From an uncultured bacterium (GTDB lineage Bacteria; Fidelibacterota; Marinisomatia; Marinisomatales; UBA1611), in NCBI GenBank assembly GCA_905478065.1, contig CAJQGZ010000079.1, positions 1-39,577 on the forward strand: a stretch of DNA of 39,577 nt, read 5' to 3'. A model generated the notes under the pieces. The model was not told where the DNA came from. It searched no databases and saw only the letters and a program-made list of their open reading frames with translations. The stretch's first letter is position 1. Every line of letters starts with the position of its first letter. A program made the position numbers and the translations under genes. Shown here in pieces: positions 1 through 39,577 of this stretch.

Positions 1-1081
1 ACTTTTTTCCTGATATAACCTCGCCTCCATTAATTATTTGATCTGAAATATACAAGTCAAGATCCCCATATCTGCCTCTATTGGTTTCAATTTTAAATAT
101 ATTTATTTTAAAAGAAGAACCAACAGAATCAGATAAATAATAATCCTGAAAATTTCTTTCATTGTTTAAATGAAAAATTTTTAATTCTATATTTGAAAAA
201 AATTTTATTCCTGAGTTGATAAAGACATTGGAAGATTGTCGATAAATATCAGGATTATCCGCATTTTTATAAAACTGACTCGATTCTGCTTTTCCTCCAC
301 CTGCTTGGAAAAATAGATACTTATTTCCTATACTTGCAGCACTATTATAGTTTCCAGTGTTATAAGTTCCAAAGCGTTGAAAAAACCTAAAACTATTTGT
401 ATTAAAAACACTTGGAACAAAGTTAATAGTGCCTGATGCTCCTAGAGCTCTTTTATGGTTACCTTTGACAACTTCAACCTCTTCTAAACCACCAATATAA
501 AACATGGACAGGTCTAACGCTTTACGACTATCATTATTAATGGGTACACCGTCATACATAAAAACCATTTCTTCTTGTCTCGCACCACGTATTGAAATTG
601 TTTTTTCTCCTCGAGAACTTTCATCAATTCGTACCGACTCTTCGTTCATTAGAATATCGCCAATGTCTTCGTACGCTCTAAAAGAGGCATCTTTCACTGC
701 AATATTATTGATCATGTTTTTTGTTTCAAATTCGTTAAAGACTCCCTTCTCATTTTGACCCAGAACATTGAGTACAGAAAGGTTAATTATTTTAGGTTTA
801 AGATAAACAGAGATATTTGTTTCATTTTGATCGATTTTTTGAAAAACCTTAATAAATCCTATGTGCTCAAAAATAAGAACTGAATCATCCTCCATAACAT
901 GAAAAATAAACTCACCTCTATTGTTAGTGGAGGTACCTCTACTAGCACTTGTATATACGTTTACGTTTTCAATAGGGTCATTATTTTGATAGTGAAAGAC
1001 TATTCCTCTTATTGTCATTTCAGCAAAAGCCTGTTGGATAAAGATCATATGAAAAACAAACAGTAAAAAAACCCTTATCAT
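1..1081 (-). CDS. TonB-dependent outer-membrane receptor, N-terminal part (cut by window edge)
   Basis: The reading frame is open from an ATG at 1081 to the left edge, about 360 codons, and its 3' end is missing. A hydrophobic signal peptide (MIRVFLLFVFHMIFIQQAFA) is followed by a carboxypeptidase-regulatory-like beta-sandwich around residues 22-95, with the typical pattern of a variable loop, G-(E/x)-F and YLKP. A plug domain follows at about residues 115-220, with VRIDESSRGEKTISIRG, YDGVPIN and the VEVVKG motif that leads into the barrel. The rest alternates polar and aromatic residues like barrel strands (NTGNYNSAASIG, FFQAGGGKAE). Such receptors import large or scarce substrates across the outer membrane using TonB energy; this substrate cannot be told. 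AAGG lies just upstream of the ATG. The domain order makes the family call secure. Confidence 0.9.
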   Translation of the reverse strand, partial: MIRVFLLFVFHMIFIQQAFAEMTIRGIVFHYQNNDPIENVNVYTSASRGTSTNNRGEFIFHVMEDDSVLIFEHIGFIKVFQKIDQNETNISVYLKPKIINLSVLNVLGQNEKGVFNEFETKNMINNIAVKDASFRAYEDIGDILMNEESVRIDESSRGEKTISIRGARQEEMVFMYDGVPINNDSRKALDLSMFYIGGLEEVEVVKGNHKRALGASGTINFVPSVFNTNSFRFFQRFGTYNTGNYNSAASIGNKYLFFQAGGGKAESSQFYKNADNPDIYRQSSNVFINSGIKFFSNIELKIFHLNNERNFQDYYLSDSVGSSFKINIFKIETNRGRYGDLDLYISDQIINGGEVISGKK

Positions 1082-1156
1082 TACTACCTTATTCAAAATG
1101 TCCAATTAAGCAGCACCTCTTTTGTGTAGAGAAATAATTAATTATAGTAATTGCAT

Positions 1157-1786
1157 TTATTCCGGCTTACCACTTTTATGCCAAACATGCTCACCATACC
1201 TGTCATGCAAACTAATAAACCCATCTGCTGAATTGCCATTAGTATATAGTGATCCTAATCGAACAACATTATTGCCATCGTTATTGTATAAAGATATCTT
1301 TCCATTTGACTTTTCAGAGGTACCCACAAATGATGTCAAATCAAATTTTTCATTATATGTCATTAGACCACCTTTCAAATTGCGAAAGGTGCCCAGATAT
1401 GCCGTTTGCTTGCTTTGAGCATTATAAGATTTAAAAAAGCCTCCAAATGAACTACTTTTTATATCAATTACTTTTACTCCAGCTTCATTGTGAATTTTTA
1501 AGTAACCATCTCCTGATTCTAAAGCGCTTAGTTTTGAACTCATCTTTCCAGTCTTATTATAAAGTGCTAATGCTCCATGATTAAAATCACCAACTCTTAC
1601 ATCAAAGATTTTTTTTCCACTTGGACTATCAATTTCAATAAAGCCGCCACCAATTTTAGTAGTCCCGTTATCGCTCGTAATTATTATTGGATCGGAACTA
1701 GCTTTAGTATTTTGTGCGCCCATAAACAGAAATAGGCTAAAAGAAAGACATGTAGCTGTGAAAAATCCTGTGAAATATTGTTTCAT
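1157..1786 (-). CDS. Secreted tandem-repeat protein of unknown function
   Basis: This encodes 209 residues from the ATG at 1786. The open frame reaches further upstream into the tRNA gene, but only this ATG is followed by a signal peptide (MKQYFTGFFTATCLSFSLFL). The mature part consists of about seven imperfect repeats of roughly 23 residues with the consensus G-x-(I/L)-x-(L/I)-Y-N-x-x-G-x-x-V-x-x-(L/I)-G, for example GALALYNKTGK, GYLKIHNEAG, GLMTYNEKFD and GKISLYNNDGNNVVRLG. This suggests a repetitive beta-structure such as a beta-solenoid or stacked beta-hairpins on the cell surface or in the medium. I recognise no catalytic motif or named family. It sits between a TonB receptor and a tRNA, both also on the minus strand, with 72 bases to the tRNA 3' end and 75 to the receptor start. 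Confidence 0.72.
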   Translation of the reverse strand: MKQYFTGFFTATCLSFSLFLFMGAQNTKASSDPIIITSDNGTTKIGGGFIEIDSPSGKKIFDVRVGDFNHGALALYNKTGKMSSKLSALESGDGYLKIHNEAGVKVIDIKSSSFGGFFKSYNAQSKQTAYLGTFRNLKGGLMTYNEKFDLTSFVGTSEKSNGKISLYNNDGNNVVRLGSLYTNGNSADGFISLHDRYGEHVWHKSGKPE

Positions 1787-1852
1787 AATTATCTCCAATG
1801 AAAATAAAAGGTTAAAATATCGGGCGGGTAAAACAGAATAATTTTTTATCAG

Positions 1853-1925
1853 TGGAGCCGGACGGGATCGAACCGACGACCTCTTGAATGCCATCCAAGC
1901 GCTCTCCCAACTGAGCTACGGCCCC
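1853..1925 (-). tRNA. tRNA-Ala, anticodon GGC
   Basis: The complement folds into a complete 73-base cloverleaf. The acceptor stem GGGGCCG pairs with CGGCTCC and contains the G3-U70 wobble pair that is the alanine identity element. The D arm is GCTC-AGTTGGGA-GAGC, the anticodon arm is CTTGG-ATGGCAT-TCAAG with anticodon GGC, and the T arm carries GGTTCGATCC. The discriminator base is A, and CCA is not encoded, so it must be added after transcription. The downstream gene 1157-1786 and the integrase remnant on the other side make this a possible integration target. Confidence 0.97.
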
Positions 1926-1936
1926 ATAGTAGCATA

Positions 1937-1942
1937 TTTATA
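1937..1942 (-). promoter_or_regulatory. Candidate -10 box for the tRNA-Ala gene
   Basis: On the minus strand TATAAA lies 10 bases before the first tRNA base, a normal -10 distance if transcription starts near the mature 5' end. An upstream TTGCAT could be a -35 box, but the spacing of 14 bases is short. It also overlaps the palindrome at 1950-1963. Confidence 0.35.
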
Positions 1943-1946
1943 GCAG

Positions 1947-2113
1947 ATGCTTGCATATGCAAGGAGAACTTACATATCGTCACTTTATAAAAACAACAGC
2001 ACATGGTATCTGTCTATCAAACATAATGGAAAAAGAATAGGAAGAACCCCAAAGACCAATGGACAGAGACTGTAAAGTTTCGATATCACTTTAACCGTAT
2101 ATTGGAAAGATGA
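1947..2113 (+). pseudogene. Remnant of a tyrosine recombinase (phage-type integrase), N-terminal piece
   Basis: A short plus-strand frame from ATG 1947 to the stop at 2073 reads ...YISSLYKNNSTWYLSIKHNG, then KRIGRTPKT. This matches the usual opening of tyrosine integrases: a three-stranded sheet with the pattern (Y/K)-x-x-x-W-Y-(L/I)-x-(I/F)-x-x-x-G-K-R-(I)-x-x-(S/T)-(L/P)-x-T. After the stop, the next frame continues plausibly (KFRYHFNRILER) up to 2113, which suggests a frameshift. The catalytic domain (R...HxxR...Y) is absent. An AAGGAG stands at 1961-1966, near where the original start may have been. It lies 21 bases from the 5' end of a tRNA gene. Reading this as an integrase fossil is an inference from a short stretch. 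Confidence 0.55.
1950..1963. repeat. 14-bp perfect palindrome CTTGCATATGCAAG
   Basis: A perfect inverted repeat lies between the tRNA-Ala promoter region and the integrase remnant. It could be an operator, part of a recombination site, or chance in AT-rich DNA. Confidence 0.5.
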
Positions 2114-2284
2114 TAATAGATATTTAATAAAATATTATTGCCTAAATATCCTAAATCGTAATATTTTATCTGAATTCATATATTTCAATTAGTAGATATA
2201 TTTAGTTTTAGTTATTGTTAGTTAACATTATCTCATCAATTTTTAAGAACTATTAACTAAAACAAACAATGTAAATATAGAAAT

Positions 2285-2599
2285 ATGATAAATAATTACA
2301 TTACATATATGTGGAGAGAAGCTCCAAACGTACGCGAAGATAAAGTATATAGGTTTCAAACGAATGATTCAAAAATAAACCTTAAAATGCGAAGGCGAAA
2401 AGACTTTGAACTAGCAGCAGTTGGAATAAACACTAAAATTTGGATATATCAGACAAAAAAGCAAAGTCTCGAAGAAGCAAAAAGCACATTGATAAATATT
2501 ACACTCTGCAAAATAAATTTTGAAACTACTGAAAGAATTTTTACTGCTAATAAAAGAGATTCATTAAATCTCGGTGAACAGTTTAGTCTAGCATTCTAA
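2285..2599 (+). CDS. Small hypothetical protein on the plus strand
   Basis: This encodes 104 residues, or about 96 if translation starts at the second methionine (MWREAPN). It is rich in Lys and Arg and has no signal peptide or membrane segment. The stretch KMRRRKDFELAAVGINTKIW followed by IYQTKK and EEAKSTL looks like a small alpha/beta fold, and the composition is protein-like rather than random. No named family is recognised with certainty. It lies alone between the integrase remnant and a convergent minus-strand gene pair, in what may be a mobile-element scar. No clear Shine-Dalgarno sequence is seen, so the start is uncertain. Confidence 0.5.
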   Translation: MINNYITYMWREAPNVREDKVYRFQTNDSKINLKMRRRKDFELAAVGINTKIWIYQTKKQSLEEAKSTLINITLCKINFETTERIFTANKRDSLNLGEQFSLAF

Positions 2600-2632
2600 G
2601 AGTTTAAAGTGCAGTCTGTTGATTCTTTAAAG

Positions 2633-2845
2633 CTATTTCTTTGAAAGAAACTTTTTTCTCTCCGATTTTTTAAGCATTTTTCTTTTTATCAAATCATCTT
2701 CAATAAGGGTGATTATATAATCATGAACTGATTGATTATTTTTTGCGGCTTTCGTAACTAGTTTCCACAATCGCTCTGGCATCTTTAAATGGCGGATATT
2801 TCCAACATTTTCTTGATTATAATTATCACTTTTTTTATTATTCAT
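2633..2845 (-). CDS. Small ribbon-helix-helix-like protein
   Basis: This encodes 70 residues. The core (NIRHLKMPERLWKLVTKAA, then NNQSVHDYIITLIEDDL) has the layout of a ribbon-helix-helix DNA-binding protein: a short strand, a helix beginning at the PERLW, a turn at NNQSVHD and a second helix. A basic tail follows (KRKMLKKSERKKF). Such proteins are often antitoxins or repressors of mobile elements. Its start overlaps the stop of the upstream gene by one base, so the two are translationally coupled. The fold assignment is by eye. Confidence 0.55.
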   Translation of the reverse strand: MNNKKSDNYNQENVGNIRHLKMPERLWKLVTKAAKNNQSVHDYIITLIEDDLIKRKMLKKSERKKFLSKK

Positions 2846-3231
2846 TATTGATTCCTACCATGGTTCAATGACGGACTTCTATTAACAACTTGATTCTGAA
2901 TAATATCATTTGCTTTTTGAGGAGTGAGATAACGAATGTCATAACTGCTATATTTCAATCCTTTAAGTCTCATCCTCATTTCTTGAGTAATCATTATTGG
3001 GATAGAAACAGTTCTATTTATTTTTTTCTTTTTCGTTTTTGCTTTATGATAGGCAGCTTCAAGGCTTTTTACGGTGATAATTCTATTATCTGATTTAATC
3101 TTTTTAATTGATGCCTTATAAGCATCTCTGTAGGTATCATATTCACCATTATTTTTTTTTAATCTGCAATTTTGAGCAATTTTCCATAAGGGCTCTTTTT
3201 TTTTGTCGCTTTTGAATAACTTTTCCTCCAT
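2845..3231 (-). CDS. Basic hypothetical protein with a GYS-x-x-x-I-x-x-LTP-like C-terminal motif
   Basis: This encodes 128 highly basic residues. The C-terminal part (ITQEMRMRLKGLKYSSYDIR followed by YLTPQKANDIIQ) resembles the short helical motif 'M-x-x-L-x-x-L-G-Y-S-x-x-x-I-x-x-L-T-P-x-x-A' found near the ends of proteins from plasmids and other mobile elements. The N-terminal half (EPLWKIAQNCRLKKNNGEYD) may bind nucleic acid. It is the first gene of a tightly coupled pair with the small RHH-like gene. A two-gene addiction or mobilisation module is possible, but no toxin motif is seen. Confidence 0.55.
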   Translation of the reverse strand: MEEKLFKSDKKKEPLWKIAQNCRLKKNNGEYDTYRDAYKASIKKIKSDNRIITVKSLEAAYHKAKTKKKKINRTVSIPIMITQEMRMRLKGLKYSSYDIRYLTPQKANDIIQNQVVNRSPSLNHGRNQ

Positions 3232-3238
3232 TAGATAT

Positions 3239-3685
3239 TTAAGTCTTTGCCTTTGGAAACGTTTCTAAAAAGACATCTAGTTCATGATAACCAAAGTACA
3301 TATTGCCAATCAATTTTATAACTTCACCTGTAAGCATGATAGCATGGTTCGATATCTTAGGATATCTAGCATCTTTACTAATTACAAAAGATGTACCATC
3401 CATAGAAATAAGTTCGTTCAAATCTTTATTTAAATGTATATCTGTATGGAAAAAATATCGTAGTATATAAGAACAAGTTTTATCTGTCCCTGGGTAAATA
3501 ATATCAAAATCTGTCTCAAACTCTAATCTCGTATTAAGTATTCGAGTTTTCTTTTTGAAAGCAACATTTTTTCTTTTACGTAAAGCATCTATCATACCAG
3601 CTTCCTTTTGAAAATAGTTTTGCGAAACCAAACGCATAGGTAATAAAACCCAAAAACATAAAATATATATTGATAACTGTCTCAT
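3239..3685 (-). CDS. Secreted hypothetical protein
   Basis: This encodes 148 residues with a signal peptide (MRQLSIYILCFWVLLPMRLVSQ) and a mature part of about 125 residues without cysteine pairs, repeats or known motifs beyond a mixed alpha/beta pattern (TRLEFETDFDIIYPG, GTSFVISKDARYP). It ends seven bases before the next minus-strand gene and begins 12 bases after the stop of the YgjP-like gene, so it is probably part of the same transcript. No family is recognised. Confidence 0.6.
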   Translation of the reverse strand: MRQLSIYILCFWVLLPMRLVSQNYFQKEAGMIDALRKRKNVAFKKKTRILNTRLEFETDFDIIYPGTDKTCSYILRYFFHTDIHLNKDLNELISMDGTSFVISKDARYPKISNHAIMLTGEVIKLIGNMYFGYHELDVFLETFPKAKT

Positions 3686-3697
3686 GCCGCAATATTT

Positions 3698-4267
3698 TTA
3701 CAAAAAATAATTATATTTAAGCTCTTTTCGTATTTCATATAATTCATAAATGATATTATTTAGTTCTGACCAAAAATGTCTACTATGATTCTTTATCTTA
3801 GTATGCATCAATTCATGTAATATAATATAGTCTTGTAATCTTTGTGGCAAATAGCTCACACATATATTAATTCTTATATCATTATTATAACTACAACTCC
3901 CCCACCTACTTTTCATACGTCTTATAGAAATTTTATTATGCCTGAATTTATATTTTAGGGATAAATGTTTTACTCGGTTGATAATAGCTTCTTTTATTTG
4001 CAAGATTTCCTCTTTTGATTCTTGCTCACTTTTTTCATAGAGGCATATAGATTTTGAAATTGAAAATTTTTGAATCTGCTTTTGTAGCCATGACTCTTTT
4101 TCTTCTGCAAAATTTTGAGCTTCCTCAAAACTAACCCCAACCGGAACGGCAACACGGATATTCGAGGGCGGCTTAATGGACATGCGTATATGCTTCGCTC
4201 GATTACTTCTTTCTAATAAAACTGCACCAACGATTGGTAATGTTATTACGACTGATTTATTAACCAT
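3698..4267 (-). CDS. YgjP-like metallopeptidase domain protein (DUF45, M48-like)
   Basis: This encodes 189 residues, slightly short for the family. The marker motifs are all present: SNRAKHIRMSIKP near residues 21-33, RWGSCS at 121-126, the zinc-binding HELMH at 151-155, and the third ligand region NHSRHFW at 160-166. The DUF45 family is related to M48 zinc peptidases, is soluble and cytoplasmic, and is often linked to restriction or nucleic-acid systems, though its substrate is mostly unknown. Its start overlaps the end of the MORN-type gene upstream by eight bases, so the two are probably co-translated. The family call is secure; the substrate is not known. Confidence 0.9.
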   Translation of the reverse strand: MVNKSVVITLPIVGAVLLERSNRAKHIRMSIKPPSNIRVAVPVGVSFEEAQNFAEEKESWLQKQIQKFSISKSICLYEKSEQESKEEILQIKEAIINRVKHLSLKYKFRHNKISIRRMKSRWGSCSYNNDIRINICVSYLPQRLQDYIILHELMHTKIKNHSRHFWSELNNIIYELYEIRKELKYNYFL

Positions 4268-4652
4268 TAAGAGACGATGTTTTTATAATTTCGTTTCCTT
4301 CTTCATCCCACTTTTTCATTAGAGCCACATTACCTTCATCATCATACCTAATTATAAGCTTCTTAGATCCATTTTTATGCCACTCTCTATATTGCCTATG
4401 AAAACCAAATTCCCATACCGTTTCATAACTCATTAACCCATTCTCATCCCAGCCAATCCAGGCTCCATGTTTCCTACCCTTTTTATCGTATTCCTCACGG
4501 CTCCATTTTCTTATTCCTTTACCATGCTTAACATGATTTGTAATTGACCGAATATTTCCATTTATATATGTCTCTGTATGAGTAACTCTACTATTTTGTG
4601 GAAAAGTGCGCGAAATTAAAAAAACTAAAAATATATAAATTTTGAGGTTCAT
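4260..4652 (-). CDS. MORN-variant repeat protein (YwqK-like), secreted
   Basis: This encodes 130 residues with a signal peptide (MNLKIYIFLVFLISRTFPQ). About four MORN-variant repeats follow, recognisable by the pattern (Y/W)-x-x-x-G-(x)-(K/x)-x-x-x-x-x-(Y/W)-D-x-x-G-x: KKGRKHGAWIGWDENG, REWHKNGSKKLIIRYDDEGN and KKWDEEGNE. Proteins of this group (often named YwqK-family antitoxins) are common in Bacteroidota-like genomes, and their function here is unclear. It overlaps the YgjP-like gene by eight bases and begins five bases after the stop of the esterase, so a single mRNA is likely. Confidence 0.75.
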   Translation of the reverse strand: MNLKIYIFLVFLISRTFPQNSRVTHTETYINGNIRSITNHVKHGKGIRKWSREEYDKKGRKHGAWIGWDENGLMSYETVWEFGFHRQYREWHKNGSKKLIIRYDDEGNVALMKKWDEEGNEIIKTSSLNG

Positions 4653-4657
4653 AATGT

Positions 4658-5803
4658 TTACTCAAACAGCGAGATAAATATTTGGCCATAATAAATACTT
4701 TGTGGGTCTCCATATTCTAGGATTGAATCCTTAATGATATTCTCATTTCGTGAGACGTACCCATTATACAAGTTTTTGCCACGGTATTTAACTACCACTT
4801 TTTTATCCATATCAATAAGGTTATCATTTAATTGTATAATTATACTAGATACGGTAGAACTATTAATATTTATAACCTGGCCAGAGATCTCCGCCTCAAT
4901 CAAATCACCAACTGATGGATTTATATTCTTTAACCAATAGAATCTTTTATGCAAAACGTCGTCCTGCCTCCAAATTATTTTACCTGGATATGGATTACGG
5001 ATAAAATCAGACATCCAAATTAATGCTGAAGCTTCAAGGTTATCCATCCAATGCGGTTTGCCCTTGTAAATTTTTACAAAATGTACATAACCTTTTGGAT
5101 CATTTTTTTGTAGAACTTTTAATTGATCACCCCAATCTATAGCAACTTTATTTCTATTATATAGATTATCATGTTCTCCAACATGAATTGTAAATGGAAG
5201 ATTTCTAAGCCCTAGAGGACTTGCCTCATTTGGGTGTCCTGCACTCATTGCCGCCGCTGCAAATCTATCTGCCATTCTTGGAGCTAACTGATATACTCCG
5301 TCACCACCAGCAGAACGCCCCATGAGGTAGATTTTATTGGGGTCAACATCATGAAAGGCAATCATATTTTGAATAATTCTATTAAAAAAAGTATCTACAT
5401 GGCTTTGGTGCCACATATTCCATGTATTCGTTGGTGACCTAGGAGTAAATAAAATTCCATTCTCTAACTCATAAAGAGTTTTATGCCTTATCCACAATCT
5501 ATCATTCTCGGACTTAGGCTCACCTCCGCCTCCATGTAAGGAAAAAAATAAGCTCCAGCCCTGTTCAGACTTTTTACCAAAAAACTTAATATCAAATTTT
5601 ATTTCTCGATTATTGATTTTTATCAAACGAGCTTTCATTTCTGAATCTCTTTTTAATAGTATACTTTTTTTAAAATCGGTATATAGTTTTTTTTCTACTC
5701 TTTGTGATTCAAGTTTGCTTAATGAATTTTGATCAAAATATTTATTACTACCTCGACCAATGATAAAATCAAATAGAAGGAGAATAATTAGATATCTTTT
5801 CAT
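4658..5803 (-). CDS. Secreted alpha/beta hydrolase (esterase/depolymerase-like)
   Basis: This encodes 381 residues from the ATG at 5803. A TTG at 5827 also keeps the frame open, but the ATG gives a proper signal peptide (MKRYLIILLLFDFIIG) and avoids overlap with the preceding gene. The oxyanion-hole sequence HGGGG lies at about 90-94. The nucleophile elbow GRSAGG with Ser at about 164 is followed by a downstream GEHDN (acid region) and KPHWMD with the probable catalytic His. This layout fits poly(3-hydroxybutyrate) depolymerase or feruloyl-esterase-like hydrolases. The last 100 residues form a separate beta-rich domain (IEAEISGQVININSSTVSSI). The natural substrate cannot be told from sequence alone. 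Confidence 0.8.
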   Translation of the reverse strand: MKRYLIILLLFDFIIGRGSNKYFDQNSLSKLESQRVEKKLYTDFKKSILLKRDSEMKARLIKINNREIKFDIKFFGKKSEQGWSLFFSLHGGGGEPKSENDRLWIRHKTLYELENGILFTPRSPTNTWNMWHQSHVDTFFNRIIQNMIAFHDVDPNKIYLMGRSAGGDGVYQLAPRMADRFAAAAMSAGHPNEASPLGLRNLPFTIHVGEHDNLYNRNKVAIDWGDQLKVLQKNDPKGYVHFVKIYKGKPHWMDNLEASALIWMSDFIRNPYPGKIIWRQDDVLHKRFYWLKNINPSVGDLIEAEISGQVININSSTVSSIIIQLNDNLIDMDKKVVVKYRGKNLYNGYVSRNENIIKDSILEYGDPQSIYYGQIFISLFE

Positions 5804-5819
5804 AAATATTTCTATTTTG

Positions 5820-7016
5820 CTATACAACCTGTCCTGCAGCCCAGCCTGATGACCACGCCCACTGAAAATTATATCCTCCTAGCCACCCTGTTACATCTAC
5901 AGTTTCACCTATAAAGTATAGACCCGAATGTTTAATTGATTCCATGGTTTTCGAACTTAGTTCATTCGTATCCACACCTCCTGTACACACTTCTGCAGTA
6001 CGCATACCCTCGGTACCACTAGGTTTTATTTGCCAATGATTTAAATTATAACCAAAAATTTGTAAATCTGTTTTTTTTATTTCACCCATTGTGGTATTTG
6101 CTATTTTTTTGACGCTAAGAGTATCACCAAATCGTTCAGCTAACCTTTTTGAAAAAAAATCACTTAAGATTGTTTTTAATTGCGACTTTCCTCGCTGTTG
6201 TTGCATTGTTACTAAATATTCAGAGGCATCTAAATTCGGAAGAAGATTTATTTCAATTGCATCTCCTTTTTTCCAAAAAGAAGATATTTGCAAGATGGCC
6301 GGACCACTCAATCCTCTGTGGGTTATAAGAATATTTTCATTAAAACTTGTTCCGTTATAACTCACGATTGCGTCTAAAGACAGACCAGATAAATTCTTAA
6401 AATAGGTATCAATGTCTTGCTGATGAAATGTAAAAGGCACTAAACCAGGTTTAAAAGAAACTGATTTCAAACCAAATTGCTTCGCAACACTTATTCCAAA
6501 ATCTGTTGCTCCCATTTTAGGAATACTTGGCCCTCCAGTTGCTATTACAAGTGACTTTGTTTGATAATCACCACAATTAGTTTGGACTATATATTCTTTT
6601 TCTTTCTTAATTGAATTAGTTTCAACATTTAGTTCAATATGAGCTTTACTACAATTTTTATGCAGCGCACTAAGAACTGCTCCAGCTCTTTGGTCACAAA
6701 ATAGTTGACCTAATTTTTTCTCATTCCAAGTCAAATTAAAAGACTCGAGCATTGATATGATATCCCACTGTGTATAGCGAGATAATGCTGATTTACAAAA
6801 GTGAGGGTTCTTAGATATATAGGCATGAGGTTCGATATTTAAATTTGTAAAATTACAGCGTCCACCACCAGATATAAGAATTTTCTTACCAGCTTTGTTT
6901 GATTTTTCTAGGATTAGAACACTGCGATTTCTTTTTATTGCTTCTGCCGCACAAATAAGACCAGCTGCACCCGCACCAATGATAATCACATCATATAGCT
7001 TCAAAAAATCATCCAA
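5820..7016 (-). CDS. HI0933/YhiN-family flavoprotein (NAD(P)/FAD-dependent oxidoreductase)
   Basis: This encodes 398 residues, normal for the family. The N-terminus has the FAD-binding Rossmann motif GAGAAG at residues 14-19, the acidic end of strand 2 (LILEKSNKAGKK), and the family signature SGGGRCNFTN at 49-58. The C-terminal FAD contact is TVDVTGWLGGYNFQWAWSSG. Family members are poorly characterised; some reduce bile-acid intermediates, but this is not implied here. Translation seems to start at TTG 7016, since an in-frame stop lies just upstream and no ATG is available before the FAD motif. It precedes the esterase by 16 bases. Confidence 0.9.
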   Translation of the reverse strand: MDDFLKLYDVIIIGAGAAGLICAAEAIKRNRSVLILEKSNKAGKKILISGGGRCNFTNLNIEPHAYISKNPHFCKSALSRYTQWDIISMLESFNLTWNEKKLGQLFCDQRAGAVLSALHKNCSKAHIELNVETNSIKKEKEYIVQTNCGDYQTKSLVIATGGPSIPKMGATDFGISVAKQFGLKSVSFKPGLVPFTFHQQDIDTYFKNLSGLSLDAIVSYNGTSFNENILITHRGLSGPAILQISSFWKKGDAIEINLLPNLDASEYLVTMQQQRGKSQLKTILSDFFSKRLAERFGDTLSVKKIANTTMGEIKKTDLQIFGYNLNHWQIKPSGTEGMRTAEVCTGGVDTNELSSKTMESIKHSGLYFIGETVDVTGWLGGYNFQWAWSSGWAAGQVV

Positions 7017-7103
7017 AAATGCATTTATAATATCGCTTTAGTCATTCACAAATAATTTAATAGAAAAGGGCATGATATTGAAAAGAATTCCAATTTCCCA
7101 ATA

Positions 7104-7499
7104 TCATGTATCCATATATTTTGAAAAATGTCTTTTTGCTTGCTCAATAGTATTTGCATTTATTAATAAAAAGCCCTGGTAGCCACTTTTTTCCAAGTAA
7201 TCTTTGTACAAACTATTTCCTCGTGCACCAATGTAAACACCAATACCAGTACTTATAATAGGGATAATACTTTCAGGAAAACCAAGCAATAATATTAGGG
7301 TAGAAAAAACAAATATCTCTACAGCTTTTATATAAAGCCCTTTATATACTAGCCACAAACCTGAGAATAAAAAGGCAAACCATGACCACCCGTACTTTAC
7401 CAACTCAACCGTATTCATTGAGTTTTTATAAACAACAAAAGTTTTGTTTCCCGAACCAATAGATTCAAGGCTGTCATCAATATTTTCTTTAAAAATCAA
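7104..7499 (-). CDS. DUF2628-type small membrane protein
   Basis: This encodes 131 residues. The pattern FVVYKNSMNTVELVKYGWSW, then FAFLFSGLWLVYKGLY, is the hallmark of DUF2628: a short soluble start, a conserved (G)xSWxAFxFxxxWxxYK motif, then two further hydrophobic stretches (AVEIFVFSTLILLLGFPE, IIPIISTGIGVYIGARGN). A soluble tail follows (IEQAKRHFSKY). The family's role is unknown, and it probably sits in the inner membrane. Translation may start at TTG 7499 or at ATG 7418; the longer form keeps the conserved VYKN segment. It lies alone between the chitinase-like gene and the flavoprotein gene. Confidence 0.75.
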   Translation of the reverse strand: MIFKENIDDSLESIGSGNKTFVVYKNSMNTVELVKYGWSWFAFLFSGLWLVYKGLYIKAVEIFVFSTLILLLGFPESIIPIISTGIGVYIGARGNSLYKDYLEKSGYQGFLLINANTIEQAKRHFSKYMDT

Positions 7500-7530
7500 T
7501 AGTATTCACCATGTGTATTTCATTAACAGT

Positions 7531-8676
7531 TTATTTAATAAACTCCTTATACATTGCTTTAAGAAGAGATTTTTCATGATTAGATGGGACGTCTCCTGCA
7601 AGTTGCCAAAACATTATACCCGCCAAATTTAAGTTTTTTCCTTCTGCGACTTTCTGAACTGCAACCTTAATGCCATTAAAACCGTAAGCTTTATCTCCTG
7701 AATTATTTTTATTATGTATAATAAAATTTAACGTATCTGAAATAGCAGGATTCATTTCAATAACCTGCTTATAAAATAACCATTCTGAACCCCAGCCAGC
7801 TCGAGCATAAAATGGTATACCTGTTACAATCTTTTTATGTGGAATACCAAATGTTGTCCAATATGCTACGGAGCCATTTACACCAAATACAGACTCAAAG
7901 GTGGCGTGTTTCTCTCCAATATCATTATCATAATTCATTAGAGAAACCCAATCTAGATAATTCCACCAACCGTTTTGCGGGAAATGTGCTATTTGCTTCG
8001 CATCTGAATACCAGATGCTATTTGCATTTAAAATAGCTGCAGTAAATAATTTATTTCCTTTGCCAAATTCAGTATCTAACGCCTCACGAAATTCTTTAAT
8101 AAAAACGATGTAATAATTTGTAATTGCATTATTTATTGCCTCCATCTCTTCTTTATTATTTATCCAAGACGGTTCCCAATCACAATCAAATCCATCCAGA
8201 TTATGTTTAATCATAAAATCAATAATATTTCTTATCAGATTTTGGCGATTTTCTTTAACGCCCATTAATTCAGAAGTTACTTTAAACTCCCCACCTCCAA
8301 ATGATATCAGAACCTTAACATTATTTGAATGAGCAGACGTAATAACCTCATCAATATTTTCCCAGCCATTAGTCATTACAATATCCCCATTGGGGTTTGC
8401 GGCACGCAAGAATGAAATTGAGACGTGAGTCATCTTTTTAAATTGATCTTTTGTTGGCTCATAACCTTCTATTAAGTATCCCATCATAACTGAGCTTGGA
8501 TCGACAGGATTCGTTTGATATTTACCTTCTGTTGCTACTAATACTGAAGGCGGTTCAATATCGAAAGATGTTAGAGATTGACCATTTAAATAAGCAGAAT
8601 CAGTTTTTTGTTTCAGACTAGAGTCGCAAGAAAAAAACATGAATCCTAATACGGCAATAACTATGTATTTTTTCAT
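7531..8676 (-). CDS. GH18 family chitinase-like lipoprotein
   Basis: This encodes 381 residues. It begins with a lipoprotein signal (MKKYIVIAVLGFMFFSC, lipidated Cys 17). The glycoside hydrolase 18 barrel follows: MGYLIEGY at strand 1, the strand-3 motif KVLISFGGG at 121-129, and the catalytic DGFDCDWE at 161-168 with Glu 168 as proton donor. Later come the YDND-type motif in SLMNYDND and the C-terminal GIMFWQLAGD. These features point to hydrolysis of beta-1,4-N-acetylglucosamine polymers (chitin or peptidoglycan-like) at the cell surface. The ATG overlaps the stop of the preceding sorting-domain gene (TAATG), so the pair is coupled. No carbohydrate-binding module is seen. Confidence 0.9.
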   Translation of the reverse strand: MKKYIVIAVLGFMFFSCDSSLKQKTDSAYLNGQSLTSFDIEPPSVLVATEGKYQTNPVDPSSVMMGYLIEGYEPTKDQFKKMTHVSISFLRAANPNGDIVMTNGWENIDEVITSAHSNNVKVLISFGGGEFKVTSELMGVKENRQNLIRNIIDFMIKHNLDGFDCDWEPSWINNKEEMEAINNAITNYYIVFIKEFREALDTEFGKGNKLFTAAILNANSIWYSDAKQIAHFPQNGWWNYLDWVSLMNYDNDIGEKHATFESVFGVNGSVAYWTTFGIPHKKIVTGIPFYARAGWGSEWLFYKQVIEMNPAISDTLNFIIHNKNNSGDKAYGFNGIKVAVQKVAEGKNLNLAGIMFWQLAGDVPSNHEKSLLKAMYKEFIK

Positions 8677-10547
8677 TACTTCAAAAGTAACATTTTTTTT
8701 GTTTGCCTTGATTTACCAGCTCGAAGTTCGTAAATATACACCCCGGCCGGTACAGGTTCATTATTTTGATTTGTAGAATTCCATTGGACTGTTTTATATC
8801 CTGAAGACTGCAGACTATTCGCAAGCATTTTTACGGTTTTTCCCTTTAAATCATAAATTATTAATGAAACAAAACTACTTTTGGGTAAATCATAACTTAT
8901 TGAGGTAGTTGGATTAAATGGATTAGGATAGTTTTGGGTTAGTTTAAATTTCTCAGGAATATTGGTAATGTTTGGTAAACCTAGTTCTTGATTTTCACAT
9001 TCGCTAGCATCTAACCCTACTCGATACCATTTCCACTCACTGTTTGTCTGATCACTAAGGGATACAACATCTCCATCGCATTCAAATGTAGCAAATCGTT
9101 GCCAAGTGTTTCCAAAAAACACATCAACCGTTAGCGTATCATTAATGAACGTATATGGATTTGGGTTTGGAATGGCATCATTTAAATCCAATGAATTCCA
9201 ATAAGTTGAATCACACCCATTCGTATCACTAGAACAATAGTAAGTATATCTTAAATCATTTATAAACTCATACATTGTGTTGGCTTGCGCACCTACAATC
9301 GAAGGTGCTAACCATCTGCCCTCAATAGGGGATGTTAATGGAGCGCAATTTGAAGTATCCTGAGTTCCAGCTGAGGACTCAATGCAAGAAGGGTATTCTG
9401 GACAAAATTGGTTTCCCGCAAAATCATATAGCTGATCGCTTGAATCGTCGTTGTCCCATTCTATAGGTAGGTCACAAATACTCTGAGGAATAGTACCGAT
9501 AAACTGATTGTTTGAGATATCAAGAGCGTCATACGATGTAGAGCTATTATGTGCAATTGTAACCACACCTTCAAGCGATATCAAATTACCAATCTCTTCT
9601 ACAATTTCGCCAGAAAGCGCATTATCGCTTAAATCAAGTGATAATAAATCCTGTAAGCCATACAATTGAATTGGGAGGCTACCAGTTAATTGGTTTGAAG
9701 AAAAGTCAATTGATTTAAGTTTACTTAGGTTTCCTATATTTTCAGGAATCTGCCCACTTAGCATATTACTTGAAAGATTTAAACCATGTTCAAATACTGT
9801 TCCAAGCATTGCCCCTCTGACTCCGCCTTCTAAATTTGTTAAACTTAGAAGCTCTAATGGGATTTCACCTGTTAATTGATTTGAGCTAAGATTAAGAGAA
9901 AATAAACTATCAAGATCTCCAATTTCAGGAGGAATACTTCCTGAAATTTGATTATTTGATAAATTGAGAGTAACCAGCTTTGTTAGGTTACTAATTTCAG
10001 ATGGAATAGGGCCTGAGATATTTGAATAATTAAGAGATAGTAGCATTAGATTAGTTAAACTGAATATTTCTTGAGGAAAGACAGATGCAGAGTCTGGTAT
10101 TGAAATAGGAAACCCTAATTGAGTGGTATTATTTATTGAATAACAATTTCCCCATATCTCAACTCCTTCTGTGCTATCAGCTGCATAACAATCTACATCA
10201 GTTGGTATTTCCAGTGCGCCCTCATCTACCCACTGGGCAATTAAATCAATATCAGCTTGAGATAATGCAGAACCAAGTTTTGGCATAAACTGCTGGCTAC
10301 TTGCTGGAAGTGTAATCCGATTATATAAAAGGCTATTAGAATGATTCAAGGGCAAGACCGCATTGCCACTACTACCGCCTTCCATTATTTCAGAATAAGA
10401 TGAGAGATCTAAAAATCCTGCATAGGCACCACCATTCGCATGGCAACTTATACAGTTATTATTAAAAATAGGTTGTATCTGTGTAGCATAATCCACTTGA
10501 CAAAACAAACCTGAGACGATCAATATTAGCGATAAGTATTTTTTCAT
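8676..10547 (-). CDS. Secreted haem-motif / leucine-rich-repeat protein with type IX-like sorting tail
   Basis: This encodes 623 residues. A signal peptide (MKKYLSLILIVSGLFC) is followed by a domain resembling the planctomycete-type cytochrome C1 module at about 18-112, with the haem motif CISCH at residues 32-36 and QFMPKLGSALSQADIDLIAQ, WVDEGA. Next comes a short cap (GVEIWGNCYSINNTTQLG) and about nine plant-type LRRs (SGPIPSEISNLTKL, GSIPPEIGDLDSL) to about residue 370. A beta-domain of about 100 residues follows, then the C-terminal sorting domain (NYPNPFNPTTSISYDLP ... KKMLLLK). It is probably exported and attached or released by a type IX-like system. The cap and LRR block closely resemble the one in the nuclease fusion at 30449-33709. 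Function is unknown beyond surface binding. Confidence 0.85.
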   Translation of the reverse strand: MKKYLSLILIVSGLFCQVDYATQIQPIFNNNCISCHANGGAYAGFLDLSSYSEIMEGGSSGNAVLPLNHSNSLLYNRITLPASSQQFMPKLGSALSQADIDLIAQWVDEGALEIPTDVDCYAADSTEGVEIWGNCYSINNTTQLGFPISIPDSASVFPQEIFSLTNLMLLSLNYSNISGPIPSEISNLTKLVTLNLSNNQISGSIPPEIGDLDSLFSLNLSSNQLTGEIPLELLSLTNLEGGVRGAMLGTVFEHGLNLSSNMLSGQIPENIGNLSKLKSIDFSSNQLTGSLPIQLYGLQDLLSLDLSDNALSGEIVEEIGNLISLEGVVTIAHNSSTSYDALDISNNQFIGTIPQSICDLPIEWDNDDSSDQLYDFAGNQFCPEYPSCIESSAGTQDTSNCAPLTSPIEGRWLAPSIVGAQANTMYEFINDLRYTYYCSSDTNGCDSTYWNSLDLNDAIPNPNPYTFINDTLTVDVFFGNTWQRFATFECDGDVVSLSDQTNSEWKWYRVGLDASECENQELGLPNITNIPEKFKLTQNYPNPFNPTTSISYDLPKSSFVSLIIYDLKGKTVKMLANSLQSSGYKTVQWNSTNQNNEPVPAGVYIYELRAGKSRQTKKMLLLK

Positions 10548-10608
10548 TTAATAAACCCTTAATAATTTTATCTCTAAAAACGAAGTTTAAAGACGTCTTA
10601 AAAGCAAA

Positions 10609-10635
10609 AATAGGGTGATTATGGACCACCCTATT
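10609..10635 (-). terminator. Intrinsic terminator downstream of the ABC exporter operon
   Basis: On the minus strand, AATAGGGTG-(9-base loop)-CACCCTATT forms a 9-bp stem followed at once by TTTGCTTTT. It lies about 185 bases beyond the last exporter gene and 62 bases before the next gene start. Confidence 0.7.
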
Positions 10636-10799
10636 CTCTACTCATGAAAATCCGTCGAAATTCACATTGATAAATTAGTTAATTTTTGTTAAGTCAATAG
10701 AGAATTTTACCGATTATGATTAAAAGACTTTTTAAATTTTGTACTAATATTAATTGAAAATCAGCGCTTTAAACTTTTTCATTTAAAAAATATATTAAT

Positions 10800-10826
10800 C
10801 GAATAAATGATACCATCATTTATTCG
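10800..10826 (-). terminator. 12-bp inverted repeat at the end of the exporter operon
   Basis: CGAATAAATGAT-(3 bases)-ATCATTTATTCG is a perfect 12-bp stem with a 3-base loop. The stop codon of the gene 10820-12136 is inside the stem. A run ATTAATATATTTTTT follows on the minus strand. It probably ends or stabilises the exporter transcript; a second hairpin at 10609 backs it up. Confidence 0.65.
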
Positions 10827-12136
10827 AAAATTTCAACATACTGAATGTATTTTTCTTTTTTTATAATTACTTTATTCCAGGTATCCTCTAAAATAAAATT
10901 GATTTTCTTATCAATTATAGACTGTATATGTTGTCGGTAATCTCTATATGCATAATAATCTGTTTTTGAAAAAGCATTTACTTTATTTTGAAAGTAAATA
11001 ACAGGATTGAATAAAAAATACCTTTTTATAAATTGATTTTTATCTTCACTAGATTTTTCAATTTGACTAGCCACCTTTTTGTTTAGCTCATTTACTAAAG
11101 CAGATATACATTTACTTACAATACTTCTATCTACAGTTGTATCAGCAGCATATTTAGTATTTTTTAAGTTAGGAAAAGACTCAACTAACTTAGATTGGTG
11201 TACATCAGTTGAAAGCTCGAATATTGCATATTTTTGATCTCGACTAACATCAAGATAATCAGTCATGTAATTGGTGGGATGCTTTAAAGATGAAAATTGG
11301 TGAAATGCGCCTGGAATAATAATACAAAGAATTAGCCATGTAGAAATCATTTTTAAAGCTTGATCTGGACTTCCACTTCCTGAAAAATTTATTATATAAA
11401 AAATAGTAACCCAAACTAACACATATATAAAAACCAATAATAACAGATTAAAAAAGCTAATTATTTCATTTTGAAAAACACCGGACAATAAACCATAAAA
11501 TGACAGAAGACTAAGCAACAAAATTATCAATAGAATGAAATAAAATAAAAAGCGAGCCATTAACCAGTTTTTCTTCGTTACATTACTTAGATAAATTAAT
11601 TTATTAAAGTTCATATCTCTTTCTAAGCCACCAATATTAAATAACATAATAATTAACAAAATGGGTGTTAGGTATATAAGAACAAAATTAAAATCTAAGG
11701 TCCCTATAGAAAGACGTTCTGGGTTTGCAATTTCTTGCGCAAGGTCATTATCAAAAGTTGTACTCCAGTTTGATACTTTTTTGTAATACCCATATTGCTC
11801 AGATTGGCCTAAACTAAATACCATCATTGGAGAAGGGTACTTAAAAGCGTACGATGGTGTATTCCAAATTGCCCAATATGGAACACTAGGGTCTCTTCGC
11901 GGCTTTTTTATAGACCCTTTCTCAATTTCTTCATATTGAACTAACATTTTATCTATGTGGCTTTTGTAGCCAGATTTAATGGATATTATTTCATCATTAT
12001 GTTTTTTAATTAAAGCATATCCATTTTGGCAACCATAGATAACGGCTAAAACATAAAATATTAGTGACGTAATTTTAAAGGGGGATCTAGAAAAATGGGA
12101 AAATTCAATTAAAACTATTTTTAAGTATCTATTCAT
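10820..12136 (-). CDS. ABC-2 type exporter permease, DUF3526-like (second permease)
   Basis: This encodes 438 residues. One membrane segment lies near the N-terminus (FKITSLIFYVLAVIYGCQ). A large extracytoplasmic loop of about 110 residues (YWAIWNTPSYAFKYPSPMMV) is followed by four or five further hydrophobic segments between about residues 150 and 280 (FVLIYLTPILLIIMLFNIGG, FLFYFILLIILLLSLLSF), then a soluble tail. The layout matches the Gld/Nos-type ABC-2 permeases with a DUF3526-like external domain. Its ATG overlaps the stop of the first permease (four bases), so the two are coupled and probably form a heterodimer with the ATPase encoded upstream. The substrate is not evident. Confidence 0.75.
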   Translation of the reverse strand: MNRYLKIVLIEFSHFSRSPFKITSLIFYVLAVIYGCQNGYALIKKHNDEIISIKSGYKSHIDKMLVQYEEIEKGSIKKPRRDPSVPYWAIWNTPSYAFKYPSPMMVFSLGQSEQYGYYKKVSNWSTTFDNDLAQEIANPERLSIGTLDFNFVLIYLTPILLIIMLFNIGGLERDMNFNKLIYLSNVTKKNWLMARFLFYFILLIILLLSLLSFYGLLSGVFQNEIISFFNLLLLVFIYVLVWVTIFYIINFSGSGSPDQALKMISTWLILCIIIPGAFHQFSSLKHPTNYMTDYLDVSRDQKYAIFELSTDVHQSKLVESFPNLKNTKYAADTTVDRSIVSKCISALVNELNKKVASQIEKSSEDKNQFIKRYFLFNPVIYFQNKVNAFSKTDYYAYRDYRQHIQSIIDKKINFILEDTWNKVIIKKEKYIQYVEIFE

Positions 12137-13536
12137 AATAAGTTGTTTTTATTTATATTAAACCTCAAAAGCAACGTAGTGACAAACATCCACGTCATTA
12201 AAAAGAATATGTCCCTTATATAATGAACTATTTTCTCGTAAATACTCGGGCTTCTATAATTAAAACCTTCCACCGATTTAAAAAAGGTCTCGTCCACTGT
12301 CCATTTCCAATTTCCTGTTTTAGACCCACCGAAAGCGTGTTTATCGTTTAACTCTTTAATTAAGTATCTTCTATACTTTTCTGCTTTTTCTAAAAAATCT
12401 AAATGATGAACCATATCATTTCCACATAACCCCATGCTAAGACTTTGCAGCGACGCAAAGGGATTCAATATACCAGAAAGTTGATATAGTTTTTTTTGGC
12501 TTTTATAAATTGCATAGTTACTTCCAAAGTGTTTATCCCACACTAAATTTCCATATTCTTCGTCTTCCTGCATTACAATGCCATCAAAATTAATCGGAAG
12601 TTGTTTCAAGCTATCTACATTGTATTCTTTTAAGTATCTATTTTTTAATTTTTCACGCCTTTCATCAGTCGGATTATGGCCATCAATTCCTTTAGACCGA
12701 TCTTCTTTCATAGTTGCTTTAAAATCTTGCCTACTTGGTAATGGGTAAAACTTTTCAACCGAATTTCCCCATATTCTAGGAAGGAAAATTGTCCAAATTA
12801 TCCATGTAGCTAGAATTGATGATAATGCTGAAGTATTATCTTTCAAATAAGCTGAAAAATAAGTTGTCAAACAAGCAATGACATAATAATAGCAAGCATA
12901 AGACAAGAATATGAGTGCTATACGATATAGAACTTCCTGATTAACTACGCCTAAGAAAGTCTGCGCGGAAATGGTAATCGTGAGCAAAAATAAGCCATAA
13001 AACCAGATACTAATTGATTTTGAGAAAATTAATTTGAAAAATGAGACTCCTTGGAATACTAAAAGTTTTAATCTACCACTTTCTTTTTCACTACTTATTG
13101 AACTGTAGGCCAGAAAAATAAGGAATAAAGGAATCATATATTGCAGGAGAAGAGAAGATTTAAGCTTACCAAACTTTGAAAGAGAAATAGCTTGTGAAGC
13201 TTCAGAATACACAATTTCATTTTGTACGTGGCCCTCAAGTTTTAGTACGTTCCCTGTTATTGCACTTATGCCATCATCCAAACTATTTAATATGCTAATT
13301 GGTTTAAAAGCATATGATCCATAATGAGCTGCACGATGAGGATTCATCGGTTTTAAATTGTCCCATTGACTGCGAATATGTTTCTGAGCAGATTGTTGAA
13401 TTTCTTTTTGATTAATGTTTTGAACGACCCCCATCCATACAACAGATACTAAACTCAAAATAAAAAGAATTGTTATATAAACTATTGCCCGGTTACGGAC
13501 GAGGATTTTCCATTCATTTAAAATTATAGTAAGCAT
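12133..13536 (-). CDS. ABC-2 type exporter permease, DUF3526-like (first permease)
   Basis: This encodes 467 residues. It begins with one membrane segment (RAIVYITILFILSLVSVVWM), then an external domain (residues about 40-135: SQWDNLKPMNPHRAAHYGSY). A block of about five segments follows (LLQYMIPLFLIFLAYSSISS, with the EKESGRLKLL cytoplasmic motif typical of ABC-2 permeases). A second external domain and a last segment near the C-terminus (YIRDIFFLMTWMFVTTLLL) complete it. The EKESGRL motif contacts the ATPase in related systems. It starts 12 bases after the ATPase gene. It is paralogous in layout to the permease encoded downstream. Confidence 0.78.
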   Translation of the reverse strand: MLTIILNEWKILVRNRAIVYITILFILSLVSVVWMGVVQNINQKEIQQSAQKHIRSQWDNLKPMNPHRAAHYGSYAFKPISILNSLDDGISAITGNVLKLEGHVQNEIVYSEASQAISLSKFGKLKSSLLLQYMIPLFLIFLAYSSISSEKESGRLKLLVFQGVSFFKLIFSKSISIWFYGLFLLTITISAQTFLGVVNQEVLYRIALIFLSYACYYYVIACLTTYFSAYLKDNTSALSSILATWIIWTIFLPRIWGNSVEKFYPLPSRQDFKATMKEDRSKGIDGHNPTDERREKLKNRYLKEYNVDSLKQLPINFDGIVMQEDEEYGNLVWDKHFGSNYAIYKSQKKLYQLSGILNPFASLQSLSMGLCGNDMVHHLDFLEKAEKYRRYLIKELNDKHAFGGSKTGNWKWTVDETFFKSVEGFNYRSPSIYEKIVHYIRDIFFLMTWMFVTTLLLRFNINKNNLL

Positions 13537-13548
13537 AAAATAGTTCTC

Positions 13549-14265
13549 TTAAGTCTGCATGTATTCAATATAAATTTTTTCTAATTCTTCCGTTGAAACA
13601 ATCGAAGTATCCATTTCTTTGACCAATTCACCACCTTTTAATATTCCAATGCGATTGCACGTTTCTCTAACACGAAAGATATCATGCGATGCCATTAAAA
13701 CAGCTGCACCACGATTAGATATTTTTTTTAACATTGATGATAGTTCGGTGCTTGCAAGAGGATCTAAGCCACTTGCAGGCTCATCGAGTAGATAAACCTT
13801 CGCTTCTTTTGCAAGGGCAATGGCAATTCCAACCTTTTGCCTCATCCCTTTCGAGTACGTATTAACCTGTTTGTTCGTAGCAGAAAAATCCAACCCACAT
13901 TCAATTAAAATTTCTGATAATTTTTTAGGAGAATAATTTTTTCCCGCAAGTTTACAAAAATAGTCTAAATTTTCGATGCCAGTTAAATAAGGATATAAAT
14001 TAACATTTTCTGGAATATAGCCAATATTTTTGCGCGCATTATTGGTATCAGTAGAAGCATTAATTCCGTTCACAAATGATTCTCCAGAATCAGGTTCTAA
14101 AAAACCAAGCAATATATTTATTGTAGTTGACTTTCCCGCTCCATTTGAACCCAGCAATCCATATATCTCCCCTTTAGGCACCTCTAACGTGAGGTTTGAA
14201 AGAGCTTCAAAATCTTTAAATCTCTTAGTAATATTTTTCACATTAATCATAATATTTTTTTCCAT
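13549..14265 (-). CDS. ABC exporter ATP-binding protein
   Basis: This encodes 238 residues from the ATG at 14265; the ATG at 14250 (MINVKN) is equally possible, and the open frame extends to 14307 without a convincing start. The Walker A motif GSNGAGKST is at 39-47, the Q-loop region GYIPENVNLYPYLT at about 82-95, the signature YSKGMRQ at 137-143 (a common replacement for LSGGQ in ABC-2 ATPases), the Walker B YLLDEP with SGLDP at about 158-169, and the H-loop His at about 194. It energises the two permeases encoded directly downstream. The unit resembles the Gld or NosF/NosY type exporters. Confidence 0.92.
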   Translation of the reverse strand: MEKNIMINVKNITKRFKDFEALSNLTLEVPKGEIYGLLGSNGAGKSTTINILLGFLEPDSGESFVNGINASTDTNNARKNIGYIPENVNLYPYLTGIENLDYFCKLAGKNYSPKKLSEILIECGLDFSATNKQVNTYSKGMRQKVGIAIALAKEAKVYLLDEPASGLDPLASTELSSMLKKISNRGAAVLMASHDIFRVRETCNRIGILKGGELVKEMDTSIVSTEELEKIYIEYMQT

Positions 14266-14363
14266 ACTTTTCAATAAAAACGAATGTAAAACTTGCCTAT
14301 AAAACAAGATTACAAAAATATAATAGTTTCATAAAAATCTCTTTTTATTTCACTATAAATATC

Positions 14364-14384
14364 ACACTCTTTGTACCAGAGTGT
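14364..14384 (-). terminator. Hairpin between the His-rich protein gene and the ABC genes
   Basis: ACACTCT-(7-base loop)-AGAGTGT is a perfect 7-bp stem in the 139-base gap between the gene at 14405 and the ATPase. It is followed on the minus strand by GATATTTATAG rather than a U-run, so it may be an attenuator, an operator or an mRNA processing site rather than a full terminator. Confidence 0.4.
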
Positions 14385-14404
14385 AGCTCTAACTATAAAT
14401 TTAA

Positions 14405-14725
14405 TTAACTTAGATTTGGGGGAGGACGACTATGTAAATCATAAATTACTGATTTAACATAAATAATAGTGTTTGATGTAATGTTAGCACTTATTTTTTC
14501 ATCAATTGAAAGATCAAAGCTTGTCGAGATACAAATTCTCTGGATTTTATTCAAACATTTCTCACATTGATGTGAAAACGAATGATGGTTTTGACTATCA
14601 CTATCTATATTACATAAACTGGACTCACTTTTATGGTGGTGCAAATGTGCATCAATATGAACTGCTGCTGATAAAAAGAGCATAGATATTATGCTCGTAA
14701 TTAAAATTTGTAATACAAATTTCAC
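14405..14725 (-). CDS. Small secreted His/Cys-rich protein (DUF2946-like)
   Basis: This encodes 106 residues with a signal peptide (MKFVLQILITSIISMLFLSA). A His-rich stretch follows (HIDAHLHHHKSES), then a second cluster with a Cys pair (NHHSFSHQCEKCLNK), and a conserved end SRPPPNLS. This arrangement of histidines, a CxxC and an (R)xPP tail is typical of short periplasmic or outer-membrane-associated proteins of the DUF2946 type found near metal (often copper) handling or TonB receptor genes. It lies upstream of the ABC exporter and may share a promoter with it. A metal-related role is an inference. Confidence 0.6.
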   Translation of the reverse strand: MKFVLQILITSIISMLFLSAAVHIDAHLHHHKSESSLCNIDSDSQNHHSFSHQCEKCLNKIQRICISTSFDLSIDEKISANITSNTIIYVKSVIYDLHSRPPPNLS

Positions 14726-14902
14726 AGATTAAAATTGCTTTAATATTTATAAATAGTGCAATGATTTTTATCTATTTAATATAATTTATAAAATAATCTC
14801 CATTATGATTATTGATTTAAGTGTACAACAGATTTGTATTACTTTTTGATTCGCTAATTCTCTTGATTTTGATATCATACAAATTAAGTCTGTAAACGAA
14901 AA

Positions 14903-14922
14903 AACCGCCATTTCAGACGGTT
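14903..14922 (-). terminator. Intrinsic terminator of the small membrane-protein genes
   Basis: On the minus strand AACCGTC-(TGAAAT)-GGCGGTT forms a 7-bp stem with one G-U pair, followed by TTTTC. On the plus strand the same stem is followed after five bases by an AT-rich T-run, so it could work both ways. Confidence 0.65.
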
Positions 14923-15071
14923 CTCATTATTTTTTTATTAAGGCGCATTTACTTTCTTACGAAGAAAGAAACCACAGCCTTAAGACTAGGTTGACGGGCA
15001 CTAAGAACACCCCTTCCGGTGACATTAAAAATTTAATAAATAACCTAATCTAAAAATAGATTAGACATTTA
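14923..15071 (-). other. Structured untranslated region (possible 3' UTR-derived RNA)
   Basis: This stretch between the terminator at 14903 and the stop of the gene at 15072 holds nested inverted repeats. An outer stem TTAAGGC/GCCTTAA (14938-14944 with 14977-14983) encloses a perfect 7-bp hairpin with a 3-base loop (14952-14968). Another 8-bp hairpin lies at 15045-15064. Its central part is richer in G and C than its surroundings. On the minus strand a 22-codon ORF (MSPEGVFLVPVNLVLRLWF...) and another frame ending SARQPSLKAVVSFFVRK read through it, but neither has a ribosome binding site. I do not recognise a known RNA family. Confidence 0.4.
15045..15064 (-). terminator. Hairpin directly after the DUF6132-like gene
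   Basis: CTAATCTA-(4 bases)-TAGATTAG is a perfect 8-bp stem beginning seven bases after the stop codon, followed on the minus strand by GTTATTTATTAAATTTTT. It is a weak AT-rich terminator or RNA 3'-end protector. Confidence 0.45.
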
Positions 15072-15254
15072 TTATTTTTTCTTAATACTTAAGTTGACTG
15101 GTAAAGCTACGACTAGCCCTGCAAAAGCACCAACAACGGTAGAAGTACTCGCTGAAGATGAGATAAAACATGCAGAAGGATCACAGCCAGCAAAAGATGC
15201 ATATGCAAATCCTGCGAGGCTACCGATAGCTGTTAATATTATTGTTGTTTTCAT
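15072..15254 (-). CDS. Small membrane protein, DUF6132-like
   Basis: This encodes 60 residues with two hydrophobic segments (TIILTAIGSLAGFAYASFAG and STVVGAFAGLVVALPVNL) separated by GCDPSACFISSSAST. The spacing of the two cysteines with the following S(T)xxGAxxG fits DUF6132-like proteins (GC-x-SGxC-x-ITS...GAxxG), which are short inner-membrane proteins of unknown function. It is followed after seven bases by an 8-bp hairpin at 15045. Confidence 0.65.
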   Translation of the reverse strand: MKTTIILTAIGSLAGFAYASFAGCDPSACFISSSASTSTVVGAFAGLVVALPVNLSIKKK

Positions 15255-15323
15255 ATTTTAATATACATAAAAGTTTATAATAAATACTTTATTTTTTTAA
15301 CTATGTTCATGCACTTATTTATT

Positions 15324-15539
15324 TTACGTTACATTAAATTCTCTTTTATACCACTTATAAGAAACAATAAATGTTATAAACCCATTAACTAGTAAGAATA
15401 CCGTATCATTAATTAAAAATGCATGTATCGTTAGCACTAAACTTGCCACAGCATTTATCGGAATAAATAATTTACCCCACTTTGTCACTAATGTGATATA
15501 AGCAAGCGATAGCAAAGACAACCCAATCCATCCAATCAT
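15324..15539 (-). CDS. Small membrane protein, CBU_0592-like
   Basis: This encodes 71 residues with three hydrophobic segments (IGWIGLSLLSLAYITLV, IPINAVASLVLTIHAFL and TVFLLVNGFITFIVSYK). The start MIGWIGLSLLSLAY and the later polar-flanked segment with an Asn near the third helix fit small inner-membrane proteins of the CBU_0592 type, whose role is unknown. It starts 12 bases after the acetyltransferase gene and is probably in the same transcript. Confidence 0.6.
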   Translation of the reverse strand: MIGWIGLSLLSLAYITLVTKWGKLFIPINAVASLVLTIHAFLINDTVFLLVNGFITFIVSYKWYKREFNVT

Positions 15540-15551
15540 ATAAGTAAACTC

Positions 15552-16520
15552 CTAATTTATTGTTTTTAAATATTCTAAAGAACTAGGCTGCGCATGGAAG
15601 CCAAGGCTTTCATTTATTTTATACATTGGATTATTAAGTTCATTATCCGTTCGAACTTCTGATATACCCTTATCAAGCAAGTTTTGAATTGCTTTTATTT
15701 TTAAAGCTGTAGCAACCCCCTGTCTTCTAAATTTTTTTAAAACGCCAAGTGTTTCAGTCCAAGCTTTAAATGGCTCAGATTTATAATAGATACTTAAACT
15801 TGTCATACCAATGTATTGATTATTTTTAATTGCTATGATTTCAGTGCCGTAATATTTTTCTTCAAAAAAATATTTATCTTTCATATATCTTTCGAAGCTA
15901 CGTCGTGTATGCCTTAACCCATTAGGGATTGGAATATCTTGATCAATGTTCCACTCAAGTTTTTCTAATTTTTGATAGTGATTCGCATTATTTGAAAGAC
16001 TATCTTTTGAATCAAGAAAACTTATACCCTCTTTTTCTAGCTTATCAATTAAATCTAAATAACTATCGATTTTAATATTATTTATGTCACACGAATATTC
16101 CCTATTTTTTTGAACCACTTGGAATTGATTATTAATCAATAATTTTTCAAAATTACTATAATTGGAATGCTCATAAACTTCCGCTAATAATTTTTCGCAT
16201 TTAATAACTTTTATATTCTTAAGCATCGCTTGATAAAGAAGATCCTGATATTCAATTTTACTATATTTAGGATGGACCATTATATCAAAAAAAGTTGTTC
16301 TTTTATTTTCATTCTTCCCCTGATTATATGAACAAAAACCAATTAATGTATCGTTCAAATATAGAAGCAATCGATCGTGCAAAAGACTTTTGTCGCGGTG
16401 AAACCAACTTTCTTTATCATCTTCATAATGAGTGATACAATCATGTTCTACTAGATTACTAATTATAGCAATTTCCTTGAATTCAGAATCCGTAGATGTA
16501 AACCTTTTAATATTAATCAT
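15552..16520 (-). CDS. Tandem GNAT acetyltransferase
   Basis: This encodes 322 residues, which suits two GNAT folds in one chain. The N-terminal half (about 1-140) is degenerate, with the strand DTLIGFCSYN but no clear acetyl-CoA loop. The C-terminal half (about 185-322) has the active motif: TLGVLKKFRRQGVATALKIK, the R-R-Q-G-V-A loop that binds the CoA pyrophosphate, followed by NPMYKINESLGF, the usual end of motif B. The substrate is unknown; tandem GNATs include mycothiol synthase-like and antibiotic-modifying enzymes, neither of which is implied. The loss of the N-terminal CoA loop suggests one active site. Confidence 0.82.
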   Translation of the reverse strand: MINIKRFTSTDSEFKEIAIISNLVEHDCITHYEDDKESWFHRDKSLLHDRLLLYLNDTLIGFCSYNQGKNENKRTTFFDIMVHPKYSKIEYQDLLYQAMLKNIKVIKCEKLLAEVYEHSNYSNFEKLLINNQFQVVQKNREYSCDINNIKIDSYLDLIDKLEKEGISFLDSKDSLSNNANHYQKLEKLEWNIDQDIPIPNGLRHTRRSFERYMKDKYFFEEKYYGTEIIAIKNNQYIGMTSLSIYYKSEPFKAWTETLGVLKKFRRQGVATALKIKAIQNLLDKGISEVRTDNELNNPMYKINESLGFHAQPSSLEYLKTIN

Positions 16521-16572
16521 GAATAATGATTTTCATATAATTATAAAGATAAAAGCGAAAAAACAACGTAAC

Positions 16573-16677
16573 TTACTTTAAACCCTCTTTCTTCATCCTC
16601 TTAGCTATTTTTTTTTCTTTGGCTGTTTTTAACGGCTTTTTCTTTTCACTTTTCTTTGCATCTTTTCCTTTTCCCAT
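16573..16677 (-). CDS. 34-residue highly basic peptide
   Basis: A Shine-Dalgarno sequence AAGGAG (16683-16688) lies five bases before the ATG at 16677 and fixes the start. The frame is open further upstream, overlapping the NYN gene, but that extension has no such signal. The product (MGKGKDAKKSEKKKPLKTAK then EKKIAKRMKKEGLK) is almost half lysine or arginine, and it is probably an RNA- or ribosome-associated peptide. I recall similar Lys-rich short proteins in other bacteria, but no function. It follows the NYN-domain gene by 16 bases. Confidence 0.65.
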   Translation of the reverse strand: MGKGKDAKKSEKKKPLKTAKEKKIAKRMKKEGLK

Positions 16678-16682
16678 TATAT

Positions 16683-16688
16683 CTCCTT
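16683..16688 (-). promoter_or_regulatory. Strong ribosome binding site of the 34-residue peptide gene
   Basis: AAGGAG with a spacing of five bases to ATG 16677. Clear Shine-Dalgarno sequences are uncommon in this window, so it decides the start and supports that the short gene is translated. Confidence 0.7.
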
Positions 16689-16693
16689 TTGGT

Positions 16694-17203
16694 TTATTTG
16701 TTTTTTTTAGAATAAGTCGTTTTTTTAGGCGCTTTATATACGAACCAGTCGTCACTCGTTATGCTATGGTAGTAATCAGCTTCATCAATTAATATTTTTG
16801 CAGTGTTTTCTTTTACCGCAGCTATCTCAACTCTCACACCTTCGGCTTTTAAATGGATAACAGTTTCAACAAAATCTGAATCGCCAGACATAATAATAAT
16901 TGTATCAACCTTTGAAGCTAATTGCGTTGCCTTAATAGTTAGTGGTATATCTGCTGATTTATGACAAGGAACCACAGATCCGTAATAATTCTCATGAAGT
17001 CTTTCTGCAAACTTTTCAGAAATTGCTCGACCTTCTCTAAAATAAATAAGTCGATTTAATCCTCGACCATTTAAAAGTTTAGGTATCAATTTATCGAAGT
17101 TTATCATTGCATTCTTTGTTTTAGACCTATCGTGTATACTACGCTCTATATTATTCCCATCGCATAAAATAGCGACAGATTGATTTATAATTATTTCTGA
17201 CAT
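16694..17203 (-). CDS. NYN-domain protein (LabA/DUF88 type, PIN-like nuclease fold)
   Basis: This encodes 169 residues. The conserved acidic residues of the NYN fold are present: CDGNN at 14-18, and SGDSDF at 106-111. ADIPLTIKA at about 84-92 carries a further acidic residue, and the downstream strand GVRVEIAAV fits the fold. NYN proteins are metal-dependent RNA-processing or degrading enzymes or regulators. An AGGAG at 17210-17214 with six bases to the ATG supports the start. It is followed after 16 bases by the basic peptide gene, so an RNA-linked pair is plausible. A basic tail (YKAPKKTTYSKKNK) ends the protein. Confidence 0.88.
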   Translation of the reverse strand: MSEIIINQSVAILCDGNNIERSIHDRSKTKNAMINFDKLIPKLLNGRGLNRLIYFREGRAISEKFAERLHENYYGSVVPCHKSADIPLTIKATQLASKVDTIIIMSGDSDFVETVIHLKAEGVRVEIAAVKENTAKILIDEADYYHSITSDDWFVYKAPKKTTYSKKNK

Positions 17204-17370
17204 GTTTTTCTCCTATTTACTTACTTGAAAAGTATTATAATTATTCCAAATAATTTCTTTTGATGTTTTAGATGATTATGAAACCGTAATTAGAGTCACT
17301 CAAATAACTTCAAATATTTTTAAACCGAAACGATTATTCAACTTAGTCCATTTTAATACTTACTGCTTCT

Positions 17371-17402
17371 AAAAAAAATCTATGTAATGCTATGATATAG
17401 CA
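17371..17402 (-). terminator. Weak terminator after the MscS gene
   Basis: On the minus strand TGCTAT-(3 bases)-ATAGCA is followed, after nine bases, by TTTTTTTT. The gap makes it imperfect as an intrinsic terminator. Confidence 0.35.
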
Positions 17403-17425
17403 AGGACTAGAAATAAATTTATAAA

Positions 17426-18535
17426 TTAGTTCGAATACTGGCGACGAACGCGAGGTTCATAGAAGTTTAATCCTAAAGTACCTGCAAGTTTCATCACTGA
17501 AAGCAGAAAGTCCTCTCGCGCTTCTCTTTCTATCTTCCCTGAACTGATGTCCCAATACATGTTGATATTAACATCTATACTCTGAGGACCTAAGGCCTCA
17601 ACGCATGCCCAGGATGATTTTTCATTGGTGGTCTGCGAGTTATCTGTAATAATTTTAAAAATATCATTGCAAAATGTCTGAACTATGTCAGGACTACTGT
17701 CAATATCAAAATGAAAACTTGGCTGATATCTACGCCATCTACGTTTTCCATAATTTTCAACAGCTTGATTAACTAGATTAGCATTGGGTAGTGTAATGAT
17801 TGTATCCACACTTGTTCGAAGTAAGGTCGTACGCAAGCCAATCTCCATTACCTCGCCTTCTACATTCTTTGTCAATATCCAATCACCAACTTTAAAAGGT
17901 CTATCAATCAGAACAGTTATTGCACCAAAAAAGTTAGAAATAGTATCTTTGGCAGCAAGAGCAAGAGCGAGACCTGAAATACCCATACCTGCAATAAGAG
18001 TCGCCAGATTAAAATCAAGAGCATTAGCAATCAACATCGCACCAAAAATAACAATTAAAAAGCGTAATACACTTTCAAGCGCGCTAATTAATGTTTTCTC
18101 CGTACCATCTAAGTCATCTTCATCAGCCCACCAGGCGACGACAGCACCAATCAACTCAACTTCTTTTAAAGCCCAGGCTAAAAGAGAACCTAGCATCAAA
18201 AGCTGCGATAGTGCAGGTAACCAGAAGGCAGCAATCTTTGGCATCATTACAATTGATGAACTTAAATTCATATCCATGGCAAGTTGTGTACTGAGCTGCC
18301 AAAATAAAGCCGCAGCTGCAGCAATACCGAAAAGTCCTCGACTTTCATTGATTGTTTTCGCAGCAAGCGGAGAAAGTTTTGTGAGATTACTAAAAAGACG
18401 ACTAACCATTGTCATGGCTATTAATCTAAAAAGGATACTCAAAAAGAGAATGACCAAAAGAAGGCCCATCGTACCTTGATTAAAACCCATGTACTCGTTT
18501 TCCCAACTAGGGATCAACTTTATGTATTGTTCCAT
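17426..18535 (-). CDS. MscS-family mechanosensitive channel
   Basis: This encodes 369 residues. Four or so N-terminal membrane segments are followed by the pore helix (LATLIAGMGISGLALALAAK) with the Gly/Ala-rich packing of TM3, then the MscS beta-domain signature FFGAITVLIDRPFKVGDWIL, with EGEVMEIGLRTTLLRT and the TLPNANLVNQAVENY motif. A C-terminal alpha/beta domain (IDVNINMYWDISSGKI) completes the cytoplasmic cage. It protects cells from osmotic downshock in the inner membrane. A plus-strand frame of 231 codons opposite it is a shadow. It has no close operon partner: gaps of 222 and 191 bases flank it. Confidence 0.93.
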   Translation of the reverse strand: MEQYIKLIPSWENEYMGFNQGTMGLLLVILFLSILFRLIAMTMVSRLFSNLTKLSPLAAKTINESRGLFGIAAAAALFWQLSTQLAMDMNLSSSIVMMPKIAAFWLPALSQLLMLGSLLAWALKEVELIGAVVAWWADEDDLDGTEKTLISALESVLRFLIVIFGAMLIANALDFNLATLIAGMGISGLALALAAKDTISNFFGAITVLIDRPFKVGDWILTKNVEGEVMEIGLRTTLLRTSVDTIITLPNANLVNQAVENYGKRRWRRYQPSFHFDIDSSPDIVQTFCNDIFKIITDNSQTTNEKSSWACVEALGPQSIDVNINMYWDISSGKIEREAREDFLLSVMKLAGTLGLNFYEPRVRRQYSN

Positions 18536-18726
18536 TAATTAAAATTCCTTACGGTAATGATGAAAAGATTTCAAACTTGTTTTTTATTTTTTATAATATC
18601 AAGCCCCCTTAAATGATAGTTATGCAATTATCATACCTAGCATATTTTTAACTATCTTTTAACTATTACAAAATTATAAAATTTTTTAAGTATTAGCCTT
18701 TATTTAACTAAACAATGCAGCTCAGT

Positions 18727-19698
18727 TTAATATTTGTTAAAAATAGAATTTAAAAAATGCATATCCGAAACCTCAGAAATATTTTTAGCAACCTCAACCA
18801 TTTCCCAATGCTGGCTTGCCATGCTTTCATTAGGTTCTTTGATATTGTATTTATTGAATCGCCAATAGGATAATGCTACTGCAGCATATTGGATAAATAA
18901 CTGTAGACTTTCTTTTTCTTGATCAGCAAGGGGCCTTTCTCGCTGATAACCACGAACAAAAGCGCGTGCTTTATCAAGATCGATTGTATTACTTTTTATG
19001 CAGCAACCTAATATTCCCATGCCCAATTCAAAAACGAGATAATAATTACAAGCTTCTTCAAAATCGATAAAAGCTTTGAATGCTATCGAGTTGTTACTTG
19101 ATGAAGTGAAAAGAATATTATCATAGAAAAGGTCACCGTGAATTAAGCCTTTTGGAAGACCTGAAATAATATGCCTTTTTAAATAAATCATTTCTTTTGA
19201 CAGCCACGACTCGTATTCGATATCAATATTTAAACCTATAACGCTTGAAAAAAGTTCAAGCCCATAAGGATGACTAATTGGTAAATAGTCTGGTGAAGGT
19301 ATTTTGTTTAGCCTAGCAACTTCGCTACCAATTTGAAATAACATAGTTTCATCTAGCTCTTTAATAACATGCCCCTCAATGTGTCTTTTTAGCATGACAG
19401 GTTTGATTTTATTAGAAATCTTTAAGGTACTCATTCTATCATTATTTGATGTTAAAACTAAACGACTGCATGGCAAATTATGAGATTCAAGAAACAATAG
19501 GAGTTCGCCCATTTTAGAAATTTCTTTTAAATTTTTATCATCACAAACTGTTAAAACATAGCTAGAATGGTTGTCCCTCAGTACGAAGCTAGAATTGCCG
19601 CTACCACCTTTAAGAGAATAAGATTCAACAATTTTTAAATCATATTCATCAGCTATTGATTGAATGATCTGAGGACTGAGTTTAGTGTACGTTGCCAT
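18727..19698 (-). CDS. Homoserine kinase type II-like phosphotransferase (APH fold)
   Basis: This encodes 323 residues, the usual length for ThrB type II. The N-lobe has the nucleotide-binding part GGSGNSSFVLRDNHSSYVLT near 31-50, and the family's EGHVIKEL with GSEVARLNK in the 108-132 region. The catalytic loop is HGDLFYDN at 187-194 and the metal-binding DFE at 212-214 (FIDFEEACNYYLVFELGMG). These match the aminoglycoside phosphotransferase-like fold of homoserine kinase II. Without other threonine genes nearby, a different small alcohol or sugar acceptor is possible. It is flanked by gaps of about 190 bases. Confidence 0.8.
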   Translation of the reverse strand: MATYTKLSPQIIQSIADEYDLKIVESYSLKGGSGNSSFVLRDNHSSYVLTVCDDKNLKEISKMGELLLFLESHNLPCSRLVLTSNNDRMSTLKISNKIKPVMLKRHIEGHVIKELDETMLFQIGSEVARLNKIPSPDYLPISHPYGLELFSSVIGLNIDIEYESWLSKEMIYLKRHIISGLPKGLIHGDLFYDNILFTSSSNNSIAFKAFIDFEEACNYYLVFELGMGILGCCIKSNTIDLDKARAFVRGYQRERPLADQEKESLQLFIQYAAVALSYWRFNKYNIKEPNESMASQHWEMVEVAKNISEVSDMHFLNSIFNKY

Positions 19699-19895
19699 TG
19701 GTGTTATTTCATATTAGTTATAACAATTGAAGCTAACAATATACTTCATCAGTGTATCGTTGACATTTCGATTCAGTCAATGCAAAGAAATATTTTTTAA
19801 AAAATGGGTATGGGTGATGAATAAAAGATGAAAAAGTGATAACTACCCTTTCCAAAGTATAAGGAGACAAGTTATTGTTACAGTTATAAAACAGG

Positions 19896-20930
19896 TTAAT
19901 TATTTAAATGAAATGATTGTAAAACTTTGCCATCCATATTTTTTAACATTAAAGAAAATGTATTTTTTACTCCATCAAAATAAATAGCACCATAATTTTC
20001 TTCAGTAAAAGTGGCTCCAATTCTTAATGGGCCGGCCTCCTCAGAGTTTGGATAAGATACATTAAGACTACTTGATGTCATTTCTGAAATTAAATTTCCT
20101 TGTTTAGTTTTTAATTGATAAAACCCTCCTCTATGCCGGTCGCCTGAAAGTATAATCGTATGTTCAGAATTCGAGTTATCAATAAGTTCAATCATTCGAC
20201 CCCTCTCCAATGGCAGGTTATACCAAGATTCCCAACCGTGCCCAATAGGTAAGAACTGTATAGATGATATGATCACTCTATAATCAACCGGATTCTCCAT
20301 TTTTTTCCTAAGCCATCGCCACTGTTCAAATCCTAATATAGTAAGAGAGCTGTCTTTATTTGGTAGGTAACGCTCTTTACCAGCAGCTCCTTTTTTATCA
20401 GTTGGTTTTAGAGCATCTCTAAATGTTCTAGTATCAAGAAAAATAAACTGAATTTTTTTTCCTTTAAAATCTCTCATTACTTCATGATATAAACCGCTTC
20501 TATTTCGTCTCGGGTCATTCGATGGAATATTCCAAAAGTCTAAGAACAACTCTTTTGATTTTTCTTTGTATAAATATTCCTTGCCGCCATCATTTAACCC
20601 ATAGTCATGATCATCCCAAATTGCTTCAAAAGGAAAGTCAATTTTCATCTTGTTAAAATTTTGTTTTTGGCGATGATAGGCTGATGCAAGCTCTTCAAGA
20701 CCTTCCGCTTTACTATCCCCATAGACATTATCACCAATCATTAAGAAAAGATCAAAATCCTCAGATTTTATGGCATTAAAGATTGGCATTGGTTTGTCTT
20801 GACTCAAGCAAGACCCGAACCCAATTCTCATTTGATTTGGGTTATCAAACATATTGTTAATTTTAGTGGGTTTTTGTGAGGAGCAACCCCAAATATTGAA
20901 TATTAAAAGAATAAATAAATATTTTTTCAT
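19896..20930 (-). CDS. PhoD-like alkaline phosphatase lipoprotein
   Basis: This encodes 344 residues. It begins with a lipoprotein signal (MKKYLFILLIFNIWGC, Cys 16). The PhoD/PhoX-type metal-binding motifs follow: IGFGSC at 36-41, MIGDNVYGD at 64-72, WDDHDYG at 105-111, and the downstream FLDTRTFRD and LSGDRHRGGF. Such enzymes hydrolyse phosphomono- and diesters outside the inner membrane with Fe/Ca or similar metals. It is a short version of the family. The signal start is near identical to the orphan leaders at 28153 and 37962 and to that of the neighbouring phosphoesterase. Confidence 0.9.
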   Translation of the reverse strand: MKKYLFILLIFNIWGCSSQKPTKINNMFDNPNQMRIGFGSCLSQDKPMPIFNAIKSEDFDLFLMIGDNVYGDSKAEGLEELASAYHRQKQNFNKMKIDFPFEAIWDDHDYGLNDGGKEYLYKEKSKELFLDFWNIPSNDPRRNRSGLYHEVMRDFKGKKIQFIFLDTRTFRDALKPTDKKGAAGKERYLPNKDSSLTILGFEQWRWLRKKMENPVDYRVIISSIQFLPIGHGWESWYNLPLERGRMIELIDNSNSEHTIILSGDRHRGGFYQLKTKQGNLISEMTSSSLNVSYPNSEEAGPLRIGATFTEENYGAIYFDGVKNTFSLMLKNMDGKVLQSFHLNN

Positions 20931-21017
20931 AGTTTAAAAAATACCAACTATTTATAAAAAACAGTAATTAAATAATGCAAAAAGGCTAATTGCAGATACT
21001 AAAACAACTTCAATAAT

Positions 21018-22043
21018 TCAATTCAGATTATATGTTCTGCCCTCTAAAGTTCTTCGGAAAAATCGTTTGTTTTTAATAATTAACAATTCTCCATATTTTC
21101 CTTTTTTAATACTTGAGTCTACACCAATGATTTTATTATCATATAACTGAACAACCTTTTTATTTGATGTATGCCCCACAACAATATGATTGGCATCAAC
21201 CAACTTTAATATATTTGAAATATCTGTGTCTATTAATACTCCTTCAAAATAACCACGATACCAAATCAAACTATTACTACCAAAATACATATTATACAGA
21301 TCTTTTGATTGCCCATTTTTTCTAAAATTTCTTAGTTCTTTAAGCCGCGGAATGGACTTTCTCATTGTATTATTTATTTTATTGATATTAAAACCTTCCT
21401 GAGAAATAAAATCTTCGGATATACCTCCATGCGTAAAAAGGATATCGTTTATTTTAACAATCGTTGACTTTGAACGTAACCATCTACCAATAATGGTATT
21501 ATCACCATACAATTGATCATATTCTAAATTCAACAATTTTGAGACAATATTGTATTTTTCATGGATATATCGTAAGTCGTTATAAAGGACCATATACTCA
21601 TGATTACCGAGCAGATAATGGACCCGTCCACCAGCATTTTTCGCTTGCATTTCAAGTTCATAAATAAACCAAAGTATTTCATTGACTTTATCTCCTCTAT
21701 CAAAAATGTCACCAACAATCACAAAATGACCTTTACCAAAGCTCCAATTAAGATTTTTGTCAATTATTTTATTATTTTGTAATAATTCAATCAACAAATC
21801 ATATTGACCATGAATATCACTCAATGCAGCAATTTTTTTCACTCGGTTAAAAGAAGACTTTCCCGCGTCGTAAAGTGTGTCATACGAGCTTGCTTTTAAG
21901 TTTTTTAAAATGACCTTACTACTGATTATGTTTTTTTCAATAAGTTTATTTTTTTCGATAAAAATATAAGGTCCATCAGAAATAGTTTGTTCTTTTCCGA
22001 AACATAAACCAATAAATAAAAGAATGAATAGATATTTTTTCAT
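21018..22043 (-). CDS. Calcineurin-like metallophosphoesterase, secreted
   Basis: This encodes 341 residues with a signal peptide (MKKYLFILLFIGLCFG). Its metal-binding motifs are ALSDIHGQYD (DIHG at 76-79), VGDIFDRGD (GDIFDRG at 111-117), LLGNHEYM (GNHE at 146-149), TGGISE-like FTHGGISED, and VGHTSN. Together these identify a Ser/Thr-phosphatase-like metallophosphoesterase of the bacterial Shewanella-like phosphatase group. Export suggests action on phosphoesters in the periplasm. It starts four bases after the next gene upstream and is followed, after 87 bases, by the PhoD-like gene, so a phosphorus-scavenging cluster is plausible. Confidence 0.88.
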   Translation of the reverse strand: MKKYLFILLFIGLCFGKEQTISDGPYIFIEKNKLIEKNIISSKVILKNLKASSYDTLYDAGKSSFNRVKKIAALSDIHGQYDLLIELLQNNKIIDKNLNWSFGKGHFVIVGDIFDRGDKVNEILWFIYELEMQAKNAGGRVHYLLGNHEYMVLYNDLRYIHEKYNIVSKLLNLEYDQLYGDNTIIGRWLRSKSTIVKINDILFTHGGISEDFISQEGFNINKINNTMRKSIPRLKELRNFRKNGQSKDLYNMYFGSNSLIWYRGYFEGVLIDTDISNILKLVDANHIVVGHTSNKKVVQLYDNKIIGVDSSIKKGKYGELLIIKNKRFFRRTLEGRTYNLN

Positions 22044-22047
22044 AAAA

Positions 22048-22710
22048 CTAAAATTTATCGATTAACGATATCGCATTCTGTATTCTTTCAATTAGCTTAT
22101 TAGCTCTGCCCTTCATAATACTTTTCGTTCCTCTATTTGCAGCTATATAGTTCCTTAATTCATTATTGCTTAGCATTTCCTTAATATTTGAATCTATACT
22201 CCAATCTAAATTCCAAGATTTGTTATCTGTTAGTAGAATAAAATTCTTTAAAATAATATCATCCATTTTTTGAATATGTATTAAATCATAATCAATAACA
22301 TTATGATACTTCTCGTACCAATTTTGATATAAATCTAATATATCAGTTCTTATAGAGTCGTTATCAATTTTATAAATAATACCTGATGCCTCCATAGCAC
22401 TATAGACACTTAAACTAAGCTTTCCGCCTCGAGGAGTCGTAACAGCCTGCCAAGCTTTATCCAATACTATTTTATCAATAAAACTTGTTGAACTAAAATT
22501 CAAAATATAAGAAAAGTGTTTATCTGTACTATCAATATTTTCGATTAGTGATTTTAGGTTTGTTAAGTCACTATTTAATTCGGCTTTTAACGAGTGTAAG
22601 GATTTTTCAACCTGCCGATCAATTTCAATATTTTCTCTATATTCATCCACTAAAAATGAAGCACTGATACCAACAAATATAACTAATAGTTCAATTAAAT
22701 ATTTTTTCAT
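22048..22710 (-). CDS. Membrane-anchored hypothetical protein, DUF6090-like
   Basis: This encodes 220 residues. One N-terminal membrane segment (KKYLIELLVIFVGISASFLV) is followed by DEYRENIEIDRQ, then a helical soluble domain (ESLHSLKAELNSDLTNLKSL, VDLYQNWYEKYHNVI). The arrangement, a single anchor starting MKKYL with 'FVGISASF' and a charged RExIE stretch, resembles the DUF6090 type of small anchored helical proteins in Bacteroidota. Function is unknown. It precedes the phosphoesterase by four bases. Confidence 0.6.
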   Translation of the reverse strand: MKKYLIELLVIFVGISASFLVDEYRENIEIDRQVEKSLHSLKAELNSDLTNLKSLIENIDSTDKHFSYILNFSSTSFIDKIVLDKAWQAVTTPRGGKLSLSVYSAMEASGIIYKIDNDSIRTDILDLYQNWYEKYHNVIDYDLIHIQKMDDIILKNFILLTDNKSWNLDWSIDSNIKEMLSNNELRNYIAANRGTKSIMKGRANKLIERIQNAISLIDKF

Positions 22711-22885
22711 GGATAATCAATCTTATTCTTTATTTACAAAAATTTGTTTGTTATTAAAATATTTATTTTAAAAATCATAAATAACTAGCACTGCGGTTTT
22801 AAATAATGATGATAAAGCACTAGGGCGATTGAACCACTTTTGCATTTATTAAGTTACAAATAAATATGCGTTTATGTCCGTGTAT

Positions 22886-23209
22886 CTATTTTATGGTCGC
22901 AAATGAATTAACAAGCATGACTCCCACTACTATAAAACATAAACCTAACATGGATTGCCATTGTAATGCCTGGCCATAAATAAGATACCCTAAAATCGAT
23001 ATTAAAAATATACCTAAGCCAGACCAAGTAGCATAAACAATAGCGATGTGAATACTATCCAGAGCAAAAGTGAGTAGATAAAAGGATGAAACATATGCTA
23101 CTATTGATACAATTGATGGTAATGGCTTTGAAAAATTTTCTGATAAAGGCAATACCATAGTACCAATTACCTCAAAGAGTATAGCTCCTGCTAAAAAAAC
23201 ATAAGGCAT
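22886..23209 (-). CDS. SMR-family small multidrug/guanidinium-type exporter
   Basis: This encodes 107 residues in four hydrophobic helices, the standard SMR length. The essential membrane Glu is E13 in LFEVIGT, and the conserved Trp 62 is in YATWSGLGIF. The C-terminal motif LGLCFIVVGVMLVNS is also typical. SMR proteins are dimeric proton antiporters of the inner membrane for cationic compounds or guanidinium. No riboswitch-like leader is visible between 23210 and 23296. The substrate cannot be told. Confidence 0.92.
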   Translation of the reverse strand: MPYVFLAGAILFEVIGTMVLPLSENFSKPLPSIVSIVAYVSSFYLLTFALDSIHIAIVYATWSGLGIFLISILGYLIYGQALQWQSMLGLCFIVVGVMLVNSFATIK

Positions 23210-23296
23210 ATTGTTTATTGTAATTTCATTTTATAATTCATCTTTAAATCTACAAATAATTGTTATTAACTATTTTTCAGCTCTAGATTAAAAGAT

Positions 23297-24838
23297 TTAA
23301 CACATTTTTGCACATTTCTCACCATCAATAGCGGCCGAGATAATTCCACCTGCGTAACCTGCACCTTCGCCGCAAGGGTACAAACCTTTTATTTGAGGAT
23401 GTTCAAGTGTGTCTCGATCTCTTGGTATACGAACTGGAGAAGAAGTCCTACTTTCAGGAGCATGAACAACTGCTTCATTTGTAAAATAACCTTTCATGTG
23501 CTCTCCAATTTGTCTTAATCCTACTTGTAAATTTTTTGAAATAAATTTAGGTAACACACTACTAATCTGAGCTGAGGTATTTCCTGGCAAATATGAGGTT
23601 TTAGGAACATTATCTGATAATATATTATTCGTAAAATCAACCAACCTTTGAGCAGGAACTTTCTGGGTTCCGCCTGCCAGTTTCCATGATGCTTGTTCTA
23701 TCTCTTTTTGAAATTGAACACCAGCTAGTGGACCATATTTTTCATATTTTGCGAAATCTTCAATTTTTAATTCTACCACAATCCCTGAATTTGAGGTAGG
23801 ATAATCTCTTTTAGACGGTGACCACCCATTCGTCACCACCTCTCCAGGACTAGTGGCGCATGGGGCAATTATTCCACCAGGACACATGCAAAATGAATAC
23901 ACACCTCGACCTCCAACTTGTTTAACAATTGAATAAGGAGCAGGCGGTAAAAACTCATCTCTAGTTTTACATTTATACTGAATTTGATCAATCAGTTCCT
24001 GTGAATGTTCTACTCGAACACCCACGGCGAAGGGCTTTGCTTCTATTACTATTTTTTTTCGATGCAATAATTCAAAAATATCTCGTGCAGAATGCCCAGT
24101 CGCTAGTATAACTTTATTAGATTCAACTTTTATTCCATTTTGTAATACAACCCCTCTTACAGTATTATTTTTAATACTAATATCTGTTAAACGGCAATTA
24201 AAAAGTATCTCTCCACCGTATTGTATAATCGTATCGCGAATAGATTGTATGATTTTCGGTAGTTTATTGGTGCCAATATGAGGATGTGCATCAACTCTAA
24301 TTTCTGAAGAGGCACCATGCCTAACCAATACATCTAGCACCTTATTCACATCTCCTCTTTTTTTAGATCGTGTATATAATTTTCCATCTGAAAAAGTCCC
24401 TGCGCCGCCTTCTCCAAAACAATAATTAGAGTCTTCATCAACTACGTGATTCTTTATAAGGTTAGCCAAATCTTTTCTTCGAGACCGAACATCTTTTCCT
24501 CTTTCAATAATTACAGGTTTTTTACCATTTTCAATTAATTTAAGACCAGCAAAAAGACCAGCTGGCCCCGCTCCAACAATAATAACTTCGTCCTTACCCA
24601 CAACATTCTGATATTCAGGAAAGTCTTCATCTTTCGGCACAAATTTTTGCTTGATATAAACAGAAATCTTGAGATTGATCTTTGTTGTTTTTTGCCTAGC
24701 GTCAATTGACCTTTTACAAATGTCAATATGTTTGATGTCCTGATGCGGAATAGCCATTTTTTTTGCTATGAATTCTTTTAGCAAATCTGGGTTTGATGCT
24801 ACCTCAGGAATTACTTGTATCTGTAATGTATTAATCAC
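23297..24838 (-). CDS. FAD-dependent dehydrogenase (COG2509 type)
   Basis: This encodes 513 residues, starting at GTG 24838. The N-terminal 80 residues precede the dinucleotide motif VIIVGAGPAG (GAGPAG at 89-94) and ERGKDVRSRRKDLANL. The family hallmarks FGEGGAGTFSDGKLYTRSK, RVDAHPHIGTNKL, VNGWSPSKRD and PCGEGAGYAGGIISAAIDG are all present. COG2509 flavoproteins are widespread, poorly characterised soluble oxidoreductases. The length and domain order are normal. It lies divergent to the plus-strand gene at 24991, sharing a 152-base intergenic region that must hold both promoters. Confidence 0.93.
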   Translation of the reverse strand: MINTLQIQVIPEVASNPDLLKEFIAKKMAIPHQDIKHIDICKRSIDARQKTTKINLKISVYIKQKFVPKDEDFPEYQNVVGKDEVIIVGAGPAGLFAGLKLIENGKKPVIIERGKDVRSRRKDLANLIKNHVVDEDSNYCFGEGGAGTFSDGKLYTRSKKRGDVNKVLDVLVRHGASSEIRVDAHPHIGTNKLPKIIQSIRDTIIQYGGEILFNCRLTDISIKNNTVRGVVLQNGIKVESNKVILATGHSARDIFELLHRKKIVIEAKPFAVGVRVEHSQELIDQIQYKCKTRDEFLPPAPYSIVKQVGGRGVYSFCMCPGGIIAPCATSPGEVVTNGWSPSKRDYPTSNSGIVVELKIEDFAKYEKYGPLAGVQFQKEIEQASWKLAGGTQKVPAQRLVDFTNNILSDNVPKTSYLPGNTSAQISSVLPKFISKNLQVGLRQIGEHMKGYFTNEAVVHAPESRTSSPVRIPRDRDTLEHPQIKGLYPCGEGAGYAGGIISAAIDGEKCAKMC

Positions 24839-24990
24839 AATTCAAAAATACAGACAACCTTTTGTCCTTAAAACTCATTTAAATAACTACACAACATAAA
24901 ATTCGTTTGTAATTATTGGGCTCAGTTTATTTTAATATATCAATACCTTATTTTCTATTAACTTGAAATAATAAAATAAGAGAAATTGAT

Positions 24991-25464
24991 ATGGAAAAAG
25001 TAAATCAAAGTATTATTTACCGAAATAAAGATAGTGATTTAGACTGTGAGATTGTTCGCGAACACTCGATTTTCCAATGGGATGAAAAAGAATTTAAATC
25101 TTTTAAATCATGCGTTGAAGATGCCTTAATTAATCATAAAATGCCTGAGGGATTAGATACCCCCAAAATAGAAGATATCATCTTTAAACCACCAAATAAG
25201 CCTATTGAAGACATATCTAATCCAGTAAGAAAAGTTTTAGTTACTAAACAAAAAGTTGATAAAAACTTAAACGTGATTAAAGTCCTTGATAAATACACCA
25301 TTGATGAAGGATCAAAGTTTCATTGCCTTGAAAAAAAAGAGAATTGTTCGATTACAGGTTTTCACCCATACGATTATGATAATCATGACGAATTGGATGT
25401 TATTGTACAATATGATAACGGTGAGAAAGGCATAACATACATTGACTCACTACGCTCCATTTAA
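24991..25464 (+). CDS. Hypothetical cytoplasmic protein
   Basis: This encodes 157 residues, mostly charged, without signal peptide, membrane segment or recognised motif. The middle (VRKVLVTKQKVDKNLNVIKV then LDKYTID) and the end (GFHPYDYDNHDELDVIVQYD) are plausible strands. It is one of only two clear plus-strand genes. Codon use is protein-like and the upstream AAGAGAAATTGAT could give a weak ribosome site. Confidence 0.6.
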   Translation: MEKVNQSIIYRNKDSDLDCEIVREHSIFQWDEKEFKSFKSCVEDALINHKMPEGLDTPKIEDIIFKPPNKPIEDISNPVRKVLVTKQKVDKNLNVIKVLDKYTIDEGSKFHCLEKKENCSITGFHPYDYDNHDELDVIVQYDNGEKGITYIDSLRSI

Positions 25465-25519
25465 TTCTTTTTCAGACTTTCTTTTCCTTAGTATATAAAG
25501 TCAATTCGAACGGTAGAAG

Positions 25520-25559
25520 TCTTGCTTTTATCATCAATTGAATATTTAAAATAGCAAGA
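25520..25559. terminator. Weak convergent-gene hairpin
   Basis: TCTTGCT and AGCAAGA form a 7-bp stem separated by 26 bases in the 95-base gap between converging genes. It is weak but in the expected place for a bidirectional terminator. Confidence 0.3.
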
Positions 25560-26729
25560 TTAGAACGATGGAAAAATGATTCTATCAGAGAGTATAATTA
25601 AATCAAAAACATTCGTCTGACCGTCAGAGTTCAAATCTGAATAATAGCTATCAAAATTAAAATGATCATCGTTCATAATAATGGATACTACATTCGATAT
25701 ATCACTAATATTTAAAAAACCATCATTATTTATATCTCCTAATTGATGCGGATATATGACCTCAAATAAAAATCCATATGCATCTTCTTTAATAAGGGTA
25801 AAGTATTCATTTGGACCATTAATCCAGGTCCCATTTGAAGTACCCCAATATTCATGAGGCAAGTTTTCTTCATAATAAAACGCATGATCAATACTTAAAG
25901 AATTAAGCCGATCATGGATGAGATTTGAACCATAAACAAATGGTAGAAAAATGTCAACGGTAAAAGGATAGCCTGAATTAAAAGGAACTACACCATCAGA
26001 TGTCCCATGAAACATAATTAAAGGAGTATTATCCTCTTCATTAATCCAGTTTAAATCAGCTATTGCTCCCCAACAACTCACAACAGCATTGGGTTTACTA
26101 TAATGATCAAAATCATTTCCTTCACAGTCAATACAGCCCAAGTCTGGATCACTGCCTGCCCCATAGGTTGACTCAGGCCTTTCAGCTTCATCTGTATAGC
26201 TTAAATGAAGAGCAATAAAAGAACCGGCACTAGAACCCCAAACAAATATATTATCATAGTCTATACCGTAATCTTCATGGTACTCGCGTAGATACCTTAT
26301 AGCAGCACTGGCATCTTGCACTCCTCGATAAGCAGCTCTTTCTGCACTATAACTACTCAATACATTTAACCCAAGCCTGTAGGTTAAACTAACAGCGACG
26401 TAACCCCTTTTTGCAGATGCGATGGATAGAGATACCATATCATCAACCTCATTATTACCTGTATAGAAAGCTCCTGGATGAAGAAAAATAATTACAGGCC
26501 TGTTAGTTGCTGTATCTTCAACAGCTTCATAAACGTCCATAGTCATATCCATGTCTATCGTGTTCCATTCAAAGCCAAATATAAAAGGTAAATCAGGCGC
26601 ATTACCGTAGACTACATCTTCTGTCTTTCTTATTTCACTGAAAATCTCATTTTTGTAACGTGGTTGTGCTGTTATTTGAGAAAAGGTAAAAATAATTTGA
26701 ATGAATATAATTGCACTATTCTTCTTCAT
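25560..26729 (-). CDS. Secreted carboxylesterase with C-terminal dockerin-type repeats
   Basis: This encodes 389 residues. A signal peptide (MKKNSAIIFIQIIFTFSQIT) precedes an alpha/beta hydrolase of the carboxylesterase/BD-FAE type: HPGAF at 84-88 (oxyanion hole), the nucleophile GSSAGS at 165-170 with Ser 167, FHGTSDGVVPF (acid) and a late LPHEYWG (His). The last 60 residues contain two dockerin type I calcium-binding repeats: GDINNDGFLNISDISNVV and DLNSDGQTNVFDLIILSD. Dockerins attach enzymes to cohesin scaffolds or, in non-cellulosomal bacteria, have unknown anchoring roles. No cohesin is seen here. Its ATG overlaps the stop of the upstream sorting-domain gene. Confidence 0.85.
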   Translation of the reverse strand: MKKNSAIIFIQIIFTFSQITAQPRYKNEIFSEIRKTEDVVYGNAPDLPFIFGFEWNTIDMDMTMDVYEAVEDTATNRPVIIFLHPGAFYTGNNEVDDMVSLSIASAKRGYVAVSLTYRLGLNVLSSYSAERAAYRGVQDASAAIRYLREYHEDYGIDYDNIFVWGSSAGSFIALHLSYTDEAERPESTYGAGSDPDLGCIDCEGNDFDHYSKPNAVVSCWGAIADLNWINEEDNTPLIMFHGTSDGVVPFNSGYPFTVDIFLPFVYGSNLIHDRLNSLSIDHAFYYEENLPHEYWGTSNGTWINGPNEYFTLIKEDAYGFLFEVIYPHQLGDINNDGFLNISDISNVVSIIMNDDHFNFDSYYSDLNSDGQTNVFDLIILSDRIIFPSF

Positions 26730-28156
26730 TACTTTACCAAAACCATCTTTCTACTTTGTCTAAAACCACCTACTTGAATTGTATAAATATATAAACCCGC
26801 AGATACTGGCTGGCCTGTATTATTCGTTGCATCCCAAACTATTGACCTATTTCCTGCTTCCTGATTAGTATTAATTAATGACTTTATAATAGTACCCTTA
26901 ACATCATATATATTAATATTTACAAGCTCATCATATGGTAAGTTATAACGTATTATCGTGCTAGGATTAAATGGGTTGGGATAGTTTTGATGCATCAAAA
27001 AACTAGTAGGTAATAATTCCTTATCATTACTTAATTGATAACTAAAGTTGTAAGAGTCTGATAATGTTGGGCAACCATTTGAAAAGAAAACCTCCACAGT
27101 ATATTCACCGCTTACAATCGGAACATAGCTTATATTATTTGCGTTTGTTATAACGCTATCATTTAAATACCATTGATACCCTATACCAATAGCTGTTGCA
27201 ATTAAAACGCCCTCATCATCCTCTATACTTGCTACGGGATTTTGCAGATGAAACTGATTGTATGCTATCCTATTTGAATTAACTAGCGAGTCTTGAAATA
27301 ATGCTTGCTGCTCGCAATCATCCTTGAGAGTGAAATCAAGCCATGAATTTAGAAAATCAAAAGTGACCTGTTGTTGCTCAACCCTCGATATTGAAATTCC
27401 ATTTGATGATGCGCTTTCGCCAAGGTCACAAAAGAAGTTAGGATTTCCAAAATAACAATGCCCTCCACCTAAAATTGAAATAAATGTTTTATAATTTGAG
27501 TTAAGATTGTTGTATATAGGCAATTGATGAACGCCTTGAGGCGTTACACCATCTTGACTCCCTGATATAATTAGAGCAGGAATAGTTACGTTTAGTGCAG
27601 AAGCAATTGACGAGACACCATTAGATGAAGACTCAGCCACGGCTAATCCAATAATTGTTTTAAGTTGATTATTATTATTTACGCAAAGAGAATCTGCGGC
27701 TAAAAAGGAAGCTCCCCCACCCATAGAGTGTCCCATTAAAGCTGTATTATTATTAACTAAATTATAAATCGGCGATGAATTGCTATCACCTTCTTCTTGA
27801 ATTTTAGTCACCAAGAATTGCAAATCCCATCCAAACTGTTGATGATCTGTATTGAGACCGCTTTCTGTTCTTGGAAATACCATTATATACCCCTTAGGAA
27901 CGAATTCATCCCATAAGTTTTGGTACGTATCCCAATTAATTAGAAAACCGTGACCAAATAAAATAATTGGGAATTGACCATCCAGAGATAGCATATCTTC
28001 GCCTTGCAAAGGAACAGGATAATAAATTTCCGTTAAGATATTTCTATTTGACCTGCTTGAGTCTTGAAATGTTTTACTGTAATTGTCGACACCATATTGG
28101 GCAGCAGCAAAAGTAAAAAAAAATGAAAATATGATTAATTTTATTAAATGATTCAA
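26729..28156 (-). CDS. Secreted alpha/beta hydrolase with Ig-like domain and type IX-like sorting tail
   Basis: This encodes 475 residues, starting at TTG 28156 (no ATG is available; an upstream in-frame stop is near). A signal peptide (MNHLIKLIIFSFFFTFAAA) precedes an alpha/beta hydrolase resembling the chlorophyllase/PAF-acetylhydrolase group: FGHGF at about 67-71 and the nucleophile GHSMGG at 142-147 (Ser 144). Asp follows in SGSQDGV and His in GGGHCYFG. An Ig-like/PKD-like segment (YQWYLNDSVITN, SGEYTVEVFFSNGC) and the sorting domain (NYPNPFNPSTIIRYNLP ... RKMVLVK) end it. The TTG overlaps the TGA of an orphan leader ORF, suggesting translational coupling. Confidence 0.82.
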   Translation of the reverse strand: MNHLIKLIIFSFFFTFAAAQYGVDNYSKTFQDSSRSNRNILTEIYYPVPLQGEDMLSLDGQFPIILFGHGFLINWDTYQNLWDEFVPKGYIMVFPRTESGLNTDHQQFGWDLQFLVTKIQEEGDSNSSPIYNLVNNNTALMGHSMGGGASFLAADSLCVNNNNQLKTIIGLAVAESSSNGVSSIASALNVTIPALIISGSQDGVTPQGVHQLPIYNNLNSNYKTFISILGGGHCYFGNPNFFCDLGESASSNGISISRVEQQQVTFDFLNSWLDFTLKDDCEQQALFQDSLVNSNRIAYNQFHLQNPVASIEDDEGVLIATAIGIGYQWYLNDSVITNANNISYVPIVSGEYTVEVFFSNGCPTLSDSYNFSYQLSNDKELLPTSFLMHQNYPNPFNPSTIIRYNLPYDELVNINIYDVKGTIIKSLINTNQEAGNRSIVWDATNNTGQPVSAGLYIYTIQVGGFRQSRKMVLVK

Positions 28157-28221
28157 TTGCAGCTTACTTTTTCAAAATCCCAAGGGGCGACGAATAAAAC
28201 GATGAATAAATATTTTTTCAT
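28153..28221 (-). repeat. Orphan signal-peptide leader (MKKYLFIVLFVA...) ending at the hydrolase start
   Basis: A 22-codon frame begins directly after the stop at 28222 (TGA followed immediately by ATG) and reads MKKYLFIVLFVAPWDFEK, then VSCN and a stop. It is the same signal-peptide start seen at 20930, 22043 and 38000, but it is cut off, and its TGA overlaps the TTG of the next gene. It may be a translated leader that couples translation, or a stump left by gene replacement. Confidence 0.65.
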
Positions 28222-28341
28222 TCATTCTGCCTCATCATTATTACTACTACGAAAAAAAATCTGAACTATTAGCTTGAATGGGATGTACCCCACAGCAATC
28301 ACTATGACACCTATGAAGATTATAAATTCTTTAGTTTCCAT
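28222..28341 (-). CDS. 39-residue single-span membrane peptide with acidic tail
   Basis: From ATG 28341 a 39-codon frame reads METKEFIIFIGVIVIAVGYI, then PFKLIVQIFFRSS and the acidic end NNDEAE. It has one membrane segment, a positive turn and an acidic tail. The tail resembles the end of the 63-residue protein at 38001-38192 (ANDEEE). The stop directly abuts the ATG of the leader at 28221. It is too small for automatic gene calling. It is supported by composition and by the shared tail, but expression is not shown. Confidence 0.5.
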   Translation of the reverse strand: METKEFIIFIGVIVIAVGYIPFKLIVQIFFRSSNNDEAE

Positions 28342-28445
28342 AGTTTATAATCTATAAAATAATGAAAAAATATTCTTCACAACGCCAGTCTACATTCATT
28401 TAGGGATTAGTTCCGACTTTATAGTATAACATGATAAAAACTACA

Positions 28446-30320
28446 TCATCCAATATGCTTTTTTAGAAACTTTTCCATTTCTCTATAAAAATCAAACTGA
28501 TTCTCTTCATTATAAAAGCCATGACCTTCATCCTCTTTTAACATATACGGTACTTCTACCCCCTTAGCTTTTAATGCTTCAACAATTTGATCAGACTCTG
28601 CTTGTTTTACTCTCGGGTCATTAGCGCCTTGAGCCACAAATAAAGGCACCCTTATACTATCTACATGAAAAATGGGTGATGCTGCTTTGAGAATATCTTT
28701 TTCAGTGTCAGGATTCCCTATCATTTCATACATCATATGCCTACCTAATTCCCAGTACGGGGGAAGTGTTTCAAGTAGCGTGAATATATTTGATACTCCG
28801 ACATAATCAACACCGCAAGCATAGAGATCAGGAGTGAAAGTCAATCCAGCCAATGTCGCATAACCTCCATAAGATGCACCGTATATTGCAATTCGATTTG
28901 GATCTGCAATACCTTCGTCAATAAGCCATTTGACACCATCAGTTATGTCATCCTGCATGGATTTACCCCATTGTTTAAAGCTGATCTCCCAAAACTCTCT
29001 TCCATATCCTGTGCTTCCTCTAAAATTCATTTGGAATACTCCAAACCCCCTATTCACTAAAAACTGAACTTGCGAGCTATATCCCCAACTGTCTCTGGCC
29101 CAAGGTCCACCATGGGGATTAACAACTATGGGTAAATTTTTACCAGTGCTTCCTTTTGGAAGAGTGAGGTAGCCATGGATAGTGAGTCCATCTCTGGAAG
29201 TATATTTTACGGGTTTCATTTCAGCCATATGATCTTCATTTAGCCAAGGAGAAACTTTCCCTAGGTCTGTTAATTTATCCTCACTTATATCGTAATAATA
29301 ATATGTGCCTCTCGACTTATCACTATAAGTAACAACTACAGCCTTAGTTTCATCTTTTGAAAAACTAGTAATACCTACTTCATAACCAGGTAGTTTTGTT
29401 TCTAATTTATTTTGGATATTTTCTCGCCAATCATCAAAAAATACTCGCTTAGTTTTTGCGACAGTATAGTTTACACCAGTAAGTATTTTCCTTTTTCTTG
29501 AAAACATCAAACTACTTACATCAACTTCTTCATGCTCAAATATCAGCTTATTTTCTTGAACTTGCTCAATGTTGAATTCATAAATAGCTGATTTATCTCT
29601 CCCTCTATTAGATGAAACATAAAGATTTTTATTATCGAACGTAAAAAATAACGGTGATATACCCTCTTTAAAGTCGGTAGTTAGAATAGATTTAAATTCA
29701 TCAGATTCTGATTTTCTGTAAAGCAAACTTGTATTCACACCATCGCTTGTAACCGCTATTCTTAGTTTACCATCATGATCTGTAAGCCATCCTGATATAT
29801 TCCCAGGATTTTCTGCAATCATTTCCATTTTTCCAGTATTAATATTTACCCTATATGGATCAAAAATTTGTTGATTGCGTTTGTTCAAGCCAAGAATGAC
29901 GTGATCTAAATCCTCTTCAAGATCATCTACAATAGTCGCTTTTACATTCTCGAATGGTGTTAAATCAATTTCATTAGAGCCGTCTTTATCAATCGCATAA
30001 AAGTGCATATTCTCATCACCACCATCATCTTTGACATATCCTATTCTATTATTGCCAAGCCACAAAAACCCATAGATACTGCGTTCACTTGACGAGGTTA
30101 ATCTTTTTTCTACATCTGTTTTGATATCTACTACATATACGTTCATCCTTGATTTCCATGGTTTCATATATGCAATGTGATTTCCATTAGGTGAAATTTT
30201 GAATGAAGATTTTTCAGGGTTACGAAAAAAATCTTCTAAGGGTATTAAAGGTGCTTTGTTTTCCATTTTATTACATCCTGCAAAAATTATTATTAAATAA
30301 ATTATCTTTATAAAATTCAT
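28446..30320 (-). CDS. S9-family prolyl oligopeptidase/acylaminoacyl-peptidase, lipoprotein
   Basis: This encodes 624 residues, normal for the family. A short lipoprotein signal (MNFIKIIYLIIIFAGC, Cys 16) precedes the beta-propeller (residues about 30-370: SFKISPNGNHIAYMKPWKSR). The catalytic alpha/beta hydrolase domain has NPHGGPWARDSWGY (oxyanion region), the nucleophile GASYGGY with Ser 483, GANDPRV with Asp 568 and EGHGFYNE with His 600. It cleaves short peptides, probably outside the inner membrane, with the propeller limiting access to larger proteins. A standard, complete copy. Confidence 0.93.
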   Translation of the reverse strand: MNFIKIIYLIIIFAGCNKMENKAPLIPLEDFFRNPEKSSFKISPNGNHIAYMKPWKSRMNVYVVDIKTDVEKRLTSSSERSIYGFLWLGNNRIGYVKDDGGDENMHFYAIDKDGSNEIDLTPFENVKATIVDDLEEDLDHVILGLNKRNQQIFDPYRVNINTGKMEMIAENPGNISGWLTDHDGKLRIAVTSDGVNTSLLYRKSESDEFKSILTTDFKEGISPLFFTFDNKNLYVSSNRGRDKSAIYEFNIEQVQENKLIFEHEEVDVSSLMFSRKRKILTGVNYTVAKTKRVFFDDWRENIQNKLETKLPGYEVGITSFSKDETKAVVVTYSDKSRGTYYYYDISEDKLTDLGKVSPWLNEDHMAEMKPVKYTSRDGLTIHGYLTLPKGSTGKNLPIVVNPHGGPWARDSWGYSSQVQFLVNRGFGVFQMNFRGSTGYGREFWEISFKQWGKSMQDDITDGVKWLIDEGIADPNRIAIYGASYGGYATLAGLTFTPDLYACGVDYVGVSNIFTLLETLPPYWELGRHMMYEMIGNPDTEKDILKAASPIFHVDSIRVPLFVAQGANDPRVKQAESDQIVEALKAKGVEVPYMLKEDEGHGFYNEENQFDFYREMEKFLKKHIG

Positions 30321-30373
30321 CTATTGTACATAATTGATAAAAATTTTATATAATTGATATAAAAATTTAGCTC

Positions 30374-30421
30374 TCAGAAGACAAACAATAAACACACCAA
30401 TAAAACGATGAATAGATATGT
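30374..30421 (-). repeat. Decayed orphan signal-peptide leader (TYLFIVLLVCLLFVF)
   Basis: A 15-codon frame (TYLFIVLLVCLLFVF then stop) without an intact ATG lies in the gap between the nuclease fusion and the peptidase genes. At DNA level it matches the leaders at 28153 and 37962 (CATCGTTTTATT shared with the former). The lost ATG and the stop show it is a remnant. Confidence 0.6.
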
Positions 30422-30448
30422 TTAATCACGTGTTATACTTTCAAATCT

Positions 30449-33400
30449 CTATTTCAATAGCACCATTTTCTTGGCTTGCCTGAACACCTCTGTCTGTATC
30501 GTATATAAATATAATCCTGCTGGTACGGGCTCGTTTTTATTGTTGGTAGCATTCCATTGGATTGTCTTAAACCCTGCGGTTTGCGAGCCATTTACAAGCG
30601 TTTTAACTATTCTGCCCATCATATCATAAATAGTAATATTAACTAAGCCATCATTTGGTAAATCATAACGCAACAAGGTGATAGGATTAAAAGGGTTTGG
30701 ATAGTTTTGATGAAGGCTGAATGCCATCGGCATATCAAGTTCTTGAGCAGATAAAACATCTTCTCCCAATAGTGACACTTGAAAAGTAAGAGTATCTCCA
30801 AAAATACAATATTCTGGCTGATTTTGACAATTTAATGCTTCAGCATAAGCTATGAATGTTACTAAAGTATCAAAGTTAATTGTCGAGTCAGCAAGGATAT
30901 CAAATGGTACCATATTACAACTATTACCAGGCATACCAAAAAACCAAAAATGGTCATTAGAGATTGATACTAAATTAGTATCTGCTTCTAAGACTAAACC
31001 TGGATACCAACCATGAGCAATATCCGAATTATTACAAAAATCCATTTCTATTTGCAATGATTCACCGGGGTTCCAATCATTATCATCTCCACTTATTTGA
31101 ATAGATGGTTCGCTTATAGAAAAATTCCAAGAAGGGATACAAGCTAAGGTATCTTGCTCACCAATGTGATCTTCAATACATGATGGATAAGGTGGGCAGA
31201 GTTGATTGTTTGAAATATCAAAAGTAACCCCTGGGATACTCATTGAACAAATATTTTCAGGGATTCCTCCTGAAAATTGATTAAAGGACAAATCTAATAT
31301 TTCTATATAATTTAATTGATCCCATAATTCTATGGGTATTAGCCCTGAGAGTTGATTAGAGTCCAACGCTAAACCCCAAAGATTATTTAGGTTACCAATT
31401 TCAGCTGGAATGGAACCAGTGAATTGATTTTGTGAAAAATTCATTGAAACAACATTTATTAAGTTGCCTATTCCAGAAGAAATTTCTCCGCTAAGTAGAT
31501 TACGTGAGACATCTAAGCCATTAGTCCAACCAAGAGGTCCCGCTCCAGATGAATGCCCCCCTCTCAAATTAATCAAATTGTAAATTTCTGAAGGGAGCTC
31601 TCCAGATAAGCTATTCTCATTTAAATGAAGTATACTGAGGCTAGTTAGGTTTCCAATTTCAGGTGGAATTGCACCAGTGAGCTGATTAGAATGTAAAGTT
31701 AGACTCTCTAAATTCGACAGGTTTCCTATCTCTGAAGGAATAGAACCAGTTAATCCACTAAACACTATACTTAAACTTTTTAAATTTATTAAGTTTCCAA
31801 TTTCGGGTGGTATTGAACCCGAGAATCCGCAAAATTGACATGACAATGTATCTAAATTTATTAAATTACCTATTTGCGCAGGAATTACGCCTAGATCTAA
31901 AATACCAGAAACGGGATTACCAGAAAGAGTTATGTTTGTTGTCTCGTCAATCGAATAACACTCACCCCATAATTCGACACCAACAGTTCCATCATTTGCA
32001 ATACAAGACTCTACTGAAATAAAAGCAGATTCAAAGGCGCCCATATCAGGTTTAATGCCAATATATGAATCAGGACTTAAATTTACCAGAGTATCAGGCA
32101 CAGGACCTGGGAGCATCTGATTCGATAGGTCAACAACCAAAAAATTTGTTCCTGCGTCAATACAAGGTGAACTGTCCGAAAGGTTGAAATTAGTATCACC
32201 TTCAACAAATAAAGGATCAGTGTATAAATTATTAATGCCAATGGGTATATCAATATTTGAATAATATGGAAAAATCATGCCATCTGCGTTTGTCGGTTGG
32301 TTATTCCAAAAAATTGAATTAACAACAATAGCGTAGTCGCCCATTGAACCTGCACTAATACCTCCTCCTCCATCAACTGCCGAATTATTAACAACAGTGA
32401 CGTTCTTCATAATCGAAGATATAATAGCTCCTGATAACGAAATACCTCCGCCATAAGTCGTAGCGCTATTGTTCGAAATGACAGAGTTTTCAATATTTAA
32501 AGTCGTTGGTATCGAAGAGGCTGAGCCTTCGCCTTCGATGTATATTCCTGCCCCATTACGAGCTTGATTATTATCTACTTTGATATTTTTTAACAAAATA
32601 TCACCGACCATCTTTAAGCTTATTCCGCCACCTTTTCCAGTTGAATACCCATTCTGAATAGTAAGATTACTGATCTCAATTGGGTGGGCGGTTTCGTCCG
32701 AATTATCAATTACTTTGCCTACTCCTTCACCATCAATGACAGTTGAATCCATGTGCGAACCTATTAGTCTAATATTATTTGCCATAGACCAGTTAATATT
32801 TTCAAAATACAATCCTGCCGATACAAAAATAGTATCATTGTCATTTGCAGAGTCAACACCGTTCTGAATCGTAGCAAAAGGATTCTGTTCTGATCCATCG
32901 CCAGTATTATCTGAGCCATCAATAGATATATACCATGTAGATTTAGACTCTTCTTCAAACCATATTCTGCGGACAAGAGTTGAGTCTACAACATATGGAT
33001 TTGGTTTATTTTCTTGATATCCAGCTATAGCCAGAGTACGATTTAATTCATTAGCATCTACTGGGTCTTGCCTATGCCAATCATATAATGTTTCTTTTTG
33101 TATGTTAAAAAAGTTTGTATCAGCAACATCATTATACATTGTATAAAAATAAAACATGCTCCTAGCTATATTTCCTTTAACATCCTCTCTTGGTTCAAAT
33201 ACTCCATTACCGTTATCTACTTCTGAAAACTCATCAATAAATTCATTTGGTATGCTAGTTTCATAATAGTCAAATCTCCACCACTTATCGGTATCATTAT
33301 CATCAATATCTGCAAAATGTTTGTTTCCTCGAGAAGAATTAACATTTCCTCGAGCTGGATAGAGATGATGTAAATCGCTCTTCTGAGGTTCAGATCCCGC

Positions 33401-33709
33401 TCCCATGCTTTGAGGCCAAGAATGCTCACAATTCATGTTAAAAGCATTTGTTTGCGGTCTAGGGTCTTGAGCGGGGTCGATAAAAATTGTATAATTAGTA
33501 TAAATGCCTTTAAGTGAGTTATCATCTTCTAAATCGATTATTGAATACATTACATCTCTTGCATTGTTGTATCCTAAAGTTGATGATGACTTATAATTTA
33601 AAATAACATAGTCTAAAAGTGGCTGACCTGCAGTACCAACTCCGATAATAATTTCTTGTGAAGAAGATATTGAGCAAAAGAATAAAATGCCGGATAAATA
33701 ATTCTTCAT
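30449..33709 (-). CDS. Secreted nuclease fusion: endonuclease I, beta-helix, LRRs and type IX-like sorting tail
   Basis: This encodes 1086 residues. A short signal peptide (MKNYLSGILFFCSISSS) precedes an endonuclease I domain (about 20-250) with the active-site region NCEHSWPQS at 93-101 and SDLHHLYPARGNVN at 111-124, with R128. A right-handed beta-helix of the DUF1565/pectate-lyase type follows at about 255-560 (WYISIDGSDNTGDGSEQNPF, NNQARNGAGIYIEGEG). Then come a cap (GVELWGECYSIDETTNITLS) and about eight plant-type LRRs, a beta-domain and the sorting domain (NYPNPFNPITLLRYDLP ... KKMVLLK). Secreted nucleases release phosphate and nucleosides from extracellular DNA. The cap and LRRs resemble those of the protein at 8676-10547. 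Confidence 0.88.
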   Translation of the reverse strand: MKNYLSGILFFCSISSSQEIIIGVGTAGQPLLDYVILNYKSSSTLGYNNARDVMYSIIDLEDDNSLKGIYTNYTIFIDPAQDPRPQTNAFNMNCEHSWPQSMGAGSEPQKSDLHHLYPARGNVNSSRGNKHFADIDDNDTDKWWRFDYYETSIPNEFIDEFSEVDNGNGVFEPREDVKGNIARSMFYFYTMYNDVADTNFFNIQKETLYDWHRQDPVDANELNRTLAIAGYQENKPNPYVVDSTLVRRIWFEEESKSTWYISIDGSDNTGDGSEQNPFATIQNGVDSANDNDTIFVSAGLYFENINWSMANNIRLIGSHMDSTVIDGEGVGKVIDNSDETAHPIEISNLTIQNGYSTGKGGGISLKMVGDILLKNIKVDNNQARNGAGIYIEGEGSASSIPTTLNIENSVISNNSATTYGGGISLSGAIISSIMKNVTVVNNSAVDGGGGISAGSMGDYAIVVNSIFWNNQPTNADGMIFPYYSNIDIPIGINNLYTDPLFVEGDTNFNLSDSSPCIDAGTNFLVVDLSNQMLPGPVPDTLVNLSPDSYIGIKPDMGAFESAFISVESCIANDGTVGVELWGECYSIDETTNITLSGNPVSGILDLGVIPAQIGNLINLDTLSCQFCGFSGSIPPEIGNLINLKSLSIVFSGLTGSIPSEIGNLSNLESLTLHSNQLTGAIPPEIGNLTSLSILHLNENSLSGELPSEIYNLINLRGGHSSGAGPLGWTNGLDVSRNLLSGEISSGIGNLINVVSMNFSQNQFTGSIPAEIGNLNNLWGLALDSNQLSGLIPIELWDQLNYIEILDLSFNQFSGGIPENICSMSIPGVTFDISNNQLCPPYPSCIEDHIGEQDTLACIPSWNFSISEPSIQISGDDNDWNPGESLQIEMDFCNNSDIAHGWYPGLVLEADTNLVSISNDHFWFFGMPGNSCNMVPFDILADSTINFDTLVTFIAYAEALNCQNQPEYCIFGDTLTFQVSLLGEDVLSAQELDMPMAFSLHQNYPNPFNPITLLRYDLPNDGLVNITIYDMMGRIVKTLVNGSQTAGFKTIQWNATNNKNEPVPAGLYLYTIQTEVFRQAKKMVLLK

Positions 33710-33775
33710 TTATTCTTCCTCATCATTACTTTTTCGATTATGAGTACTAAAATATTTTTTATAGTTTAATATCAT
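33710..33775 (-). other. Acidic-tailed ORF fragment abutting the nuclease start (third NDEEE junction)
   Basis: A 21-codon frame (MILNYKKYFSTHNRKSNDEE, then E) ends in NDEEE-stop, and its TAA is directly followed by the ATG of the gene at 33709. The same end-to-start junction occurs at 28222 and 38001. It probably represents the tail of a small acidic-ended gene rather than a functional peptide. Confidence 0.4.
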
Positions 33776-33869
33776 CGTCTGCAATGTAGCCTTGCTCGCT
33801 AGTTGACAACAGTTTTTTTCTGTAAGATTTTATGCTTAAAGTATTTAGTTCTTCTGCAATAACTTTACT
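33759..33869 (-). pseudogene. C-terminal gene fragment (SKVIAEELNTLSIKSYRKK...)
   Basis: A frame with no start codon reads SKVIAEELNTLSIKSYRKK and LLSTSEQGYIADDDIKL before a stop. Its composition is clearly protein-like: an amphipathic helix, then a GYIADDDIK end. The family is not recognised. It overlaps the small acidic ORF in another frame. It is probably the leftover end of a gene lost at this site. Confidence 0.4.
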
Positions 33870-34006
33870 TTAAAAGTCGTTCATAAATAATTAAAGTAAT
33901 ACTTTAGATAAATATTTTTAAATAATATAATATTAAATCATAAGGATTTATAATTATTCCTGTTCGTACCTGTCTAAATTATATATCAATATAATTCTAA
34001 GATTCA

Positions 34007-35254
34007 TTAAAGTTTCTTAACCCATCCTAATCTGGGAAGATTTGATTTTTCTCTTTTACTTTCATAATTATATATTTTTCTACCTAACTCAGATAAAAAT
34101 GGAATAGAAATACTATCATAATCATACATATTATCGTTCATCACTTCATTACTATTGCTGTACAAAACGGCTGTCAAAAAAAACTCAATATTATTATCAA
34201 TATCAACTATGTATGCATTATCTAGAGCAAAACCATAAGCTAAACCAATTTTATTAAAAATTTTAATGTGATCTGGAATTTCTTTCTTGGTATCACCGAA
34301 CATAAAAAACTTGCAATATCCATCGTAATATTTATCATAATCTGCATAACGAGGATAATCACTTTGCCTTGGTAGAATAGACATTTCTCTGCGAAGCAAT
34401 GATAAATCATCATCACTTAAATTGAACCTTTCGTCAGTTTGGTATGTCTCTGGGAACATAACTTTTTTTATTAATTCATGTTGGTCATATAAATCCATAA
34501 AATTTTTATTTCTAAAGTTCAAAGGTCCTATTTTCTTTTTTTTACCTACATAATGGTTTTTCCCAATGAAGAGATTGTTACTATTGACATCTAACGCTAA
34601 CTGAGCAAATCTACTTTGCTGATGGTACAAAATTGTAGAATCTTCATAAAAAGTTATTGGGCTTGTGACTTTATTTTCTTTTTCATTTAACTGTAGAGAT
34701 AATCGATGTCTCATTCTTACACTTTTAAACCCGATATCCCACAATCTCCTATTAATATAATCTCGACCGAGGAAATCATACATATAATTACTAGAATTAT
34801 TATCAGAAACCACAAGCATTTTCCTAATAGAGTGAGCAATGCTTGGATAACCACTCTTTGAATCCGGGCTAACCAAGACACCCATTTTGTAAACGGACCC
34901 CGAATCGATCTCAAATCTATTATGTACATTAACTTCTTTTAATAAATTTGCTTTTTCGATAGCTAATACTGCAATTGGAAGTTTAATAGCACTAGCTGGA
35001 TAAAAATAATCATTAGTATCTAGACCAAAAGAATAAGTCTTAAAAATTGGTTCATTCGCTCCCTCTCTATCTATTTGAGTATATAAAATTTGAAGCTTAT
35101 GTTTTTTTGGATTTCGAACTACATCAGAAAATTTAGATTCCATAGACGAAATTATTTTTGGTAAGGGATTATCACTTTGATTAAAATGACAAGACATAAG
35201 ACCAATGGAAATTAAATAAACTAGATAGTTTTTTTGAGACAACTCTTTAAACAA
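34007..35254 (-). CDS. Class A beta-lactamase-like serine hydrolase
   Basis: This encodes 415 residues, starting at TTG 35254 with AAAGG (35260-35264) five bases before it. A short hydrophobic start ends in a possible lipobox (LVYLISIGLMSC). The class A fold motifs are SAIK at 88-91 (nucleophile Ser and Lys), SDN at 150-152, and KIG at 335-337 in NKIGLAYGFALDN, replacing KTG. It is longer than ordinary class A enzymes (about 260-290) because of an insertion at about 190-320. Such variants are usually beta-lactamase-related hydrolases or peptidoglycan-acting enzymes rather than resistance enzymes. Confidence 0.8.
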   Translation of the reverse strand: MFKELSQKNYLVYLISIGLMSCHFNQSDNPLPKIISSMESKFSDVVRNPKKHKLQILYTQIDREGANEPIFKTYSFGLDTNDYFYPASAIKLPIAVLAIEKANLLKEVNVHNRFEIDSGSVYKMGVLVSPDSKSGYPSIAHSIRKMLVVSDNNSSNYMYDFLGRDYINRRLWDIGFKSVRMRHRLSLQLNEKENKVTSPITFYEDSTILYHQQSRFAQLALDVNSNNLFIGKNHYVGKKKKIGPLNFRNKNFMDLYDQHELIKKVMFPETYQTDERFNLSDDDLSLLRREMSILPRQSDYPRYADYDKYYDGYCKFFMFGDTKKEIPDHIKIFNKIGLAYGFALDNAYIVDIDNNIEFFLTAVLYSNSNEVMNDNMYDYDSISIPFLSELGRKIYNYESKREKSNLPRLGWVKKL

Positions 35255-35282
35255 CTATACCTTTGAACAAAAATAAAGAACT

Positions 35283-35654
35283 TTAGAATAACGCTGCATA
35301 GTATGCTACAACAGTTAAGGCAAAAAGTAGAATCATCGGCGGAATTGGTAAGTCACCAAACCCTCTAATTTTTCCAGAGATTAATGATAAATTAACAATC
35401 AGTATTCCTGTGCCAAGGGAAAGTAGCACTGTGCTTGCATATTCAGAAGGTAGGTTTCTGCTATATATGGCGACCATTCCCAGGGCGAACCCAAATCCTC
35501 CATTAGCTGCTCTAAACATAGCAGCTACATTTACAGCATCGAACGGTAGGTCAGGAGAAGTCTTTTCATTCACGACCTTAGGTATAGCAATGAAAACCAC
35601 TCCAATAAAAGTCAAAACAACACCAATAATAGTTAACGCAATGCTCGTATCCAC
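35283..35654 (-). CDS. Four-helix small membrane protein, DUF4345-like
   Basis: This encodes about 123 residues from GTG 35654, chosen because GGAGG (35660-35664) lies five bases before it; the longer frame to 35687 has no such signal. Four hydrophobic helices are visible (IALTIIGVVLTFIGVVFI, AANGGFGFALGMVAIY, VLLSLGTGILIVNLSL and MILLFALTVVAYYAAL). The motif FRAANGGFGFALGM fits the A-x-Y/F-G-G-x-x-x-x-G turn of DUF4345-like proteins, whose role is unknown. It is alone, 28 bases after the beta-lactamase-like gene start. Confidence 0.65.
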   Translation of the reverse strand: MDTSIALTIIGVVLTFIGVVFIAIPKVVNEKTSPDLPFDAVNVAAMFRAANGGFGFALGMVAIYSRNLPSEYASTVLLSLGTGILIVNLSLISGKIRGFGDLPIPPMILLFALTVVAYYAALF

Positions 35655-35825
35655 GTTTTCCTCCATTTGTTTTTTTGTAATTAGCACTTACAACATACAA
35701 AGACTTTTTCAATAATGTTATTAAGCAGTGGTTACTTCTTGCGAATTCATAGCATTATAGACACATAGCTATGATAGTAATTTTTGTCATTTATTCTTTT
35801 TATGTGCTTAGAAACGCAATAACTA

Positions 35826-36010
35826 TTTTAGACGCACCATTTTTCTGGTATGTCTAAACTCTCCTGCTTGGATGGTTTATTAATATAACCCTATAGAAAC
35901 GAGCTCATTTCTTTCATTGGTGACAAAACATTAAACTGAGTTAAATCTTGAGGGTTAAGAGCCATTTACAAGCGTTTGAACTATACTTCCCATCATAACG
36001 TAGACTGTTA
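35826..36010 (-). pseudogene. Decayed type IX-like sorting-domain tail
   Basis: The minus strand aligns by eye to the sorting-domain ends of genes 30449 and 38807: TATGATGGGAAGTATAGTT, CAAACGCTTGTAAATGGCTC, then AATGAAAGAAATGAGCTCGT and AGAAAAATGGTGCGTCTAAA. Stops and frameshifts interrupt it. It is the remnant of a lost sorting-domain gene whose upstream part is gone. It occupies most of the 390-base gap after the GHL10 gene. Confidence 0.75.
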
Positions 36011-36044
36011 ATTACCAAATAATGTCTGTGAGTAATAACAAAGA

Positions 36045-37898
36045 CTAGTGAAAGTAGATCAACTTTTTTGTTTCCGTTATTTCATTTTTCCATATTAGTG
36101 AATAAAAATAAATGCCAGAGGACACTCTTTCCCCCATGGTGTTTTTACCATTCCATTTAAAAACATGATATCCCGGAAATAATTCATCATCTAATAATGT
36201 AATTATATTTTCACCGCTCAAAGACCAAACTATCAGTTTTACATCGCGCTTGAATGAAGAGGTTATCATAATCCTTGTGTCTTTTTTGAAAGGGTTAGGA
36301 TAATTTTGAGATAACTGGAATATTTTTTCTGAATTGTTATTTTCAGGATTAAATACGACGATATTGGACATATCAGACTCTTTCCAAAAACGATTTGCTG
36401 ACGTAGAGAAATAAAATTTCTTTTCAGATGTATCTATACTGCTCGTTTCCAATAGAATCACAAACGGATCTTTAGCAAATTGAATATCAATTACCTCGGA
36501 GGTTTCTTGATTGGCAGTCGGGCTGTCAGAAGCGTAGGTAATGATCCATTGGGACTCAACTATATCTGTTGGAAATACATCTAACTGGACAATACCATTT
36601 TCAGATGAAAGAACAATTACAGGTGGTGATTTTATTTCTGAATTAAATCCATGAGGGTTTATTTTAATTTTTGTTTTATTATCGAAAAAAGTCTCCCCTG
36701 CTGACAGGAAGTAATCTTTGTCACGCCATGTGGCATAACTAAAGAATTGATAACCATCCACCCAGTCGATTCCCCTGACTGAGTTGATAATATCAGGATG
36801 ATTATTCCAGACATCATTCGACTCTAAAATATAGGACCCAGGGCCAACTGTAAAACCCCTACCAGATTCAATACCTTCCCAAATGAATGGCTGCCAACAG
36901 TTTGGACAATCGTTTGATAGCATGCCTAAAAATCCCTGAGCAGTTGTCCAGTGATAACTCATTGGCATTAAATGATCTAAATAGCCTTCGTTGTACCACA
37001 AAGCCGCATCTTGATAAACGGTTCCATACCCCTGCCACCCAGACCAATTATATTTACCTAAAACAGCAGCGCTTAACTTAACATGTGGTTTTACACTCTG
37101 AATTGAATCATGTAAAGTCCTAACAAAAGTTGTAACGCTCCATCTCCACCACTCTTCCCAAGACGCGAATCCATCTGGCACACCGGCTGAGTATGGATGT
37201 TGATAATCATAAAGATATCTATCAGACGCATTTGAGTTTAAATACTCAATTTCATTCTTATTGATTATCCCGTCTAATCGCTCTAACTCCTGATCAACAG
37301 TCAGATTGTTGCGTTGTGAATTTGTATGCTCATTCCACCTTACATAGTCTAAATGCAAACCATCGATATCATAATTACGTACAATTTCCATCGCGACATT
37401 AATCGTATACTCTCTTACATCCTCAAGTCCAGGTGATATCGACCGATTTGAACTCATCGGAATCCCATTTTGGTCTCTACATATCCATTCTGGATGTTCT
37501 GCAGCGGGACTTCCATCATAGGTACTAGATGTTTGAAAAACATTAAACCAAGCATGCAATTCAAGACCTCGTGAGTGAGCCTCTTCAATAGCAAAAGCTA
37601 GAGGATCGTAGCCAGGATATTGATAGCCAGCATAATGCCCCCAAGGCTCATATGAAGACTCATAATATGCAGTTCCACCTTGACGTACCTGAAAAATAAC
37701 TGCATTCATTTTGGCATCAACATGATCATCCATAATCTTTCTCAAGCGATACAGGTTCTGGCCACTATTTTCATATCGATTAATATGATCCCAGGTAATT
37801 ACCCAAGTGGAACGAAATTCAGTATTACTGGATGAACTCCACGCTAATGAATTTATAATTAAGAATAAGGACCATACTATTCTATTAAAGTAATACAT
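36045..37898 (-). CDS. GHL10-type (DUF187/YngK-like) glycoside hydrolase with type IX-like sorting tail
   Basis: This encodes 617 residues. A signal peptide (YFNRIVWSLFLIINSLAWS) precedes a (beta/alpha)8 barrel of the GHL10 family: EFRSTWVITWDHI at strand 1, MNAVIFQVRQGGTAYYESSY, ELHAWFNVF, DIDGLHLDYVRW (putative catalytic Asp region) and HVKLSAAVLGKYN. A beta-domain follows at about 440-540, and then a diverged sorting domain (LSQNYPNPFKKDTRIMITSS ... SSGIYFYSLIW). GHL10 proteins are suggested to act on bacterial cell-wall or algal glycans, but the substrate is mostly unproven. It starts 63 bases after the orphan leader at 37962. Confidence 0.85.
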   Translation of the reverse strand: MYYFNRIVWSLFLIINSLAWSSSSNTEFRSTWVITWDHINRYENSGQNLYRLRKIMDDHVDAKMNAVIFQVRQGGTAYYESSYEPWGHYAGYQYPGYDPLAFAIEEAHSRGLELHAWFNVFQTSSTYDGSPAAEHPEWICRDQNGIPMSSNRSISPGLEDVREYTINVAMEIVRNYDIDGLHLDYVRWNEHTNSQRNNLTVDQELERLDGIINKNEIEYLNSNASDRYLYDYQHPYSAGVPDGFASWEEWWRWSVTTFVRTLHDSIQSVKPHVKLSAAVLGKYNWSGWQGYGTVYQDAALWYNEGYLDHLMPMSYHWTTAQGFLGMLSNDCPNCWQPFIWEGIESGRGFTVGPGSYILESNDVWNNHPDIINSVRGIDWVDGYQFFSYATWRDKDYFLSAGETFFDNKTKIKINPHGFNSEIKSPPVIVLSSENGIVQLDVFPTDIVESQWIITYASDSPTANQETSEVIDIQFAKDPFVILLETSSIDTSEKKFYFSTSANRFWKESDMSNIVVFNPENNNSEKIFQLSQNYPNPFKKDTRIMITSSFKRDVKLIVWSLSGENIITLLDDELFPGYHVFKWNGKNTMGERVSSGIYFYSLIWKNEITETKKLIYFH

Positions 37899-37961
37899 GA
37901 TATATAATTTTTAACTAATTTAATCAATGGATTTAAAAATATATTTTTAAAAAAACTTTAA

Positions 37962-38000
37962 TTAACCAACGAACAAGATGATGAATAGATATTTCTTCAT
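37962..38000 (-). repeat. Orphan signal-peptide leader (MKKYLFIILFVG-stop)
   Basis: A 12-codon frame begins directly after the stop of the gene at 38001 and reads MKKYLFIILFVG, then TAA. It is nearly the start of the phosphoesterase at 22043 (MKKYLFILLFIGLCFG): GGT-TAA here where the complete gene has GGT-TTA. The following gene at 37898 has its own signal peptide. Confidence 0.7.
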
Positions 38001-38192
38001 TTATTCTTCCTCATCATTAGCCTCTTTAGATTTAAAATTGTCACTACCAAACTCAAAATAAACTGCAAAAGAGCCTAAAGCTAAAAATATAGTAGCTGAT
38101 GAAAATATCTCAGGATCTCTGTAATACTTTATAAAAGAGGTTAAAAGTAATACTGAGCCTATAGCTGATTTTTTAAATGGATTCATTATCAA
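38001..38192 (-). CDS. Small two-span membrane protein with acidic tail
   Basis: This encodes 63 residues (or 61 from the second ATG, MNPFKK). Two hydrophobic segments (SAIGSVLLLTSFIKYY and SSATIFLALGSFAVYFEFG) are followed by an acidic end KSKEANDEEE. The end is the same as the stubs before 28221 and 33709, and the stop directly abuts the ATG of the leader at 38000. No family is recognised. It is the most complete of the three acidic-tailed copies. Confidence 0.55.
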   Translation of the reverse strand: MIMNPFKKSAIGSVLLLTSFIKYYRDPEIFSSATIFLALGSFAVYFEFGSDNFKSKEANDEEE

Positions 38193-38434
38193 ATCTACAA
38201 AAGATAGCGAAATAACTTTGTTGGCAATAACATAGATGCGCGACTAGGCATAACTTGATAATTTAAATTTTTAAAAGAATAATTGATACAAAAAGATAGT
38301 AGATTATCCATCTAAATAACTTGTGATATAATAATACAATTAATATCCTGAAATATTTATTGTGTTTTTATTAACGAAAAAAATTACATCCAAAGTTTTA
38401 TTACTAATTTTTAAAATAATAAAAAGTGAATTAA

Positions 38435-38782
38435 ATGTCCGTTTACATCATTACACTAGTAGAAATATTTAAAATCATATTAAGTATATCCTTATTTTTT
38501 GTCTGGGTAGTCAGATACGAAAACATGGTTAAAGAATTTGAAGGATACACATTCCCATATTGGTTCCGTGATTTCATAGGCGTATTAATGTTGTCTTTTT
38601 CTGCAATGATTTTAAAAGATAGTAACGATTTAATCATTTTAGGTTGTTTAGGAATTATTGTCCTTATGGTCGGTGCTCTTTGGACCCATTATATGGTGAA
38701 AAACCCATTGCACAAAACAATTCCTGCATTTGCGGTTTTAGGACTATGTTTTTTTATTGTTTACTTTTCATTTAATATATAA
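38435..38782 (+). CDS. DoxX-like four-helix membrane protein
   Basis: This encodes 115 residues in four hydrophobic helices (IFKIILSISLFFVWVVRY, DFIGVLMLSFSAMIL, DLIILGCLGIIVLMVGALW and PAFAVLGLCFFIVYF). The pattern RYENMVKEFEGYTFPYWFRD after the first helix, with G-A-x-x-x-H-Y-M-V at the third, fits the DoxX-like membrane protein group. The role is unknown. A TATAAT box at 38327-38332 is too far upstream (about 100 bases) to be certain. It ends just before the sorting-domain gene's end. Confidence 0.6.
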   Translation: MSVYIITLVEIFKIILSISLFFVWVVRYENMVKEFEGYTFPYWFRDFIGVLMLSFSAMILKDSNDLIILGCLGIIVLMVGALWTHYMVKNPLHKTIPAFAVLGLCFFIVYFSFNI

Positions 38783-38783
38783 T

Positions 38784-38807
38784 CTAAATCAAGAATTTAT
38801 TTTTCAT
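38784..38807 (-). repeat. Very short orphan leader (MKNKFLI-stop) after a sorting-domain gene
   Basis: The stop of the sorting-domain gene (TAATG) overlaps an ATG that reads only MKNKFLI before TAG. The same TAATGAA(A/G)AA junction starts full genes at 8676 and 26729. It is weak evidence by itself. Confidence 0.35.
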
Positions 38808-39577
38808 TACTTTAGAAGTACCATCTTCCTTGTCTGCCTAAACTCGCCTGTTTGAATAGCGTAAAGATATAATCCTGCTGAAACGGGCTCATTTCTGTCA
38901 TTGGTCGCATTCCATTGGCTCGTCTTATATCCTGCAGTTTGTGAGCTATTTAAAAGCGTTTTAATTAACCTTCCCCTCATATCATAGATAGTGATATTAA
39001 CTAAACCATCATTTGGCAGATTATATCTTAAAGATGTGACTGGGTTAAATGGATTTGGATAGTTTTGGTGAAGAACGAATGCTTCTGGTACTATCTTACC
39101 ATCAATAGATAATGAAGTATTTTCAATAACGTTTGATTGTCCCGGGTTCGGGTTTGGGAAATATTCCCATATGGCTGAACCATCTGGATTGCGCCCATAA
39201 GATAAATCATCTGTCTGAGAGCCAAAATCATAGCTAACTACTGGGCTTCCATCTGCGTCTGCTATGTAAATAGTTTCACCATTTTTTGATAGCTTTTCAT
39301 TCACCTCAGGAAAACCATTATTATCTCCGGTATACCAGAGAACGAGAAAATCACCCGGTGCTATACTTGTATCTGGAGCAATCGTAGTTATTATTCCATC
39401 GGTATCGCTAAAACCCCAACCACTAATATTAACAGTATCAGCTCCGTTATTATAAAGCTCGACAAAGTCTTCAGCATTTCCATCAAATATCTCAGTGCCA
39501 CAACAGGTCTCACTGCCAGCTAAAAATTCATTAATTAAAACATATGAACTGTCTAATTGCCCAAAGGCAACTCCAAC
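38807..39577 (-). CDS. Lamin-tail-domain protein with type IX-like sorting tail (cut by window edge)
   Basis: The frame is open to the right edge (257 codons in the window), so the start lies outside; a GTG at 39304 is not the true start. The visible N-terminal part is a lamin-tail (LTD) domain: VLINEFLAG, EDFVELYNNGADTVNISGW, GFSDTDG, IAPGDFLVLWY and ETIYIADADGSPVVSYDFG. A short linker (WEYFPNPNPGQSNVIENTSL) leads to the sorting domain (NYPNPFNPVTSLRYNLP ... RQTRKMVLLK). LTD domains occur in secreted nucleases and surface proteins of this kind of bacterium. Its tail is very close to that of gene 30449 at DNA level. Confidence 0.85.
   Translation of the reverse strand, partial: VGVAFGQLDSSYVLINEFLAGSETCCGTEIFDGNAEDFVELYNNGADTVNISGWGFSDTDGIITTIAPDTSIAPGDFLVLWYTGDNNGFPEVNEKLSKNGETIYIADADGSPVVSYDFGSQTDDLSYGRNPDGSAIWEYFPNPNPGQSNVIENTSLSIDGKIVPEAFVLHQNYPNPFNPVTSLRYNLPNDGLVNITIYDMRGRLIKTLLNSSQTAGYKTSQWNATNDRNEPVSAGLYLYAIQTGEFRQTRKMVLLK

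Follow-up and report, generated by a model that had tools for sequence, protein, structure and literature searches.

Additive flexible genomic islands, for example fGI-2 of Ca. Methylopumilus in the Methylophilaceae (PMC10872708) and the fGIs of Alteromonas (PMC5217437), are the described systems closest to the locus analysed here. As in those islands, cassettes are added at one chromosomal place, tRNA 3′ ends are repeated, most genes are uncharacterised and the content varies between relatives. Unlike in those islands, the cassette borders here include coding modules (a leader and a T9SS sorting tail), the cargo near the locus consists of secreted proteins, and the tRNA fragments start at the anticodon stem rather than comprising the last 20 bp of the tRNA (PMC10872708). 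Tycheposons, as described for Prochlorococcus and others (PMC10872708), are likewise tRNA-bounded variable islands of streamlined marine bacteria. Related arrays in two other genomes lie at tRNA genes (G003 at tRNA-Arg(CCG), contig C10 of G005 at tRNA-Pro); the upstream side of our own locus is off the contig. However, no tyrosine recombinase was found at these arrays, whose small units repeat head to tail.

Partial parallels come from other systems. In Porphyromonas gingivalis, T9SS cargo undergoes domain rearrangement, and recombination among secreted proteins generates surface diversity (PMC5266723). There, as here, an N-terminal export signal is combined with a T9SS C-terminal signal; however, P. 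gingivalis exchanges domains or alleles of a few gene families (PMC5266723), whereas here unrelated whole bodies stand in tandem between a shared leader and a shared tail. Chromosomal integrons are also mostly unidirectional cassette arrays with repeats between cassettes, but a PF00589 search found no integrase at our arrays, and no attC-like fold was found in the leader or junction. The SVM (sequence-variable mosaic) signal sequences of phytoplasmas, which belong to another phylum, similarly place one conserved signal sequence before variable secreted proteins, although we know of no T9SS tail and no tail-leader composite among them. A literature search on Marinimicrobia T9SS or cassette islands returned nothing directly on such arrays. 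Relative to known additive islands, what is new is that coding border modules are the apparent joints.

The window, by which we mean the whole stretch of DNA analysed (39,577 nucleotides), is contig C79 of assembly G000 (2,127,655 bases, or 2.13 Mb, in 146 contigs; 82% complete), which we place in a genus of Neomarinimicrobiota (SAR406). Every genome compared is a fragmented assembly, and repeats break assemblies. We consider it probable that the locus is a rearranging array of secreted-gene cassettes, part of a tRNA-anchored additive island, in which ordinary recombination acts at short shared modules. The array genes of the window read on the minus strand, and the features are as follows.

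39557-39577, minus strand: probable 3′ part of a leader copy, cut by the contig edge, and 5′ part of the gene at 38807-39577; reads VGVAFGQ (by-eye comparison with GTTGGGGTTTGTTTTGGGCAA in sister leaders)
38807-39577, minus strand: secreted gene with a T9SS type A sorting tail (Por_Secre_tail; TIGR04183), 5′ end off the contig
38184-38260, minus strand: inter-cassette promoter-like element ..GCATCTATGTTATTGCCAA..TTTGTAGATTT-ATG, also in contig C107 of G001 and at the array starts of G001 and G003
38001-38186, minus strand: small membrane-type ORF of 61 aa, ending NDEEE; G001 ortholog at 88%
37969-38019, minus strand: junction 1, a repeat of ribosome-binding site, stop, ATG and leader (junction search)
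37962-38000, minus strand: orphan leader MKKYLFIILFVG followed by a stop, 12 codons (sequence comparison)
36045-37898, minus strand: GHL10 glycosidase; signal peptide and divergent tail are its own (domain match)
35826-36011, minus strand: decayed orphan T9SS tail directly after GHL10 (tail positions 32-93, 63% identity, contains stops), also in G002
35283-35666, minus strand: small membrane protein; homologous proteins in G002 and where the G003 array ends
34007-35197, minus strand: beta-lactamase2-family protein, also in G002
33677-33739, minus strand: junction 2, a direct repeat of junction 1 (junction search)
30449-33709, minus strand: gene combining endonuclease I, LRR and a T9SS tail (domain matches)
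about 30390-30427, minus strand: decayed scar leader without ATG; left side as in G001, right side as in locus L068, with the splice at AAA-ATAT of the leader
28446-30320, minus strand: S9 prolyl oligopeptidase-family gene (domain match; comparison with L068)
28222-28341, minus strand: small ORF of 39 aa, METKEFII...NDEAE (ORF translation)
28190-28240, minus strand: junction 3 (junction search)
28153-28221, minus strand: orphan leader of 22 codons, then a stop overlapping the TTG at which the following ORF starts
26729-28156, minus strand: PETase/chlorophyllase-like hydrolase with a T9SS tail (domain match and TIGR04183)
23239-23256, minus strand: second TTTGTAGATTT-ATG promoter-like element, the first being at 38184-38201
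21018-22043, minus strand: metallophosphatase gene; its leader MKKYLFILLFIGLCFG differs from the array leader at 4 of 35 positions
19896-20930, minus strand: PhoD-like lipoprotein gene, its leader kept in G001 (contig C159) and G002 (contig C34)

The T9SS itself is present in G000, where SprA_N was found by profile match, and TIGR04183 scored at or above its cut-off in all four scanned window proteins with tails. Judged by these profiles, the window genes with a type A C-terminal sorting domain would be T9SS cargo in a genome that has the T9SS. At the contig end, VGVAFGQ resembles the end of MKKYLFIVLL-VGVCFGQ, so the contig probably ends inside one further leader copy; the stop of the last gene (38807-39577) overlaps TAATGAAAAATAAATTC, a truncated leader-like start. 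The LRR part of the nuclease gene (30449-33709) is common to a G003 array gene that has no nuclease.

An earlier note on this DNA had listed leaders of the form MKKYLFI... starting at 20930 and 22043, cut-off copies at 28153-28221 and 37962-38000 and a decayed copy at about 30390-30427, and all of these coordinates are confirmed. It also raised the possibility that such a leader might precede all exported proteins alike, which is not the case. A search of 35 genomes for the leader peptide MKKY(L/F)FI-x-L, in any synonymous codons, gave 20 matches. Fourteen lie at a single locus in each of G000, G001, G003 and G004; most other genomes have no match. At the DNA level, allowing up to three mismatches in 35, it occurs in 6 of 121 genomes, again clustered, and the reversed control gave zero. 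Being rare and clustered, the array leader cannot be called a common signal peptide. The exact leader has no match in the viral database IMG/VR, and a viral origin is not borne out.

Sister genomes carry the leader in runs, with seven leader starts within 12 kb in G003, which is of the same genus, and five within 10 kb in G001. There, near-identical leader DNA stands before a beta-lactamase family gene, LRR genes, a dockerin gene (G004), a lipase-like gene and genes whose proteins have no Pfam match except the tail, so that the earlier expectation of one leader with different genes behind it is borne out by the relatives. It is highly improbable that such an array arose by tandem duplication of one secreted gene whose bodies then diverged. 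The repeats do lie in one locus and one orientation, and some array genes share LRR bodies (those at 40102 and 44787 of G003 are 55% alike). However, most bodies have no detectable similarity even though most sister-genome leaders have 92-100% DNA identity to the consensus, and the gene sets of sister species are quite different.

The leaders of the sister arrays also agree strongly in their codons. The fraction of same codons among G003 leaders is 0.90, against 0.47 under a codon-usage null with a maximum of 0.68 in 2000 draws. For the four intact leaders of the window, including those at 20930 and 22043, the codon likeness is 0.58 against 0.51 +/- 0.09, which is not beyond chance; the strong signal of codon identity thus comes from the related genomes and not from the window's own leaders. 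The latter are also more diverged (5-6 mismatches in 36). Across species, leaders share codons at 0.63-0.85 compared with 0.44-0.56 in core genes, the core-gene figure counted where residues are identical; between G001 and G003, 0.85 of leader codons are the same and the best tail pair reaches 0.80, against 0.44-0.56 for core genes. This conservation across genes and species implies that the modules were moved or converted between them, or are constrained as DNA.

One could still attribute the repeats to ordinary signal-peptide similarity combined with codon bias, and the chance-level codon likeness of the window's four intact leaders fits that explanation. So does the leader at 20930: the sisters G001 and G002 keep the same PhoD-like gene with a nearly identical leader, and this leader is therefore ordinary and vertically inherited. 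The earlier note had counted it as part of the repeated set; it is present, but it is not an array copy. As an account of the locus as a whole, ordinary similarity has almost no chance of being right, because most relatives lack the peptide, which clusters at one locus, and the codon identity of the sister arrays lies far beyond the codon-usage null. For the array copies, clustering and codon identity rule it out, and we retain it for the leader at 20930.

The junction upstream of the leader is also repeated. The sequence AATGATGAGGMAGAATRAATGAARAAWTA occurs three times in the window, at 28211-28239, 33699-33727 and 37990-38018, all on the minus strand; with up to three mismatches allowed, these are the only copies in the 2,127,655-base assembly, and the reversed-pattern control found 0. 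The genes behind them are unrelated (the PETase-like hydrolase, the endonuclease I gene with LRR and the GHL10 glycosidase), so the earlier description of a thrice-repeated junction before differing genes holds. Its reading of the acidic NDEEE and NDEAE tails as a protein feature does not. Within the repeat, GAGGAAGAATAAATG is a Shine-Dalgarno-like GAGG placed before the ATG, and in G004 similar DNA precedes a leader but is out of frame with the preceding ORF and does not end it. The acidic tails are best read as mostly the coding shadow of a ribosome-binding site.

These properties suggest a further explanation, namely that the repeat is a shared expression module in which ribosome-binding site and leader, perhaps with the promoter, are kept near-constant by DNA-level selection for translation and export, each new gene having acquired it once and the repeat having no role in rearrangement. 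The GAGG before the ATG, the signal peptide, and leader boundaries that match the ATG and the signal-peptide end are all compatible with it, as is the promoter-like TTTGTAGATTT element, which recurs before leaders and before other genes. We nevertheless regard this explanation as unlikely. Orphan leaders of the sister genomes, which have no gene behind them, are as conserved as working ones (1-3 mismatches in 36), synteny breaks fall inside the leader or junction, and the sharing extends from the leader to the tail, which is not an expression element. Many array genes of G003 close with a T9SS tail whose stop codon and the following start overlap as TAATG (five instances in a single contig), and one block of tail plus leader, 305 bp long, shows 90% identity between G001 and G003, the flanking genes being unrelated on either side.

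The positions at which gene content changes are consistent with rearrangement at these modules. In G001, the 61-aa ORF that forms the left flank of junction 1 in the window is joined directly, at one junction, to the nuclease that forms the right flank of junction 2; the 4.29 kb that separate junctions 1 and 2 in the window are absent at the matching place. A single crossover at the direct repeats would produce this difference, whether as gain or as loss. Because full-length GHL10, which lies in this segment, was found only in G000 and G002 among six genus genomes searched, and at 55% identity in the distant genome G033, the evidence leans towards the segment having been gained rather than lost in G001. 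An orphan leader and a decayed orphan tail of array type flank the GHL10 gene itself, and this tail is found in G002 as well. The earlier note had allowed that relatives might keep the same genes at all sites; instead, their content at the equivalent place differs by whole cassettes, as in additive islands, the 4.29-kb segment being an example.

A second break lies at the decayed leader. The end of the window nuclease matches G001 up to ATTAAA-ATAT, while in L068 the S9 peptidase and its preceding leader match the window but the left neighbour is an adenylate cyclase, not a nuclease. By this comparison, the nuclease-leader-peptidase order of the window is a splice, at the first leader bases, of two arrangements that are apart in relatives, and this splicing of a G001-type and an L068-type arrangement at the leader start explains the ATG missing at 30390-30427. 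In all, 4 of 5 block edges, or 3 of 4 events, lie within 20 bp of a leader, where such positions make up 1.2% of the region. The enrichment (p about 8e-6 at event level) assumes that the leader set was fixed beforehand, yet some positions were found en route, and it rests on few independent breakpoints.

The wider frame of a tRNA-anchored island is seen in sister arrays. In G003 an intact tRNA-Arg(CCG) stands shortly before the array, and in contigs C107 and C35 of G001 decayed tRNA-Arg 3′ fragments, beginning at the anticodon stem, are followed by the same terminator region and by a leader. These fragments look imported, because they have the anticodon arm of the G003 type and the intact G001 tRNA differs. 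In contig C10 of G005, a stretch of about 23 kb made up of small cassettes, one leader gene among them, lies behind tRNA-His and tRNA-Pro (L242:5517-14999 and L243:1-13937). The 3′ half of the tRNA-Pro, cut at the anticodon stem, recurs together with about 120 bp of downstream DNA twice more at full length within the array and in parts further on, and there are about a dozen complete or nearly complete copies of the terminator/promoter element. Cassettes of this array recur in contig C7 of G004 at 84-89% identity with their order changed, and the adenylate cyclase that stands left of the leader in L068 is a relative (65%) of the one in this array. Repeated tRNA 3′ ends thus lie at cassette borders in the sister arrays, as described for additive islands. 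No tRNA-Arg fragment was found in the window, whose contig ends inside the array, so that its membership of the island rests on homology with the sister arrays.

Some smaller observations belong to the same arrays. One small cassette of G005:C10 is present twice, with proteins 98% identical (6315 and 13479). In another genus of the family, locus L110 (G019:C45) has these inter-cassette elements too, along with one leader gene; the elements therefore cross genus borders.

It may be asked whether a site-specific system of the integron kind operates here, with the leader/junction or the inter-cassette element as an attC-like site and a dedicated tyrosine recombinase. The mostly unidirectional arrangement, the small cassette-like genes, the repeated inter-cassette elements and a cassette order that differs in relatives would all agree with this. 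We find it improbable, because array contigs carry no integrase or tyrosine recombinase: PF00589 is found in 6 of 7 genus genomes, in every case elsewhere, and most genomes have two conserved recombinases that resemble ordinary Xer proteins. The folding of leader and junction also does not exceed that of shuffled sequences (z -0.8 to 0.6), and the inter-cassette element, judged by eye, consists of a terminator hairpin and a promoter-like stretch. The folding result speaks against the leader as a folded attC-like site. The earlier proposal of a modular shuffling system for secreted enzymes is, in the sense of a dedicated system, not supported, since no recombinase or other system component was found at the locus.

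What stands of that proposal is the leader as a recombination handle: breaks at leaders, orphan leaders and an orphan tail, and differing bodies all agree with it, while the exchange itself we infer. In the rearranging array that we favour, DNA would enter by tyrosine-recombinase integration at tRNA genes, with the recombinase supplied from elsewhere, and tRNA genes at array starts together with tRNA 3′ fragments in the sisters are the mark of additive islands built by such integration. Cassettes would border on the terminator/promoter element, the junction of ribosome-binding site, stop and ATG, the leader of about 48 nt and the T9SS tail of about 280 nt, which often runs into the next leader. 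Homologous or microhomology recombination at copies of leader, junction or tail may then add, remove or swap bodies, leaving stumps. The leader would be at once a working signal peptide and, passively, a recombination joint. The window would represent an array of this kind that has partly decayed.

We offer more tentatively, as a possibility that we doubt, the stronger idea that leader and tail DNA is kept near-identical for its use as joints, so that bodies can be plugged into tRNA-anchored arrays and an incoming body receives an export signal and a surface-sorting signal at its two ends. That marine genomic islands acquire and shed cassettes is known; it usually goes unexplained how the new genes become expressed and exported. 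Where the border modules are themselves functional parts (ribosome-binding site, signal peptide and sorting tail), a body landing between them could be secreted at once. If true, this would give an uncultured ocean lineage a concrete way to change the enzymes it secretes, and one would expect population breakpoints to concentrate in the leader DNA, a target of about 50 bp.

Finally, we note some further contents of the arrays and their surroundings. In a scan of eight array proteins for an anti-phage defence role, seven gave none, and an adenylate cyclase-like cassette (L243:4513-5784) resembles Pycsar cyclases (PADLOC PycC, E 1e-21). Apart from tRNAs, the only known RNA family found at the repeats is a SAM-I/IV riboswitch in G003, located just downstream of the array (L106:6911-7025). 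A small membrane protein, MSVYIITL..., encoded in the window at 38435-38782 on the opposite strand, accompanies arrays in G000, G001, G003 and G004:C7, with different neighbours each time.
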